From Thioalkalivibrio sp. ALJ16 (GTDB taxonomy: Bacteria; Pseudomonadota; Gammaproteobacteria; Ectothiorhodospirales; Ectothiorhodospiraceae), in contig NZ_KB898039.1 in NCBI RefSeq assembly GCF_000377345.1, positions 186,001 through 250,000 on the forward strand: 64,000 bases of DNA, in the 5' to 3' direction. Position 1 is the first letter of the stretch, and each line of letters opens with the position of its first letter. This document shows positions 1 to 64,000 of the stretch, piece by piece. A program made the position numbers and the translations under genes. The notes under the pieces were generated by a model. The model had not been told where the DNA came from and did no database searches. It worked only from the letters and a program-made list of their open reading frames with translations.

Positions 1-431
1 TTTCTGGGCAGGATCTGGTGGGGCAGCGTATCGGGGTGCAGCTCTACGGCGCCGAACCCAACCGCCGCCTGCTCGAGTTCCTGGAGCAGGCGGGCGCCGA
101 GGTCTTCCCCGTCTGGCCCTACCGCTATGCCGACGCCGCCGAGACCGGGCGCGTGACCGGGCTGATCGAGGCCCTGATCGCGGGGGAGGTGGATGCGATC
201 GCCTTCACCAGCCAGGCCCAGGTGCGGCGACTGCTGGCGGTCGCCCGGGCCGATGATCGTCACGACATGTTGCGGGCAGCGCTGGAGCGAACCGTCGTCG
301 CCGCGATCGGCCCGGTGGTGGCCGACGAGTTGCGCGCCCACGGTATTTCCCCCGCAGTGGTCCCCGAGGCCCGCTACTTCATGAAGCCGCTGGTCTCGGC
401 GCTCACTCGGCATCTGCGGGCAGCTGCGTAG
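1..431 (+). CDS. Uroporphyrinogen-III synthase (HemD) family protein, C-terminal part
   Basis: The reading frame is open to the left edge (first whole codon at base 3), so the true start lies outside the window. The visible 142 residues match the second half of a HemD-type fold: PYRYADAAETGRV, then DAIAFTSQAQVRRLL, then AAIGPVVADELRAHGI, which is the usual order of the family's C-terminal domain. HemD enzymes cyclise hydroxymethylbilane to uroporphyrinogen III for haem, sirohaem and cobalamin. Without the first domain or the neighbours (hemC, hemX) I cannot tell the housekeeping HemD from a HemD-like paralogue. The next gene starts about 60 bases downstream on the same strand. Confidence 0.7.
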   Translation, partial: SGQDLVGQRIGVQLYGAEPNRRLLEFLEQAGAEVFPVWPYRYADAAETGRVTGLIEALIAGEVDAIAFTSQAQVRRLLAVARADDRHDMLRAALERTVVAAIGPVVADELRAHGISPAVVPEARYFMKPLVSALTRHLRAAA

Positions 432-489
432 GGAACTTGTGGCGCGGGCGAATGGCCCACGGATTGAATCCCCTGCGGTGATCCGGGCC

Positions 490-1431
490 ATGAAACCAAC
501 GTCCACACGGCATTCGCGCCGATCCTTCCTGCGGTGCATGGCCGGCGCCACCCTGGCGGCCGGGGCAGGCTGGCCGGTCGTCGCGGGCGCTTCCGAAGGC
601 CGTGAACCGCAGCGCAAGCCGATCCCGTCGTCCGGGGAACGCATCCCGGTGATCGGCATGGGGACCTGGATCACCTTCAACGTGCCGGAGGACCCGGATG
701 CGCTGGCGGTGCGCACGCGCATCCTCGACACCTTCATCCGTCGCGGCGGCGGGATGATCGACTCCTCGCCGATGTACGGCCGCGCCGAGGCGGTGGTCGG
801 GCACGGGCTGCGCGAGCTGGGGCACCCGGAGGGGCTGTTCGCGGCCACCAAGGTCTGGACGCGCAGCACCGCCACCGGGCGCGAGCAGCACAAGAAATCC
901 CGGGAACTGTGGGGCGTCGACACGCTCGACCTGCAGCAGGTGCACAACCTGCAGAACTGGGAGGCCCACCTGGAGACGCTGCGCGAGCGTCGCGCGGCGG
1001 GCGAGCTGCGCTATATCGGCGTGACCACCTCGCACGGGCGCCGCCACGACGAGCTGGAGCGCATCCTGCAGCGCGAGGACCTGGATTTCGTGCAGCTCAC
1101 CTACAACATCCTCGACCGCGAGGCGGAGCAGCGCCTGCTGCCGCTGGCGCGCGAACACGGGGTGGCGGTGATCGCGAACCGGCCGTTCCGGCGCAAGGCG
1201 CTGATCAACCAGTTCCAGGGGCATCCGCTGCCGGACTGGGCGGCCGAGATCGAATGCGCGAACTGGCCGCAGTTCCTGCTCAAGTTCATCGTCTCCCACC
1301 CGGACGTGACCTGCGCGATCCCCGCGACCTCCGTGGTCGCGCACATGGAGGAGAACATGGGCGCGCTGTACGGCCCGCTTCCGGATGCCGAGATGCGCAG
1401 CCGCATGGTCGCCTACGTGCAGGACCTGTAG
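490..1431 (+). CDS. Tat-exported aldo/keto reductase
   Basis: The 313-residue protein begins with a twin-arginine signal (SRRSFLR near residues 9-15, then an Ala/Gly-rich hydrophobic stretch ending in VVAGAS). I chose the ATG at 490 over an in-frame GTG at 439 because it puts the Tat motif close to the N terminus. The mature part is an aldo/keto reductase barrel: IPVIGMGTW, then the Asp and Tyr of the tetrad in MIDSSPMYGRAEAVVG, the Lys in AATKVW, and the His in LQQVHN. These enzymes reduce carbonyls with NAD(P)H. A Tat signal implies export already folded, perhaps with bound cofactor. The substrate is unknown. Confidence 0.82.
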   Translation: MKPTSTRHSRRSFLRCMAGATLAAGAGWPVVAGASEGREPQRKPIPSSGERIPVIGMGTWITFNVPEDPDALAVRTRILDTFIRRGGGMIDSSPMYGRAEAVVGHGLRELGHPEGLFAATKVWTRSTATGREQHKKSRELWGVDTLDLQQVHNLQNWEAHLETLRERRAAGELRYIGVTTSHGRRHDELERILQREDLDFVQLTYNILDREAEQRLLPLAREHGVAVIANRPFRRKALINQFQGHPLPDWAAEIECANWPQFLLKFIVSHPDVTCAIPATSVVAHMEENMGALYGPLPDAEMRSRMVAYVQDL

Positions 1432-1467
1432 GGTTGGCCCCTGAATCCGAGCGACCGGGGAGGCGGG

Positions 1468-2130
1468 ATGCTGCCGTTCGATAGCGCCACCTGGCTGGCG
1501 ATCCTGGGCCAGTACAACACCGCCATCTGGCCGCTGCACGCGGTCGGCGCCCTGCTCGCGCTGGTGGCCGTCGCGCTTGCGTTCACGGGCTGGCGCGGGG
1601 CGGCCCGCGTCACGGGCCTGATGCTGGGCGTGCTGTGGATCTGGACCGGAGTGGTCTTCTTCGGCGGTTCGCTGGCACCCTTCCACTTCGCCTCTGAATG
1701 GCTGGCCGGGGTCTTCGTCGCCCAGGGCCTGATGCTGCTGTTCGCGCTGACCCTGATGGGCCAGGCCCGCTTCGACTCGCCCGGCTGGCCCGGCGGGCTC
1801 GCGGGCAGCGGCGCGGCCTTGATGATCGTCTACGCGCTGGCCGGCTATCCATTGCTCGATCTCGCGCTGACCGGCACGCCCTGGACCCAGTTGCAGTACG
1901 TCGGCGTCGCGCCCGGACCGACCATGCTGCTGACGCTCGGACTCCTGCTGCTCGCCCGCCCGCGGCCCCCGCTGGTGCTGGCCATCATCCCGCTCCTGTG
2001 GGCACTGGTCACCGGATACATCGCCTGGGAGCTGGACCTCTGGCTGGAATATCCGCCGGCTGCGCTGGGTGTGACCGCCTTCGGGTTGCTGCTGGTGCGC
2101 TGGCTGCGTTCGGGTGATCGGGCTCGTTAA
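1468..2130 (+). CDS. DUF6064-like integral membrane protein
   Basis: The 220-residue protein is almost entirely hydrophobic, with about six predicted membrane segments (for example LHAVGALLALVAVALAFTG and LAIIPLLWALVTGYIAW). The opening LPFDSATWLAILGQYNTAIWP resembles the start of the DUF6064 family, whose function is unknown. An AGGCGGG-type ribosome site sits just before the ATG. It follows the aldo/keto reductase by 36 bases and is followed closely by the cupin gene, so the three may be co-transcribed. The family assignment is from recall and is moderate. Confidence 0.65.
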   Translation: MLPFDSATWLAILGQYNTAIWPLHAVGALLALVAVALAFTGWRGAARVTGLMLGVLWIWTGVVFFGGSLAPFHFASEWLAGVFVAQGLMLLFALTLMGQARFDSPGWPGGLAGSGAALMIVYALAGYPLLDLALTGTPWTQLQYVGVAPGPTMLLTLGLLLLARPRPPLVLAIIPLLWALVTGYIAWELDLWLEYPPAALGVTAFGLLLVRWLRSGDRAR

Positions 2131-2161
2131 GATGACCGCTGATCCCGACAAGGAGACCGTC

Positions 2162-2437
2162 ATGTCCATCGAAGTGATCCATCGGCCGGAGCAGGACCAT
2201 CTGGAACGCCTGGGGGTGTTCGACTGGCCGGTGTGGGAGAAGGAAGTCTCGACCTTCCCCTGGCACTACGACGAGCGCGAGGTCTGCTACATCCTGGAGG
2301 GCCAGGTGACGGTGACGCCGGATGACGGTGGCGAGCCCGTCACCGTGGGCGAGGGCGACCTGGTGACCTTTCCCGAGGGCATGGACTGCACCTGGGAGAT
2401 TCACCGCGATATCCGCAAGCACTACCGCTTCGGCTGA
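2162..2437 (+). CDS. Small cupin_3 (DUF861) domain protein
   Basis: The 91-residue single-domain protein has the cupin_3 pattern: WPVWEKEVSTFPWHYDERE, then CYILEGQVTVTP, then GDLVTFPEGMDCTWEI and HRDIRKHYRF. This is a small beta barrel often annotated as a sugar- or metal-binding cupin. I placed the start at the ATG at 2162, preceded by AAGGAGA, rather than at an upstream in-frame start at 2114 that would overlap the preceding membrane-protein gene. It converges on the GST gene with a gap of only six bases. Its substrate is unknown. Confidence 0.8.
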   Translation: MSIEVIHRPEQDHLERLGVFDWPVWEKEVSTFPWHYDEREVCYILEGQVTVTPDDGGEPVTVGEGDLVTFPEGMDCTWEIHRDIRKHYRFG

Positions 2438-2443
2438 GTTTCC

Positions 2444-3145
2444 TTACCGGGCGAGCCACTGGGTGTCGAGCGGGGTATTGAAGGTCTCCTCGACGCGGCG
2501 CAGGTAGTAGAGCATGTCGACCGGCAGGTTGATGCCGTCGTGCATCTGCAGGGGATAGAGGTCGGCGGCGATCACGCAGTCGGCGATCGACGGGTGGCCG
2601 AGGTAGTAGCGGCTGGCAGCCAGGTGTTTCGCCAGTTCCGGCAGCCGGCTGAGCCTGGCGAGCTGGTTGTAGCCGTCGTAGCGGTCGTTGGCGAGTTCTT
2701 CCAGCGACAGGCCGAAGCGGTGCTGCACCTGGGCCTTGTAGTCGGCCAGGGCCTCGGCGCTATCGCCGATGCCGTGGAAGCCCGGCGCCAGCGGCACGTA
2801 CAGTCGCTCCAGTACCAGGTCGACCTTTGCGCGCCAGTCGAGCAGGGCCTGCCAGGCGTCCTCGGGGATCACGCCGTCGGACAGCGGCTCGCCGCTCGGG
2901 AGCAGGCGGTCGATGTCGTGCAGCGCGGCGAGCGTGTCGGTGACCAGGGTGCCGTCTGCCAGCTGCAGGATCGGCGACTGGCGCGCCACGCCCAGCTCGA
3001 AGAAGGTCTCGTCGTCGAACCAGTCCAGCGTGCGGGTCTCCAGCGCGACACCCTTGTAGCCACAGGCCAGGCGCAGACGGTCGGCCTTCGCGTCGTGCGG
3101 GAAGTGGTAGAGCGTGGCCACGGGTCTATTTACCGCGCTGGGCAT
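2444..3145 (-). CDS. Glutathione S-transferase family protein
   Basis: The 233-residue protein has an N-terminal thioredoxin-fold domain (ATLYHFPHDAKADRLRLACGYKGV, then RQSPILQLADGTLVTDTLAALHDIDRLLP) and an all-helical C-terminal domain (SIADCVIAADLYPLQ), the layout of soluble GSTs. The SPILQLADGTLVTDTLA stretch corresponds to the glutathione-binding cis-proline region. I see no certain catalytic Ser/Cys/Tyr in the first strand. It overlaps the end of the upstream EVE-domain gene by 20 bases, so the two are translated from one transcript. Confidence 0.8.
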   Translation of the reverse strand: MPSAVNRPVATLYHFPHDAKADRLRLACGYKGVALETRTLDWFDDETFFELGVARQSPILQLADGTLVTDTLAALHDIDRLLPSGEPLSDGVIPEDAWQALLDWRAKVDLVLERLYVPLAPGFHGIGDSAEALADYKAQVQHRFGLSLEELANDRYDGYNQLARLSRLPELAKHLAASRYYLGHPSIADCVIAADLYPLQMHDGINLPVDMLYYLRRVEETFNTPLDTQWLAR

Positions 3146-3590
3146 GGCTCAGGATGAAGTCCCACTGGTCCTGGGTGATCGGCATCACCGACAGGCGGTT
3201 GCCGCGACGCACCAGCGGGCAGTCCTCGAGTTGCGGCTGCTGCTTCAGCCAGTCGAGGGTGATGATGTCGCCGAACTTCTCCTCGAAGGCGACGTCCACG
3301 CGCAGCCAGCGCGGGTTGTCCGGGTCGCTCTTCGGGTCGTAGTGCGGGTCTTCGGGGTCGAAGGCGCAGGAGTCCGGGTAGGCCTCCTTCTCGATGCGCA
3401 GGATGCCGACGATGCCCGGTGGCTTGGCGTTGGAGTGGTAGAAGAAGGCCAGATCCCCCTTCTTCATCTCGTCGCGCATCATGTTGCGAACCTGGTAGTT
3501 GCGGATGCCGTCCCAGGGCTCCACGCCGATGCGTTCCAGGTCGTCGATGCTGAACTCGTCGGGCTCGGACTTCATCAGCCAGTAGGCCAT
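3126..3590 (-). CDS. EVE domain protein (DUF55, YTH-like fold)
   Basis: The 154-residue protein opens with MAYWLMKSEPDEFSIDDL and WDGIRNYQVRNMMRDEMKKGD, the standard signature of EVE proteins, followed by AFFYHSNAKPPGIVGILRI. EVE domains share the PUA/YTH-like fold and are thought to bind modified nucleobases. In bacteria they are widespread stand-alone proteins of unclear role. The ATG at 3590 has AGGAG five bases upstream and fits the family start. The neighbouring fau gene lies 31 bases upstream on the same strand. Confidence 0.9.
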   Translation of the reverse strand: MAYWLMKSEPDEFSIDDLERIGVEPWDGIRNYQVRNMMRDEMKKGDLAFFYHSNAKPPGIVGILRIEKEAYPDSCAFDPEDPHYDPKSDPDNPRWLRVDVAFEEKFGDIITLDWLKQQPQLEDCPLVRRGNRLSVMPITQDQWDFILSHAQRGK

Positions 3591-3621
3591 GCGGGCTCCT
3601 CGTGCCAAGTGAGCGGTGTGG

Positions 3622-4263
3622 TCAGGTGTGCGTATTGTGCCGCGCGCGGTCCGGCAGCGCATGCCAGCCCTGTTCGGTGACGACACCATCCAGCGGGACA
3701 TCCCAGGGCTGGGTGGGAAGTGCCGGCACCCCCTGCAGCGCGTGGGCCACGCCGATCAGTTTCGGCCGCCGGGTGCCGAAGCGGCGCCGGGCGAAATAGC
3801 GGTCGTAGTAGCCCGCGCCCATGCCCATGCGGTTGCCGGCATGGTCGAAGGCGACCAGCGGCATCAGTACCACCTGCATCTCGCGGCGCCAGATGCGCGG
3901 GGCGTCGGGACAGGGCTCGGCGATGCCGAAGCCGTTGTGGCACAGCGGCGCGTCCGGCGCCCAGACGTGGAAGTGCATGCGGCCGGGGCGTTTGGCGTCC
4001 ATCACCGGCAGGGCGATGCGGGTCCCGCGTCGGGCCAGGGCCACGGTCAGCGGGGTCAGGTCCACCTCGCCGCGCAGGCCCCGGTAGGCGCCGACGCAGT
4101 GTGGCTGCCAGCGCTGGAACCAGCGCAGCAGGTGCGCGCTGATCGCGGCGGAATGCCGGTCGAGCTGGTCGTTCGACAGCGCGGCGCGCTCGCGGCGCAG
4201 GCGCAGGCGCAGGGCGCGCAGATCGTCGGGCGACAGCGAATCAGGTGCGTTTTGCGCTGGCAT
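3622..4263 (-). CDS. fau: 5-formyltetrahydrofolate cyclo-ligase
   Basis: This 213-residue protein (YgfA/Fau, EC 6.3.3.2) makes 5,10-methenyl-THF from 5-formyl-THF with ATP. Diagnostic are LRRERAALS near the N terminus, the basic GLRGEVDLTPL region, and GNRMGMGAGYYDRYFARR, the ATP/folate-binding loop. The start at 4263 is chosen because the family begins a few residues before LRLRLRRERA. Immediately upstream on the same strand lies the 6S RNA gene, the ssrS-fau arrangement known from E. coli and many other gammaproteobacteria, where both come from one transcript. Confidence 0.93.
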   Translation of the reverse strand: MPAQNAPDSLSPDDLRALRLRLRRERAALSNDQLDRHSAAISAHLLRWFQRWQPHCVGAYRGLRGEVDLTPLTVALARRGTRIALPVMDAKRPGRMHFHVWAPDAPLCHNGFGIAEPCPDAPRIWRREMQVVLMPLVAFDHAGNRMGMGAGYYDRYFARRRFGTRRPKLIGVAHALQGVPALPTQPWDVPLDGVVTEQGWHALPDRARHNTHT

Positions 4264-4287
4264 GGGGATTCGGGATCGAAAAGAAGT

Positions 4288-4480
4288 GGACGCGCCCCGC
4301 AGGCGCCGGCGTGACCTTTGACCTTGAACCTGAGGTTCAGGTGGGAGAAGTCTCCGAATCTTTAGGCTTTCCGCTCGAAGACGGACCTGCACAGCGAAAC
4401 GGAAGTACTCGGTCCCGTGGTGAAGAATTAAGGCTCAAGGGTACCACCGGGCCACAGTCGAACGCCGCAGCGACGCGTCC
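4288..4480 (-). ncRNA. ssrS: 6S RNA
   Basis: Read on the minus strand, this about 193-nt stretch closes on itself: GGACGCG at the 5' end (4474-4480) pairs with CGCGTCC at the 3' end (4288-4294). Between them are recognisable 6S segments: GGTACCCTTGAGCC on the 5' arm, GGTCCGTC, AAGCCTAAAGA, and CACCTGAACCTCAGG with GTTCAAGGTCAAAGGTCAC on the 3' arm, close to the E. coli CACCUUGAACC..GGUUCAAGG region. 6S RNA mimics an open promoter and holds sigma-70 RNA polymerase in stationary phase. Its position just upstream of fau is the classic one. The ends are inferred from the terminal stem and could be off by a few bases. Confidence 0.9.
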
Positions 4481-4486
4481 GGGTTC

Positions 4487-4492
4487 ATTATG
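4487..4492 (-). promoter_or_regulatory. ssrS: Candidate -10 element of the 6S RNA promoter
   Basis: On the minus strand CATAAT (complement of 4487-4492) ends six bases before the inferred 6S RNA 5' end at 4480, the expected distance for a sigma-70 -10 box. No good -35 is visible at 16-18 bases; the nearest is TTGCGC at 4513-4518, with a 20-base spacer. Confidence 0.5.
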
Positions 4493-4552
4493 GACCAAAC
4501 CCCCGGGGGCGCGCGCAACCCCCGTCGCAGTAGGGGGTAGACAGGCTGGCGG

Positions 4553-5008
4553 TCAGCACTGCTCCCAGGGCAGGCCGTGGTAGCGCCAGCCGCCGCGGGT
4601 GGAACGCTGGTGGTGCTCGTCCAGCGGGCCTTCGAAGCCTTCCTCCACCGAAAAGACATGTTCGATGCCGGCATCGACCAGCGCCTGCCCGGCGGCCAGG
4701 GTGCGCTTGCCGCTGCGGCAGATCAGGTACAGCGCGGGCGCATCCGCACCGTGGTCGGCGGCGCCCCCGAGCAGCAGCTTGCGTACCTGGGGGACGAACT
4801 GGGGGTTCTCGGTCCAGTCCGGCTCGTCGATCCACGGGATGTGGATCGCGCCGACCGGATGCCCGACGAACAGGAATTCCATGGTCGAGCGGATGTCGAT
4901 CAGCAGGTCGCGCGGACGCTGCTGCAGCCGCGCGTGCGCCTCCTGCGGGCTGACACGGTGCACGCCGGGAGCGGCGACGGTGGTCTGGTTGGCCAGTGGA
5001 TCTTCCAT
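4553..5008 (-). CDS. Rhodanese-like domain protein
   Basis: The 151-residue single-domain protein has the rhodanese signatures VSPQEAHARL, LLIDIRSTMEFLFVGHPVGAIHIPW and the active-site loop CRSGKRT with Cys97. The six-residue loop length suits sulfur rather than phosphate chemistry (sulfurtransferase). No signal peptide is seen, so it should be cytoplasmic. The start at 5008 follows GGAGACACT. The gene for a haem-binding GlcG/HbpS-like protein lies 47 bases upstream on the same strand, so the two may form an operon. Physiological sulfur donor and acceptor are unknown. Confidence 0.88.
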   Translation of the reverse strand: MEDPLANQTTVAAPGVHRVSPQEAHARLQQRPRDLLIDIRSTMEFLFVGHPVGAIHIPWIDEPDWTENPQFVPQVRKLLLGGAADHGADAPALYLICRSGKRTLAAGQALVDAGIEHVFSVEEGFEGPLDEHHQRSTRGGWRYHGLPWEQC

Positions 5009-5055
5009 AGTGTCTCCGTGGTGGCGCGGGCCGTCCTTGGCCACAAGCGCCCCGG

Positions 5056-5562
5056 TTACATCGCGAAGTCGAGGCGTTCCTGTACGCGGTCGATCCCGGC
5101 CTGGGCGCATTCCTCGTCGAGGTCGCCACCCGGGGCGCCGGATACTCCGACCGCACCCACCATGCTGCCGGCCGCCTCGATCGGCAGACCACCGGCCAGC
5201 ATGATGATGCCGTCCACGTGGTTCATCTCCATGCGGATGTCTTCGCGGTTGTCGCGGAAGTTGGCGGAGCTGGTGCCGGACATGGTCACGGCGCGGGCCT
5301 TGTCGCCGGCGATCTGGATGGTCTGCACCGCGGCCATGCGGTCACGCAGCACCACCTGGTTGTTGCCGGTTCGGTCCACGACCACCACCGCGGTCTGGTG
5401 GCCCATCTCGCGGCAGGCCTCGACGGCGCCCATGGCGATGTCGTTGGCCAGTTCCAGGGTCATGAAACGCTGGGTGTAGACATCCGCCTGGGCGCTGCTG
5501 GCCAGCCCCAGGCAGAGTGCGGCCGCAGTGCCCGTGACGAGGCGGGTCAGGGATTTGGTCAT
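5056..5562 (-). CDS. Exported GlcG/HbpS-like (DUF336) haem-binding family protein
   Basis: The 168-residue protein starts with a Sec signal peptide ([20 protein letters not shown], cleavage after SSAQA). The mature part matches the GlcG/HbpS family: [28 protein letters not shown], then [23 protein letters not shown], and the closing [34 protein letters not shown]. Members bind haem or cobalamin-like ligands in some bacteria, and the role here is unproven. A strong AAGGAGGACACC site precedes the ATG. It is divergent from aroC across 150 bases. Confidence 0.85.
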
Positions 5563-5677
5563 GGTGTCCTCCTTATTTTGGTTTTGGGTGCTGCATCCCG
5601 ATCATGGCAGACAGGAGACGGTGTTGCCGAGCGGGCCATTCCGTTACCGTTCGACCGGCTGCAGGGTGGGGGAACAG

Positions 5678-5706
5678 GCGACAGCCGGGCCGGCCGCGGC
5701 TACACT
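5678..5706 (+). promoter_or_regulatory. aroC: Candidate sigma-70 promoter for aroC, possibly leaderless
   Basis: GCGACA (5678-5683) and TACACT (5701-5706) are separated by 17 bases. Transcription would begin near 5712-5713, essentially at the aroC ATG at 5713. No Shine-Dalgarno sequence lies between the -10 and the ATG. Each hexamer matches consensus at four of six positions, so this is a prediction only. Confidence 0.45.
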
Positions 5707-5712
5707 ACGCGC

Positions 5713-6816
5713 ATGTCGGGAAACAGCTTTGGGCGACTGTTCGTCGTCAGTACCTTTGGTGAGAGTCACGGGCCGGCCCTGGGCGCGGTGGTGGACGGGT
5801 GTCCGCCCGGTCTGGAGCTGTGCGAGGCGGATCTGCAGTTCGATCTTGATCGCCGCCGGCCGGGGCAGTCGCGTCACACCACCCAGCGCCGCGAGCCGGA
5901 CCAGGTGCGCATCCTCTCGGGCGTTTTCGAGGGGCGCACCACCGGCACGCCGATCGGGCTGCTGATCGAGAACGTCGATCAGCGCTCCAAGGACTACAGC
6001 GAGATCATGGATCGCTTCCGTCCCGGGCATGCGGACTACACCTATCACCAGAAATACGGCGTGCGCGACTATCGCGGCGGCGGGCGCAGCTCCGCGCGCG
6101 AGACCGCGCTGCGGGTCGCGGCCGGCGGCATCGCGCGGCGCTATCTGGAACAGCGCTACGGCATCACCATCCGCGGCTGGCTGGCCCAGCTGGGCCCGAT
6201 CGCGCTGGAGGCGAAGCAGCCGGAGATCGCCAACGACAACCCGTTCTTCTCCCCGGACCCGGACAAGGTGCCGGAGCTGGAGGAATACATGGACGCCCTG
6301 CGCAAGTCGGGCGACTCCATCGGCGCGCGGGTCACCGTCGAGGCCATCGGCGTGCCGGCCGGCTGGGGCGAGCCGGTATTCGACCGCCTGGATGCCGAGC
6401 TGGCGCACGCGCTGATGAGTATCAACGCGGTGAAGGGCGTGGAGATCGGCGCGGGCTTCGAGTCCGTGACCCAGCGCGGCACCGAGCACCGCGACGAGAT
6501 CACCCCCGAGGGCTTCCTCTCCAACCACGCGGGCGGCGTGCTGGGCGGGATCAGCACCGGCCAGGCGGTGCGCGCCAGCATCGCGCTGAAGCCGACCTCC
6601 AGCATCCGCCTGCCCGGGCGCAGCATCAACACCGCGGGCGAGTCGGTCGAGGTGGTGACCAAGGGGCGGCACGACCCCTGCGTGGGCATCCGCGCCACCC
6701 CGATCGCCGAGGCGATGATGGCCCTGGTGCTGATGGATCACGCCCTGCGCCATCGCGGGCAGAATGCCGACGTGGCGGATACGGGCCTCGCACTGCGCGA
6801 TCATCCCGGCGAATGA
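5713..6816 (+). CDS. aroC: Chorismate synthase
   Basis: The 367-residue enzyme (EC 4.2.3.5) catalyses the last shikimate-pathway step, EPSP to chorismate, using reduced FMN. All three family signatures are visible: [18 protein letters not shown], then [17 protein letters not shown] with EGRTTGTPI, and [20 protein letters not shown], followed late by [20 protein letters not shown] and [17 protein letters not shown]. The ATG at 5713 gives the family's usual N terminus ([18 protein letters not shown]); the frame is open far upstream but without homologous sequence. No ribosome site is seen, in keeping with the predicted leaderless mRNA. An MFS transporter gene follows after 44 bases. Confidence 0.97.
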
Positions 6817-6860
6817 CGCGGCCGTTCGGCCGTAGTCTCCTGAACCGGTAGGGCCCTGCA

Positions 6861-8024
6861 ATGGCCGTGACGCAGAACGCGCGCCTGTCCGGGGTCTATT
6901 TCTTCTACTTCGCCAGCCTCGGCGCCTTCATGCCGTTCTGGGGGCCGTATCTCTCCGAGGAGGGGTTCAGCGGCGCCCAGATCGGCGAGCTGATGGCGAT
7001 CGTGCTGGCGACCAAGATCATCGCCCCGAACGTCTGGGGCTGGCTGGCGGATCGCGCCGGTGCGCACATGCCCATCGCGCGCTGGGGCGCGCTGGGCGGG
7101 GCCGTGGCGTTCACCGGGGTGCTGCTGTACACCGGCTACTGGTGGCTGGCGGTGGTGATGGCCGCCTACAGCTTCTTCTGGAATGCGATCCTGCCGCAGT
7201 TCGAGGCGACCACCATGCGCTCGCTGGGGCAGGATGCGCACCGCTATGCCCTGGTGCGGCTATGGGGTTCGGTGGGCTTTATCGTCGCGGTGGCGCTGCT
7301 GGGCTGGGCCTTCGACCACATCGACGTGGCCTGGCTGCCGTGGATCGTGCTGGCGATCCTGATCGCGGTGGTGGCGGCCGCGCAGTTCGTGCGCGAACCG
7401 GCGCGCAACCACGAGGAAGACAACAACGCCCCGCCGCTGTTGACCGTCCTGCGCCGTCCCGAGGTGATCGCGCTGTTCGTGGCCTGCTTTTTCATGCAGG
7501 CCAGCCATGGGCCCTACTACGCCTTCTTCACTCTGTACCTGGAACAGGCCGGGTTCTCGCGCGCGGTGGCCGGGCAGCTGTGGGCGCTGGGGGTCGCGGC
7601 CGAGGTGGTGCTGTTCCTGCTGATGCCGCGGCTGATCCTGCGCTTCGGGGCCTGGTTGCTGGTGTCGGCGGCGCTGGTGCTGACCACGCTGCGCTGGGGG
7701 CTGCTGGCGGCGGTGCCGGACTCGTTGCCGATGCTGCTGTTCATCCAGGTGCTGCATGCGGCCAGCTACGGGGTGTATCACGCGGCGGCGATCTCGCTGA
7801 TCCACTATTTCTTCCCGGGCCGGCTGCAGGGGCGCGGGCAGGCGCTGTACTCCTCGCTGGCCTTCGGGCTGGGCGGGGCGATGGGCTCGCTGGTGGCAGG
7901 CTATCTGTGGGACGGCATCAGCCCCGCCTCGGTGTACGTGTTCGCGGCATTCCTGGCCGCGGCCGGGGTGATCGCCTCGGTGTACGGCGAATGGCGTTTC
8001 CGCACCCCGGTGCGAACCCTGTAA
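6861..8024 (+). CDS. MFS transporter, HcaT/YcaD-like (MFS_1_like)
   Basis: The 387-residue protein has about twelve hydrophobic segments in two halves joined by a charged loop (REPARNHEEDNNAPPL, about residues 173-188). The start RLSGVYFFYFASLGAFMPFWGPYLSEEGFS and the motif WGWLADRAG after the second helix are typical of the MFS_1_like branch containing 3-phenylpropionate permease-like proteins. The substrate cannot be read from the sequence. It sits between aroC and dapB, as an apparently unrelated passenger. Confidence 0.85.
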   Translation: MAVTQNARLSGVYFFYFASLGAFMPFWGPYLSEEGFSGAQIGELMAIVLATKIIAPNVWGWLADRAGAHMPIARWGALGGAVAFTGVLLYTGYWWLAVVMAAYSFFWNAILPQFEATTMRSLGQDAHRYALVRLWGSVGFIVAVALLGWAFDHIDVAWLPWIVLAILIAVVAAAQFVREPARNHEEDNNAPPLLTVLRRPEVIALFVACFFMQASHGPYYAFFTLYLEQAGFSRAVAGQLWALGVAAEVVLFLLMPRLILRFGAWLLVSAALVLTTLRWGLLAAVPDSLPMLLFIQVLHAASYGVYHAAAISLIHYFFPGRLQGRGQALYSSLAFGLGGAMGSLVAGYLWDGISPASVYVFAAFLAAAGVIASVYGEWRFRTPVRTL

Positions 8025-8051
8025 CTGGCACGTTGCGGCAAAGCTTCGTAG

Positions 8052-8891
<840 letters not shown>

Positions 8892-8990
8892 CCGGCGGCG
8901 CCTCGTGGCGTTTTACGGGGTGCAGCATTCCTTGTTATTCGGGTTTCGGTCCGCATACTGCCAGGCGCTGACTCGCGAGCGCGCCGCGAG

Positions 8991-9086
8991 GCACGTAAAC
9001 ACCGGATGCCGAACCGGGACCAGCCACCAGCAGGCAGGCGGCGGGCCGAACGCACGTAGAGACCGGAGGCTGAACCAGGGCCAGCT
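8991..9086. repeat. Imperfect 35-bp direct repeat pair
   Basis: GCACGTAAACACCGGATGCC at 8991 recurs as GCACGTAGAGACCGGAGGCT at 9052, and the similarity continues through GAACCGGGACCAGCC versus GAACCAGGGCCAGCT. About 28 of 35 positions agree. The copies are 61 bases apart. Their role is unknown. Confidence 0.6.
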
Positions 9087-9157
9087 AAAATCGCCGGACA
9101 GCGAGCTCTCGCCAACCATGAATGAAGAGGCGGGTGACGTCGGAAAAGGAGCGTTCG

Positions 9158-9188
9158 TTGGACGTCGCGCGCGGCGCTCGCGTACACT
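9158..9188 (+). promoter_or_regulatory. carA: Candidate promoter for carAB
   Basis: TTGGAC (9158-9163) and TACACT (9183-9188) are separated by 19 bases, slightly longer than ideal. Transcription from here would give a leader of about 160 bases before the carA GTG, containing the alternative-hairpin element at 9226-9262. Confidence 0.35.
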
Positions 9189-9225
9189 TGAGGCCATATC
9201 CGTACCCGCTCTCGCCTGCATCGAA

Positions 9226-9262
9226 CCGTTGCCGAAACGGGGGTTGTTCCCCGCCGAAACGG
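9226..9262 (+). promoter_or_regulatory. carA leader element with two alternative hairpins
   Basis: CCGTT (9226-9230) can pair with AACGG in the first copy of GCCGAAACGG (9231-9240) or with AACGG in the second copy (9253-9262). In the second case a CGGGG/CCCCG stem forms inside. The two pairings exclude each other, as in attenuators or switches. No U-tract follows, so it does not look like a simple terminator. Function is inference only. Confidence 0.35.
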
Positions 9263-9356
9263 TGTGGACGAGGCCGGGTCCATGGTCCCAAACGAAACGC
9301 GTTATCGCCGCCGGCACAGGGCCGGGCGGCGGTGTCCAGACCACCCGGAGGTCCCC

Positions 9357-10487
<1,131 letters not shown>

Positions 10488-10490
<3 letters not shown>

Positions 10491-10509
10491 GGAAACATTT
10501 GTTTCCCTA
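10488..10509 (+). repeat. Perfect intercistronic hairpin between carA and carB
   Basis: TAGGGAAAC-ATTT-GTTTCCCTA is a perfect 9-bp stem with a four-base loop whose first three bases are the carA stop codon. There is no U-tract after it, so it is more likely an RNA-stability or translation-coupling element than a terminator. Confidence 0.7.
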
Positions 10510-10559
10510 GAGACCGTCTTTCCCGATTTCCGATTTCGACAGCCTGCGAGAGCCGTCAC

Positions 10560-13789
<3,230 letters not shown>

Positions 13790-13793
<4 letters not shown>

Positions 13794-14269
13794 ACAAGAC
13801 CCCGTTGACCGTAACCGGCGCCGAGAAGATGAAGGCGGAGCTGAAGAAGCTGAAAGGCGAGGATCGCCCGCGGGTGGTGAATGCGATTGCCGAGGCGCGC
13901 GAACACGGCGACCTGAAGGAAAACGCCGAGTACCACGCTGCGCGCGAGCAGCAGAGCTTCATCGAGGGGCGCATCCGCGAGTTGGAGGGCAAGCTCTCCA
14001 ATGCCCAGATCATCGATGTCACCGCCCTGCCGCAGACCGGCAAGGTCGTGTTCGGTGTGACCGTGGTGCTCGAGGCCACCGAGGACGAGCGCCAGGTGAC
14101 CTACAAGATCGTTGGCGAGGACGAGGCCGACATCAGGCAGAACATGATCTCGGTGTCCTCGCCGATCGCGCGCGCGTTGATCGGCAAGGAAGAGGGCGAG
14201 GTCGTAACCGTGCAGGCCCCGGGCGGGGAGACGGAGTACGAGATCCTGGAGGTCCGCTACGTTAACTGA
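13790..14269 (+). CDS. greA: Transcription elongation factor GreA
   Basis: The 159-residue factor enters the RNA polymerase secondary channel and stimulates transcript cleavage in backtracked complexes. The N-terminal coiled coil ([20 protein letters not shown] through the tip [21 protein letters not shown], with the acidic residues that hold Mg2+) and the C-terminal FKBP-like domain ([20 protein letters not shown]) are complete. The ATG overlaps the carB stop by four bases. Confidence 0.97.
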
Positions 14270-14285
14270 CGCGGGCGGCCCCGGT

Positions 14286-14585
14286 TCAGGCCGGGTCCAG
14301 CGTGACCTTCGGGGCTTCCGGGTTGCGGCGGAACAGGGTCGCGACGTAGCCGATGCGCTGGATGCGCTCGGCGCCGGTGCGGTCGCACAGGGCCTCCACG
14401 GCTTCGTTGCGGGCGTCGCGGTCCCCGATGTTTACCTTGATCTTGACCAGTTCATGATGGTCCAGGGCCTGTTCCAGTTCCGCGAGAACGGCATCGGTCA
14501 GGCCATTGCGGCCAATGGTCACGATGGGCTTGCGCGGATGGGCGAGGCTGCGCAGATGGCGGCGTTGCGCGTCGGTCAGATTCAC
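14286..14585 (-). CDS. yhbY: YhbY-family RNA-binding protein (CRM domain)
   Basis: The roughly 99-residue protein has the CRS1/YhbY signature: NLTDAQRRHLRSLAHPRKPIVTIGRNGLTDAVLAELEQAL, with the GxxG-type IGRNGLT loop, then HHELVKIKV and IGYVATLFRRN. YhbY associates with pre-50S ribosomal particles. I use the GTG at 14585, which aligns with the start of E. coli YhbY (MNLSTKQ..); a TTG at 14615 is the only longer start and has no ribosome site. It lies between greA and rlmE in inverted orientation, as in many gammaproteobacteria. Confidence 0.9.
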   Translation of the reverse strand: MNLTDAQRRHLRSLAHPRKPIVTIGRNGLTDAVLAELEQALDHHELVKIKVNIGDRDARNEAVEALCDRTGAERIQRIGYVATLFRRNPEAPKVTLDPA

Positions 14586-14652
14586 GGGAGGCCGTTTTCG
14601 GTGTTGAAACGACAAAAGTGTAGCACGCCACCGGCGGGTGCGAGGTCCGTGT

Positions 14653-15279
14653 ATGCCGAAACGTAGCCGCTCCAGCCAGCGCTGGCTGAAGGAGCATTTC
14701 GACGATCCCTACGTGCAGCGGGCCCAGCAGGAGGGGTACCGCGGGCGTGCGGTGTACAAGCTGCAGGAACTCGACGAACGCGACCGCCTGCTGAAACCGG
14801 GCATGCGCGTGGTGGATCTGGGCGCGGCCCCGGGTGGGTGGACGCAGTACGCTGCGCAGAAGATCGGCCGCAAGGGTATGCTGGTGGCAACCGACATCCT
14901 GGCGATGGACCCGGTGCCGGGGGCGGAGGTGGTCACCGGCGACTTCCGTGAGGATACGGTGCTGGAGGCGATCCTCCAGGCCCTGGGCGAGGAATCCGCC
15001 GATCTGGTGCTGTCCGACATGGCCCCCAACCTGACCGGGACCGACGCGGTGGACCAGCCGCGCTCCATCCATCTCTGTGAACTGGCGCTGGATCTGGCGA
15101 CCCGGATTCTGAACCCCGGGGGTGCATTTCTGGTCAAGCTATTTCAGGGCGAGGGTTCTGACGAGTACCTGGCCGAGGTGCGCCGGCGCTTCAAGTCGGT
15201 CAAGGTGCGCAAGCCCAAGGCCTCACGCCCTCGGTCACGCGAAGTGTATGTATTGGCGCGCGAGCCCAGGGATGTGTAA
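14653..15279 (+). CDS. rlmE: 23S rRNA (uridine-2'-O-)-methyltransferase RlmE
   Basis: The 208-residue SAM methyltransferase (FtsJ/RrmJ) modifies U2552 of 23S rRNA late in 50S assembly. The KDKE catalytic set is visible: Lys in [14 protein letters not shown], Asp in [13 protein letters not shown], Lys in [13 protein letters not shown], Glu in SREVYVLAR. The SAM loop is [15 protein letters not shown]. The start at 14653 ([12 protein letters not shown]) matches the family. The next gene is ftsH, the conserved heat-shock pair. Confidence 0.97.
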
Positions 15280-15321
15280 AGCTCCCTGCAACTGACGATT
15301 GATGTTTTTCGAGGTGTCGTT

Positions 15322-17292
15322 TTGAACGGTCTGGCCAAGAACCTGATCATCTGGGCGGTGATTGCCGTCGTCCTGATGTCTGTCTTCAACAACTTCGGTC
15401 CACAGCAGCAGACGCAGGATGTGCGGAGCATTACCTACTCCGAGTTCATCCGCGACGTGCAGGGTGGTCGCGTGGACAACGTGACCATAAAGGGCGAGAA
15501 GATCGAAGGCACCACCCTGGAAGGTCAGCGGTTTACCACGGTGAATCCGAACGACCCCGGCCTGATCGGCGACCTGCTGCAGAACAACGTGGAGGTCAAT
15601 GCCCACGAGGAGGCGGAGCGCTCGCTGCTGATGAGCATTCTGATCTCCTGGTTCCCGATCCTGCTGCTGATCGCCGTGTGGATCTACTTCATGCGCCAGA
15701 TGCAGGGCGGCGGTGCCGGTGGCAAGGGCGCGATGTCCTTCGGCAAATCCAAGGCCAAGCTGATGTCCGAGGACCAGGTCAAGGTCGGCTTCGGCGATGT
15801 GGCCGGCTGCGACGAGGCCAAGGAAGAGGTCACCGAACTGGTCGACTTCCTGCGCGACCCTTCCAAGTTCCAGAAGCTGGGTGGCCAGATCCCGCGCGGG
15901 GTGCTGATGGTCGGCTCGCCGGGTACCGGCAAGACCCTGCTGGCCAAGGCCATCGCGGGCGAGGCCAAGGTGCCGTTCTTCAGCATCTCCGGTTCCGACT
16001 TCGTCGAGATGTTCGTCGGCGTGGGCGCCTCGCGCGTGCGCGACATGTTTGCCGAGGCCAAGAAGCACGCCCCCTGCATCATCTTCATTGACGAGATCGA
16101 CGCGGTCGGCCGTCAGCGCGGCGCCGGCATGGGCGGCGGTCACGACGAGCGCGAGCAGACCCTGAACCAGCTGCTGGTCGAGATGGACGGCTTCGAGGGC
16201 ACCGAGGGCATCATCGTGATCGCCGCGACCAACCGTCCGGACGTGCTGGATGCCGCGCTGCTGCGTCCGGGCCGTTTCGACCGCCAGGTGGTCGTGCCGC
16301 CGCCGGATGTGCGCGGCCGCGAACAGATCCTGAAGGTGCACATGAAGAAGACGCCGCTGGCGGACGATGTGCGCCCGGATCTGATCGCCCGTGGTACACC
16401 GGGCTTCTCCGGCGCGGACCTGGCCAACCTGGTCAACGAGGCGGCGCTGTTCGCTGCCCGCGCCGGCAAGCGTCTGGTCGACATGAGCGACTTCGAGCGC
16501 GCCAAGGACAAAATCATGATGGGCGCCGAGCGCAAGTCCATGGTGATGTCCGAGGACGAGAAGAAGCTGACCGCCTATCACGAGGCCGGTCACGCGATCA
16601 TCGGGCTCAGCGTCCCCGAGCATGACCCGGTATACAAGGTGAGCATTATCCCGCGCGGGCGCGCGCTGGGTGTGACCATGTTCCTGCCCGAGGAAGATCG
16701 CTACAGCCACTCTCGGACCCGGCTGGAGAGCCAGCTGGCCAGCCTGTTTGGCGGGCGCCTGGCCGAGGAGATCATCTTCGGTACGGGCAAGGTCACGACC
16801 GGCGCCTCGAACGACATCGAGCGCGCGACCCAGATTGCGCGCAACATGGTGACCAAGTGGGGGCTGTCGGAAAAACTCGGCCCGCTGGACTACGGCGAGG
16901 AAGAGGGGCATCCGTTCCTGGGCGCGCAGATGGGCGCCGCCTCCAAGCCGATGTCCGACGAGACCGCGCGCCAGATCGATGCCGAGGTGCGCCGGATTAT
17001 CGACGACAACTATCAGCATGGCCGGCAGATCCTGCTGGACAACCTCGACAAGCTGCACGCGATGGCGGCAGCACTGATGAAGTACGAGACCATCGACGAA
17101 AAGCAGATCGAGGACATCATGGCCGGGCGCGACCCCCGCGAGCCGGCGAACTGGGGCAGCGGTGGCGACTCCGGTGGCTCCGCTCAGGCCGGTGATGATG
17201 CCGAGGCCGGCGGCCCGGATGCCGAGGGTGATGCCGATGGTCACGATGACGACGACAAGGGCGTCGTCGGGGGACCCGCTCCGCAGTCCTGA
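15322..17292 (+). CDS. ftsH: ATP-dependent zinc metalloprotease FtsH
   Basis: The 656-residue inner-membrane AAA+ protease degrades membrane proteins and regulators such as LpxC. Order: TM1 ([15 protein letters not shown]), periplasmic domain, TM2 (about residues 95-120), AAA module with Walker A GSPGTGKT (about 197-204), Walker [32 protein letters not shown], and the zinc site HEAGH (about 420-424). The start is TTG at 15322 with GAGGT six bases upstream; the residues that follow align with E. coli FtsH. The last 40 residues are a Gly/Ser/Asp-rich acidic tail. A strong terminator follows, isolating it from folP. Confidence 0.98.
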
Positions 17293-17339
17293 CCGGTCCC
17301 CGGTTGCCGGGCCTGCGGGTCCGCCAACTGTTGCTTCGC

Positions 17340-17371
17340 AGGCCGCCAGGCCCGTTCCTGGCGGCCTTTTT
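17340..17371 (+). terminator. Rho-independent terminator after ftsH
   Basis: AGGCCGCCAGG (17340-17350) pairs perfectly with CCTGGCGGCCT (17357-17367) across a six-base loop and is followed directly by a T run. It separates the rlmE-ftsH unit from folP-glmM. Confidence 0.92.
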
Positions 17372-17408
17372 GTTGGCCCTTGAACAACTCGGATTCAGGA
17401 GCGCGCGC

Positions 17409-18296
17409 GTGAACACCAAAGCCCCCCGACTGCAGTGCGGCACGCATGCCCTGGACCTGAGCCAGCCGCGCATCATGGGGATTCTGAACGTAACCCCCGA
17501 TTCGTTCTCCGACGGCGGGCGCTATGCGCGGGTGGAGGCGGCCCTGGCGCATGCGCGCGAGATGGTGGCCGCGGGTGCCGAGATCCTGGACATCGGCGGG
17601 GAGTCCACCCGTCCCGGGGCGGAGCCGGTGGGGCTGGACGAGGAGCGACGGCGGGTGTTGCCGGTGGTCGAGGCCCTGAGCGCGGCGCTTGATGTGCCGC
17701 TGTCGGTGGACACCATGAAGCCCGCGCTGATGCGCGAGGCGGTGGCAGCCGGCGCCGGGCTGCTGAACGACGTCAATGGCTTCCGTGCCGAGGGTGCGCT
17801 GGAGGTAGCGATTACGGCGGCGCGCGAGCAGGGCGTGGCGTTGTGCGCGATGCACATGCAGGGCGCGCCGCAGTCCATGCAGCAGGCCCCGCAGTACCGC
17901 GATGTAGTGGCCGAGGTCGAGGCCTTTCTCGCGGCCCGTGCCGCGGCCCTGCTGGAGGCCGGGGTCCCGCGTGCGCAGATCCTGCTGGACCCGGGCTTCG
18001 GATTTGGCAAGACGCTGGAGCACAACGTGGCCCTGTTCCGGGGCTTGCCGCGCCTGGCCGCCGCGGGTCTGCCATTGCTGGTGGGGGTCTCGCGCAAGTC
18101 GATGATCGGCGTGCTGCTGGGTGACCGCCCGGTGCAGGAACGGGATGCCGGGTCCGCGATTGCGGCGCTGCTGGCGGCCCAGGCGGGGGCACGGGTGCTG
18201 CGTGTGCATGACGTCGCGGCGACCCGGGATGCCCTGGCGCTATACTCGGCACTGTGGGCGGATGCCGGCGACGTGCAGGACAGGCAGGAGAACTGA
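17409..18296 (+). CDS. folP: Dihydropteroate synthase
   Basis: The 295-residue enzyme (EC 2.5.1.15) condenses p-aminobenzoate with DHPPP in folate synthesis and is the sulfonamide target. Seen are the pterin and phosphate loops IMGILNVTPDSFSDGGRY and DIGGESTRPGAEPV, LSVDTMKPALMREAVAAGA, and the C-terminal VGVSRKSMIG. The start is the GTG at 17409 with AGGAG upstream; earlier in-frame codons fall within the ftsH terminator. The stop overlaps the glmM start (TGATG), so the two are translationally coupled, as in E. coli. Confidence 0.96.
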   Translation: MNTKAPRLQCGTHALDLSQPRIMGILNVTPDSFSDGGRYARVEAALAHAREMVAAGAEILDIGGESTRPGAEPVGLDEERRRVLPVVEALSAALDVPLSVDTMKPALMREAVAAGAGLLNDVNGFRAEGALEVAITAAREQGVALCAMHMQGAPQSMQQAPQYRDVVAEVEAFLAARAAALLEAGVPRAQILLDPGFGFGKTLEHNVALFRGLPRLAAAGLPLLVGVSRKSMIGVLLGDRPVQERDAGSAIAALLAAQAGARVLRVHDVAATRDALALYSALWADAGDVQDRQEN

Positions 18297-19636
18297 TGGG
18301 CAAGTATTTCGGAACCGACGGGATCCGCGGGCGCACGGGCGAGTGGCCGCTGACACCCGAGTTTGCGCTACGCCTTGGCTTTGCGGTGGGCGAGGTGCTG
18401 GGCGAGAATGGCCACCGCCAGGGCCCGGTGCTGGTGGGGAAGGACACGCGCGTGTCCGGCTACATGTTCGAGTCCGCGTTGGAGTCGGGCCTGTCCGCGG
18501 CCGGCCTGGATGTGGCCCTGCTGGGGCCAATGCCGACCCCCGCCATCGCCTACCTGACGCACACCTTCCGCGCGACCGCGGGGGTGGTGATTAGTGCCTC
18601 CCACAACCCCTTTCATGACAACGGGTTCAAGTTCTTCACCCCCGAGGGTGACAAGCTGCCGGACGCGACCGAGGCGGCCATCGAGGCGCGTCTTGAAGAG
18701 CCGGCCAGGGCGATCAACAGCGAACGCCTGGGCAAGGCCGTACGCATCGCCGACGCGGCGGGGCGCTACATCGAGTTCTGCAAGAGCGCGATCCCGTCGC
18801 GCTCGGAACTGCGCGGCATGAAGATTGTGATCGACTGCGCCCACGGGGCGACCTACAACGTGTCCCCGCATGTGTTCGAGGAGCTGGGCGCGCAGGTCGA
18901 GATCCTCGGGGCCAGCCCCGATGGCTACAACATCAACGCCGGCGTCGGTGCGCTGTATCCCGGCAATGTCGCCGACCGGGTGCGCGCCAGTGGCGCAGAC
19001 CTGGGGATTGCGCTCGATGGTGACGGCGACCGCGTCATCCTTTCTGACGCCGATGGCACGGTGGTGGACGGTGACCAGATCCTTGGGATCCTGGCCCTGA
19101 CCCGGCAGCAGGCCGGGGACTTCGCCGGGGGCGTGGTCGGCACCCAGATGACCAATCTCGGTCTCGAGCAGGCGCTGGCCGGTGCCGGCATCCCGTTCGT
19201 GCGCGCGCGGGTCGGGGACCGCTACGTGCTGGAGGAGCTGCGCCGGCGTGACTGGACCCTGGGCGGCGAGGGCTCCGGGCATATCCTCTGCCTCGAACAT
19301 ACGACCACGGGCGACGGCACCGTCGCGGCGCTGCAGATCGCGCACCTGATGCACCGGACCGGCCAGCCACTCTCGGCGCTGGCCGCGACCATCCCCAAGC
19401 TCCCTCAGTGCCTGATCAATGTCCCCGTCAGTGGCGGCGCGGCGCCCTGCCTGGAGGCAGCCCCGGTACGCGCCGAGGTGGCCGCGGTAGAGGGCCAGTT
19501 GGGTCAGCGCGGTCGGGTGCTGCTGCGTCCCTCCGGCACCGAGCCCCTGGTGCGGGTGATGGTCGAGGGCGAGGATCCCGAGGAGACCCGCAGCGCGGCC
19601 GAGCGCATCGCTGACAGCATCCGCGCGGCGCTGTGA
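18296..19636 (+). CDS. glmM: Phosphoglucosamine mutase
   Basis: The 446-residue enzyme (EC 5.4.2.10) interconverts glucosamine-6-P and glucosamine-1-P for peptidoglycan and LPS. It begins KYFGTDGIRGRTGEWPLTPE and has the phosphoserine loop ISASHNPFHDNGFKFF, with the serine at residue 102 exactly as in E. coli GlmM. The metal loop is IALDGDGDRVI, the sugar loop is GGEGSGH, and the phosphate-binding loop is RPSGTEPLVRVMVEG. Confidence 0.97.
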   Translation: MGKYFGTDGIRGRTGEWPLTPEFALRLGFAVGEVLGENGHRQGPVLVGKDTRVSGYMFESALESGLSAAGLDVALLGPMPTPAIAYLTHTFRATAGVVISASHNPFHDNGFKFFTPEGDKLPDATEAAIEARLEEPARAINSERLGKAVRIADAAGRYIEFCKSAIPSRSELRGMKIVIDCAHGATYNVSPHVFEELGAQVEILGASPDGYNINAGVGALYPGNVADRVRASGADLGIALDGDGDRVILSDADGTVVDGDQILGILALTRQQAGDFAGGVVGTQMTNLGLEQALAGAGIPFVRARVGDRYVLEELRRRDWTLGGEGSGHILCLEHTTTGDGTVAALQIAHLMHRTGQPLSALAATIPKLPQCLINVPVSGGAAPCLEAAPVRAEVAAVEGQLGQRGRVLLRPSGTEPLVRVMVEGEDPEETRSAAERIADSIRAAL

Positions 19637-19727
19637 GCTCGCGCGATGGGGCGGCCGCCGCGGTCCCTGCGGCGATGGCGCCGACCCGGGTGCGCGGCCA
19701 CTCCGACGCGCCGCGCGGGGCGCTTGG

Positions 19728-19756
19728 TTGATTTGCACCCGGTGCGCCGGTAACAT
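19728..19756 (+). promoter_or_regulatory. tpiA: Sigma-70-type promoter for tpiA-secG
   Basis: TTGATT (19728-19733) and TAACAT (19751-19756) are spaced by 17 bases in the 193-bp gap between glmM and tpiA. A short dyad GCACC-C-GGTGC lies in the spacer. Transcription would start about 65 bases before the tpiA ATG. Confidence 0.55.
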
Positions 19757-19829
19757 CCCGCCGCTCTAATCATCATGATCGGACCCGGTGTATCCACACG
19801 GGCCGGCCGATTGCAGGAGGAAGATCCGC

Positions 19830-20597
19830 ATGCGCACGCCGCTGGTCGCCGGTAACTGGAAGATGAACGGTTCGCGGGATGCGAATCGCGCGCTCCTGTC
19901 CGCCCTGAAGGGCAGCCTGGGCGATATCCAGGGCGTGGACGTGGCGGTGTGCCCGCCTGCGGTTTATCTCGCCGAAATTGGCAAGGACCTGTCCGGCAGC
20001 GCCATCGCGCTGGGCGCGCAGGACTGCTCCGAACAGGAGAAGGGCGCCTACACCGGCGAACTGGCCGGCGCCATGCTGGCCGAGGTCGGCTGCCGTTACG
20101 TGATCGTCGGGCACTCCGAGCGCCGTGAGCGCCAGAATGAATCTAGCGCCTGGGTCGCCGCCAAGTTCGTCGCCGCCCAGGCCGCCGGCCTGACCCCGAT
20201 CCTGTGCGTGGGTGAGCTGAAGTCCGACCGTGAGTCCGGGCGCACCGAGAGTGTCGTGGCCGAGCAGCTGGATGCGGTGCTCGACGCCGCCGGCGTCGAG
20301 GCCTTCGACCGCGCCGTGATCGCCTACGAGCCGGTCTGGGCGATCGGGACCGGGCTGACCGCCACCCCGGAACAGGCCCAGGATGTGCACGCCTTCATCC
20401 GCAACCGTGTCGCCGGGCGCGACCCGCGCGTCGCCGCGGACCTGCGCATCCTCTACGGCGGCAGCATGAAGCCCGACAACGCCGCCGGCCTGTTGGCGCT
20501 GGACGATATTGATGGTGGCCTGATTGGCGGCGCCTCGCTGGATGCCGACGCCTTCACCGCCATCGCCCGTGCCGCGGGCGAGCGGGTTCCGGCATGA
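19830..20597 (+). CDS. tpiA: Triosephosphate isomerase
   Basis: The 255-residue enzyme (EC 5.3.1.1) interconverts DHAP and glyceraldehyde-3-P for glycolysis, gluconeogenesis and the Calvin cycle. Catalytic residues sit in VAGNWKMNGS (Lys), VIVGHSERRE (His) and AYEPVWAIGTGLTA (Glu); the phosphate loop ILYGGSMKPDNA is present. AGGAGG precedes the ATG at 19830. It overlaps secG by four bases. Confidence 0.97.
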   Translation: MRTPLVAGNWKMNGSRDANRALLSALKGSLGDIQGVDVAVCPPAVYLAEIGKDLSGSAIALGAQDCSEQEKGAYTGELAGAMLAEVGCRYVIVGHSERRERQNESSAWVAAKFVAAQAAGLTPILCVGELKSDRESGRTESVVAEQLDAVLDAAGVEAFDRAVIAYEPVWAIGTGLTATPEQAQDVHAFIRNRVAGRDPRVAADLRILYGGSMKPDNAAGLLALDDIDGGLIGGASLDADAFTAIARAAGERVPA

Positions 20598-20971
20598 TTT
20601 ACGGCCTGCTCCTGGTCGTTCAGGTTGCGGTGTCGATCGCCCTGATCGCGCTGATCCTGATGCAGCACGGCAAGGGTGCCGACGCGGGCGCGGCCTTTGG
20701 TAGCGGCGCCTCGGCGACGGTATTCGGCGCCGCCGGCTCGGCCAACTTCCTGAGCCGCTCGACCGCGGTCCTGGCCGTGGTCTTCTTCCTCAACAGCCTG
20801 ACGCTGGCCTACCTGGCGGCGTCCAGTCCCGAGGCCGAGAGCCTGCTGGACCAGATGGAGATGATGGAAGAACAGGGCGATGGCCCGCCTGACCTGCCGA
20901 CGGATGGCCTTCCGGGGCAGGAATCCGAGGGTGGTGCCCAGCCTGGCCGCCCCGCCGATGTGCCGGACTAG
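20594..20971 (+). CDS. secG: Preprotein translocase subunit SecG
   Basis: The 125-residue protein has two membrane helices (LLLVVQVAVSIALIALILMQ and RSTAVLAVVFFLNSLTLAYL) bracketing the conserved cytoplasmic stretch QHGKGADAGAAFGSGASATVFGAAGSANFLSR when read in parts. It forms SecYEG. The roughly 45-residue C-terminal tail is acidic and Pro/Gly-rich, a common variable extension. It is followed by tRNA-Leu, as in E. coli. Confidence 0.94.
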   Translation: MIYGLLLVVQVAVSIALIALILMQHGKGADAGAAFGSGASATVFGAAGSANFLSRSTAVLAVVFFLNSLTLAYLAASSPEAESLLDQMEMMEEQGDGPPDLPTDGLPGQESEGGAQPGRPADVPD

Positions 20972-20993
20972 GCCGCGGCACCTGTACGACTTT

Positions 20994-21078
20994 GCAGATG
21001 TGGTGGAATTGGTAGACACGCTATCTTGAGGGGGTAGTGGCGCAAGCCGTGTGGGTTCGAATCCCACCATCTGCACCA
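20994..21078 (+). tRNA. leuU: tRNA-Leu (GAG)
   Basis: This is an 85-nt class II tRNA with encoded CCA. The acceptor GCAGATG pairs with CATCTGC. The anticodon arm CTATC-TTGAGGG-GGTAG gives anticodon GAG at 21028-21030. The variable arm (TGGCGCAAGCCGTG region) is long, as expected for Leu, and the T arm is GTGGG-TTCGAAT-CCCAC. It lies right after secG, like leuU in E. coli. Confidence 0.97.
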
Positions 21079-21163
21079 AATTCCGATGACCGCGGGTCGC
21101 TGATTATTCTTCGCGCCCGAGGTAAAAAACAATAAAAACAGTTACTTATAAAATTACGAATAC

Positions 21164-21193
21164 TTGACACCGTTTTTGGGCATCACCTAGACT
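21164..21193 (+). promoter_or_regulatory. nuoA: Near-consensus promoter of the nuo operon
   Basis: TTGACA (21164-21169, perfect) and TAGACT (21188-21193) are separated by 18 bases. The 45 bases upstream are unusually A/T-rich for this genome (runs such as AAAAAACAATAAAAAC) and could act as an UP element. Start would be about 145 bases before nuoA, leaving a long leader. Confidence 0.75.
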
Positions 21194-21342
21194 CCGTGCC
21201 CGGTGTGCGGCCCTGTCTCGCCAAAACGAGACCGTCCCGTACCCGCGCTTTCAACCAGCAACGCTGAACGGCTTGTCGGCGCGTCCGGTTCACGCGACGA
21301 CCCGCGAGCCTGCCCGCCCGAGGCGGCGTACGGGAGAGAGAA

Positions 21343-21699
21343 ATGCTGGAAGGTTATTTACCCATCCTGCTGTTCATTGCAGTAGGCATCGTGGTCGGCA
21401 TCGTGCCACTGGTGGTCGGTATGGCCGTGGGTCCGCGCAAGCCGGACGCCGCCAAGGATTCGCCATACGAATGCGGCTTCGAGGCCTTCGAGGATTCGCG
21501 CCTGAAGTTCGATGTGCGTTTCTACCTGGTCGCGATCCTGTTCATCATCTTCGATCTCGAGATCGCATTTCTCTTCCCGTGGGCGGTATCGCTGGATGCC
21601 ATTGGCCTGTTCGGGCTTCTTGCGATGGCCGTGTTTTTGCTCATTCTGGTCGTCGGATTCATCTACGAGTGGAAGAAGGGGGCGCTGGAATGGGAATAG
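21343..21699 (+). CDS. nuoA: NADH-quinone oxidoreductase subunit A
   Basis: This 118-residue membrane subunit of complex I has three helices ([62 protein letters not shown]) and the conserved loop [21 protein letters not shown], whose Cys belongs to the quinone-cavity region. AGAGAGAA precedes the ATG. It is the first gene of the nuo operon and overlaps nuoB by 10 bases. Confidence 0.97.
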
Positions 21700-22166
21700 A
21701 AGGCGTTCTTGAGAAGGGCTTCGTCACCACTTCGGCCGACAAGCTCATCAACTGGGCCCGTACCGGCTCCCTGTGGCCAATGACTTTCGGGCTCGCCTGC
21801 TGCGCGGTCGAGATGATGCACGCCGGTGCATCGCGTTACGACCTCGATCGCTTCGGGATCATCTTCCGGCCCAGCCCGCGTCAGTCCGACGTGATGATCG
21901 TCGCCGGCACGCTGGTCAACAAGATGGCGCCGGCGCTGCGCAAGGTGTACGACCAAATGCCCGAGCCGCGCTGGGTGATCTCCATGGGCTCCTGCGCCAA
22001 CGGCGGTGGCTACTACCACTACTCCTATGCCGTGGTGCGTGGATGCGACCGCATCGTGCCGGTGGATGTCTACGTGCCGGGCTGTCCGCCGACGGCCGAG
22101 GCACTGCTCTACGGCATCATCCAGCTGCAGAACAAGATCCGGCGCACGAACACCATCGCGCGCTGA
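21690..22166 (+). CDS. nuoB: NADH-quinone oxidoreductase subunit B
   Basis: This 158-residue peripheral-arm subunit carries the terminal [4Fe-4S] cluster N2 that reduces quinone. Ligands are the tandem cysteines in [11 protein letters not shown], the Cys in [11 protein letters not shown] and the Cys in [31 protein letters not shown] is the standard stretch. The start at 21690 is chosen because it gives the family N terminus ([16 protein letters not shown]) and overlaps nuoA. Confidence 0.97.
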
Positions 22167-22183
22167 CGCACCCGGGGTTTCAG

Positions 22184-22903
22184 ATGGCTGAACAAGACAA
22201 CTGGATCGACGCCCTGCGGGCGGAACTGGGCGACGCCCTGGAAAGCCTGCACGAGGCGAACGGCGAAGTGACGGTGGATATCGTCCCCGGGTCCTGGCGC
22301 GAGGCCGGCGAGAAGCTGCGCGACGCGCTCGGGTTCGACATCCTGATCGACCTGTGCGGCGTGGACTACCTCGAATACGGCCAGGACGAGTGGGGCACGG
22401 AATCCGCGACCAACACGGGCTTCTCGCGCGGGGTCGAGGCCGCCACCTCCGGGCGCTTTACGTTCGACGACGCGCCGGAAGACTCCAACTGGGAAGGGCC
22501 GCGCTTCACCGTGGTGGCCCACCTGCTGTCGGTGGCGCACAACCGCCGCGTGCGTATGCGGGCCTGGCTGGACGACGAGGAATTCCCCGAGATCGAGTCG
22601 CTGGTGGAGGTCTGGGCCTCGGCCAACTGGTTCGAGCGCGAGGCCTTCGACCTGTTCGGGATCCTGTTCTCCGGGCACCCGGACCTGCGCCGCATCCTGA
22701 CCGACTACGGCTTTGTCGGCCATCCATTCCGCAAGGACTTCCCGCTGATCGGCCATGTCGAGATGCGCTACGACGCCGAGCAGGCGCGCGTGGTGTACCA
22801 GCCGGTGAGCATCGAGCCACGCGTGCTGGTGCCCAAGGTCATCCGCGACGACCATCGCTACAGCGAGGGCGAGAAGCCGGGCGAAGGAGCCGAGAATGCC
22901 TGA
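22184..22903 (+). CDS. nuoC: NADH-quinone oxidoreductase subunit C
   Basis: The 239-residue 30-kDa subunit of the connecting module is a separate gene, not fused to nuoD as in E. coli. Signatures: [36 protein letters not shown], then [43 protein letters not shown] read in pieces, the classic complex I 30-kDa motif. It contains an insert (residues about 75-105, [16 protein letters not shown]) common in beta/gamma relatives. It overlaps nuoD by eight bases. Confidence 0.96.
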
Positions 22904-24149
22904 GATTCGCAACTTCACCCTGAACTTCGGGCCGCAGCATCCGGCGGCTCATGGTGTGCTGCGCCTGGTGCTGGAGATGGATGGCGAGGTTGTGCAGCGC
23001 GCCGACCCGCATATCGGTCTGCTGCACCGCGGTACCGAGAAGCTCGCCGAGAGCAAGCCGTACAACCAGTCCATCGGCTACATGGACCGCCTCGACTACG
23101 TGTCGATGATGGCCAACGAGCACGGCTACGTGCTCGCCATGGAAAAGCTGCTGGGTATCGAGGCCCCGCTGCGGGCGCAGTACATCCGGGTGATGTTCGA
23201 CGAGATCACCCGCATCCTGAATCACCTGATGTGGCTGGGTGCCCACGCGCTGGATATCGGCGCGATGGCGGTGTTCCTTTACGCCTTCCGCGAGCGCGAG
23301 GACCTGATGGACTGCTACGAGGCGGTCTCCGGTGCGCGCATGCATGCTACCTATTACCGTCCGGGCGGTGTCGCGCGCGACCTGCCGGGCACGATGCCGA
23401 AGTATCAGCCGTCGTCCTGGAAGTCCCAGGAGGTGGTGGACGACCTGAACAAGGTCCGCCAGGGCTCGCTGCTGGACTTCATCGAGGCGTTTACCGAGCG
23501 TTTCCCCGGCTGCGTCGACGAATACGAGACCCTGCTGACTGACAACCGCATCTGGAAGCAGCGCACCGTCGGCATCGGCGTGGTCGATCCCGACCGCGCC
23601 AAGCAGCTGGGCTTTACCGGTCCGATGTTGCGCGGCTCCGGTGTCGAGTGGGACCTGCGCAAGAAGCAGCCCTACGAGGTCTATGACCGCCTCGATTTCG
23701 ATATCCCGGTGGGCGTGAACGGCGACTGCTACGACCGCTACCTGGTGCGCATCGAGGAGATGCGCCAGTCCAACCGCATCATCCGTCAGTGCGTGGACTG
23801 GCTGCGCCAGAATCCGGGCCCGGTGCTGCTGGAGGATCACAAGATTACCCCGCCGAAGCGCGAGGAGATGAAGGCCGACATGGAGGCCCTGATCCACCAC
23901 TTCAAGCTGTTCACCGAGGGCATGTGCCTGCCGGAAGGCGAGGCCTATGCCGCGGTGGAGCATCCGAAGGGCGAGTTCGGGGTGTATCTGGTCTCCGATG
24001 GTTCCAACAAGCCCTATCGTCTGAAGGTCCGTCCGCCGGGTTTTGTGCACCTGTCCGCGCTGGACGAGATGGCGCGCGGCCACATGCTGGCCGATGTGGT
24101 CGCGATCATCGGGACCCAGGACATCGTATTCGGGGAGATCGACCGCTGA
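22896..24149 (+). CDS. nuoD: NADH-quinone oxidoreductase subunit D
   Basis: The 417-residue 49-kDa subunit forms the quinone-binding pocket with NuoB. It starts [20 protein letters not shown] with the quinone-pocket His/His pair, and continues [18 protein letters not shown] and [16 protein letters not shown]. Fe-only hydrogenase-type cysteines are absent, as usual in complex I. AAGGAG precedes the ATG. Its stop overlaps the nuoE start by one base. Confidence 0.97.
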
Positions 24150-24679
24150 TGGCTGCCGAACAGAAAACCGTCGCCTTCCACAGGCCCGCCGGCAAGAAGG
24201 TGGAGCTCAGCGACCACGAGCGTGAAGAGATCGACGCCTGGCTGGCGCGCTATCCCGACGACCAGAAGCGCTCCGCGGTGCTTGGCGCCCTGCGCGCGGT
24301 GCAGCACGAGGACGGCTATCTCTCCACCGCGAAGATGGACGCGGTGGCCGAGTATCTCGGTCTGCCGGCGATTGCGGTGTACGAGGTGGGCTCGTTCTAC
24401 TCGATGTACGAGCTGGAGCCGGTCGGCAAGCACACCATCATGGTGTGCAACAACATCTCCTGCATGCTGCGCGGCTCGGAAGAGATCATCGAGCACCTGG
24501 AGAACCGTCTCGGCATCAAGCTCGGCGAGAGCACGCCGGACGGCAAGTTCTACCTGAAGATGGAAGAGGAATGCCTGGCGGCCTGCTGTGGCGCTCCGAT
24601 GATGCAGGTGGACCACAAGTACTACGAGAATCTCACGCCCGAAAAGGTGGACGAGATCCTCGACGGTCTGGAGAAGTAA
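24149..24679 (+). CDS. nuoE: NADH-quinone oxidoreductase subunit E
   Basis: The 176-residue thioredoxin-like subunit carries the [2Fe-2S] cluster N1a. Ligand cysteines are in VCNNISCML and [12 protein letters not shown]. Upstream [22 protein letters not shown] and [13 protein letters not shown] are family-typical. The start at 24149 is set by one-base coupling to nuoD. Confidence 0.96.
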
Positions 24680-24680
24680 C

Positions 24681-25961
24681 ATGGCCAACCAGATCTGCTT
24701 TGCGACCCGCTACCTGGACGATCCGGCCTCGCTCGAGACCTACAAGAGCGTCGGCGGCTACCAGGCGCTGGAGAAGGTCTACAAGGGCAAGATGGCCCCC
24801 GAGGACGTGATCGAGGAGGTCAAGGCCTCCAACCTGCGCGGCCGCGGCGGGGCCGGATTCCCGACCGGGCTCAAGTGGTCCTTTATGCCGCGCAATACTC
24901 CCGGGCAGAAGTACATCGTGTGCAACTCGGACGAATCGGAGCCGGGCACCTGCAAGGACCGCGAGATCCTGATGTACAACCCGCATGCCCTGATCGAGGG
25001 CATGGCGATCGCCGGCTACGCGATCGGCGCGACGGTGGGCTACAACTACATGCGCGGCGAGTTCATGGACGAGGTGAACACGCGCTTTACGGCGGCCCTG
25101 AAAGAGGCCTACGACGCCGGTTATCTCGGTAAGGACATCTTCGGTTCCGGGGTCGATTTCGATCTCCACCCGTCGCTGGGCGCCGGCGCCTACATCTGCG
25201 GCGAGGAGACGGCCCTGCTGGAGTCGCTGGAGGGCAAGAAGGGCCAGCCACGCTTCAAGCCGCCGTTCCCGGCCAACTACGGCCTGTACGGCAAGCCGAC
25301 CACGATCAACAACACCGAGTCGCTTGCCTCGATCCCGGCGATCATCCGCAACGGCGGGCAGTGGTTCGCCGACCTGGGGGTGCCCAAGTCCGGTGGCGAG
25401 AAGCTGTTCTCCGTCTCCGGGCACGTGAACAAGCCAGGCAACTTCGAGATCCCGCTGGGCACGCCGTTCAAGGATCTGCTGGAGATGGCCGGAGGCGTCC
25501 TGAACGGGCGCAAGCTGAAGGCGGTGATCCCGGGCGGTTCCTCGGTGCCGGTGGTCCCGGGTGATGTGATGCTGAAGGCCAACATGGACTTTGACTCCAT
25601 CGCCCACGCCGGTTCGATGCTGGGCTCCGGCGCGGTGATCGTGATGGACGAGACCGCCGACATGGTCAAGGCCCTGCAGCGCATCTCGCGCTTCTACTTC
25701 TCCGAGTCCTGCGGCCAGTGCACGCCCTGCCGCGAGGGGACCGGCTGGCTCTACCGCATGCTGACCCGCATCGTGGAAGGCCAGGGCCGTCCCGAGGATC
25801 TGGAACGCCTGGACGACGTGGCCAGCAAGATCGAAGGGCATACCATCTGCGCCCTGGGTGATGCCGCCGCGATGCCGGTGCGCAGCTTCATCAAGCATTT
25901 CCGCCACGAATTCGAATACTACATCCAGCACGGTCGGAGCTCTGTGGCAGACGCCGCCTGA
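24681..25961 (+). CDS. nuoF: NADH-quinone oxidoreductase subunit F
   Basis: The 426-residue flavoprotein is the NADH entry site. NADH/FMN motifs: [31 protein letters not shown] and [19 protein letters not shown]. Cluster N3 ligands are in [16 protein letters not shown] and the late [15 protein letters not shown]. It starts one base after nuoE ends, with GGAG upstream. Confidence 0.97.
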
Positions 25962-25993
25962 AGCCCCCCGCGCACCCGCAGCAGGAATCGAGC

Positions 25994-28393
25994 ATGAGTC
26001 AGGATCAGAAGCAGGATCTGGTCAGCATCGAGATTGACGGCCGCACGATCGAGGCGCCCAAGGGCGCCATGCTGATCGACGTGGCGGACGATGCCGATAT
26101 CCGCATTCCGCGGTTTTGCTACCACAAGAAGCTGTCGGTGGCGGCGAACTGCCGTATGTGTCTGGTCGAGGTGGAGAAGGCGCCCAAGCCGCTCCCCGCC
26201 TGCGCGACCCCGGTCATGGACGGGATGAAGGTCTACACCCAGTCTCCGCTGGCGCTGCGCGCGCAGAAGGGGACGATGGAGTTCCTGCTGATCAACCACC
26301 CGCTGGACTGCCCGATCTGCGACCAGGGTGGCGAGTGCGAACTGCAGGACGTGGCCATGGGCTACGGCGAGAGTGTGTCCACCTACACCGAAGCCAAGCG
26401 CGTGGTGAAGGACAAGGATATCGGTCCGCTGATCGAGACCGAGATGACCCGCTGCATCCACTGCACCCGCTGCGTGCGCTTCGGCGAGGAGATCGCCGGG
26501 GTGCGCGAACTGGGCGCGACCGGGCGCGGCGAGCATATGCGCATCGGCACCTACGTCGAAAAGACCGTCGCCCACGAGCTGTCCGGCAACGTGATCGACC
26601 TGTGCCCGGTGGGTGCGCTCACTGCGAAGCCGTCGCGCTACGGCGCCCGGGCCTGGGAATACGCCCAGGCGGCGAGCATCGGCGGCCACGATGCGGTGGG
26701 CTCCAATCTCTACGTGCATACCGACAACGGCCGCGCGATGCGAGTCGTACCGCGCGAGAACGAGGCCGTCAACGAGACATGGATCTCCGACCGCGACCGG
26801 TTCAGCTACGCCGGCCTGTACGCCGAGGACCGCCTGACCCGCCCGCGCATCAAGGTCGACGGGCACTGGCAGGAGGTCTCCTGGGAAACCGCACTGAGCT
26901 ACGCGGTGGAAGGCCTCAAGGAGGTCGCCCCGGAACGCATCGGTGCGTTGCTGTCGGCCTCGCTTTCCCTCGAGGAGCACTACCTGGCGCAGAAGGTCCT
27001 GCGCGGCATGGGCGTGGTCGATATCGATCATCGCGTGAACCAGCGCGACTTCCGTGACGAGGCCGCGGCCCCGCTGTTCCCCTATCTGGGCGCCGCCATC
27101 GGCGACCTGGAGACGGCCGGGGCGGTGCTCTTGGTCGGCTGCAACCCGCGCCGCGAGCAGCCGCTGATCGCCCACCGCCTGCGCAAGGCCGCCTCGCGCG
27201 GCGCCGAGGTGTTCCTGGTCAATGACATGCTGCTGGACCTGACCTACCCGGTGCAGGCCCAGCTGGTGGGCAGCGAGCGCGACCAGGTCCTGGCGCTGGC
27301 CGGGATCGCTGGTCAGATCGCGGCCGCCGGCAAGGCGCTGCCGAAGAAACTGGAAAAGGTCGTCAAGGCCGCCGAGACCGATGACGCCGAGACCCGCGAG
27401 GCCTTCGAGCGTGCTGCACGCGCATTGCTGGAGGGCACCCAGGGGCACGTGCTGCTGGGTGCAGGTGCCATCAACGGCCCGGCTTTCGCGACCCTGCGTG
27501 CCCTGGCCGGGTGGATCGCGAAACACACCGGAGCGAGCCTCGGTTATCTGCCGCAGGGTGCCAGCGCCGCCGGTGCCTGGCTGGCTGGCGTGCTCCCGCA
27601 CCGGGGGCCGGCCGGGTCCGAGGTCGATCGCGCCGGCGTCGATGCCGCCAGCATGCTGGAGCAGGGACGCGACGCCTTCGTGATCGCCGGGCTGGAGCCC
27701 GGCCGCGATGGCGCCGATCCAGTCGCATTCCGCCACGCGCTGGAACGTGCCGGTCTGGTGGTCGCCCTGAACAGTTTCTCCAGCCCGGAGCTGGAGGCGG
27801 TCGCCGACGTGCTGCTGCCGATCGCAACCAGCTTCGAGCATTCCGGTACCTTCGTGAACGCCGAGGGCCGCTGGCAGAGCTTCCGTGCCGCGGCGCGGGC
27901 GCCGGAGGATGCCCGCCCCGGCTGGAAGGTCTGGCGTGTGCTCGGCAATCTGCTCGAGCAGAGCGGCTTCGACTACCTGGATTCCCCGGCCGTGCGCGAC
28001 GAGCTGAAGGCACAGCTGGCCGGCGCCAGCTTCGATACCGGCGTCAACCTGAACAAGGTGCACGTGGAACTGCCCGAGGCCGCGCCCGCGGACGGGCTGC
28101 ACCGGGTGCAGGCGGCGGCGCTGTACAGCGGCGACCCGCTCGTACGCCGGGCGGCTCCGCTGCAGTCCAGCCCGGAGGGCCAGCTGGCCGAGAGCGTGCT
28201 GGTGCATCCGCAGTCGGCCGCGGGCCACGCCCACGGTAGCCGGGTCCGCCTGCGTCAGGGCAAGGCCGAGACCGAGCTGACCCTGCTGCTGGACGATGCC
28301 GTGCCGCCTGGCCTCGCCGTGACCTTCGCGGGTTCGGCCGCCATGGGGGAACTGGGCCTGCCGAATACCCCCGTCGTGCTGGCGCGGGCCTGA
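25994..28393 (+). CDS. nuoG: NADH-quinone oxidoreductase subunit G
   Basis: The 799-residue iron-sulfur subunit has, in order: a plant-type [2Fe-2S] domain (RIPRFCYHKKLSVAANCRMCLVEV in pieces), a [4Fe-4S] site in DCPICDQGGECELQDVAMGYG, a four-Cys site in MTRCIHCTRCVRFGEEIAG with the later IDLCPVGALTAKP, then a degenerate molybdopterin-oxidoreductase-like domain. The C-terminal third is Ala-rich and poorly conserved, normal for NuoG. Confidence 0.95.
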   Translation: MSQDQKQDLVSIEIDGRTIEAPKGAMLIDVADDADIRIPRFCYHKKLSVAANCRMCLVEVEKAPKPLPACATPVMDGMKVYTQSPLALRAQKGTMEFLLINHPLDCPICDQGGECELQDVAMGYGESVSTYTEAKRVVKDKDIGPLIETEMTRCIHCTRCVRFGEEIAGVRELGATGRGEHMRIGTYVEKTVAHELSGNVIDLCPVGALTAKPSRYGARAWEYAQAASIGGHDAVGSNLYVHTDNGRAMRVVPRENEAVNETWISDRDRFSYAGLYAEDRLTRPRIKVDGHWQEVSWETALSYAVEGLKEVAPERIGALLSASLSLEEHYLAQKVLRGMGVVDIDHRVNQRDFRDEAAAPLFPYLGAAIGDLETAGAVLLVGCNPRREQPLIAHRLRKAASRGAEVFLVNDMLLDLTYPVQAQLVGSERDQVLALAGIAGQIAAAGKALPKKLEKVVKAAETDDAETREAFERAARALLEGTQGHVLLGAGAINGPAFATLRALAGWIAKHTGASLGYLPQGASAAGAWLAGVLPHRGPAGSEVDRAGVDAASMLEQGRDAFVIAGLEPGRDGADPVAFRHALERAGLVVALNSFSSPELEAVADVLLPIATSFEHSGTFVNAEGRWQSFRAAARAPEDARPGWKVWRVLGNLLEQSGFDYLDSPAVRDELKAQLAGASFDTGVNLNKVHVELPEAAPADGLHRVQAAALYSGDPLVRRAAPLQSSPEGQLAESVLVHPQSAAGHAHGSRVRLRQGKAETELTLLLDDAVPPGLAVTFAGSAAMGELGLPNTPVVLARA

Positions 28394-28404
28394 GGGATTA
28401 AGAC

Positions 28405-29469
28405 ATGTTCGACTGGATGATGAACTTCTTCTACAGCCTGCCGACGGTGATGCAGATCCTGATCGGCATTCAGCTGATCGTGATCCCGCTGATGCTGGCC
28501 GTGGCCTACACCACCTTTGCCGAGCGCAAGGTGATCGGCTATGCGCATGTGCGCATCGGGCCGAACCGAGTGGGTCCGCGCGGCTGGCTGCAGCCGATTG
28601 CGGATGCGCTGAAGCTGCTGACCAAGGAAGTGATCGTCCCGACCAACGCCAACCGCTTCCTGTTCCTGAGCGCCCCGGTGCTGACCATCGCCCCGGCGCT
28701 GGCCGCCTGGGCGGTGATCCCGTTCTTCGACGGTGGTGCCCTGGCCAACGTCAACGCCGGCCTGCTGTATCTGCTGGCGCTGACCTCCCTGGGCGTTTAC
28801 GGGATCATCATCGCCGGCTGGGCCTCGAACTCGAAGTACGCGCTGCTGGGCTCGCTGCGCTCGGCCGCGCAGCTGGTGTCCTACGAGATCGCGATGGGCT
28901 TTGCCCTGGTCGGCGTGCTGATGGCGGCCGGCACGCTGAACGTGGGCGGCATCATCGAGGCGCAGTCGGGCAGCATGTATCACTGGTTCCTGCTGCCGCT
29001 GCTGCCGCTGTTCTTCGTGTACTTCATCTCCGGGGTCGCCGAGACCAACCGCGCGCCGTTCGACGTGGCCGAGGGCGAGTCCGAGATCGTGGCCGGCTTC
29101 CATGTCGAGTATTCGGGCATGGCTTTTGCCGTGTTCTTCCTGGCCGAGTACGCGAACATGATCCTGATCTCGGCCCTGACCGCGATCCTGTTCCTCGGCG
29201 GCTGGCTGTCGCCGTTCCAGGGGATCCTGCCTCAGGCCGCGTTCGATCTGCCGGTGATCGGCTCGCTGCTGGATCACGGCATCCACTGGTTCCTGTTCAA
29301 GACCGCCATCTTCCTGTTTGCCTTTTTGTGGTTCCGCGCCACCTTCCCGCGCTATCGCTATGACCAGATCATGCGGCTGGGCTGGAAGGTGCTGATCCCG
29401 GTGACCATCGTCTGGCTGTTCGTCGAGGGCGTGCTGGTCGCGTTCAACGTCGGCCCGTGGTTCGCATGA
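28405..29469 (+). CDS. nuoH: NADH-quinone oxidoreductase subunit H
   Basis: The 354-residue membrane subunit with about eight helices couples quinone reduction to the pump arm. Signature regions: [21 protein letters not shown] (quinone-channel loop), [19 protein letters not shown], and [36 protein letters not shown] read in pieces, with the acidic residues of the E-channel. Confidence 0.97.
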
Positions 29470-29479
29470 GGAGTTCGTG

Positions 29480-29968
29480 ATGAAAGCGATGCGCCGTTTC
29501 TTCAAGAGTTTCCTGTTCTATGAACTGCTGCTGGGGCTGCGCCTGACAGGGCGCTACCTGCTGAGCCGCAAGTTCACGGTGCAGTACCCGGACGAAAAGA
29601 CTCCGATGTCGCCGCGCTTCCGCGGCCTGCATGCGCTGCGCCGTTATCCGAACGGCGAGGAGCGCTGCATCGCCTGCAAGCTGTGCGAGGCGGTGTGCCC
29701 GGCACTGGCGATCACCATCGATTCCGAGGAGCGCGCGGACGGTACGCGCCGCACCACGCGCTACGACATCGACCTGTTCAAGTGCATCTTCTGCGGCTTC
29801 TGCGAGGAGGCCTGTCCGGTGGACTCCATCGTCGAGACGCACATCTTCGAATACCACTTCGAGAACCGGGGCGAGCAGATCATGACCAAGGACAAGCTCC
29901 TGGCCATTGGTGACCGCTTCGAGAACGAGATCGCCAAGGCGCGGGCGATTGACGCCCCGTACCGGTAA
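29480..29968 (+). CDS. nuoI: NADH-quinone oxidoreductase subunit I
   Basis: The 162-residue ferredoxin-like subunit carries clusters N6a and N6b: [16 protein letters not shown] and [18 protein letters not shown]. The start at 29480 has AGGAG seven bases upstream; a GTG at 29477 is one codon earlier. Confidence 0.97.
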
Positions 29969-29983
29969 CGCAGGGACCGCATC

Positions 29984-30637
29984 ATGACCTTCGAACTGAT
30001 TCTCTTCTACGCGTTCGGCGCGATCCTGCTCGGGGCCGCGCTGGCCATGATCAGCGTGCGCAACCCGGTGCACGCCGCGCTATTCCTGGTCGTCTGCTTT
30101 GTCGCGGCCGCGGCGATCTGGCTGCTGGCGGAGGCGGAGTTCCTCGGCATCGTGCTGGTGCTGGTCTACGTCGGCGCGGTGATGGTGCTGTTCCTGTTCG
30201 TAGTGATGATGCTCGACATCAACCTCGCCAAGCTGCGCGAGGGCTTCACCGAGTACCTGCCGGTGGGCGTCGTGGTGGCGGCGGCCATGGCCACGGTCCT
30301 GGTGCTGGTGATTACGCGCTACATCACCATGGAGGTTCCGGAGCGCGCCGGTCCGGAGTACGCCAACACCGAGGCCCTGGGCGCGATCCTCTACACCGAA
30401 TACGTGTATCCGTTCGAGATCGCGGCGGTGATCCTGCTGGTGGCGATCATCGCGGCGATCTCGCTGACCATGCGCAAGCGCCCGGACAACAAGTCGATCG
30501 ACCCGGGCCAGCAGATGGCGGTGTCGCGCGAGGGCCGCGTGCGCATGGTCTCCATGCCGTCCGAGAAGAAGAGGGCGCCGCGCCGGAGTGCGCAGGGCTC
30601 CGGCAGTGGCGCGTCGGATGACGACGCCTCCAAGTAG
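29984..30637 (+). CDS. nuoJ: NADH-quinone oxidoreductase subunit J
   Basis: The 217-residue membrane subunit has five helices; AEFLGIVLVLVYVGAVMVLFLFVVMMLD is the conserved third helix with its pi-bulge region. The C-terminal tail after residue 165 is hydrophilic and basic (SEKKRAPRRSAQGSGSG), an extension relative to E. coli NuoJ. Confidence 0.95.
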   Translation: MTFELILFYAFGAILLGAALAMISVRNPVHAALFLVVCFVAAAAIWLLAEAEFLGIVLVLVYVGAVMVLFLFVVMMLDINLAKLREGFTEYLPVGVVVAAAMATVLVLVITRYITMEVPERAGPEYANTEALGAILYTEYVYPFEIAAVILLVAIIAAISLTMRKRPDNKSIDPGQQMAVSREGRVRMVSMPSEKKRAPRRSAQGSGSGASDDDASK

Positions 30638-30735
30638 CAACCGAGTGAAATCCCAGTAATGGACATCCCGGCTACGGGCCGGGACCCGGACACCGGGGGT
30701 GGCAGGCCGCCCCCGAAAGAACTCAGGGCTAGAAC
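30638..30735 (+). other. nuoJ-nuoK spacer with a small hairpin
   Basis: This is the longest gap inside the nuo operon (98 bases). CCCGGC (30667-30672) and GCCGGG (30678-30683) form a six-base stem with a five-base loop. There is no T tract, so it is not a terminator. It may set mRNA stability or nothing at all. Confidence 0.4.
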
Positions 30736-31041
30736 ATGATTACGCTAGAGCACTACCTGGTGCTGGCCGCGCTGCTGTTTTCCATCAGCGTGGCCGGGAT
30801 CTTCCTGAACCGGAAAAACGTGATCGTGCTGTTGATGTGCATCGAGCTGATGCTGCTCGCGGTGAACATCAACTTCATTGCCTTTTCGTTCTTCCTGCAG
30901 GACCTCGCGGGCCAGGTGTTCGTGTTCTTCATCCTGACCGTCGCCGCGGCCGAGGCGGCCATCGGCCTCGCCATCCTGGTGTTGCTGTTCCGTAACCGCG
31001 GAACCATCAACGTCCAGGATCTGGACGCAATGAAGGGATAA
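30736..31041 (+). CDS. nuoK: NADH-quinone oxidoreductase subunit K
   Basis: The 101-residue three-helix antiporter-like subunit shows the two essential membrane glutamates in [20 protein letters not shown] and in [22 protein letters not shown] precedes the ATG. Confidence 0.97.
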
Positions 31042-31047
31042 CGGGCC

Positions 31048-33048
31048 ATGGATACGATTTATCTACTCATCGTTCTGGCGCCACTGTTCGGCGCCATCGC
31101 CGCCGGCCTGTTCGGCCGCCAGATCGGCCGCACCGGGGCGCATACGGTCACCATCCTGGGGGTGGCGATCTCGTTCATCCTGTCCGTGGTGGTGTTCTGG
31201 GCCCACGTGTTCGGTGATGCCGGGATTTATAACGAGACCGTCTACACCTGGATGGTCTCCGACGGCATCCATTTCGAAGTCGGGTTCCTGGTCGACAACC
31301 TGACCGCGATGATGATGCTGGTGGTCACCTTCGTCTCGCTGATGGTGCACATCTACACCATCGGCTACATGAAGGACGATCCGGGCTACCAGCGCTTCTT
31401 CGCCTACATCTCGCTGTTCACCTTCTCGATGCTGATGCTGGTGATGGCGAACAACTTCATGCAGTTGTTCTTCGGCTGGGAGGCCGTGGGGCTGGTTTCC
31501 TACCTGCTGATCGGCTTCTGGTACAAGCGCCCGACTGCGACCTACGCCAACATGAAGGCGTTCATCGTGAACCGCGTGGGGGACTTCGGTTTCCTGATCG
31601 GGATTGCCGCGCTGGTGTTCTATGCCGGCAGCCTGAACTACACCGAGGTGTTCGCCGAAGCCGAGTCGATGCGGGATGCGACCATCACCATCTGGCCGGG
31701 CTGGACCTTCGGTCTGCTGGATCTGGCGCTGATCTTCCTGTTCATCGGTGCGATGGGCAAGTCCGCGCAGGTGCCGCTGCACGTCTGGCTGCCGGACTCC
31801 ATGGAGGGCCCGACCCCGATCTCCGCGCTGATCCACGCGGCGACCATGGTGACCGCGGGCATCTTCATGGTGGCGCGCATGTCGCCGCTGTACGAGTTCT
31901 CCGTGGCGGCGCTGTCGTTCATCCTGATCATCGGGGCGATCACCGCGTTCTTCATGGGCCTGATCGGGCTCGTCCAGAACGACATCAAGCGGGTGGTCGC
32001 GTACTCCACGCTGTCGCAGCTCGGCTACATGACCGTCGCGCTGGGGGCCTCGGCCTACGCCGCCGGCCTGTTCCACCTGATGACGCACGCCTTCTTCAAG
32101 GCGCTGCTGTTCCTGGCCGCAGGCTCGGTGATCATCGCGATGCACCACCTGCAGGACATGCGGGCGATGGGCGGGCTGCGCCGGCACATGCCGGTCACCT
32201 ACGTGACCGCGCTGATCGGGTCGCTGGCGCTGATCGGGTTCCCGTTCTTCTCCGGGTTCTTCTCCAAGGACGCGATCATCGAGGCGGTCGGGTACTCGCA
32301 GATCCCGGGGGCGACCTTTGCCTACTGGCTGGTGCTGGCAGGGGTGTTCGTGACCGCGCTGTACACCTTCCGCATGTTCTTCATGGTGTTCCATGGCGAG
32401 GAGCGCTATGACCAGGCGCACAAGTACATGCCGGATCATGGTGACGATGACGACGACCATCACCACGACCATGGGCCGCTGCAGCCGAAGGAGTCGCCGT
32501 GGGTGGTGACCGTCCCGCTGGTTCTGCTGGCGATCCCGTCGGTGGTGGCGGGTTACTTCATCGGCCCGATGCTGTTCGGCGACTTCTTCGCCGAAGCCCT
32601 GTTCGTGCTGCCCGAGCAGGATGTGCTGGCGACCAAGGGCGAGACCTACACCGGGGTGATCGCCTTCGTCCTGCATGGCCTGATGCTGCCCGCGTTCTGG
32701 CTGGCCATGGCCGGTCTGGGCACAGCCTGGTACCTGTACATGAAGCGGCCCGAGCTGCCGGGCGTGATCGCAGAGCGGCTGAAGCTGGGCGTGCGCATCC
32801 TCGAAGACAAGTACGGCTTCGACCGCTTCAACGACTGGTTCTTCGCCGGCGGGACCGTCCGCCTGGGCCGCGCGCTGTGGCGCTATGGTGATGCGCTGAT
32901 CATCGACGGCCTGCTGGTCAATGGCACCGCGCGCTCGATCGGCTGGATCTCGGCACGCATCCGCCACATGCAGTCCGGTTTCCTCTACCACTACGCGTTC
33001 GTGATGATCATCGGCCTGCTGGTCCTGATGTTCGCCTACGTGATCTGA
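31048..33048 (+). CDS. nuoL: NADH-quinone oxidoreductase subunit L
   Basis: The 666-residue distal antiporter-like pump subunit has about 16 helices and the lateral C-terminal helix. Conserved stretches: NNFMQLFFGWEAVGLVSYLL (key Glu), MGKSAQVPLHVWLPDSMEGP (key Lys) and ALIHAATMVTAGIFMVAR. Between helices, residues about 462-475 form a cytoplasmic loop of consecutive Asp and His (GDDDDDHHHDHG), unusual in density. Confidence 0.97.
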   Translation: MDTIYLLIVLAPLFGAIAAGLFGRQIGRTGAHTVTILGVAISFILSVVVFWAHVFGDAGIYNETVYTWMVSDGIHFEVGFLVDNLTAMMMLVVTFVSLMVHIYTIGYMKDDPGYQRFFAYISLFTFSMLMLVMANNFMQLFFGWEAVGLVSYLLIGFWYKRPTATYANMKAFIVNRVGDFGFLIGIAALVFYAGSLNYTEVFAEAESMRDATITIWPGWTFGLLDLALIFLFIGAMGKSAQVPLHVWLPDSMEGPTPISALIHAATMVTAGIFMVARMSPLYEFSVAALSFILIIGAITAFFMGLIGLVQNDIKRVVAYSTLSQLGYMTVALGASAYAAGLFHLMTHAFFKALLFLAAGSVIIAMHHLQDMRAMGGLRRHMPVTYVTALIGSLALIGFPFFSGFFSKDAIIEAVGYSQIPGATFAYWLVLAGVFVTALYTFRMFFMVFHGEERYDQAHKYMPDHGDDDDDHHHDHGPLQPKESPWVVTVPLVLLAIPSVVAGYFIGPMLFGDFFAEALFVLPEQDVLATKGETYTGVIAFVLHGLMLPAFWLAMAGLGTAWYLYMKRPELPGVIAERLKLGVRILEDKYGFDRFNDWFFAGGTVRLGRALWRYGDALIIDGLLVNGTARSIGWISARIRHMQSGFLYHYAFVMIIGLLVLMFAYVI

Positions 33049-33100
33049 GCGGCTTCGACACCCATGCGCTCGAAGCCCATCGCTGTTTCAAGGAACGACC

Positions 33101-34615
33101 ATGTTTGCTGACTGGCCTATCTTGAGTCTGTTGATCTGGCTGCCGATTCTCGGCGGCTTCCTGGTGCTTGCCGCCGGGCGCGACGCGCCCCATGTGGCGC
33201 GGCGGCTCGGGCTCGCGGTGGCCGTGGCGACCTTTGTGGCCAGTCTGCCGCTGTGGTTCGCGTTCGAGCGAGGCACCGCCGAGATGCAGTTCCAGGAGCT
33301 GGCCTCGTGGATCCCCGCGTTTAACGTGAACTACCACCTGGGTGTGGACGGGATCTCCATGCCGCTGATCCTGCTGACCACCCTGATCACCGTGGTGGTC
33401 GTGGTCGCGGCCTGGGAATCGGTAAAGGACCGCATCGCTTACTACATGGCCGCGATGCTGGTGATGGAAGGCCTGATGATCGGCATGTTCGCGGCGATGG
33501 ACGCGGTGCTGTTCTACGTGTTCTTCGAGGCGATGCTGATCCCGATGTTCCTGGTGATCGGGATCTGGGGCGGGCCGCGACGCGTCTACGCGACGCTGAA
33601 GTTCTTCCTTTATACCTTCCTCGGCTCGGTGTTCATGCTGGTCGCGCTGATCTGGATGTACATCCAGTCCGGCAGCTTCCTGATCCAGGACTTCCATGCC
33701 CTGCAGATCGGGCTGACCGCGCAGATCCTGATCTTCCTCGCGTTCTTCATGGCGTTCGCCGTGAAGATCCCGATGTTCCCGGTGCATACCTGGCTGCCGG
33801 ATGCGCACGTGGAGGCGCCTACCGGCGGCTCGGTGATCCTGGCCGCGATCATGCTGAAGATCGGTGGCTACGGCTTCCTGCGCTTCTCGCTGCCGATCAC
33901 GCCGGATGCCTCGGCGGTGCTGGATACGCTGATGATCGTGCTGTCGCTGATCGCGATCGTCTACATCGGCGTGGTCGCGCTGATCCAGAGCGACATGAAG
34001 AAGCTGATCGCCTATTCGTCGATCGCGCACATGGGCTTTGTGACCCTGGGCTTCTTCCTCGCCTTCTACATCTACCGCAATACCGGTGACTGGGAAGGCG
34101 CCTCGTTGGGTATCGCCGGCGGCATGGTGCAGATGATCTCGCACGGCTTCATCTCGGCGGCGATGTTCCTCGCGGTGGGCGTGCTGTACGACCGTCTGCA
34201 CAGCCGGCAGATCGCGGACTACGGCGGTGTGGTGAACACCATGCCCTGGTTCGCTGCGTTCTTCGTGCTGTTCGCGATGGCCAATACCGGCCTGCCGGGT
34301 ACCTCCGGCTTTGTCGGCGAGTTCATGGTCATCCTGGCCGCGTTCAAGGCGGACTTCTGGATTGCGTTCCTGGCCGCGACCACGCTGATCCTGGCGGCCG
34401 GCTACACCCTGTGGCTGGTCAAGCGCGTGATCTTCGGCGCGGTGGCCAACGAGAACGTGGCCGGCCTGTCCGACATGAACCGCCGCGAGTTCTTCCTGAT
34501 GGGCGTGCTGGCCTTCTTCACCCTGCTGCTGGGTGTGTGGCCGGCGCCGCTGCTGGATGTGATGAACGCGACCATCGACCACCTCGTGGCGCATATCGCG
34601 CAGTCGAAGCTCTGA
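33101..34615 (+). CDS. nuoM: NADH-quinone oxidoreductase subunit M
   Basis: The 504-residue antiporter-like pump subunit has [18 protein letters not shown] (essential Glu), [20 protein letters not shown] (essential Lys) and [21 protein letters not shown] precedes the ATG; the 52-base gap after nuoL holds no structure I can see. Confidence 0.97.
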
Positions 34616-34628
34616 AGGGACGCCTGAC

Positions 34629-36077
34629 ATGAATTTCGAGATCCCCAACTTCCTCCCCGCCGTGCCCGAGATGTTCGTGCTCGGGATGGCGTGCCTGATC
34701 CTGGTGATCGACGCGTTCCTGCCGGATTCGCGGCGCGACATCACCTACGGCCTGGTGCAGGCGACCCTGGTCGCGGCCGCCGGCCTGACCCTGTGGATGA
34801 TGGGTCCGGAGACGGTGCTGACCTTCTCGGATACCTTCGTGAAGGACCCGATGGCGGACATCCTGAAGGTCGCGGTCTATGTGACCAGCTTCCTGGTGTT
34901 CCTGTATGCGCGTCCCTATCTGATGGAGCGCGGGATTCACAAGGGCGAGTTCTACATCCTGGGCCTGTTCGCGGTGCTCGGGATGATGATCATGATCTCC
35001 GGGCACAACCTGCTGACGCTGTACCTGGGGCTGGAGCTGCTGTCGCTGTCGTCCTATGCGCTGGTCGCCTTCTGGCGCGACAGCACCCGGGCGACCGAGG
35101 CGGCGATGAAGTATTTCGTGCTGGGCGCGCTGGCCTCCGGTCTGTTGCTTTACGGCATGTCGATGATCTACGGGATGACCGGCTCGCTGGACATCGCGGT
35201 CATTGCCGCCGAGCTGACGGCCGCGGACGAGAGCCTGAACATCCCGCTGGTCTTCGGTCTGGTGTTCCTGGTGGTGGCGATTGCGTTCAAGCTGGGGGCG
35301 GTGCCGTTCCACATGTGGGTGCCGGACGTCTATGACGGCGCCCCGACGGCGGTCACGCTGTTCATCGCCACCGCGCCGAAGATCGCCGCTTTCGCCTTCC
35401 TGATGCGCCTGCTGGTGGAAGGCATGGGCCCGATGCATGCCGACTGGCAGGGCATGCTGATCATCCTGGCCGTGCTGTCGCTGGCGGTGGGCAACGTGAT
35501 CGCGATCGCGCAGACCAGCATCAAACGCATGCTGGCCTACTCGACCATCGCCCATGTCGGCTTCGTGTTCATGGGCATCCTGGCCGGGACCGACAGCGGC
35601 TACGCCTCGGCGATGTTCTATGTGATCGTCTACGCGATTACCGCGGCCGGTGGCTTCGGCATGATCGTGTTCCTGTCACGCAAGGGCTATGAGGCCGACC
35701 AGATCGACGACTTCAAGGGTCTGGCCCAGCGCAACCCGTGGTTTGCGTTCATCATGCTGCTGCTTCTGTTCTCGATGGCCGGGGTGCCGCCGACGGTCGG
35801 CTTCTACGCCAAGCTGGCGGTGATCCAGGCTGCGGTGGGTGCGGACCTGGTCTGGCTGGGGGTGGTCGCCGTGATCTTCTCGGTCATCGGTGCGTTCTAC
35901 TACCTGCGCGTGGTCAAGATGATGTTCTTCGACGCGCCGAAGGATGAGAACGCCGAACCGGTGCAGCCGTCCGGCGCGCTCGCCACCGCGCTCAGCATCA
36001 ACGGGCTGGCAGTGCTGGCGCTGGGAATTTTCCCGGGCCTGCTGCTGTCTATCACCCACTATGCAATCATCGGGTAA
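34629..36077 (+). CDS. nuoN: NADH-quinone oxidoreductase subunit N
   Basis: The 482-residue antiporter-like pump subunit completes the membrane arm: [18 protein letters not shown] (key Glu), [20 protein letters not shown] (key Lys) and [17 protein letters not shown]. Product length and helix count are normal. A DUF2818 gene follows after three bases. Confidence 0.97.
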
Positions 36078-36080
36078 GTC

Positions 36081-36425
36081 GTGACACAGTGGATTCCGTT
36101 TGAGGTCCTCGTCTGGGGATTTGTCGTCGTCGCCTTCATCAGCGCGAACCTGCCGTGGCTGACCGATCGCATCGGCCTCGTGGTGCAGCCGGCCAGCGGC
36201 GAGAAGGGTCCCTGGACCCGGATCTTCGAGTGGTTCGGGCTCTATATCCTTGCCGGCCTGATTGGCAAGGGGCTGGAGTTTCAGGCCACAGGTGGCATCC
36301 ATTCGCAGGGCTGGGAGTTCTACGTGATCACCCTGTCTCTGTTTGCCATGTTCGCGCTGCCAGGCTATATCTGGCGCTATGACCTGCGCCCGCATCTGCG
36401 CAGCGGCGCCCGCCGCACCCGGTAA
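36081..36425 (+). CDS. DUF2818 membrane protein at the end of the nuo operon
   Basis: The 114-residue protein has three or four hydrophobic segments (VLVWGFVVVAFISANLPWL, FGLYILAGLIGKGLEF, VITLSLFAMFALPGYIWRY) and the recognisable pattern ANLPW..QGWEFYVITLSLF..PGYIWRY of DUF2818. In many beta- and some gammaproteobacteria this gene directly follows nuoN, suggesting an accessory or assembly role for complex I; this has not been shown. The GTG at 36081 lies three bases after nuoN. It is the last gene before the operon hairpin. Confidence 0.85.
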   Translation: MTQWIPFEVLVWGFVVVAFISANLPWLTDRIGLVVQPASGEKGPWTRIFEWFGLYILAGLIGKGLEFQATGGIHSQGWEFYVITLSLFAMFALPGYIWRYDLRPHLRSGARRTR

Positions 36426-36433
36426 ATATTTGC

Positions 36434-36458
36434 GCCACCCCCTTGCGGCGGGGGTGGC
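36434..36458 (+). terminator. Terminator-like hairpin ending the nuo operon
   Basis: GCCACCCCC (36434-36442) pairs perfectly with GGGGGTGGC (36450-36458) over a seven-base loop. Only ACCTTTG follows, so the U-tract is poor. The -35 box of the next tRNA promoter lies in the loop. Confidence 0.65.
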
Positions 36459-36472
36459 ACCTTTGCTATAGT
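36443..36472 (+). promoter_or_regulatory. Promoter of the tRNA-fMet/rimP-nusA operon
   Basis: TTGCGG (36443-36448) and TATAGT (36467-36472) are separated by 18 bases. Transcription would start about seven bases before the tRNA. The -35 hexamer sits in the loop of the nuo terminator hairpin. Confidence 0.6.
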
Positions 36473-36485
36473 TTTGCGTCTCGGA

Positions 36486-36562
36486 TGCGGGGTGGAGCAG
36501 TCTGGCAGCTCGTCGGGCTCATAACCCGAAGGTCGCAGGTTCAAATCCTGCCCCCGCTACCA
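36486..36562 (+). tRNA. metY: Initiator tRNA-fMet (CAT)
   Basis: This 77-nt tRNA has encoded CCA. Hallmarks of the initiator: position 1 (T) cannot pair with position 72 (T), and the anticodon arm TCGGG-CTCATAA-CCCGA has three consecutive G:C pairs next to the loop. Anticodon CAT is at 36520-36522. The body GGTGGAGCAG..GGTTCAAATCC is nearly identical to E. coli tRNA-fMet. As in E. coli metY, it heads the rimP-nusA-infB operon. Confidence 0.98.
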
Positions 36563-36572
36563 ATTTTCAGAG

Positions 36573-36594
36573 AGGCCCCGTACGGGGCCTTTTT
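36573..36594 (+). terminator. Rho-independent terminator after tRNA-fMet
   Basis: AGGCCCC (36573-36579) and GGGGCCT (36584-36590) pair across GTAC and are followed by five T. It lets most transcripts end after the tRNA; readthrough would feed rimP-nusA. Confidence 0.88.
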
Positions 36595-36607
36595 GTTAAG
36601 GATACGA

Positions 36608-36635
36608 ACCCGGCGGCAACTGCTCGCCGCCGGGT
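36608..36635 (+). repeat. Strong hairpin in the rimP leader
   Basis: ACCCGGCGGC (36608-36617) is perfectly complementary to GCCGCCGGGT (36626-36635), with an eight-base loop. No T run follows. It lies between the two terminators upstream of rimP. Confidence 0.6.
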
Positions 36636-36709
36636 ACCGGTTCTTGAGGCCGCGCTCCCGCGCGCCTTGCGGCAGTGATCGGGCCGCAGTCATCGTTGCG
36701 GTGTACGAG

Positions 36710-36731
36710 GGGCGTTTGGCGCCCTTTTTTT
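36710..36731 (+). terminator. Second terminator or attenuator before rimP
   Basis: GGGCG (36710-36714) pairs with CGCCC (36720-36724) over TTTGG and is followed by seven T (36725-36731). It ends about 45 bases before the rimP start, so it could attenuate the rimP-nusA-infB operon. Confidence 0.75.
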
Positions 36732-36774
36732 GTTTCTGGGTCCCGGCTACGGGACGGAGTCGATCGAGACGCCC

Positions 36775-37230
36775 TTGTCGCAGAAGGCTGAACAACTGAA
36801 AACGCTGTTAACCCCGGTGGTCGAGGGGGAGGGCATGCAGCTCTGGGGGCTGGAGTATCACGCCGGCTCCAAGCCGCCCGTCGTGCGTATCTTTATCGAT
36901 GGCGAAAACGGCGTTACCGTGGACGACTGCGCCCGGGTCAGCGACCAGGTGGGCGCGGTCCTGGACGTCGAGCAGATTCTCAAGGGCAACTACACCCTGG
37001 AAGTTTCCAGCCCGGGGATCGAACGCCCCCTGTTTACCCCCGAGCAGTTCCGGCTCTACATCGGGCACCCGGTGAAGGTGCGTCTGGCCTGGCCGGAGCA
37101 CGATCGCCGCAATTTCCGTGGCGTGCTGCTGTCGGTTGAAGAACCGATGATCGAGGTGGAAGTGGACGGCATGGCTTACGAGCTGCCGCTGGCCGCGATC
37201 CACAACGCGCGGGTCCTGGACCAGCTGTAA
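36775..37230 (+). CDS. rimP: Ribosome maturation factor RimP
   Basis: The 151-residue protein needed for 30S assembly matches E. coli RimP in length (150). Signatures: LLTPVVEGEGMQLWGLEYH, IDGENGVTVDDCARVSDQVGAVLDVE and YTLEVSSPGIERPLF read in parts, then the C-terminal SH3-like domain. The start is uncertain: the TTG at 36775 gives the right N terminus but a weak ribosome site; the only longer start, TTG at 36730, overlaps the terminator T run. nusA follows after 76 bases. Confidence 0.93.
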   Translation: MSQKAEQLKTLLTPVVEGEGMQLWGLEYHAGSKPPVVRIFIDGENGVTVDDCARVSDQVGAVLDVEQILKGNYTLEVSSPGIERPLFTPEQFRLYIGHPVKVRLAWPEHDRRNFRGVLLSVEEPMIEVEVDGMAYELPLAAIHNARVLDQL

Positions 37231-37306
37231 GACACGGCTGCGGAGCAGGACGCTGCTACGCTTTTGTTGAATCGGCAGGCGACTGCCGAGTGCGGAGAGG
37301 CAAGAC

Positions 37307-38803
37307 ATGAACAAGGAGATCCTGCTGGTCGCCGATGCCGTGGCGAACGAGAAAGGAGTCGAGAAGGACATCATCTTCGACGCCCTGGAATCGGCCCTGG
37401 CGATGGCGACCCGCAAGTACCACGGTGGCAAGATGGACGTGCGCGTGAACATCGACCGCGAGGAGGGCGATTACGAGGCCTTCCGCCGCTGGACCGTGGT
37501 GGACGACGAGGACCCGGAGTTCGAGTCCCCGGAGTACCAGATCCTGCTGTCCTACGCCCAGCAGAAGAACCCCGATGCGCAGGTCGGCGACGTGATCGAG
37601 GAACCGGTGGAGGCGGTCGACTTCGGTCGTATCGCCGCCCAAACCGCCAAGCAGGTCATCGTGCAGAAGGTGCGCGAGGCCGAACGTGCCAAGGTGGTGG
37701 AGGAATACCAGGATCGTGTTGGGACCCTGGTCATGGGGATCGTGAAGCGGACCGACCGCAACGGGACCTACGTGGACCTGGGCAACAATGCCGAGGCCCT
37801 GATCCCGCGCGAACACATGATCCCGCGCGAGACCGTGCGCACCAATGACCGCCTGCGTGGCTACCTGAAGGAGATTCGTCCGGAGGCCCGCGGCCCGCAG
37901 CTGATCCTCAGCCGCACCGCGCCGGAATTCCTGATCGAGCTGTTCAAGCTCGAGGTGCCGGAAGTCGGGCAGAACATCATCGACATCATGGGCGCGGCCC
38001 GTGATGCCGGCATGCGTGCGAAGATCGCGGTGCGCTCCAACGATCCGCGTCTGGACCCGGTGGGCGCCTGTGTCGGCATGCGCGGTTCGCGTGTGCAGTC
38101 GGTATCCAACGAACTGGCGGGCGAGCGCATCGACATCATCGTCTGGGACGAGAATCCGGCCCAGTTCGTGATCAACGCGATGTCGCCGGCCGAGGTCCAG
38201 TCGATCGTGGTCGACGAGGATCGTCAGTCCATGGATATCGCGGTCGAGGAAGACAAGCTGTCGCTGGCCATCGGTCGCGGCGGGCAGAACATCCGTCTGG
38301 CCTCCCAGCTGACCGGCTGGGAACTGAACGTGATGACCGAGGAGCAGGCGGCCGAGAAGAGCGAGGCCGAGGCCCAGCAGCTGGTGAACTTCTTCATGGA
38401 GGCCCTGGACGTTGACGAAGAGGTCGCGGGCATCCTGGTACAGGAAGGCTTCACCAGCCTCGACGAGGTGGCCTATGTGGATGAGGCCGAGCTGCTGGCG
38501 ATTGAGGAATTCGACGAAGACATGGTTCAGGAACTGCGCAGTCGCGCGAGCGACGCGCTCCTGACCAAGGCCATCGCGGCCGAGGAAGGTCGCGAGGGCT
38601 ATCAGCCCGCAGAGGATCTGCTGACCATGGATGGCATGACCGAGGCGCTGGCGAACAAGCTGGCGTCACACGGGGTGTGCACGATGGAGGATCTGGCGGA
38701 GCAGGCATCCGACGACGTGGTCGAGATGACCGGACTGGATGCGGAAGAGGCGTCGGCGCTGATTATGACCGCGCGCGCCCCGTGGTTCGAAACCGGGGAC
38801 TGA
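37307..38803 (+). CDS. nusA: Transcription termination/antitermination factor NusA
   Basis: The 498-residue protein has the N-terminal RNAP-binding domain (MNKEILLVADAVANEKGV), S1 domain (VMGIVKRTDRNGTYVDLGNNAEALIPRE in parts), KH1/KH2 (DPVGACVGMRGSRVQSVSNELAGERID, then LAIGRGGQNIRLASQLTGW) and two acidic C-terminal repeats (residues about 360-490) as in E. coli, which bind alpha-CTD. AGAGGCAAGAC precedes the ATG. Confidence 0.98.
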   Translation: MNKEILLVADAVANEKGVEKDIIFDALESALAMATRKYHGGKMDVRVNIDREEGDYEAFRRWTVVDDEDPEFESPEYQILLSYAQQKNPDAQVGDVIEEPVEAVDFGRIAAQTAKQVIVQKVREAERAKVVEEYQDRVGTLVMGIVKRTDRNGTYVDLGNNAEALIPREHMIPRETVRTNDRLRGYLKEIRPEARGPQLILSRTAPEFLIELFKLEVPEVGQNIIDIMGAARDAGMRAKIAVRSNDPRLDPVGACVGMRGSRVQSVSNELAGERIDIIVWDENPAQFVINAMSPAEVQSIVVDEDRQSMDIAVEEDKLSLAIGRGGQNIRLASQLTGWELNVMTEEQAAEKSEAEAQQLVNFFMEALDVDEEVAGILVQEGFTSLDEVAYVDEAELLAIEEFDEDMVQELRSRASDALLTKAIAAEEGREGYQPAEDLLTMDGMTEALANKLASHGVCTMEDLAEQASDDVVEMTGLDAEEASALIMTARAPWFETGD

Positions 38804-38884
38804 TTTCCCCGGGGACCGAATCGGGAATCCGTGTCACAGGCCTGTCGGCTGGCCTGAAAAGAATCTGGAATGGAGGTAGGCGCC

Positions 38885-41623
38885 ATGGCGCAAATGACAG
38901 TGCAGCAATTCGCGGAATCGGTGGGAACGCCGGTTGACCGCCTCATGGTCCAGCTCAAGGAGGCGGGCGTCGAGGTGGATGGCCCCGATGGGGCGATTAC
39001 CGATGCCGAAAAGCGCAAGCTGCTCGATCACCTCCGTCAGGCTCATGGCGAAGGCGGAGAGTCCGGGCGCGTGACCCTGAAGCGCCGCACCCAGGCGCAG
39101 ACCCTTAAGGTGAGCTCCGGCCAGGGCCGTTCCAAGACGGTCAATGTCGAGGTCCGCAAGAAGCGCACCATCAAGCGCAAGCCGGCCGAGGCCGCGCCCG
39201 AGCCGCCAGTGGAGGCGACCCCGGTGGCCGAAGAGCCGGCACCGGAGCCGGTGGAAGAGCCGCGTGCGGTGGAGCCGGAAGTGCCGGTGAGCGAGGCCCC
39301 GGCCGAAGAGGTCGAGACCCGCGCTGAGGCCGAAGCCGAGGCCCCGGCCGAGCCCGAGGCCGCCGAGCCGGAAGCCCCCAGCGAGCCGGAGCCGGCCGTC
39401 GAGGAGGCCGCGGCCGAACCGGCTGCCGCCGAACCCGAGCCCGAACCCGCGCCGGCCAAGCCGAAGCGCCCGCTCAGCCGTACCGAGCAGCTGGCGCTGC
39501 AGGTCGAGGCCGAGCGCGATGCCCAGCGCAAGGCCGCCGAGGCCCGCAAGCAGGAGGTCGCTGAGCGCGAGGAACGCCAGAAGCGTCGCCAGAAAGAGCT
39601 GGAGGCTCAGGAGGCAAAGCGCGAGAAGGAAGAACAGGCGCGCCTGGAACGCGAGGCCGCGGCCAGAGCGGCCGCGCCCGCGGCACCGGAAGGCGATGCG
39701 AAGGCCGGCAAGGGCGCGCGCAAGGGCGGCCGCAAGGATGACCGCAAGGAACTGCACGTTGCGGGCGATCGTCGCGGCCGCCGCAAGAAGGGCGAGGGCC
39801 GCAGGGCGCAGTCCGCCGCGGCGCAGGCGGTCACCAGCAAGCACGGCTTTGCCAAGCCGACGGCGCCGGTGGTGCGTGATGTCGAGGTGCCGGAGACGGT
39901 CACCGTGGCGGATCTGGCCCAGGCGATGGCGATCAAGGCCCCGCAGCTGATCAAGGCGCTGATGGGCATGGGCGTGATGGCGACCATCAACCAGTCGATC
40001 GACCAGGACACCGCGATGCTGGTGGTCGAGGAGATGGGTCATAACCCGATCGCCGTGAAGGAGACTTCGGTCGAGGACGATATCGATACCGGTCTGGAGC
40101 AGACCGCCGAGGCCAAGCCGCGTCCGCCGGTCGTCACCGTGATGGGCCACGTCGACCACGGCAAGACCTCGCTGCTGGACTACATCCGCAAGGAAAAGGT
40201 GGCCTCCGGCGAGGCGGGTGGCATCACCCAGCACATCGGCGCCTATCACGTGAAGAACAGCCACGACGGCGTGACCTTCCTGGATACCCCCGGGCACGCC
40301 GCGTTTACCGCGATGCGTGCCCGGGGCGCGCAGTCCACCGACATCGTGATCCTGGTGGTCGCGGCGGATGATGGTGTGATGCCGCAGACGCTCGAGGCGA
40401 TCCAGCATGCGAAGGCGGCAGGCGTGCCGATCGTCGTGGCGGTCAACAAGGTCGACAAGCCGGAGGCCGAGCCGGAGCGGGTCATGAACGATCTTGCCCA
40501 GCACGAGGTGATCCCCGAGGCCTGGGGTGGCGATACGCAGTTCATCAACGTATCCGCCCATACCGGCGAGGGCATCGACGAGCTGCTGGAGGCCCTGGGC
40601 CTGCAGGCCGAGGTGATGGAACTGAAGGCCCCGGACGAGGGCCCCGCGCGCGGTGTCGTAATCGAGTCGCGTCTGGAGAAGGGGCGCGGTCCGGTGGCGA
40701 CCATCCTGGTGCAGTCCGGCCAGCTGAAGCACGGCGACATCCTGCTTTCGGGCAAGGAATACGGCCGTGTGCGTGCGATGTTCGACGATACCGGTGCCGC
40801 GGTGAAGGCCGTCGGTCCGTCCATGCCGGTCGAGGTCCTGGGCCTGTCCGGTGTGCCGCAGGCCGGTGACGAGGTGCTGGTGGTCGCGGACGACAAGACC
40901 GCCCGCGAGGTCGCCGAGCACCGCGATGCCAAGCAGCGCGAGCGCAAGCTGGCCGCGCAGCAGGCGGCCAAGCTGGAGAACATCTTCAACCAGATGCAGG
41001 AAGGCCAGATCGCCACCGTGAACATCCTGATCAAGGCGGATGTCCAGGGCTCGGCCGAGGCCCTGCGCGAGTCGCTGATCAAGCTGTCCACCGATGAGGT
41101 GCGCGTGAAAGTGGTCTCCGCCGGGGTCGGCGGGATCTCCGAGTCCGACCTCAACCTGGCGATGGCCTCCGAGGCGATCGTGATCGCGTTCAACGTGCGT
41201 GCCGATGCGGGCGCCAAGCGCCTGGCCGCCGAGAACGAGATCGACGTGCGCTACTACTCGGTGATCTACGAGGCCATCGACGACGTGAAGCAGGCGCTGT
41301 CCGGTCTCCTGTCGGCCGAGATCCGCGAAGAGGTCGTGGGCCTTGCCGAGGTGCGCGATGTGTTCAAGGCCTCGGGCTTTGGTCAGGTCGCCGGCTGTCT
41401 CGTGGTCGAGGGGGCGGTCAAGCGCGGCAACCCGATTCGCGTGCTGCGCGACAATGTGGTGATCTACGAAGGCGAGCTGGAGAGCCTGCGCCGCTTCAAG
41501 GACGACGTGAACGAGGTCAAGGCCGGTACCGAGTGTGGTATCGCGGTGAAGAACTACAACGACGTGAAGGCGGGTGACCAGATCGAGGTCTTCCAGCGCG
41601 TCGAGGTGGCCCGGACGCTCTGA
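38885..41623 (+). CDS. infB: Translation initiation factor IF-2
   Basis: The 912-residue GTPase places fMet-tRNA on the 30S subunit. N-terminal IF2_N domain ([20 protein letters not shown]), then a long Ala/Pro/Glu-rich linker (about residues 95-200) passing into a Lys/Arg/Glu-rich coiled stretch, a second IF2_N-like domain near 335-385, and the G domain (GHVDHGKTS about residue 420, [14 protein letters not shown]) with domains II-IV. The ATG at 38885 follows GGAGG by eight bases. The stop overlaps the rbfA start. Confidence 0.98.
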
Positions 41624-42096
41624 TGCCGGGGAACCGCGATTTTCATCGCTCGGACCGGGTCGGGGAGCAGATCCAGCGCGAGCTGGCCGATCTGATCCGG
41701 CTGGAGGTGAAGGATCCGCGTGTGGGCATGATTACCCTGGCGGGCGTCGAGGTGTCCCGGGATCTGGCCCATGCGCGTGTGTATTTCACTCAGCTTGAGG
41801 GTGCCGAAAAGGGGCAGGAGGCGCAGAAGGGCCTGAACAACGCCGCCGGTTTCCTGCGGCGTGCCCTGGGGCAGCGCATGCGTCTGCGCAGCGTGCCGCA
41901 GCTGCGCTTCATCTATGACGATACCCCCGAGCGTGGTGCCCACCTGTCGTCCCTGATTGACCGCGCGCTGGCGGAAGACCGTGCGCACCACGCGCACGAT
42001 CCGGACGCCGCGGACGAGGATGCCGGCGATCACGAAGCCGGCCATTACGACGCCGGGGACCACGATGTCGATTCGGGGCCGGATCGCGGGGCCTGA
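41623..42096 (+). CDS. rbfA: Ribosome-binding factor A with acidic/His tail
   Basis: This 157-residue 30S maturation factor has the KH-like core (RSDRVGEQIQRELADLIRLEV, GVEVSRDLAHARVYFT, RSVPQLRFIYDDTPERG) covering residues 1-120. The remaining 37 residues are a tail of His and Asp/Glu (HHAHDPDAADEDAGDHEAG..), not found in E. coli RbfA at this density. It is coupled to infB by TGATG. Confidence 0.95.
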   Translation: MPGNRDFHRSDRVGEQIQRELADLIRLEVKDPRVGMITLAGVEVSRDLAHARVYFTQLEGAEKGQEAQKGLNNAAGFLRRALGQRMRLRSVPQLRFIYDDTPERGAHLSSLIDRALAEDRAHHAHDPDAADEDAGDHEAGHYDAGDHDVDSGPDRGA

Positions 42097-42124
42097 GGCC
42101 CGGCGTCTCCGGCACTCGACCAGC

Positions 42125-43084
42125 ATGGCGGGCAAGCGGCGCGACGTCGACGGCATCCTGTTGCTGGACAAGCCGCGCGGGCGTAGCTCCAACCAGGCGC
42201 TGGGGCGCGTCAAGTATCTGCTGCAGGCGAAGAAGGCCGGTCATACCGGGGCACTGGACCCGCGGGCGACTGGCCTTTTGCCGTTGTGCTTTGGACAGGC
42301 GACCAAGGTCTCCGGCTGGCTGCTGGACGCGGACAAGCGCTACCTCGCGGAGGCCCGTCTCGGGGTCGAGACTGACAGCGCGGACCTGGACGGCGCGGTG
42401 ATCCGCGAGGCCCCGGTGCCGGCGATCGAGCCTGCGCAGCTGCGCGCCCTGGAGCGCCAGTTCAGCGGGGCGCAGGAGCAGGTGCCGCCGATGGTGTCGG
42501 CGCTGAAGCACCAGGGGCGGCGCCTGTACGAGCTGGCGCGCCAGGGGGTCGAGGTCGAACGGCCGCCGCGGCCGGTGCAGATCCATTCGTTGCGGATCGA
42601 GCAGACCGCCCCCGATCGTCTGCGACTCGAGGTGCATTGCTCCAAGGGCACCTACATCCGCTCGCTGGTGGCCGATATCGGTCACGCGCTGGGGTGTGGC
42701 GCCGCTGTGGACACCCTGCACCGGGTCGGGCACGGGCACTTCGATGCCGCCGCCATGGTGTCACTGGACTCGGTCGAGGCCGCGTTCGAGGCCGGTGGTG
42801 CCGCGGCGATCGAGGCACTGCTGCAGCCGGCGGAGGCGGCCCTGGCGCACTGGCCGTCGGTGCGGCTGGATGCCGCCGCGAGTGCTGCGATGCGTCACGG
42901 CAATCCGGCCGCCACGGCGGCGATCAACGACCGCAGCCCGGGTGCCGCCGACGCCCCCGTCGAGGCCGAGACGGGCTGGCCCCTGGTGCGGGTGGTGGAT
43001 GCCGATGGGGGCTTTCTGGCCGTCGCCGCGGAGGACCCTGCGGGGTGGGTGCGGGCGCGGCGGCTGTTCGTGCCCGCCGCCTGA
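42125..43084 (+). CDS. truB: tRNA pseudouridine-55 synthase TruB
   Basis: The 319-residue enzyme makes psi-55 in the T arm of tRNAs. Catalytic Asp is in GHTGALDPRATGLLPLCFG; the start is GILLLDKPRGRSSNQALGRVK in parts; later ALERQFSGAQEQVPPMVSALKHQGRRLYELAR and CSKGTYIRSLVADIGHALG. The C-terminal domain has an Ala-rich insert near residues 245-290 (AATAAINDRSPGAADAP) relative to E. coli. It follows rbfA by 28 bases. Confidence 0.96.
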   Translation: MAGKRRDVDGILLLDKPRGRSSNQALGRVKYLLQAKKAGHTGALDPRATGLLPLCFGQATKVSGWLLDADKRYLAEARLGVETDSADLDGAVIREAPVPAIEPAQLRALERQFSGAQEQVPPMVSALKHQGRRLYELARQGVEVERPPRPVQIHSLRIEQTAPDRLRLEVHCSKGTYIRSLVADIGHALGCGAAVDTLHRVGHGHFDAAAMVSLDSVEAAFEAGGAAAIEALLQPAEAALAHWPSVRLDAAASAAMRHGNPAATAAINDRSPGAADAPVEAETGWPLVRVVDADGGFLAVAAEDPAGWVRARRLFVPAA

Positions 43085-43116
43085 GCGAGCCACCCGGGGG
43101 CGGCCGTTTCGTTTCT

Positions 43117-43145
43117 GTTCACGTCGCGATCGCTCGTGCTACCAT
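43117..43145 (+). promoter_or_regulatory. rpsO: Candidate extended -10 promoter upstream of rpsO
   Basis: TACCAT (43140-43145) is preceded by TG one base upstream (extended -10), in the 126-bp truB-rpsO gap. A -35 is barely recognisable (GTTCAC at 43117-43122, 17-base spacer). An own rpsO promoter is usual in enterics. Confidence 0.4.
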
Positions 43146-43210
43146 TGCCCGCCTATCGCCAGCGCCACTGGTCGATTAACGGTTTAAGTACTTTCAGGAG
43201 TCAGGTTTTA

Positions 43211-43480
43211 ATGTCGCTCACTACCGAAGAAAAATCGGCCATCGTCGAAAAGCACAAGCGCGATGCCAACGACACCGGTTCGCCGGAAGTCCAGGTCGCG
43301 CTGCTCACGGCCCGCATCCAGCACCTGATGGGGCATTTCGAGAAGCACAAGCAGGATCATCACTCGCGCCGCGGGCTGCTGAAGATGGTCAGCCAGCGTC
43401 GCAAGCTGCTGACTTACCTCAAGCGCAATGACCAGGATCGCTATCAGGCCCTGGTTCAGGAGCTTGGGCTGCGCCGCTAA
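43211..43480 (+). CDS. rpsO: 30S ribosomal protein S15
   Basis: This 89-residue protein, exactly the family length, has [35 protein letters not shown] and [21 protein letters not shown] read in parts. S15 binds the 16S three-way junction and, in E. coli, represses its own translation by a leader pseudoknot; I did not find an obvious equivalent here. Ribosome site AGGAG lies at 43196-43200. Confidence 0.98.
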
Positions 43481-43489
43481 GGCCGGCAC

Positions 43490-43520
43490 AACGGGCCCGC
43501 GCCACTGGTGCGGGCCCGTT
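43490..43520 (+). terminator. Strong hairpin between rpsO and pnp
   Basis: AACGGGCCCGC (43490-43500) pairs perfectly with GCGGGCCCGTT (43510-43520) over nine bases. Only CAGTTTCG follows, so termination would be partial. In E. coli the same gap holds a terminator and an RNase III site that controls pnp. Confidence 0.65.
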
Positions 43521-43602
43521 CAGTTTCGGGGCCGGACACGCAGGGGCGGGTCCGGCCCGTCGCACGCATTAGACGCACGTCATTACGGATACGGGATACA
43601 AC

Positions 43603-45690
43603 GTGGCATACAAGAAGTCGTTTCAGTACGGAAACCATACCGTCACCTTCGAAACCGGTGACATCGCTCGCCAGGCCAGCGGGGCCGTCCTCGTCAACAT
43701 GGCCGAGACCGTGGTGCTGGTCACCGTGGTGGCCCGCAAGGAAGCCGACCCGGGCCGCGACTTCTTCCCGCTGACCGTGAACTACCAGGAGCGCACCTAC
43801 GCCGCGGGCAAGATCCCGGGCGGCTTCTTCAAGCGCGAGGGGCGTCCGAGCGAGAAGGAGACCCTGACCTCGCGTCTGATCGATCGCCCGATCCGTCCGC
43901 TGTTCCCCGAGGGGTTCAAGAACGAGACCCAGGTGGTCGCAACCGTAATGTCGATCAACCCCGAGGTGGATCCCGACATCCCCGCGATGCTCGGTACCTC
44001 CGCGGCGCTGGCGCTGTCCGGGGTCCCGTTTGCCGGGCCGATCGGCGCGGCGCGCGTGGGTTACCGTGCCGGCGAGTATCTGCTCAACCCGACCTACAGC
44101 GCGCTGGAGGACTCGGACCTGGACCTGGTCGTGGCCGGTACCGAGAACGCGGTGCTGATGGTGGAGTCGGAGGCGCGGCAGCTGTCCGAGGAGGCGATGC
44201 TGGGTGCGGTGATGTTCGGTCACGAACAGATGCAGGCCGCGATCCAGGCGATCAAGGAACTGGCCGCCGAGGCCGGCAAGCCGGCTTGGGACTGGGTCGC
44301 CCCGCCGACCATCGAGTCGCTGGAAAATCAGGTCAAGGGCGTGGTTGGCGACGAACTGGTCGCCGCCTACCAGATCGCCGAGAAGCAGGCGCGCACCCAG
44401 CGCATCGGGGAGCTGCGCGGCCAGGCCGTCGAGGCCCTGACGAGCGAGGACGACAACGGCCCCTCCGTGGACGACGTCAAGACCGCCTTCCATGATCTCG
44501 AATACCGCCTGGTCCGGGACCGCATCCTGGATGGGAATCCGCGAATCGACGGCCGCGACACCCGGACCGTGCGTCCGATCCGCGTGGATACCGGCGTGCT
44601 GCCGCGGGCGCATGGTTCGGCGGTGTTCACCCGTGGCGAGACCCAGGCGATGGTGGTCGCGACGCTCGGCACCGATCGTGATGCCCAGGTGATTGACGCG
44701 ATCGAGGGCGAGCGCCGCGATCGCTTCATGCTGCACTACAACTTCCCGCCTTACTGCACCGGGGAGACCGGTTTCGTCGGCTCGCCCAAGCGCCGCGAGA
44801 TCGGTCACGGGCGTCTGGCCAAGCGCGGTGTCTCCGCGGTGATGCCGAACGACGACGACTTCCCGTACGTGATCCGTGTGGTCTCGGAGATCACCGAATC
44901 CAACGGCTCCAGCTCCATGGCATCGGTGTGCGGCACCTCGCTGGCCTTGATGGATGCCGGGGTACCGCTGAAGGCGCCGGTGGCCGGGATCGCGATGGGC
45001 CTGATCAAGGAAGGCGACCGCTTTGCCGTGCTGTCCGACATCCTCGGTGACGAGGACCATCTCGGCGACATGGACTTCAAGGTGGCCGGGACCTCCGAAG
45101 GCGTGACCGCGCTGCAGATGGATATCAAGATCGACGGCATTACCCGCGAGATCATGGAGCAGGCGCTGGCGCAGGCCCGTGAAGGCCGGATGCACATCCT
45201 GGGCTGCATGAACGAGGTGCTGCCGCGTCACCGTGACGAGATGTCCTCGCACGCACCGCGCTTCATTACCATCAAGATCAACCCGGACAAGATCCGCGAC
45301 GTGATCGGCAAGGGCGGTGCCACCATTCGCGCCCTGACCGAGGAGACCGGCGCCACCATCGACATCCAGGATGACGGTACGGTGAAGATCGCCTCCACCG
45401 ACCAGGCTGCGGGTCTGGAGGCCAAGCGTCGTATCGAGGAGCTCACCGCCGACATCGAGGTGGGCCGTCAGTACACCGGCAAGGTCGCCAAGATCATGGA
45501 TTTTGGCGCCTTCGTTTCGATCCTTCCGGGGCGCGACGGGCTGGTGCACATCTCGCAGATCTCGGACGAACGCGTCGAAAACGTCGGCGACTTCCTGGCC
45601 GAGGGTGACTCGGTGACCGTGCGGGTCCTGGAAGTGGACAAGCAGGGTCGTATTCGTCTGAGTATGAAGGCGGTGGAATCCGACGCCTGA
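43603..45690 (+). CDS. pnp: Polyribonucleotide nucleotidyltransferase (PNPase)
   Basis: The 695-residue 3'-5' phosphorolytic exonuclease (EC 2.7.7.8) has two RNase PH domains (first: [39 protein letters not shown] in parts; second: [22 protein letters not shown] with [20 protein letters not shown]), a KH domain ([21 protein letters not shown]) and an S1 domain ([29 protein letters not shown]). The start is the GTG at 43603, giving [18 protein letters not shown]. Confidence 0.98.
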
Positions 45691-45709
45691 TCCGTCACGC
45701 GCGGTTCAA

Positions 45710-45729
45710 GGGCGCCCCGCGGGGCGCCC
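45710..45729. terminator. Perfect 20-bp GC palindrome after pnp
   Basis: GGGCGCCCCG-CGGGGCGCCC is fully self-complementary and lies 20 bases after the pnp stop. No T run follows. It probably marks the 3' end of the pnp transcript by folding in RNA, though a loop-less perfect palindrome must open a few pairs to do so. Confidence 0.5.
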
Positions 45730-45756
45730 GGTCATCCATCTTCAGGACGCTTCGGC

Positions 45757-46374
45757 ATGGATCTCGTCAGTATTCGCAAGAGCTACCGGCGCTACGCCCG
45801 TCACTATGACGCAACCTTCGGGCGGGTGTTCGCGACCGGGCGCGCCAGCGCGCAGGAGACCCTCGCACCGCTCTCGGGCAAGCGTATCCTCGAGGTCGGT
45901 GTGGGCACCGGGCTGTCGCTGCCGGACTACCCGGACGACTGCGAGGTGGTCGGGATCGACGTCTCCCGCGAGATGCTGGAGGTGGCCCGCGGGCGTCTGA
46001 ACGGCGGGCTCCCCGCGGTGGCGGGCCTGTGCGAGATGGACGCGGAGAAGCTCGGTTTTGCCGATGACAGCTTCGATGCGGTGGTGGCGATGTACGTGGC
46101 CACTGTGGTGCCCAATCCGGATGCCCTGTTTGCCGAGATGTGGCGAGTCTGCCGGCCAGGTGGCCGACTCCTGGTCGTGAACCACTTTGCGTCACGGCAA
46201 TGGCTGTTGCGCGGATTCGAGCGTTGCCTGCGGCCGTTGTCCAAGGCGGTGGGCTTTCGCCCCGACATGGAGTTCGAGGACTTCGTGCGCGTGACCGGGC
46301 AGGAACCCTGCATGGTCGCCCCGGCCAGCCTGTTCGGCTACTGGAAGCAGGTCGAATTCCGCAAGCCTGCCTGA
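45757..46374 (+). CDS. PmtA-like phospholipid N-methyltransferase (class I SAM)
   Basis: The 205-residue protein begins IRKSYRRYARHYDATFGRVF, typical of the Rhodobacter-type phosphatidylethanolamine N-methyltransferase branch, followed by motif I ILEVGVGTGLSLPDYP, VVGIDVSREMLEVARGR, and motif around DDSFDAVVAMYVATVVPNP. It would methylate PE towards phosphatidylcholine; closely related ubiquinone/menaquinone methyltransferases are the alternative. It stands alone after pnp with its own short upstream region. Confidence 0.75.
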   Translation: MDLVSIRKSYRRYARHYDATFGRVFATGRASAQETLAPLSGKRILEVGVGTGLSLPDYPDDCEVVGIDVSREMLEVARGRLNGGLPAVAGLCEMDAEKLGFADDSFDAVVAMYVATVVPNPDALFAEMWRVCRPGGRLLVVNHFASRQWLLRGFERCLRPLSKAVGFRPDMEFEDFVRVTGQEPCMVAPASLFGYWKQVEFRKPA

Positions 46375-46548
46375 GGCCCTCTGCAGGGGCACCGCCCTGC
46401 GTACTGCCTCGGTGCGCCCCGGCCAGGGGCCGTGTCATCTCCCAAAGTCTCCCGATGTTCACAAGGGCCGTCTCCGAGGTCGAGCGTGGAGACGGTTCCG
46501 GCGTCGCGCGGGACGTGCCGACGGCTCTTGCGACACCGCCGTTCCCAA

Positions 46549-46827
46549 TCAGCGCCGGGTGAACAGCGGCAGTTCGTGGCGCCGTGCATTCGCCGCAATA
46601 AAGCGGCCACGCCCCTCCTGTTCCCGGTCCAGGGCCTCCTGCTCGCTCGATTCCACGCCGATGATCGTGGCCAGGAAGACCTCCAGCTCGCGCCCGTCCA
46701 CCCGCAGGGTGCCGAACGGTGATGCGTCCGCGGCCGGGTACCAGAACAGCCGGGGCTGCCAGTTGCAGCCCTGGATCTTCGGGTGCTGGTACAGCTCGAG
46801 CAGGCGTTGTTCGAGTGAGTCGGACAT
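46549..46827 (-). CDS. Conserved-looking small protein of unknown function (92 aa)
   Basis: I do not recognise this gene. The 92-residue soluble protein (SDSLEQRLLELYQHPKIQG.., then FWYPAADASPFGTLRVDGRELEVFLATIIGVESSEQEALD) has no signal peptide or Cys pair. A good ribosome site (GAGG, five bases before the ATG) supports it. It lies between the PmtA-like gene and the Anbu-type cluster, divergent from the ATP-grasp gene across 133 bases, so it could share control with that cluster. Flanking 46375-46548 holds nothing clear. Confidence 0.6.
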   Translation of the reverse strand: MSDSLEQRLLELYQHPKIQGCNWQPRLFWYPAADASPFGTLRVDGRELEVFLATIIGVESSEQEALDREQEGRGRFIAANARRHELPLFTRR

Positions 46828-46960
46828 GGGAACCTCAAGCGAGCAGGGCGGACGAAACCGGAGGGATACACGGACCGGTGTTCCCCTGCGGTGGCGCCGA
46901 TGTTTGCGAAAAAGCGTTACTGTAGACGAACCCTGCCCACAGCGTCAGAGGACCCGACGA

Positions 46961-48409
46961 ATGGCGATCGACTGGAAGCGCTACGACCCCACCCCGTTCT
47001 ACGACGAACTGATCGAGAAGCCGGGCCGACCCCGCGGCCCCGCAAGCGCACTGGCGGAATACCTGGCCTCGCTGGACGAAGGCGAGATCCACAGCCGCAA
47101 GCAGGCGGCCGATAATGCGATCCTGGAGATGGGGATCAGCTTCACGGTGTATACCGAGGGCGAGAACATCGACCGGGCATGGCCCTTCGACATCATCCCG
47201 CGGGTGATCACACGCCGGGAATGGGACCAGGTTTCGGCCGGGCTCGAGCAGCGCCTGACCGCGCTGAACCTGTTTATCGACGATATCTACAACGAGCAGC
47301 GGATCTTCCAGGACAAGGTGATCCCGCGCTATGTGCTGAACCAGTCCAAGAACTTCCGCGAGCAGTGCGTCGGCATCAAGCCACCGCAGGGCGTCTGGGC
47401 GCACATCTGCGGGAGCGACCTGGTGCGTGACGGCAACGGCCAGTTCTTCGTGCTCGAGGACAACCTGCGCGTGCCCTCGGGGGTCTCCTACATGCTGGAG
47501 AACCGCCAGGTGACCAAGCGCGTGTTCCCGGAGCTGTTCGAAAACTCCAGCATCCTGCCGGTGGACGAATATCCGACCCAGCTGTTCGACATGCTGGCCT
47601 CGATTTCGCCGCGGCCGCAGGACTACCCCGAGATCGTGGTGCTGACGCCGGGGATCTACAATTCGGCCTATTTCGAGCACTCGTTCCTGGCGCAGCGCAT
47701 GGGGGCGGAACTGGTCGAGGGCGCGGATCTGGTCGTCAGCGATGACGACTGCGTGTACATGCGTACCATCGACGGCCTGGAGCGGGTGGACGTGATCTAC
47801 CGCCGCATCGACGACGAATTCCTTGATCCGGAGGTCTTCAACCCCGACTCGATGCTGGGCGTGCCCGGCCTGATGCGCGCCTGGCGCAAGGGCAATGTCG
47901 GCCTGACCAATGCCCCCGGTGCCGGGGTGGCCGACGACAAGGTGATGTACGCCTATGTGCCGGACATCATCCGCTACTACCTGGACCAGGACCCGATCAT
48001 CCCCAACGTGCCGACCTATCTCTGCGTGAACGAGAAGGACCGCGCCTATGTGCTGGACCACCTCGACGAGCTGGTGGTGAAACCGGCCAACGAGTCCGGC
48101 GGCTACGGAATGCTGGTGGGGCCGCATGCGACCAAGAAACAGCGGTCCGAGTTTGCCCAGCTGATCAAGAAGGACCCGCGCAACTATATCGCCCAGCCGA
48201 CGCTGGACCTTTCCGTCGCCCCGACCCTGTGCGGCGACGAGATCGAGCCGCGTCACCTGGACCTGCGGCCGTTCATCCTGCAGGGCGTGCGTACCGATGT
48301 GACTGCCGGCGGGCTGACGCGCGTGGCCATGCGCAAGGGCTCGCTGGTGGTGAACTCCTCGCAGGGCGGGGGTAGCAAGGACACCTGGATCGTGGACGAG
48401 GAGAACTGA
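46961..48409 (+). CDS. Circularly permuted ATP-grasp ligase of the Anbu cluster (DUF404/DUF407)
   Basis: The 482-residue protein matches the circularly permuted ATP-grasp family: ERLTALNLFIDDIYNEQRI-like stretch (here QRLTALNLFIDDIYNEQRIF), VIPRYVLNQSKNFREQCVG, FVLEDNLRVPSGVSYMLENR, VVLTPGIYNSAYFEHSFLA, VVKPANESGGYGMLVGPHA and FILQGVRTDVTAGGLTRVA. These enzymes are predicted to form peptide or amide bonds with ATP; no product is known. The next gene (alpha-E) starts one base after its stop, and an Anbu peptidase converges on the pair. The start at 46961 gives the family N terminus (YDEL..RP..YL). Confidence 0.92.
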   Translation: MAIDWKRYDPTPFYDELIEKPGRPRGPASALAEYLASLDEGEIHSRKQAADNAILEMGISFTVYTEGENIDRAWPFDIIPRVITRREWDQVSAGLEQRLTALNLFIDDIYNEQRIFQDKVIPRYVLNQSKNFREQCVGIKPPQGVWAHICGSDLVRDGNGQFFVLEDNLRVPSGVSYMLENRQVTKRVFPELFENSSILPVDEYPTQLFDMLASISPRPQDYPEIVVLTPGIYNSAYFEHSFLAQRMGAELVEGADLVVSDDDCVYMRTIDGLERVDVIYRRIDDEFLDPEVFNPDSMLGVPGLMRAWRKGNVGLTNAPGAGVADDKVMYAYVPDIIRYYLDQDPIIPNVPTYLCVNEKDRAYVLDHLDELVVKPANESGGYGMLVGPHATKKQRSEFAQLIKKDPRNYIAQPTLDLSVAPTLCGDEIEPRHLDLRPFILQGVRTDVTAGGLTRVAMRKGSLVVNSSQGGGSKDTWIVDEEN

Positions 48410-48410
48410 G

Positions 48411-49367
48411 ATGCTCTCGAGAGTCGCCGAACGCGTTTACTGGATGGCGCGCTATGTCGAGCGCGCCGAGAATACGGCACGCATGGTCACGGCCTTCAAT
48501 CTGTTGGCGCTGGATATGCCGAAATCGGTGCAGGTGTCGTGGAAGGGCCTGGTGGAGGTCACCGGCAACGAGGACCTGTTCGATAATCATTATCAGCGGG
48601 ACGATGAACGCAATTGTGTGAAATTCCTGCTGGCGGATGCCGACAACCCGAGTTCGGTGCTCAACTCCCTGCGGGCGGCGCGCGAGAATGTGCGCACCAC
48701 CCGCGATCTGGTTCCCTCCGAGGCCTGGGAGGTGATGAACGAGTTGTACCTGTTCGCCCGCGACCATATCGATCAGGGCATCGGCAAGCGCGGCCGGTTC
48801 GATTTTCTCTCCGAGGTGGTTCAGCGCTGCCAGACCCTGACAGGGCTGCTGGCCGGCACCATGAGCCATGATGCGGCCTATGACTTCATCCGGCTGGGGC
48901 GCAATCTGGAGCGCGCCGACATGTCCACCCGGCATGTCGACGTGGGCGCCCTCAAGCTCCTGAAAAAGGACGGCGAGGATCCCGAGCCCTACGAGGGCCT
49001 GCTGTGGACCAGTATCCTGCGCTCGGGGAGTGGCTTTCAGATGTACCGCCAGCATGTGAAGCGGCGGATCAACGGTGTGGACGTGGTGCGGTTCCTGCTG
49101 CAGGACACCGCCTTCCCGCGTTCGGTGACCCACGCCCTGACCCAGGTGCAGGATGCGCTGGAGAAGCTGCCACGCAACGAACTGCCGTTGCGTCTGGTGA
49201 TCCAGGCGCGCCGCCACGCCTCCAGCGCGCATGTGGAGGAGCTGATCGCGGAAGACGGCCTGCATGCCTTCATGGATGTGCTGCAGCGGGATATCGGGGA
49301 CATTCACGGCGCCAATGCCGAGACCTGGTTCCTGGCCGCGCCGGCGCAGGCACAGGAGGCGGCCTAG
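48411..49367 (+). CDS. Alpha-E domain protein (DUF403)
   Basis: The 318-residue all-helical protein starts MLSRVAERVYWMARYVERAENTARMV in parts, the hallmark of alpha-E proteins. Conserved RENVRTTRDLVPSEAWEVMNEL (arginine-rich helix) and LGRNLERADMSTRHVDVG follow. It always pairs with the permuted ATP-grasp enzyme in other genomes and is thought to assist the ligation step or carry its product. It is coupled to the ATP-grasp gene with a one-base gap. Confidence 0.93.
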   Translation: MLSRVAERVYWMARYVERAENTARMVTAFNLLALDMPKSVQVSWKGLVEVTGNEDLFDNHYQRDDERNCVKFLLADADNPSSVLNSLRAARENVRTTRDLVPSEAWEVMNELYLFARDHIDQGIGKRGRFDFLSEVVQRCQTLTGLLAGTMSHDAAYDFIRLGRNLERADMSTRHVDVGALKLLKKDGEDPEPYEGLLWTSILRSGSGFQMYRQHVKRRINGVDVVRFLLQDTAFPRSVTHALTQVQDALEKLPRNELPLRLVIQARRHASSAHVEELIAEDGLHAFMDVLQRDIGDIHGANAETWFLAAPAQAQEAA

Positions 49368-49396
49368 GCAGCAGTTGGATTCGGGTAAGGATTGCC

Positions 49397-49426
49397 CGCG
49401 CGCAGGGGCCGCGGCCCCTGCGCGCG
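49397..49426. terminator. Perfect 30-bp GC palindrome between convergent alpha-E and Anbu genes
   Basis: Positions 49397-49411 are exactly complementary to 49412-49426 (CGCGCGCAGGGGCCG against its inverse). It sits midway in the 73-bp convergent gap, so it can fold in either transcript. There is no T run on either side. Confidence 0.55.
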
Positions 49427-49440
49427 CCTGGCAGCCCGGG

Positions 49441-50265
49441 TCAGCGGCGGGACTTGCCGTCTTTGCCGGAAGATGCGGTCGCGGCCTTGCCGGAGCCGCG
49501 GCTGACCCGCGTGCCGCGCTGCTTGCGGGTATGCGCGGATTCCCAGTCGAAGCGGGGCAGGTCGGTAAAGGCCTTCTTGATGTTGCTGTCCCAGGCCTGG
49601 GTCAGCGAGCGCAGGTAGCCGTCGTCCGCCTCCAGGCACAGGTAGTGGTCGAAGGTCAGGCTGCCGCGTTCGTAGACCATCACCTCGATCGGGGGGCCGA
49701 CGGTGAGGTTGGAACGGATGGTCGAATCGATGGAGACCAGGGCGCAGCGCGCCGCATCCCCCAGCGGGGTGGTGTGGTCGATGATGCGATCCAGAATCGG
49801 CTTGCCGTACTTGCTCTCGCCAATCTGCAGAAAGCGGGTCTGCTGCGAGGTGGTGATGTAGTTGCCCTGCGGGTAGACCATGTAGATGGCCGGGGCGTCC
49901 TCGCCGATCTGGCCACCGATGATCAGTGTGGCCTCCGCCTTGATGCCCGAGCGCGACAGCGCCTCGGAGTGCTTCTCCGCCTCTTCGCGGTTGAGCCGGC
50001 CGATGTACTCGGCCGCGTCCGACATGCGCTCTACCGTCGCCAGGCTTTCCTCGGCGCCTTCCTCCATGTCGCGTTTGAGCTGGTGGACCACGGATTGCGT
50101 GGTGGCCAGGTTGCCGGCCGCGAGGACCACGAAGACCCGCTGACCCTCGATCTCGAAGGTGTGCATCTTGCTGTAGGTGCTGACCTGATCGACTCCGGCA
50201 TTGGTGCGGGAGTCGGAGGCGAAGACGAGGCCGTCGTCCAGGTCGATGGCGACACAGTAGGTCAT
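49441..50265 (-). CDS. Anbu proteasome-like peptidase
   Basis: The 274-residue protein has the N-terminal nucleophile fold of the ancestral beta subunit family (Anbu/BPH). Start at 50265 gives MTYCVAIDL, so removal of Met exposes the catalytic Thr; Asp18 (ASDSRTNAG) and Lys33 (STYSKMHTF) complete the proteasome-type active site. RVFVVLAAGNLATTQSVV and IGGQIGEDAPAIYMVYPQGNYI also fit. The last 25 residues are a basic Gly/Ser/Lys tail unlike known members I recall. It converges on the ATP-grasp/alpha-E pair. Anbu assembles into open rings; substrates are unknown. Confidence 0.93.
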   Translation of the reverse strand: MTYCVAIDLDDGLVFASDSRTNAGVDQVSTYSKMHTFEIEGQRVFVVLAAGNLATTQSVVHQLKRDMEEGAEESLATVERMSDAAEYIGRLNREEAEKHSEALSRSGIKAEATLIIGGQIGEDAPAIYMVYPQGNYITTSQQTRFLQIGESKYGKPILDRIIDHTTPLGDAARCALVSIDSTIRSNLTVGPPIEVMVYERGSLTFDHYLCLEADDGYLRSLTQAWDSNIKKAFTDLPRFDWESAHTRKQRGTRVSRGSGKAATASSGKDGKSRR

Positions 50266-50426
50266 GGAGGCGCGGCGTTCCGGGCAAGGGCGAGTCGGCA
50301 TACTAGGGCTGGCTACGGGGGGGCGTCAACGCGGGGCGCCGGCGGATGCCACCGTCAACGGGGCTGAACCCGGTCCGGTTCGGGATGGTCAGGAGGGTAT
50401 TGCAAACCATATTTCGGGAGACCCTG

Positions 50427-51023
50427 ATGCGCCATCGCTGGCTGGCTTTCGCGCTGCTGCTGTTCCTGCCCCTGTTCACGGCCACCGCCGATACCCTCGA
50501 GCCGGAGGCCCTGCTGGAGCGCATGCAGGATGGCGGCCTGGTGATCTACTGGCGCCATGCGGCCACTGACCGCAGCCAGCGGGATACGGACCTCTCCGAC
50601 ATGAGCCGCTGCGAGCGCCAGCGCAACCTGAATGACGACGGGCGCGAGCAGGCCCGTCAGGTGGGCACGGGCTTCGAACGACACGCCATTCCGGTCGAGC
50701 GCATCCTGAGTTCGCCGTTCTGCCGCAATACCGAAAGTGCCCGCATTGCGTTTGGCGAGGATCGCTACGAGATCCGCGAGGACCTGTTCAATGTGCCGCC
50801 GGTCCGCGACCGCGAGCGCCAGCAGGCGCTGGTGGCCGCGCTGCAGGACTATCTGGTTACCGCCCCCGAGGATGCCGCGCGCAACGTGGTGATCGTGGGC
50901 CACAACATCAACCTGCAGCGCGCGGCCCGGGTGCGCATCGACGAAGGCGAGATCGCGGTGTTCGTGCCCGGGGGCGATGTCCCCCGATTCCTGGGTGTGC
51001 TGACACCGGAGGACTTCGACTGA
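50427..51023 (+). CDS. Exported histidine-phosphatase-fold protein, copy 1
   Basis: The 198-residue protein has a Sec signal (RHRWLAFALLLFLPLFTATAD). The phosphatase His44 is in VIYWRHAATDRS (RHA instead of the usual RHG), Arg residues follow in RNLNDDGREQARQVG, and the second His in NVVIVGHNINLQ. The fold is thus intact but the RHG motif is altered, so activity is uncertain. The start at 50427 has GGGAG seven bases upstream. A paralogue follows 69 bases downstream. Confidence 0.85.
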   Translation: MRHRWLAFALLLFLPLFTATADTLEPEALLERMQDGGLVIYWRHAATDRSQRDTDLSDMSRCERQRNLNDDGREQARQVGTGFERHAIPVERILSSPFCRNTESARIAFGEDRYEIREDLFNVPPVRDRERQQALVAALQDYLVTAPEDAARNVVIVGHNINLQRAARVRIDEGEIAVFVPGGDVPRFLGVLTPEDFD

Positions 51024-51092
51024 CCCTGGGCGCCGCGCAACCCGGTTGCGGCGGCGCGACCACCACTACGGAACGCACGCGGGAGGCGCAGG

Positions 51093-51692
51093 ATGCGAAA
51101 CGCGATGAAGGCCGGACTCATGGGGCTCCTGCTGCTAATGACGGGCAGCGCCGGTGCCGAAAAACTGGATGCCCAGGCGCTGATCGAGCGCCTGCAGGCG
51201 GGCGGCCTGGTGGTGTTCTGGCGCCATGCCGCGACGGACCGCTCCCACGATGACTACGACCTGTCCGACATGGAGGACTGCGAAGGGCAGCGCAACCTCA
51301 GCACCCACGGCCGCGAACAGGCGCGCCTGGTGGGTGAGGGCTTCGAGCATCACGGCATTGCGGTGGAACAGGTCCTGACCAGCGAATTCTGTCGCAGCTG
51401 GGAGACCGGGCATTACGCCTTTGGCGAATACGCTGTGCGCTTCGAGCTCTACAACCTGCCGATCATCCGCGACGAGGAGCGTCGCGAGGAGCTGATCGAG
51501 GGCTTGGTCCGGTACCTGAATACGCCGCCCGAGAACCCGCAGCGCAATATCGTCGTGGTCGGCCATGACCTCAACCTGCGCCATGCCGCGGACGTGGAGA
51601 TCGAGGAGGGCGAGATGGCCGTGTTCGCGCCGCACGCGGAAGGCCCGCGCCTGCTGGGCACGCTCAAGCCGAAGGACCTGGGCCGGCCCTGA
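51093..51692 (+). CDS. Exported histidine-phosphatase-fold protein, copy 2
   Basis: The 199-residue paralogue of the preceding gene has a signal peptide (AMKAGLMGLLLLMTGSAGA), VVFWRHAATDRSHDDYDLSDM, RNLSTHGREQARLVGEGF, and NIVVVGHDLNLRHA. The same RHA variant occurs with His44 at the identical residue number, so the tandem pair arose by duplication and diverged widely since. GGGAGG precedes the ATG. Confidence 0.85.
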   Translation: MRNAMKAGLMGLLLLMTGSAGAEKLDAQALIERLQAGGLVVFWRHAATDRSHDDYDLSDMEDCEGQRNLSTHGREQARLVGEGFEHHGIAVEQVLTSEFCRSWETGHYAFGEYAVRFELYNLPIIRDEERREELIEGLVRYLNTPPENPQRNIVVVGHDLNLRHAADVEIEEGEMAVFAPHAEGPRLLGTLKPKDLGRP

Positions 51693-51749
51693 AAGATGCC
51701 GTAGAGCCCGCCCCGGGGAACTCCCGGGATGGGCGAATGCCGGTGTGAT

Positions 51750-51772
51750 CGCCGGACCCGGGCGGTCCGGCG
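51750..51772. terminator. Hairpin between convergent genes
   Basis: CGCCGGACC (51750-51758) pairs perfectly with GGTCCGGCG (51764-51772) over CGGGC. It lies in the convergent gap after the second phosphatase-fold gene. No T tract is present on either strand. Confidence 0.5.
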
Positions 51773-51779
51773 GCATGGG

Positions 51780-52229
51780 CTAGTAGAGGAAGTCGGGCAG
51801 GTGCTTGCGCAGGGTGGTGGCGTCGGTGGACTTGGTGACGTTCTTGGCCACCTCCGCGGTCACGCTCTGCGCCACGGTCGGGTCCAGTACCTCGCGCAGG
51901 GCCCCGAGGAAGGTCGGCGCGGCGACGATGACCAGGCGCTTGAAGGTGCCTTCGTGATAGGCGCTCTTGAGGCGTTCGGCGACCTGGCGTGCAAAACGAT
52001 TGCGCTCGTTGGCCGCGGGGTCGGTGCTTTCCTGCATGGCGTGGCGGGCATCCCCGGTGGCACTGGCCCAGCTGCGCCCGGGACGGTCGGAGACCAGATC
52101 CTGATTGTGGGCGCGGGATTCGCTGTGCGAGAGCGTCTCGCTCTCGTGCATCCCCTGACAGGCGCGGCCCTCGCAGGCAAAGATGCGGGCGCGCGCGGCA
52201 TCGGCGACAACGATCCAGACAGTATCCAT
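51780..52229 (-). CDS. Host attachment family protein (baeRF/eRF1-like fold)
   Basis: This 149-residue protein of the Host_attach family begins DTVWIVVADAARARIFACEG and ends with RLVIVAAPTFLGALREVLDPTVAQSVTAEVAKNVT (in parts) and LRKHLPDFLY. The family was named from an Agrobacterium attachment gene and is structurally related to the eRF1 middle domain; its real role is unclear. Ribosome site GGAGG is six bases before the ATG at 52229. Confidence 0.85.
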   Translation of the reverse strand: MDTVWIVVADAARARIFACEGRACQGMHESETLSHSESRAHNQDLVSDRPGRSWASATGDARHAMQESTDPAANERNRFARQVAERLKSAYHEGTFKRLVIVAAPTFLGALREVLDPTVAQSVTAEVAKNVTKSTDATTLRKHLPDFLY

Positions 52230-52471
52230 GCAGATCCTCCTGTGGCTATACGGTGGCGGCGGCATCGGACGACCCGGACAGGTATGTCGGTCGGCAGAGC
52301 CGCCTGCGGGCCGGCCCGGAAAGGACCGGCCCCATCTTCGAGTGTAGATCGTTTGCCTCCCAACACGGGGGCCTTGCCGCGGGGGATCGCGTGCGGGAAC
52401 TCACGCTGCGAGGAGGTTACGCTGCAGACGGGCTGTATGTACTTAACGACCAACAGCGGAGGCGGGCGAGC

Positions 52472-53053
52472 ATGCAATTCCTGACCGTGCGCGGGGCCGG
52501 GATCGAGCGTTATCTGGAGGCCGTGGCGCGCCTGCGCATCGCGGTATTCCGCGAATGGCCGTACCTGTACGCCGGCTCGTCGGAGTACGAACAGGACTAC
52601 CTGCGGCATTACGCGAACTGCCCGGACAGCACTCTGGTGCTGGCACTGGAGGGCGAGCAGGTGGTGGGGGCCTCCACCGCGCTGCCGCTGGCGGCGGCCG
52701 AGCCCGAGCTCCAGGCCCCGTTCCGGGCCCGCGGGCTGGACACGGCGCGTTACTACTACCTTGCGGAGTCGGTGCTGCAACCGGCCTTTCGCGGGCAGGG
52801 TGCCGGTCACCGCTTTTTCGATGCCCGCGAGGCCGTGGCGCGCCAGCTGGGCTTCCAGCACGCGGCCTTCTGCGCGGTGATGCGTCCGCCGGATCACCCG
52901 CAACGGCCCGCAGATTATCGCCCGCTGGATGGCTTCTGGATGCGCCGCGGCTATGCCCGTGCGCAAGGGCTCGTATGCGAGTTTCCGTGGCCGGATATCG
53001 GCGAGGCACAGGAGACGCACAAACCCCTGCAGTTCTGGTGGCGTCGCCTCTGA
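52472..53053 (+). CDS. GNAT-family N-acetyltransferase
   Basis: The 193-residue protein shows a GNAT core: ERYLEAVARLRIAVFREWPYLYAGS in parts, LVLALEGEQVVGASTALPL, and the acetyl-CoA loop ESVLQPAFRGQGAGHRFFDAREA (Q/RxxGxG/A). Substrate is unknown. It is divergent from the host-attachment gene; the 242-bp gap holds no convincing promoter. Confidence 0.85.
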   Translation: MQFLTVRGAGIERYLEAVARLRIAVFREWPYLYAGSSEYEQDYLRHYANCPDSTLVLALEGEQVVGASTALPLAAAEPELQAPFRARGLDTARYYYLAESVLQPAFRGQGAGHRFFDAREAVARQLGFQHAAFCAVMRPPDHPQRPADYRPLDGFWMRRGYARAQGLVCEFPWPDIGEAQETHKPLQFWWRRL

Positions 53054-53105
53054 ACCGGAGGCGGCCGCCCGCGCCCAGGGCCACACGGATCTGATCAAGA
53101 CCTCG

Positions 53106-53495
53106 CTAGGAGTTCGAGGGGTCGTCGTCGCCGGCGTCCCGGTCCCCCTTGAGCAGCCCGGCGAGGCCGGCGAAGGGGTTGTGCGTGGCTGAACGGCCAC
53201 TGGCCTGGCCGCTGCCGGGGGTGGCGTCGGTGAAGCGCTGGTGTTCGTTGTCGTGGCAGTACAGGCACAGCAGTTCCCAGTTGCTGCCGTCCGCCGGGTT
53301 GTGGTCATGGTTGTGATCGCGGTGGTGCACCGTCAGCTCGCGCAGGTTGGCGCGCGTGAACTCGCGCCCGCAGCGCCCGCAGACCCAGGGGTACATCTTC
53401 AGGGCCTGTTCGCGATAGCCGCGTTCGCGCGCGGCCTGATCCTGGCGGCTGCGCGCGACCAGATCGTCGAGACGGCTGGATTTCGATTCACTCAT
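53106..53495 (-). CDS. yajD: YajD-family HNH nuclease
   Basis: The 129-residue protein carries one HNH motif: CGRCGREF (zinc pair), then ELTVHHRDHNHDHNPADGSNWELLCLYCHDNEH in parts, with the closing Cys pair. E. coli YajD has the same start (basic helix KMYPWVCGRCGREF) and length class. The C-terminal 35 residues are an added acidic tail. No adjacent mobile element suggests it is a resident gene rather than a homing endonuclease. Confidence 0.88.
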   Translation of the reverse strand: MSESKSSRLDDLVARSRQDQAARERGYREQALKMYPWVCGRCGREFTRANLRELTVHHRDHNHDHNPADGSNWELLCLYCHDNEHQRFTDATPGSGQASGRSATHNPFAGLAGLLKGDRDAGDDDPSNS

Positions 53496-53583
53496 GCGGC
53501 GGTCCTCCTGCGGCGTGCGGCTCACGGTACCGGCGTGGCCAGCCGAGGGCCAGCCCCGGCAACCACGGGCCCGGTGATTGGCT

Positions 53584-54612
53584 TCAGCGTTCCGCGAGCG
53601 TGGCGGCAAGTGCCGCCGGGCTGCGTTCATGCCCGGACGGGAGCGGGCCTTGCGGATGGCGCAGCCAGGCCACGATGTCATCGAAGGTGGTCTGGGCCCG
53701 GGTATAGCGGGTCAGCATGTGATAGCCCTCGGGATACAGCACGGCCCGGTGTCCCGGGTCGCCGCTGTCCGCCAGTGCCTCCAGCAGGCGCGCCAGTGGT
53801 CCCGGCGGGACGAGGTCATCCTGGCCGCCGTACAGGGTCAGGGTGGGCGCCGGCAGGTCGGGACCCGCCTCCAGTGCGTGGGTCATCAGGGTTGTCAGCC
53901 CGTCCAGGGCGTCAATGCGGGCGTCGCGCAGGACCAGCGGGTCCTCGCGCATCTGTCTCAGCACCTCGGGGTCGTCGGTGGGGTGGATCTCCAGATCCGC
54001 GACCATCTCGCCCCCCAGACGCCAGCCGGGTGCCAGGCGCGCCCCGAGCCAGAGACCGAAGCGCTGGTACCAGGGCATGTCGCCCCGGCTCCAGACGGCC
54101 GGTGCGATCAGGACCGTGCCGGCGACGGGCACCGGCGCGTCGTGCTCGCTGTGGGCGGCGGCCAGCAGTGCGACCCCGCCCCCCATGCTCTTGCCGATCA
54201 GAAAGGGTGTCTGCTCCGGGTAGCGGGCATCCAGCAGCCGCAGTACGGTGCGAGCGTCCTCGGCCATCAGCCGGTGGCCGGACCAGTAGCCGACATTGCG
54301 CGTGGCCCCGAAGCCGCGCTGGTCATAGGCATAGACTGCGATGTCGTGCGCCGCCAGTGCCTCGCCCAGGGCCTGCATGCTGCCGCCGTGGTCGTTGAAC
54401 CCGTGCAGGGCGAGCACGACCCGCTCCGGGTTTTCCGGGCCCCAGCGGTGCAGGGGCAGGTGGTCGCCGTCGGCGGCCCGGATGGTGTCCGCGGTCAGCT
54501 CCGGTGCACCGCTGCTGTCGCCGGAGGGGCTGGGCATCGCCCCGGCACAGCCGGCAAGCGCCAGGACCAGGACCAGGCCGGCCGGGCGCAGCAGATGGCT
54601 AGTGCCGGTCAT
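53584..54612 (-). CDS. Lipoprotein lysophospholipase / serine hydrolase
   Basis: The 342-residue protein has a lipobox LALAGC with lipidated Cys22. Alpha/beta hydrolase triad: Ser142 in FLIGKSMGGGVAL, Asp in YGGQDDLVPPG, His in EGYHMLTRY. HGFNDHGGSM forms the oxyanion region and YDQRGFGATRN is typical of monoglyceride lipase/lysophospholipase (Hydrolase_4). It is translationally coupled to the upstream gene (14-base overlap). Confidence 0.88.
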   Translation of the reverse strand: MTGTSHLLRPAGLVLVLALAGCAGAMPSPSGDSSGAPELTADTIRAADGDHLPLHRWGPENPERVVLALHGFNDHGGSMQALGEALAAHDIAVYAYDQRGFGATRNVGYWSGHRLMAEDARTVLRLLDARYPEQTPFLIGKSMGGGVALLAAAHSEHDAPVPVAGTVLIAPAVWSRGDMPWYQRFGLWLGARLAPGWRLGGEMVADLEIHPTDDPEVLRQMREDPLVLRDARIDALDGLTTLMTHALEAGPDLPAPTLTLYGGQDDLVPPGPLARLLEALADSGDPGHRAVLYPEGYHMLTRYTRAQTTFDDIVAWLRHPQGPLPSGHERSPAALAATLAER

Positions 54613-56629
54613 GGGGGTCGGAATCGGTATCGTCGGGGCCGTTTTCGGTCGCGGGTCGCGGCGGGAACAGGAATTCGCGCGGGCGTTCGCGCAGGTGGCG
54701 GCCATAGGCCCGGAGCACGCGGCCGAAGGCCCCGATGCGTACCCCGCGGGCGCGCAGGGCCACATACAGGGCAAGCCCGAAGCTGACCCACAGGTTGACC
54801 GCGCCGATCATCAGCACGAAGGCGAGGAACAGCCCGAATCCGGCCAGTCCGGGGGCCTCGCTGGCGGTCACGTAGCCGAGGTTGGCCGAGGCGAAGGCTA
54901 CGTGCTGGATATCCAGCGGGAGATTCAGCAGATAGCCGACGTATCCGGTAACCCCCAGCAGCACGCCGAACAGGAAGTTGCCCATCAGCGCGCCGTAGTT
55001 GTACCCGATCCAGTCGGCGAGGCGATGACGCGCGGCAGTGGGCAGTATCCGCCGCAGCAGCGGGTGTTCGCGCAGGCGGCCGGGCAGGTCCAGATAGGCG
55101 CAGCGGTTGTCGAAGAAACCGGCGATCAGGCCGGATACGAACAGCCAGACCCCGGCGATCGCGGCAAACATCAGCGCCAGGCCCATGATCGGGCGTAGGC
55201 CGTCCAGCAGGTAGTCGACCTCGCCGCCGGACAGGACGCTGGCCCCGAACAGGCTTGTCGTCGCCAGCCCGATCAGGATGGCGGTGGGCAGGGCCACCCC
55301 GACATTGCCGAGCACCGCGGCGAACTGCGAGCGGCCTACCCGCATCAGCAGGTCCGCCATCTTGCGCGGGTCGGCGGTGCCGCGTTCGCTCTCCTCGATG
55401 GCGGCGGCCAGGCGGGCCGCGGTCATCGCCGGCTGCTTGGTGGCGACAGTGAAGTGCAGGATGTGGATCAGCACGAAACCGAGGCCGTAGTTCAGGCTGA
55501 CCCAGAGGGTGTTCCAGCCCTCGGACAGGCCCAGTCCCTCGATCTGGATCTTGATCAGCGCCATCACCGCGATGATCAGCCCGGCGCCGGCCCCGGAGCG
55601 CAGCATCTGGAGGTACTCGCTGCGCGACTGGGTGATGTAGTGCTCGCCGGTGTCGCTGACATGCTGGGTGATGCTGCGCGAGACCAGCTTGATGTTGTCC
55701 TGCCACAGCGCGCGTACGCCGTGGCTGCGGGCGCTGGCCGTGACCAGTTCGCGGAACACGCCGACGGCGGCGCCCCGGGGCGACTCGCCGCTTTCGGGTT
55801 CCAGCAGGTCCAGCAGCTTGTGGATGCGGGCCAGAGTCTGGTTCAGGCGCTCCAGCAGGTGAGTCAGCGACAGGCTGCTGCCGTGCGTGATCGCGCGCCG
55901 GCGCAGGCGTTCGATCTGTTCGCTGCACTGCTCCAGCAGTACGCGGGCATGGCGGTCATCCATGCGTGTGTGTTCCGGCTCCTCCAGTGCGCGTCGGTAG
56001 TCGCGCACGTACGCCGAGATCTCGCGCTCCTGGGCGACAAAGGCCGAGTTGCGTTCGGCGATGGTCGGGTCCAGCCGCAGCAGTTCCGGCTCCAGCTCTT
56101 CCGCGGCGATCCAGATCGACAGCATCTCCAGCGCGTACAGGGCCTCCGCGCGGGCGCGATGCAGTACCCCGGGGTGTTCGTCGGAGAGACAGCCCAGCGC
56201 CTGCAGCAGCCGCGACCAGGCGTCGTCCGGCAGATGGGCCACCCAGATCGCGTCGCGCGGGTCGTGAAACACGTGGTAGAGGATGTCCTTCAGGTCCTCG
56301 CGGTCCATCGGACGCGGGTTGATACGTTCGTACAGCAGCTCCGCCGCTTCACGGAAAAAGCCCTTGCGCGAAAACAGGCCGATCCCGGTGTACAGCGTCA
56401 GGTGGCGCGCGTCTTCCAGTCCGTGCTCCAGGCGCTGGCGCAGGCGGTCGCGCAGGTCGGGCTGTTCGTCCAGGGCCAGGACCAGGGCCTCGATGCGGGC
56501 AATGACGGGGGCCACGTTGCGCGCATCATCCGGGCGTAGCCAGTCAACGATCCAGCGCAGGGTGTCGGCCAGATCGAGTTCGGCGCCGGCCACGCGGGCG
56601 AGCAGTTGGGGCGCGTCCTGCTTGGGCAT
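54599..56629 (-). CDS. SpecificRecomb (Gcr-like) family membrane protein
   Basis: The 676-residue protein belongs to the family labelled site-specific recombinase after gonococcal Gcr. The N-terminal half is soluble and helical (LYTGIGLFSRKGFFREAAELLYERINPRP in parts, DILYHVFHDPRDAIWV). The C-terminal half has about six membrane segments (SGAGAGLIIAVMALIKIQI, LMFAAIAGVWLFVSGLIAGFFDNR). No recombinase catalytic residues are visible, so the name is misleading. Ribosome site GAGGG precedes the ATG at 56629. Confidence 0.85.
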   Translation of the reverse strand: MPKQDAPQLLARVAGAELDLADTLRWIVDWLRPDDARNVAPVIARIEALVLALDEQPDLRDRLRQRLEHGLEDARHLTLYTGIGLFSRKGFFREAAELLYERINPRPMDREDLKDILYHVFHDPRDAIWVAHLPDDAWSRLLQALGCLSDEHPGVLHRARAEALYALEMLSIWIAAEELEPELLRLDPTIAERNSAFVAQEREISAYVRDYRRALEEPEHTRMDDRHARVLLEQCSEQIERLRRRAITHGSSLSLTHLLERLNQTLARIHKLLDLLEPESGESPRGAAVGVFRELVTASARSHGVRALWQDNIKLVSRSITQHVSDTGEHYITQSRSEYLQMLRSGAGAGLIIAVMALIKIQIEGLGLSEGWNTLWVSLNYGLGFVLIHILHFTVATKQPAMTAARLAAAIEESERGTADPRKMADLLMRVGRSQFAAVLGNVGVALPTAILIGLATTSLFGASVLSGGEVDYLLDGLRPIMGLALMFAAIAGVWLFVSGLIAGFFDNRCAYLDLPGRLREHPLLRRILPTAARHRLADWIGYNYGALMGNFLFGVLLGVTGYVGYLLNLPLDIQHVAFASANLGYVTASEAPGLAGFGLFLAFVLMIGAVNLWVSFGLALYVALRARGVRIGAFGRVLRAYGRHLRERPREFLFPPRPATENGPDDTDSDPHDRH

Positions 56630-56721
56630 GGGCTCCCTCGGGGGTGGTGGGTGTCGTGCCGGCATTATAAGGTGGCGTTCGGCCGTTGTGCCCTGTGTCG
56701 CGGGGCCCGTCTTGCGAGCGC

Positions 56722-56754
56722 AACGTTGAGCTTGGGGCGCTCAGCGTTCACAAT
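56722..56754 (+). promoter_or_regulatory. Candidate promoter with operator-like dyad upstream of csoS1D
   Basis: TTGAGC (56726-56731) and CACAAT (56749-56754) are separated by 17 bases. AACGTTGAGC (56722-56731) is the inverse of GCTCAGCGTT (56739-56748) at nine of ten positions, so the dyad covers the -35 box and most of the spacer, the usual place for a repressor site. Confidence 0.45.
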
Positions 56755-56894
56755 ACGCCCCTCAATTCTTCCGTGTATGCGCGCGGGGCCTGCGATCCGA
56801 TCGCGGCCGGGCCGGGCGTGCGCGGCTCCCCGCGCGGGTTCGGGCCACGCCGTGCGGGGCGTCAGGGGTACAGACCCCGGCCCAGAGCGAATCG

Positions 56895-57509
56895 ATGATC
56901 CAGCTGCGAACCTACGTCTACATGGATTCCCTCCAGCCGCAGCTGGCGGAATACATGGCTACGGTCTCCCAGGGCTTTCTGCCCGTACCGGGGGACTCCT
57001 GCCTGTGGGTGGAGGTTTCGCCGGGGATGGCGGTGCATCGTCTGACCGATGTGGCACTGAAGGCGACCAACGTGCACCTCGCGCAGCAGGTCGTGGAGCG
57101 CGAGTTCGGCTCCATGGTGATCCACCACCGCGACCAGAGCGAGGTGCAGGAGGCCGGCCGCGTGCTGCTGTCGCGCCTCGGCGCCAGCCAGGAGGATCGC
57201 CAGCCCTGTCGCATCCCGTGGCAGGAGACCATCCGCGGGATGACCCCGGACCACACCGTGCTGATCAACCGCCAGAACCGCCGCGGGAACATGATCCTGC
57301 CGGATCAGAGCATGTTCATCCTCGAGGCGGAACCGGCCGGCTACATCATCTATGCCGCGAACCAGGCGCTGAAGGCGGCCAATGTGTCGCTGATCGACGT
57401 GCGCGCGGTGGGCGCCTTTGGGCGTCTGACCCTCGCCGGCCGCGAGGGCGACGTGGACGAGGCCGCGCGCGCGGCGATCCACGCGCTGCACAACCCCGCC
57501 GGGACCTGA
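56895..57509 (+). CDS. csoS1D: Tandem-BMC carboxysome shell protein CsoS1D
   Basis: The 204-residue protein contains two bacterial-microcompartment domains: residues 36-98 ([41 protein letters not shown]) and 139-198 ([45 protein letters not shown]). [18 protein letters not shown] and [19 protein letters not shown] are the CsoS1D signatures. Such proteins stack as trimers with a gated pore in the alpha-carboxysome shell; Glu68-Arg69 probably correspond to the gate residues. The about 50-residue N-terminal extension of cyanobacterial forms is missing. No other cso gene lies in this window; a NUDIX gene follows directly. Confidence 0.9.
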
Positions 57510-57510
57510 G

Positions 57511-58083
57511 ATGCATCGCGCGCAGCTGCTGGACCTGCTGGCCCGTCACCAGACGACCTTCATCGAGGAGGCCGGCTTCGTCCGCCGTGCGCTGGATTTC
57601 GTCAGTGACCACCCGGACTGCTTCAATTGCGACCTGACCCCGGCCCACGTGACTGGTTCGGCCTGGGTGGTCAGCCCGGATCGCGAGCAGGCATTGCTGC
57701 TGCTGCATGGCAAGCACTATCGCTGGTTCCAGCCGGGCGGGCACGCCGATGGTCAGGCCGACATCCTGCAGGTGGCCCTGCGCGAAACGCACGAGGAGAC
57801 CGGGCTAGCCCCGGAACATATCCGCCTGGTCGAGGAGGATGTGTTCGACCTGGATATCCACACGATTCCGGCCAGCCCGAGCTTTCCGATGCACGAACAC
57901 ATCGACGTACGCTTCCTGCTGGAGATCGACGACCGCCTGCCGGTGCCCGGCAGCCACGAGTCGCACGAGATCCTGTGGGTCCCCCTGCAGCATGTCTCCC
58001 GCTACAACAACAGCCGTTCCCTCTGGCGCATGGTGGAGAAGACCCGGCGCCTGCGCACCGTCCGCCACATCCATCCGCGCTGA
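57511..58083 (+). CDS. NUDIX hydrolase
   Basis: The 190-residue protein has a NUDIX box GHADGQADILQVALRETHEE (then TGL), in which the REXXEE metal site is intact but the first Glu of the box is Ala. WFQPGGHADGQ places it in the branch with GGH before the box. Residues 1-45 form an added helical region. Its ATG lies one base after the csoS1D stop, so they are co-translated. Substrate is unknown; metabolites such as nucleotide sugars, ADP-ribose or phosphorylated sugars are typical. Confidence 0.88.
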   Translation: MHRAQLLDLLARHQTTFIEEAGFVRRALDFVSDHPDCFNCDLTPAHVTGSAWVVSPDREQALLLLHGKHYRWFQPGGHADGQADILQVALRETHEETGLAPEHIRLVEEDVFDLDIHTIPASPSFPMHEHIDVRFLLEIDDRLPVPGSHESHEILWVPLQHVSRYNNSRSLWRMVEKTRRLRTVRHIHPR

Positions 58084-58110
58084 GTGTTTCCGGCGCGGGG
58101 TCGCGCGGCG

Positions 58111-58139
58111 TTCCGGTCGGCGCCAGCTGGCGCTATAGT
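58111..58139 (+). promoter_or_regulatory. Candidate promoter for the first hydrolase-TlpA fusion
   Basis: TATAGT (58134-58139) is five of six to consensus; TTCCGG (58111-58116) at 17 bases is a poor -35. Start would be near 58146, about 28 bases before the ATG. Confidence 0.4.
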
Positions 58140-58173
58140 CGAGCCGATCCCCTGCCCGAACAGGCCTGAGACG

Positions 58174-59448
58174 ATGAGTGTGCTGCGGAGACTGTGTCTG
58201 CTGTTGCTGGTCCTTGTCCTGCTCGTGCCTGTATCCGGAGCGGCCGCCGCGGAAACCCGTAGCGTCACGGTCACCGATGCCGCCGGCGTCGATCTCGAAG
58301 TCACCGTCTACCCGTCCAGTGGCGATCGCCTCTATCTGTGGCTGCTCCCGCAGCGTGGCGCGCACGCCAATCATGCGCATTTCGGGCGCGAACTGGCGGC
58401 CATGGGGATCGAGGTGTGGCAGGTCGACCTGCTGGACGCCCACTTCCTGCCCCGCAGCAACGAGAGCATGCGCAGCCTGGACGGCGTCAGCGTCGCGGCC
58501 CTGCTGCGCGCGGCCCATGAACAGACCGGCAAGGAGGTGATGCTGGTCGCCTCGGGCCGGCCCGCGGTCACGGCCCTGCGCGGCATGCGCCAGTGGCAGG
58601 CGGATGGCCCCGATACGCCTTACGTGCTCGGGGCGGCGCTGGCGTTCCCCAACCTGATGATCGACACGCCGGTGGCGGGTGCGCCCGCCGAGTTCGTGGA
58701 GGTGTTGCAGGCGACCAGCCTGCCGGTGTTCCTGCTCCAGCCATCCCAGGGCGTGTATCGCTGGCACCTGGACGCGATCCTGTCCGATCTGCGCCATGGC
58801 GGCAGTGCGGTGTTCGTGCAGATGGTTCCGGGGGTGCGCGATTTCTACTACCTGCGCCGCGAGGAACCCGACCCGGAAGAGGCGGCCGCGACCGCGCGCC
58901 TGCCCGCACAGCTGCTGCAGGCGGGGCGGCTGCTCGCCAGCGTGCCGCGTCCGTTGGCGGCCGCGCCCATGCCCGAGACCACGGCGGGTGTCGAGGCCGG
59001 GCGGGGCCTGGTCGAACGCGATCAGCATCCGCCGGTTGCCGACTTCACGCTCACCGATCACCGCGGTGACGAGCAGTCGCTGGCGGACTATGCCGGGCAG
59101 GTGGTGCTGCTGAATTTCTGGGCCACCTGGTGCCCGCCCTGCGTGCACGAGATCCCGTCGATGAACCGCATGGCCGAGACCCTGGGCGACGGCTTTGCCA
59201 TCGTGTCGGTCAATTACCAGGAGAGCGCGGAGCACATTGCCGCCTTCATGGACGATGTGCAGGTGGATTTCCCGGTACTGATGGACTTCGACGGCCGCGT
59301 GGCCGCCGACTGGCGCGTGTTTGCCTTCCCCAGCTCGTTCATCCTCGGCCGCGACGGCCGTGTGCGCTATTCCGTCAACAGCGCCATCGAGTGGGACGAC
59401 CCCGACGTCATCCGCCGCGTTCGGGCCCTGATGGACGAGCCCGAGTAG
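58174..59448 (+). CDS. Exported hydrolase-like domain fused to TlpA-type thioredoxin, copy 1
   Basis: The 424-residue protein starts with a signal peptide (LCLLLLVLVLLVPVSGAAAA). Residues 30-255 resemble an alpha/beta-hydrolase-like domain (LYLWLLPQRGAHANHAHFGREL, VWQVDLLDAHFLP, VMLVASGRPAVTALRG) but lack a clear GxSxG, having ASGRP. Residues 280-424 are a TlpA/ResA-type thioredoxin with WCPPC (319-323) in LLNFWATWCPPCVHEIPSM and cis-Pro in FAFPSSFILGRDG. A periplasmic thiol-disulfide role is expected for the C-terminal half. A convergent paralogue lies 63 bases downstream. Confidence 0.75.
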   Translation: MSVLRRLCLLLLVLVLLVPVSGAAAAETRSVTVTDAAGVDLEVTVYPSSGDRLYLWLLPQRGAHANHAHFGRELAAMGIEVWQVDLLDAHFLPRSNESMRSLDGVSVAALLRAAHEQTGKEVMLVASGRPAVTALRGMRQWQADGPDTPYVLGAALAFPNLMIDTPVAGAPAEFVEVLQATSLPVFLLQPSQGVYRWHLDAILSDLRHGGSAVFVQMVPGVRDFYYLRREEPDPEEAAATARLPAQLLQAGRLLASVPRPLAAAPMPETTAGVEAGRGLVERDQHPPVADFTLTDHRGDEQSLADYAGQVVLLNFWATWCPPCVHEIPSMNRMAETLGDGFAIVSVNYQESAEHIAAFMDDVQVDFPVLMDFDGRVAADWRVFAFPSSFILGRDGRVRYSVNSAIEWDDPDVIRRVRALMDEPE

Positions 59449-59511
59449 TGGCCTGAGTAGTGGCCCGCCTGGCGGGTGCCGGGTCAGACATGTGCGTTTG
59501 TCAGCACTGCG

Positions 59512-60834
59512 CTATTCGACATTTTCCTCGGGGGCCTCGTCGAGGAGTTCGCGCATCTGCGCGATCACGCCGGGTTCGGTCCATTCGATGGCGCCGAACA
59601 GGTAATAGCGCACCTGACCCTGGCGATCGATCACGTAGCTGGTGGGGTAGGCCATCGCGCGCCAGTCGCTCAGCGATGCCTGCTCCGGGTCGAGCAGGAT
59701 GGTGAAATCCGTCTGCACCTCGTCCTCGATGAAGCGGCGGATGGTGTCCTCGTCCTCGCCCAGATTCACCGCCAGTATGCGGAAGCCCTCGTCGCGCAGT
59801 TCGTCCTCCAGTAGCTGCATGGAGGGCATCTCGTGTACGCAGGGCGGGCACCAGCTGGCCCAGAAGTTGATCAGCACGACCTCGCCGCGATAGTCCTCCA
59901 GACGATGGGTATCGCCCTGCAGATCGGGGCGTTCCAGCGGCGGGGCCGGCACCGGCTCGTCCAGGGTGCTCAGCTGCGCGTCGCTGCCGCTGGGGGTGCG
60001 TACGGTCAGGTCCGTGTCCTCGGCGGCGGCCGCGGCGACCCGCTGGCGGGGCAGGCGCGACAGCATGTCGATGCCGAACAGGATCTCGCGGTGGAAGGTC
60101 TCGCGGGCCAGGTACTCGCGCTCGGTCGCGTCCGGGCGGAAAAAGAAGCGGTCGCGAACATCGGGGAGTACCCGGGCCCCCACCGCGCTGCCGCCCTCGG
60201 ACAGCCCCGCCCGTATCCGCCCGAGCTGCTGGTGCTGGGGCGACTGCGCGGGCTGCAGGATGTACACCGGCAGGTTGGTCAGTCCGACGATGGGCTGCAG
60301 CTCGGTCGTTTCGGTGTCCACGCCGGTGTGCAGGAACGGGCTGGCCATCAGCAGGCCGGCCAGGTGCTCCGCCTCCGGGTGGGCCTGCTGCCACTGGTAG
60401 AGCCCGGTCAGCAGCCAGGGCAAGGCGCGGTCGTGGCCGAAGGCGAAGACGGCGTGGCCGGTATCGGCATGCGCCGCCTCGATCAGGTCCACCACGGTGG
60501 CGGTGGGCATGTCGTCGAAGCTCGATGCCGCCTCCGGCAGGAAATGTCCGGTAAAGGGATCGACCAGCCAGACCTCGACCCCGGTCGCCTGCAGGGCCAG
60601 GGCCTGCTCCCGATGCCCGTCGCGCAGTCCGTGTTCGGACGGGAACCACAGCAGCACGACATCGCCATCCGCGCGGTAGCGTTCCACCGGGATCTCGGCC
60701 CCGCCGGCCTCGATCGCAACTGCGGCATCGGCCGCCCCGGTGGGGCGGTCATCGTTTTCCTGGGCCTGGGGTGCAAGCGGGAGCCACAGCAGGGCGGTCA
60801 GGAGCAGCGGCAGGACAGGCAGACGATTGGGCAT
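59512..60834 (-). CDS. Exported hydrolase-like domain fused to TlpA-type thioredoxin, copy 2
   Basis: The 440-residue paralogue of the convergent neighbour has a signal peptide (LPVLPLLLTALLWLPLAPQAQ). The hydrolase-like part has VVLLWFPSEHGLRDGHRE, VWLVDPFTGHFLPEAA and VFAFGHDRALPWLL, where the nucleophile position reads FGHDR. The thioredoxin part has WCPPC (328-332) in LINFWASWCPPCVHEMPSM and AYPTSYVIDRQGQVRYYLFGAIEW. Both parts match copy 1 in the same order, so the fusion predates the duplication. The start at 60834 places the signal peptide at the N terminus. Confidence 0.75.
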   Translation of the reverse strand: MPNRLPVLPLLLTALLWLPLAPQAQENDDRPTGAADAAVAIEAGGAEIPVERYRADGDVVLLWFPSEHGLRDGHREQALALQATGVEVWLVDPFTGHFLPEAASSFDDMPTATVVDLIEAAHADTGHAVFAFGHDRALPWLLTGLYQWQQAHPEAEHLAGLLMASPFLHTGVDTETTELQPIVGLTNLPVYILQPAQSPQHQQLGRIRAGLSEGGSAVGARVLPDVRDRFFFRPDATEREYLARETFHREILFGIDMLSRLPRQRVAAAAAEDTDLTVRTPSGSDAQLSTLDEPVPAPPLERPDLQGDTHRLEDYRGEVVLINFWASWCPPCVHEMPSMQLLEDELRDEGFRILAVNLGEDEDTIRRFIEDEVQTDFTILLDPEQASLSDWRAMAYPTSYVIDRQGQVRYYLFGAIEWTEPGVIAQMRELLDEAPEENVE

Positions 60835-60960
60835 GGCAGCGTGGGCATCTGGATTCGAGGGTAGACGCGCTAGAGACCCGAATTGCTCCACGAAGGTTCG
60901 GCGCGCCGCCAGTCCCGGTGGCCCGCGATGCCCTTCCGCGCGCTCGGTTGCTGGGGGCGC

Positions 60961-61194
60961 CTACAGTCCGATCAGTTCGGCATGCAGGCCGGAGGCCGTG
61001 ACTGTATCCAGCAGCCGGCGGCTGTTGATCCGTGCGGGATCGTATTCCACCACCATCAGATGCGGCCGTTCGTCGTGGCTGGAGGCGGCCATTACGCCGG
61101 GGAGTTCGCGCAGGGTGTCCTGGATGCGTTCGCGGGCCGCGTGATCGGTGTCTTCGTCGATGTGGATGGTGACATCCGCCATGTGAGTGCTCAT
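60961..61194 (-). CDS. Small HMA-like ferredoxin-fold protein
   Basis: The 77-residue protein has the beta-alpha-beta pattern of heavy-metal-associated domains (ADVTIHIDEDTDHAARERIQDTLRELPGV, then LMVVEYDPARINSRRLLDTVTASGLHAELIGL in parts) but lacks the CxxC metal site, so metal binding is unlikely. The ATG at 61194 has GGAGG eight bases upstream. It is divergent from the TetR gene across 131 bases. Confidence 0.65.
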   Translation of the reverse strand: MSTHMADVTIHIDEDTDHAARERIQDTLRELPGVMAASSHDERPHLMVVEYDPARINSRRLLDTVTASGLHAELIGL

Positions 61195-61291
61195 CGCGGG
61201 GACCTCCGAAGCTGTGGGCCTTACCTGAATATAGACCCCGTGGGGCAAGACTCGCACCGGTCGCGGAGTGGCGTGGTGTCCAGTCCCGGGC

Positions 61292-61311
61292 TATATTAGA
61301 ACGAACGTTCG
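61292..61311 (+). promoter_or_regulatory. Candidate -10 and operator of the TetR-DsrE operon
   Basis: TATATT (61292-61297) is a likely -10 box. The perfect 10-bp palindrome CGAACGTTCG (61302-61311) lies over the expected transcription start, 15 bases before the TetR ATG, a typical site for autorepression. No good -35 was found. Confidence 0.5.
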
Positions 61312-61325
61312 GTTTGGTGTTCGAG

Positions 61326-61976
61326 ATGACAGAAAACCCGAAGCAGGCAGTATGCGGCGCCGCGCTGCGCAAGCTGGTGCTGGATACCGCGCTCGAGCTT
61401 TTCAGCCGTGATGGCTATTTCAATACCTCGATCCACGACATCCGCCGTCAGGCCGGGGTCTCCATCGGTTCGATCTATCACCACTTCGGCAACAAGGAGG
61501 CGCTGGCCAAGGCGCTTTACGACGACCTGCTGCAACGCATGGATGCCGGGCTGCGCGAGGTGATGGAACGGGAGCCGGGTTGTCGCGCGCGCTGCGACGG
61601 CATCATCGCCTTCCTGTTCCGGGCGGCGCAGGACGACCCCCGCACCATGCGTTTCGTGCTCGAGGCGCGCCACCGCGAATTCCTGCCGCACGAACCGCCA
61701 GTGTGCTCCTCGCAGCCCTTCATGCGCATGCGTGAGTGCATCGAGCAGGGCATTGCCACCGGCGAGCTGCGCCCGATCGAGGTGCCGGTCGCCGCCACCG
61801 CGGCCTTCGGCGGGACCATCCGGCTGTTGCAGCTGCATCTGGACGGGGTCCTGGAAGCACCCCTGTCGCGCTATCTGGCGTCGATGCAGGAGGCCGCCTG
61901 GCGCGCGATCGCGAACGACTCGCCCAACGCCACGAACAACACCACGAACAACACCACCCAGGAGCCTGAACAATGA
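61326..61976 (+). CDS. TetR/AcrR family transcriptional regulator
   Basis: The 216-residue regulator has a classic N-terminal HTH: LVLDTALELFSRDGYFNTSIHDIRRQAGVSIGSIYHHFGNKEALAKALY read in parts (helix 3 SIGSIYHHFGNKEAL). The C-terminal ligand domain is Cys-containing and unassigned. The last residues are low-complexity (NATNNTTNNTTQEPEQ), encoded by a 12-bp tandem repeat. Its stop overlaps the start of the next gene (ATGA), so it is co-translated with the DsrE-like genes and probably controls them. Confidence 0.9.
   Translation: MTENPKQAVCGAALRKLVLDTALELFSRDGYFNTSIHDIRRQAGVSIGSIYHHFGNKEALAKALYDDLLQRMDAGLREVMEREPGCRARCDGIIAFLFRAAQDDPRTMRFVLEARHREFLPHEPPVCSSQPFMRMRECIEQGIATGELRPIEVPVAATAAFGGTIRLLQLHLDGVLEAPLSRYLASMQEAAWRAIANDSPNATNNTTNNTTQEPEQ
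61931..61954. repeat. 12-bp tandem repeat, two copies, in the tetR 3' end
   Basis: CACGAACAACAC occurs twice in a row (61931-61942 and 61943-61954), in frame, encoding Thr/Asn residues of the TetR tail. Gain or loss of one copy would keep the frame. Confidence 0.75.
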
Positions 61977-62461
61977 AAATGCTGGCCGCTGTCTCCCTGT
62001 TACTCGCGCTGTCCCTCGCCGCGCTGTCCGCGCACGCCGAGCCCAGCGATGCCCGTGCGCTTGAGGGTGTCGATCAGGGTCGGGTCGTGTTCGACCTGAA
62101 CAACAACGATCCCGAGCTGCTGGCGCTGTACCTGATGGTGATCCGCGAGACCCACGAGGACCTGACCGCGCAGGGCGTGGAGCCGGACATGATCCTCGCC
62201 TTCCGCGGCCGGGCCGTGACCATGGTCAGCGAGGATCGCGAGCGCTTCGAACTGACCGAGTTCGATCATCTGGACGCGATCGAGGAGCACGTGGCCGCGC
62301 TGAAGGACAAGGGCGTGCGTATGGAATCCTGCGCCGTGGCCACGCGCCTGTTCGGCGTCGACCACGGCGAGCTGCTGCCCGGTATCGAGCCGGTGCGCAA
62401 CACCTTTGTCTCCCTGACCGGCTACCAGGCTCAGGGCTACGCGGTGATCCCGATCTATTAA
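61973..62461 (+). CDS. Exported DsrE-family protein, copy 1
   Basis: The 162-residue protein has a signal peptide (KMLAAVSLLLALSLAALSAHA). The mature part matches periplasmic DsrE/DsrF-like proteins: RVVFDLNNNDPELLALYLM, DMILAFRGRAVTMVS, and the conserved Cys120 in GVRMESCAVATRLFGVD, ending NTFVSLTGYQAQGYAVIPIY. Cytoplasmic DsrE relatives carry sulfur as persulfide on a Cys; a sulfur-carrier role in the periplasm is only inferred. AGGAG lies eight bases before the ATG. Confidence 0.82.
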   Translation: MKMLAAVSLLLALSLAALSAHAEPSDARALEGVDQGRVVFDLNNNDPELLALYLMVIRETHEDLTAQGVEPDMILAFRGRAVTMVSEDRERFELTEFDHLDAIEEHVAALKDKGVRMESCAVATRLFGVDHGELLPGIEPVRNTFVSLTGYQAQGYAVIPIY

Positions 62462-62470
62462 GCGAAGTGC

Positions 62471-62506
62471 CGATCACCCAGGCGATCACCCGAGCGATCA
62501 CCCAGG
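62471..62506. repeat. Three tandem 12-bp repeats before the second DsrE gene
   Basis: CGATCACCCAGG (62471-62482), CGATCACCCGAG (62483-62494) and CGATCACCCAGG (62495-62506) are in tandem. The last copy runs into the ribosome-binding site AGGGAGG (62504-62510). Confidence 0.8.
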
Positions 62507-62519
62507 GAGGAAAGCCCCC

Positions 62520-63020
62520 ATGCGAAACCGAATGCTGATCCTGTTGCTCGCCCTGCTGCTGCCGCTTGGCCCTGCATCCACGGCGATCGCCGAAGGCCTG
62601 GACAACCGCGAGGCCACCCAGGGCATCGAGACCATGCGCGCCGTCTACGACATGCGCAAGTCCGACCCCAACGTGATGCTGGCCTACCTGCGCGGCATTG
62701 CCACCAACCACGAGAACCTGGTGAAGGAGGGTGTGGAGCCGGACCTGCGCATGGTCTTCATCGCCGAGGCAGTCAAGTTCATCACCACCGACCCCGAGCC
62801 CGAGATCGCGATGGACCACGGCGACACGCTGGAGGCGATCGCGGAGGCCGTTGAGCGCCTGGACGAGCTGGGCGTGCGCATGGAGGTCTGTGCCGCCGCG
62901 ACCCGTGCCTACGGCGTCGACAACGACAAGGTACTGGATGCGATCCGGCCGGTGCGCAGTGGCTTCATCGCCGTAATGGGCTACCAGAACCAGGGCTACG
63001 CGCTGGTCCCGGTTTACTAG
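62520..63020 (+). CDS. Exported DsrE-family protein, copy 2
   Basis: This 166-residue paralogue of the previous gene has a signal peptide (RMLILLLALLLPLGPASTAIA), AVYDMRKSDPNVMLAYLRGI, LRMVFIAEAVKFIT, and Cys124 in GVRMEVCAAATRAYGVD, ending GYQNQGYALVPVY. The central Cys is conserved between the copies. Ribosome site AGGGAGG is nine bases before the ATG, right at the end of a triple 12-bp repeat. Confidence 0.82.
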   Translation: MRNRMLILLLALLLPLGPASTAIAEGLDNREATQGIETMRAVYDMRKSDPNVMLAYLRGIATNHENLVKEGVEPDLRMVFIAEAVKFITTDPEPEIAMDHGDTLEAIAEAVERLDELGVRMEVCAAATRAYGVDNDKVLDAIRPVRSGFIAVMGYQNQGYALVPVY

Positions 63021-63063
63021 GACGCCCCCAGGCACCACCGCGTCCGCCTCGCGCGGGTGCCTC

Positions 63064-63089
63064 GCCGCTGCCGGGAAGCAGCGGCCCCT
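63064..63089 (+). terminator. Probable terminator after the DsrE pair
   Basis: GCCGCTGC (63064-63071) pairs with GCAGCGGC (63078-63085) over CGGGAA and is followed by CCCTTTCC. The T tract is short and broken, so it is moderate. Confidence 0.45.
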
Positions 63090-63265
63090 TTCCGCGCAGC
63101 CGGGTTCGCATTCCCCGGTTCGACCTTGACCCCGGGCCGGTGGCGCACGCCCGCGCGGCCGTGACTTCGGGCCGGGGGGCAGGCATCATCAGCATATTCT
63201 TCCGCTTGCATGTCGTGGCGATCACCGGGTGCGAGCGGCCGTTACCGATGCCCCGGAATCCCCCC

Positions 63266-64000
63266 ATGAACCGCAGTCGAGATCTGCTGGACGGGCTGGC
63301 CCACCTGACGGGTATCCGCAATGCACAGCGCCTGGAACAAAGCCTGCTCAAGACGCTGGCGGGCATCTATGCGTCCGCCCGTGTCTGGTCCATCCAGCTG
63401 ACGGCCGAGGGCCGTCCGCGCAGGCTGCATACCTTCGACCGGACGCGGGACGCGGTGGTCGCCATGGCGTTTGATCACAAGGCCCCGCCGGTCCCCGCCG
63501 CACTGCTGGAACAGGCGCTGGATAGCGGCCAGTCGGTGGCGGAGGCGGTCGAGTCGGGACAGCGGGTCACCCTGTTCCCGGTATGCGGCCTGAAGGACTT
63601 CAGTATCTGCCTGGCGTTTGCGCTGGATGCCGACGCCGAGCCTCTGGATGCCGTGCTGGTCTCCAGCTTCCTGTCGGTATATCGCAATTTCGTCCAGCTG
63701 ATCGACGATGCCCAGACCGACGAGCTGACCGGCCTGCTCAACCGCAAGACCTTCGACGAGAACTTCCAGGAGCTGGCCACCCTCGAGCGCGGGCTGGACC
63801 ACGCCTACTGCGCCGATGACCGCCGCACGGAGCCGGACCCCGACGCAACTCAGGTGTGGCTGGCCGTGATCGATGTCGACGACTTCAAGAAGATCAACGA
63901 CAGCTTCGGCCATGTCTACGGCGACGAGGTCCTGATCCTGCTGGCCCGCCTGCTGCGCCAGGGCTTTCGCGACAGCGACCTGATCTATCGCTTTGGCGGC
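63266..64000 (+). CDS. GGDEF-domain protein (probable diguanylate cyclase), 3' end outside the window
   Basis: The frame is open through the right edge (245 codons seen). Residues 1-145 form an N-terminal sensor-like region without membrane segments (TGIRNAQRLEQSLLKTLAGIYASARVWSI in parts). From residue about 150 the GGDEF domain begins: TDELTGLLNRKTFDENF, then VIDVDDFKKINDSFGHVYGDEVL with the metal Asp, and RFGG, where the window ends just inside the signature GG(D/E)EF. Whether the A-site is intact or an EAL domain follows cannot be told. An in-frame ATG at 63248 is an alternative start; neither has a strong ribosome site. Confidence 0.88.
   Translation, partial: MNRSRDLLDGLAHLTGIRNAQRLEQSLLKTLAGIYASARVWSIQLTAEGRPRRLHTFDRTRDAVVAMAFDHKAPPVPAALLEQALDSGQSVAEAVESGQRVTLFPVCGLKDFSICLAFALDADAEPLDAVLVSSFLSVYRNFVQLIDDAQTDELTGLLNRKTFDENFQELATLERGLDHAYCADDRRTEPDPDATQVWLAVIDVDDFKKINDSFGHVYGDEVLILLARLLRQGFRDSDLIYRFGG

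Follow-up and report, generated by a model that had tools for sequence, protein, structure and literature searches.

A degenerate alpha/beta-hydrolase-fold domain fused to a TlpA/ResA-type thioredoxin in two convergent genes of Thioalkalivibrio sp. ALJ16, and its co-occurrence with SoxB

Two convergent genes, referred to as A and B, in the analysed window (64,000 nucleotides of Thioalkalivibrio sp. ALJ16, contig NZ_KB898039.1) encode proteins in which an alpha/beta-hydrolase-fold domain lacking the catalytic triad precedes a TlpA/ResA-type thioredoxin. We consider it about an even bet (roughly 0.5) that A and B form an ancient paralogous pair within a so far unnamed family of thiol-disulfide reductases of the periplasm, which the pseudo-hydrolase domain would direct towards a Sox-pathway sulfur carrier, with SoxYZ, by analogy, as the prime suspect. 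Gene A is located at 58174-59448 on the + strand (ATG at 58174, stop ending at 59448, 424 aa) and gene B at 60834-59512 on the - strand (ATG at 60834, stop ending at 59512, 440 aa), leaving a stop-to-stop gap of 63 bp. The proteins share 37% identity over 395 columns (BLASTP, E 2e-78), and the alignment spans almost their entire length.

A and B have a common layout of signal-like leader, alpha/beta-hydrolase-fold domain, and ResA/TlpA-like thioredoxin with a WCPPC motif. The leaders (58174..58248, + strand, residues 1-25 of A; 60760..60834, - strand, about residues 1-25 of B) were judged by eye in the translations, and it is in this form that the signal peptides of the initial annotation are retained. 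The C-terminal WCPPC thioredoxin described there for both proteins was found in A at 59017..59439 (+ strand; PF00578, E 1e-24; ResA structure 2h1b, Z 21.1) with the motif at 59128..59142 (+ strand), and in B at 59536..59967 (- strand; PF00578, E 2e-25; 2h1b, Z 22.4) with the motif at 59839..59853 (- strand), the motifs being read from translation and alignment. By the PF00578 and ResA structural matches, both proteins have the AhpC-TSA/Redoxin-type thioredoxin fold, and the curated NCBIfam cut-offs are missed, with best scores of 91.6 bits versus 170 for ResA, 75.7 versus 230 for TlpA, and 70.1 versus 123 for DsbE.

The N-terminal domains (58249..58944, + strand, in A; 60052..60744, - strand, in B) have, in good AF2 models (pLDDT 88.8 for A and 86.6 for B), an alpha/beta-hydrolase fold nearest to dienelactone hydrolases. 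That of A matches 2o2g, titled dienelactone hydrolase in the PDB, with Z 22.3 and an rmsd of 2.4 A over 200 residues, and for the predicted model of B 7d78 scores Z 21.0 and 2o2g Z 20.7; these matches were taken from the VIA lists, the 50 rows listed by Foldseek being thioredoxins throughout. Significant matches of A and B to Pfam and NCBIfam models were confined to the thioredoxin part, the sole N-terminal row being a mycoredoxin model at residues 31-57 of B (E 0.04). In a Pfam search with 13 N-domains DUF1749 was matched once (E 2e-4), all other matches had E 0.013 or worse, and A had none; a sequence search for solved relatives of the N-domain gave a single row with E 0.77. The N-domain of A and B thus lies outside the Pfam and NCBIfam models, in good agreement with the initial view that this layout has no named family, and among the papers listed by searches of open-licence PubMed Central none was recognisable by title or abstract as describing the fusion.

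Both motifs noted initially in place of GxSxG, ASGRP in A and FGHDR in B, map to the nucleophile elbow in alignment and model. ASGRP (58549..58563, + strand, residues 126-130) follows strand 96-103 and precedes helix 105-118 in the model and puts Gly128 at the nucleophile position, and GHDR of B (60427..60438, - strand, residues 133-136) puts Asp135 there according to the alignments, so that a nucleophile-acid-His triad is present in neither protein. Ser or Cys occupies the nucleophile position in 16 of the 121 aligned N-domains, of which a single one (1/121) also carries a His in the region of the His loop. The structure prediction proposed at the outset as a check of triad survival gave the alpha/beta-hydrolase fold with the triad gone, i.e., a fold retained as a seemingly non-catalytic module alongside a thioredoxin.

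The fused layout is not a chance observation, since 56 of the 61 N-domain ORFs from 60 loci picked by the N-domain match only contain WCxxC. Overall, the motif is present in 116 of 123 N-domain ORFs, a figure which includes loci picked for being full-length. In case of the five ORFs without WCxxC, L218 is interrupted by assembly Ns right before the motif, and the remaining four are followed by a separate thioredoxin gene on the same strand, as is also the case in L045; N-domain and thioredoxin are thus separate adjacent genes in five loci. On a quick, unrooted thioredoxin tree with many weak forks (195 domains, 115 of them out of fusion ORFs), two changes are needed to set the fused and split thioredoxins apart from 75 other TlpA-type domains. 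As the halves are adjacent when split and the split thioredoxins group with the fused ones, the two domains are partners, and the five split loci would fit the proposed role of the N-domain in partner recognition.

The search across genomes indicates a fusion that is old and widespread. In the N-domain tree (121 of the 123 ORFs; quick, unrooted, with many weak forks) A belongs to clade I and B to clade III, two separate ancient clades, and other genomes carry members of both at distant sites, the distance between A- and B-type genes being approximately 93 kb in G001 and 99 kb in G025. An old fusion as initially assumed is therefore upheld, but the in-place duplication and inversion suggested for the origin of the pair is rejected. 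Two N-domain places were observed in 19 of 65 genomes, of which the pair in G078 resembles pieces of a single gene.

These 65 genomes, from 40 families, are those with an N-domain among 321 sampled gammaproteobacterial genomes. A SoxB match over the cut-off was found in 60 of them versus 68 of the 256 others (Fisher, p 4e-23, a value that overstates independence, as the sampled genomes are related); matches under the cut-off were scored as absent, 168 genomes having any match and 128 one over the cut-off. Merely five of the 193 genomes without SoxB over the cut-off contain the N-domain, three of which are less than 90% complete (G094, G243, G272) and two complete (G083, G293). A genome with both SoxB and N-domain occurs in 38 of the 40 families concerned. 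Due to this near confinement to SoxB-carrying bacteria, the fusion family is probably an overlooked helper of the Sox pathway, and it is not essential to Sox, since it is missing from 68 of the 128 SoxB genomes. In the phylum sample at least two of 299 genomes, i.e., the ALJ16 genome and G559, contain the N-domain, and a search of plasmids gave no match. Of the clients proposed initially, sulfur-oxidation proteins thus gain strong phyletic support, and for c-type cytochromes the sole pointer is the likeness of the thioredoxin to ResA/TlpA.

Autotrophy as the sole link was considered and rejected. The RuBisCO model PF00016 is matched over the cut-off in 57 of the 65 N-domain genomes and in 165 of all 321, but SoxB still separates the PF00016 genomes, with the N-domain in 55 of 109 with SoxB versus 2 of 56 without, and the effect of PF00016 inside the SoxB genomes is weak (p 0.08). 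This model takes in RuBisCO-like proteins as well, since 5 of 14 control genomes exceed its cut-off; for SoxB, SoxC, and DsrA no control genome did (0/14 each). A complete Sox or reverse Dsr pathway was likewise dismissed as the link. Two sets of 40 SoxB genomes, one with and one without the fusion, were drawn from 45 and 60, respectively, that are at least 94% complete; SoxC occurs in 10 versus 9 and DsrA in 31 versus 22 (p 0.058).

Alternatively, A and B might be general periplasmic thiol-disulfide reductases that serve, for example, the assembly of cytochrome c or CuA/Sco; sulfur oxidisers would then carry them on account of their respiratory make-up and not for a direct role in Sox. This is suggested by the thioredoxin domain, which is nearest to ResA and TlpA in fold, by PDB titles showing TlpA trapped with ScoI and with cytochrome oxidase subunit II, and by the genomic context, as neither SoxB nor a recurrent operon partner adjoins the fusion. 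In none of the 60 genomes with both is SoxB near the N-domain, the listed places being separated by at least 240 kb where they share a contig. However, a general reductase would not readily account for a family present in just 5 of 193 sampled genomes without SoxB or for a split that persists among RuBisCO genomes, and the ALJ16 genome has two further TlpA-like domains (E 1e-15 or better); we therefore regard this explanation as unlikely, if not strongly so.

Flanking genes were called by our own script and grouped by BLAST for 60 regions drawn from 84 N-domain places and for 40 regions from another search, whereas family-library checks covered the neighbours in the window and two further regions of the ALJ16 genome. 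A general operon partner was not observed: in the 114 loci, no neighbour cluster within three genes occurs with more than eight ORFs. Upstream of A are a NUDIX gene (57511..58083, + strand; PF00293, E 1e-12), perhaps co-transcribed with A, and upstream of the latter a CcmP-like BMC shell-protein gene (56895..57509, + strand; PF00936, E 4e-11), which scores 229 bits against NF053796 CcmP and does not reach its cut-off of 340. The NUDIX cluster comprises 8 loci and adjoins an A-type gene in 6; the CcmP-like cluster comprises 10 loci of one genus and is located within three genes of a fusion in 8. A scan of 56600-61400 gave no promoter-like and three terminator-like sites, none of them in the gap between A and B. 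Beside several clade III genes hemF, topA, and others recur (gene names assigned by eye), mostly antiparallel and often with an intervening gene, which suggests a stable site and not an operon.

Past the 5' end of B a TetR-type regulator gene (61314..61976, + strand; PF00440, E 1e-16) adjoins two genes for DsrE-like proteins, each with a signal-like leader and a single Cys, namely, protein 1 (61973..62461, + strand; Cys120; PF02635, E 1e-6) and protein 2 (62520..63020, + strand; Cys124; PF02635, E 3e-11). An exported DsrE-like carrier, or the whole TetR/DsrE cluster in a stress response of the sulfane-sulfur or arsenite type, could accordingly be the partner instead of SoxYZ. The same clusters accompany the B-type gene at L116 and L117 and the A-type gene at L118 and L120; in L044 and L183 the cluster of DsrE-like protein 2 is located two genes and the TetR cluster four genes from the fusion. 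Moreover, PMC6620896 describes Thioalkalivibrio DsrE/F-like genes whose expression shifts under arsenite. The linkage recurs in two far-apart lineages, but these account for no more than 7 of the 114 loci, and we regard this partner in place of SoxYZ as improbable.

The former catalytic places are kept within the clades. Among the 123 aligned ORFs Arg129 is found in 85, Gln189 in 112, Arg222 in 87, and Asp223 in 87, and clades I and III, which account for 100 of the 121 N-domains, mostly show Arg, Gln-Pro, and Arg-Asp at these places. Clade II is without the Arg and the Arg-Asp, and 14 of its 21 members have an elbow Ser, some of them as part of a GDSYA elbow, due to which its function may differ from that of clades I and III. 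An aspartate nucleophile is known from dehalogenases and epoxide hydrolases. The N-domain might have remained an alpha/beta hydrolase whose unconventional active site, with Asp, Gly-Arg, or Ser-Tyr in the elbow, works on a thioester, sulfonate, or polysulfide while the thioredoxin supplies or removes thiols. This would agree with these conserved, non-drifting positions, with the Asp that 45 of 121 N-domains have in place of the nucleophile and with the clade II serines, but it is rendered quite doubtful by a nucleophile position that varies from clade to clade, by a His loop with no conserved His in any clade of the 121 N-domains (Asp together with a His in this region in 11/121) and by the lack of a conserved acid after the seventh strand in the aligned N-domains.

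Returning to the reading of A and B as thiol reductases aimed at a Sox carrier, we infer that the pseudo-hydrolase domain would serve as a docking or ligand-binding module, in which the Arg, Gln-Pro, and Arg-Asp of clades I and III may bind a partner or a sulfur anion. The bound partner would bring a cysteine-bound sulfur species beside WCPPC, which would reduce or transfer it. The likeliest client would be a sulfur carrier of the Sox cycle, above all SoxYZ, with exported DsrE-like proteins as the next candidate, and the family might thus form a gammaproteobacterial counterpart of the role proposed for SoxS in Paracoccus. It is tempting to speculate further, albeit as a rather unlikely extension, that a widespread unrecognised module of sulfur-oxidising Gammaproteobacteria passes a sulfur-loaded carrier arm or polysulfide from the once catalytic pocket of the pseudo-hydrolase, with its Arg, Gln-Pro, and Arg-Asp, to the fused thioredoxin and provides a missing periplasmic step. 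If true, this would explain how sulfane sulfur leaves SoxYZ, or how SoxYZ is regenerated, before import. The 2024 paper PMC11582611 gives the route into the cytoplasm of the sulfur left on SoxYZ as unknown. An exported-looking, redox-active two-domain protein that tracks SoxB in 40 families, and whose unfused halves are adjacent, is a concrete candidate for an auxiliary step.

Compared with dienelactone-hydrolase-like alpha/beta hydrolases such as 2o2g, the N-domain has the same fold, but A and B differ in the low identity (12% between A and 2o2g), the lack of a Pfam match, and the lost triad. With ResA, TlpA, and CcmG (DsbE) the likeness lies in the C-terminal fold (Z about 21-22), WCxxC, and the signal-like leader, whereas A and B carry an alpha/beta-hydrolase-fold domain of approximately 230 residues in front and miss the NCBIfam cut-offs; we know of no ResA, TlpA, or CcmG member with such an N-terminal domain. 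SoxS and SoxW of alphaproteobacterial sox clusters, compared by their description in PMC11582611, resemble the family in the proposed periplasmic role on SoxYZ; SoxY is bound by SoxS according to the same text, and SoxS is encoded with soxR and soxT, unlike the fusion family, which is located far from SoxB. Finally, a thioredoxin-fold protein of Guyparkeria and Thiohalobacter, whose gene is located upstream of the one for thiocyanate dehydrogenase, comes from similar organisms and from the thioredoxin superfamily and, according to PMC6504805, is a proposed sulfur acceptor without the motif for redoxin activity (“COX motif”), whereas the CxxC is intact in A and B.

Genes A (58174-59448, + strand, 424 aa) and B (60834-59512, - strand, 440 aa) form the convergent pair described in the initial annotation, with their stops 63 bp apart. 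The encoded proteins align over nearly their full length (37% identity, 395 columns, E 2e-78). Each starts with a hydrophobic, signal-like segment, as judged by eye, and ends with a WCPPC-bearing thioredoxin domain, which is AhpC-TSA/Redoxin and ResA/TlpA/DsbE-like according to Pfam and NCBIfam, with scores below the NCBIfam cut-offs. Outside this domain neither protein has a significant match in the two databases, and no third N-terminal domain (N-domain) was found in the same genome at E 1. A Pfam search with the N-domain of A matched no family, and solved relatives were not found by sequence (sole row at E 0.77).

AlphaFold2 models of A (built from 13 sequences) and B reached mean pLDDT values of 88.8 and 86.6, respectively. 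In structural alignments of these predicted models, the N-domain of A resembles 2o2g, a dienelactone hydrolase by structure title (Z 22.3, 2.4 A, 200 residues, 12% identity), and its C-domain resembles ResA (Z 21.1). In case of B, the corresponding Z values are 20.7 and 22.4. The hydrolase-like first part proposed from the sequence is thus right at the level of the predicted fold. The hydrolase triad, whose survival was to be checked, is absent: Ser or Cys at the nucleophile position (residue 128 of A, between strand and elbow helix) combined with a His anywhere in the His loop occurs in a single one of 121 N-domains.

In the alignment of 123 N-domain ORFs, 121 of which were placed in a tree with clades I, II, and III and counted per clade, the nucleophile position holds Gly (45), Asp (45), or Ser (16). 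Asp and Gly occur in 21 and 10 of 32 members of clade I and in 24 and 34 of 68 members of clade III, respectively; Ser occurs in 14 of 21 members of clade II, in some within GDSYA elbows. An Arg adjoining this position is kept in 85 of the 123 ORFs, a Gln near the acid loop in 112 (with a Pro after it in most members of clades I and III), and an Arg-Asp pair where the His loop once was, with each residue in 87. Clade II differs by a Tyr in place of the Arg and by the lack of Arg-Asp, and judging from these residues its function may therefore differ from that of the other clades. The N-domain is likely non-catalytic, and we infer a putative pseudo-enzyme whose old pocket was kept for binding.

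An in-frame WCxxC motif is present in 116 of the 123 ORFs, some of whose loci were fetched via a match to full-length A, and in 56 of 61 ORFs from loci fetched for the N-domain alone. Except for L218, where assembly Ns cut the ORF just upstream of the motif position, and a piece of a frame-broken gene in L122, the ORFs without motif are five separate N-domain genes (L045, L185, L227, L234, and L235). The next gene of each encodes, on the same strand, a thioredoxin with a leader of its own (by eye); the two genes overlap by 4 nt in three pairs and by as much as 26 nt, according to the start codon chosen, in one, and are separated by 3 nt in one. Since two changes in a tree of 195 thioredoxin domains set fused and split domains apart from 75 other TlpA-type domains, the split genes represent the same pair as the fusion and not chance neighbours. 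All five fall inside clade III, four in one group and L045 apart. The trees, being unrooted, are compatible both with fissions and with remnants of an unfused state.

The search for the fusion across genomes suggested by the initial annotation revealed the N-domain (profile threshold E 0.001) in 65 of 321 evenly drawn gammaproteobacterial genomes; the 65 belong to 40 families. Among the named carriers are Guyparkeria and Halothiobacillus as well as symbionts of Stewartia, Ctena, and Solemya. Of 299 genomes in a phylum sample, two match, namely the window genome and G559, and the 22 rows listed all belong to the same class. The lone match of G559 (L243) lies in an open reading frame of 317 aa, which may be another split or truncated form.

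The Sox marker SoxB scores above its cut-off in 128 of these 321 genomes, namely in 60 of 65 with the N-domain versus 68 of 256 others (Fisher p 4e-23, kinship ignored). As such p values take no account of relatedness, the number of families is the sturdier figure: 38 of the 40 families include an N-domain genome with SoxB. Of the five exceptions, G094, G243, and G272 are less than 90% complete, unlike G083 and G293; in G094, SoxB has a match under the cut-off. PF00016, covering RuBisCO and RuBisCO-like proteins, occurs in 165 of 321 genomes and in 57 of the 65. When the genomes are stratified by the two markers, the N-domain is found in 55 of 109 if SoxB and PF00016 are both present, in 5 of 19 if SoxB alone is, in 2 of 56 if PF00016 alone is, and in 3 of 137 if both are absent. 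Within the SoxB genomes, the family is predicted neither by SoxC (10/40 versus 9/40) nor by DsrA (31/40 versus 22/40, p 0.058). The window genome possesses two SoxB genes and RuBisCO, and no SoxC or DsrA over cut-off. One of its SoxB genes lies near TusA-, HdrC-, HdrB-, and HdrA-like genes (L246:6465-14498; below NCBIfam cut-offs), pointing to a possible sHdr-type sulfur oxidation pathway. We put the probability that the N-domain/thioredoxin family is functionally linked to sulfur oxidation at roughly 0.85.

SoxB is near the N-domain in none of the 60 genomes that have both; their listed places lie on separate contigs or are 240 kb or more from each other. Across 114 loci, no neighbour cluster is found within three genes of a fusion in more than 8 ORFs. 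A is preceded on the + strand by genes for a CcmP-like BMC shell protein (56895-57509; cluster in 10 loci of the genus) and a NUDIX protein (cluster in 8). A BMC gene of this cluster also adjoins the fusion in another order in L132 and L133, so that BMC gene and fusion are linked in two arrangements within the genus. Past the 5' end of B follow a small gene whose HMA match is weak and under the cut-off and, on the + strand (61314-63020), a TetR regulator gene and two tandem DsrE-like genes. Both DsrE-like proteins have a leader and a single cysteine at a similar place, and the regulator contains a VCSS motif, which reads ICSS in L044 and L183; the three may be carriers of sulfane sulfur in the periplasm and a regulator that responds to sulfur. 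Members of the TetR and DsrE clusters occur close to the B-type gene in L116 and L117 and close to the A-type gene in L118 and L120; in the related loci L044 and L183 outside the genus, they lie two to four genes from the fusion. Some copies of clade III sit at a common site near hemF and topA, for the most part in antiparallel orientation (gene names by eye). In L033 (6981-7853), L035, and L198, the fusion has as its neighbour an exported-looking, dienelactone-hydrolase-like gene (by eye), with a GYCFGG elbow in L033; the degenerate N-domain is its relative in fold.

Duplication and inversion in place, as first proposed for A and B, conflicts with the N-domain tree, in which A belongs to clade I, together with Guyparkeria, Halothiobacillus, and others, and B to clade III. 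Moreover, a distance of about 93 kb separates the two in G001, and one of about 99 kb in G025, and G013, G031, G034, and G036 have one member of each of these clades on other contigs or more than 90 kb apart. Besides the window genome, convergent neighbours occur in G002, G004, G009, G011, G022, and G024, with 0.8 to 8.4 kb between them. Given the separate clades and the distant copies, the window pair is most simply explained as old paralogues that secondarily came to lie side by side. In G022 (L122:13277-14850) the A-type gene is disrupted and spans two frames; the B-type gene is intact.

Concerning mechanism, the CxxC thioredoxin, the triad-less hydrolase fold, the domain partnership, the presence in Sox bacteria, and the leaders seen by eye are supported. 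The N-domain might dock a partner or bind a sulfur anion in the former active site, and would present a cysteine-bound sulfur species to WCPPC. PMC11582611 describes binding of SoxY by SoxS and calls the route of SoxYZ-left sulfur into the cytoplasm unknown. By analogy with SoxS, which binds SoxY, the leading candidate for the client would be the sulfur carrier SoxYZ, at less than even odds. In the open-licence literature of PubMed Central we recognised, by title or abstract, no account of the domain combination, its pseudo-enzyme character, the split-gene form, or the SoxB link, and over their N-domains neither A nor B falls into a curated family of Pfam or NCBIfam. The individual folds are already known, and A and B are a variant of the TlpA-type thioredoxins.
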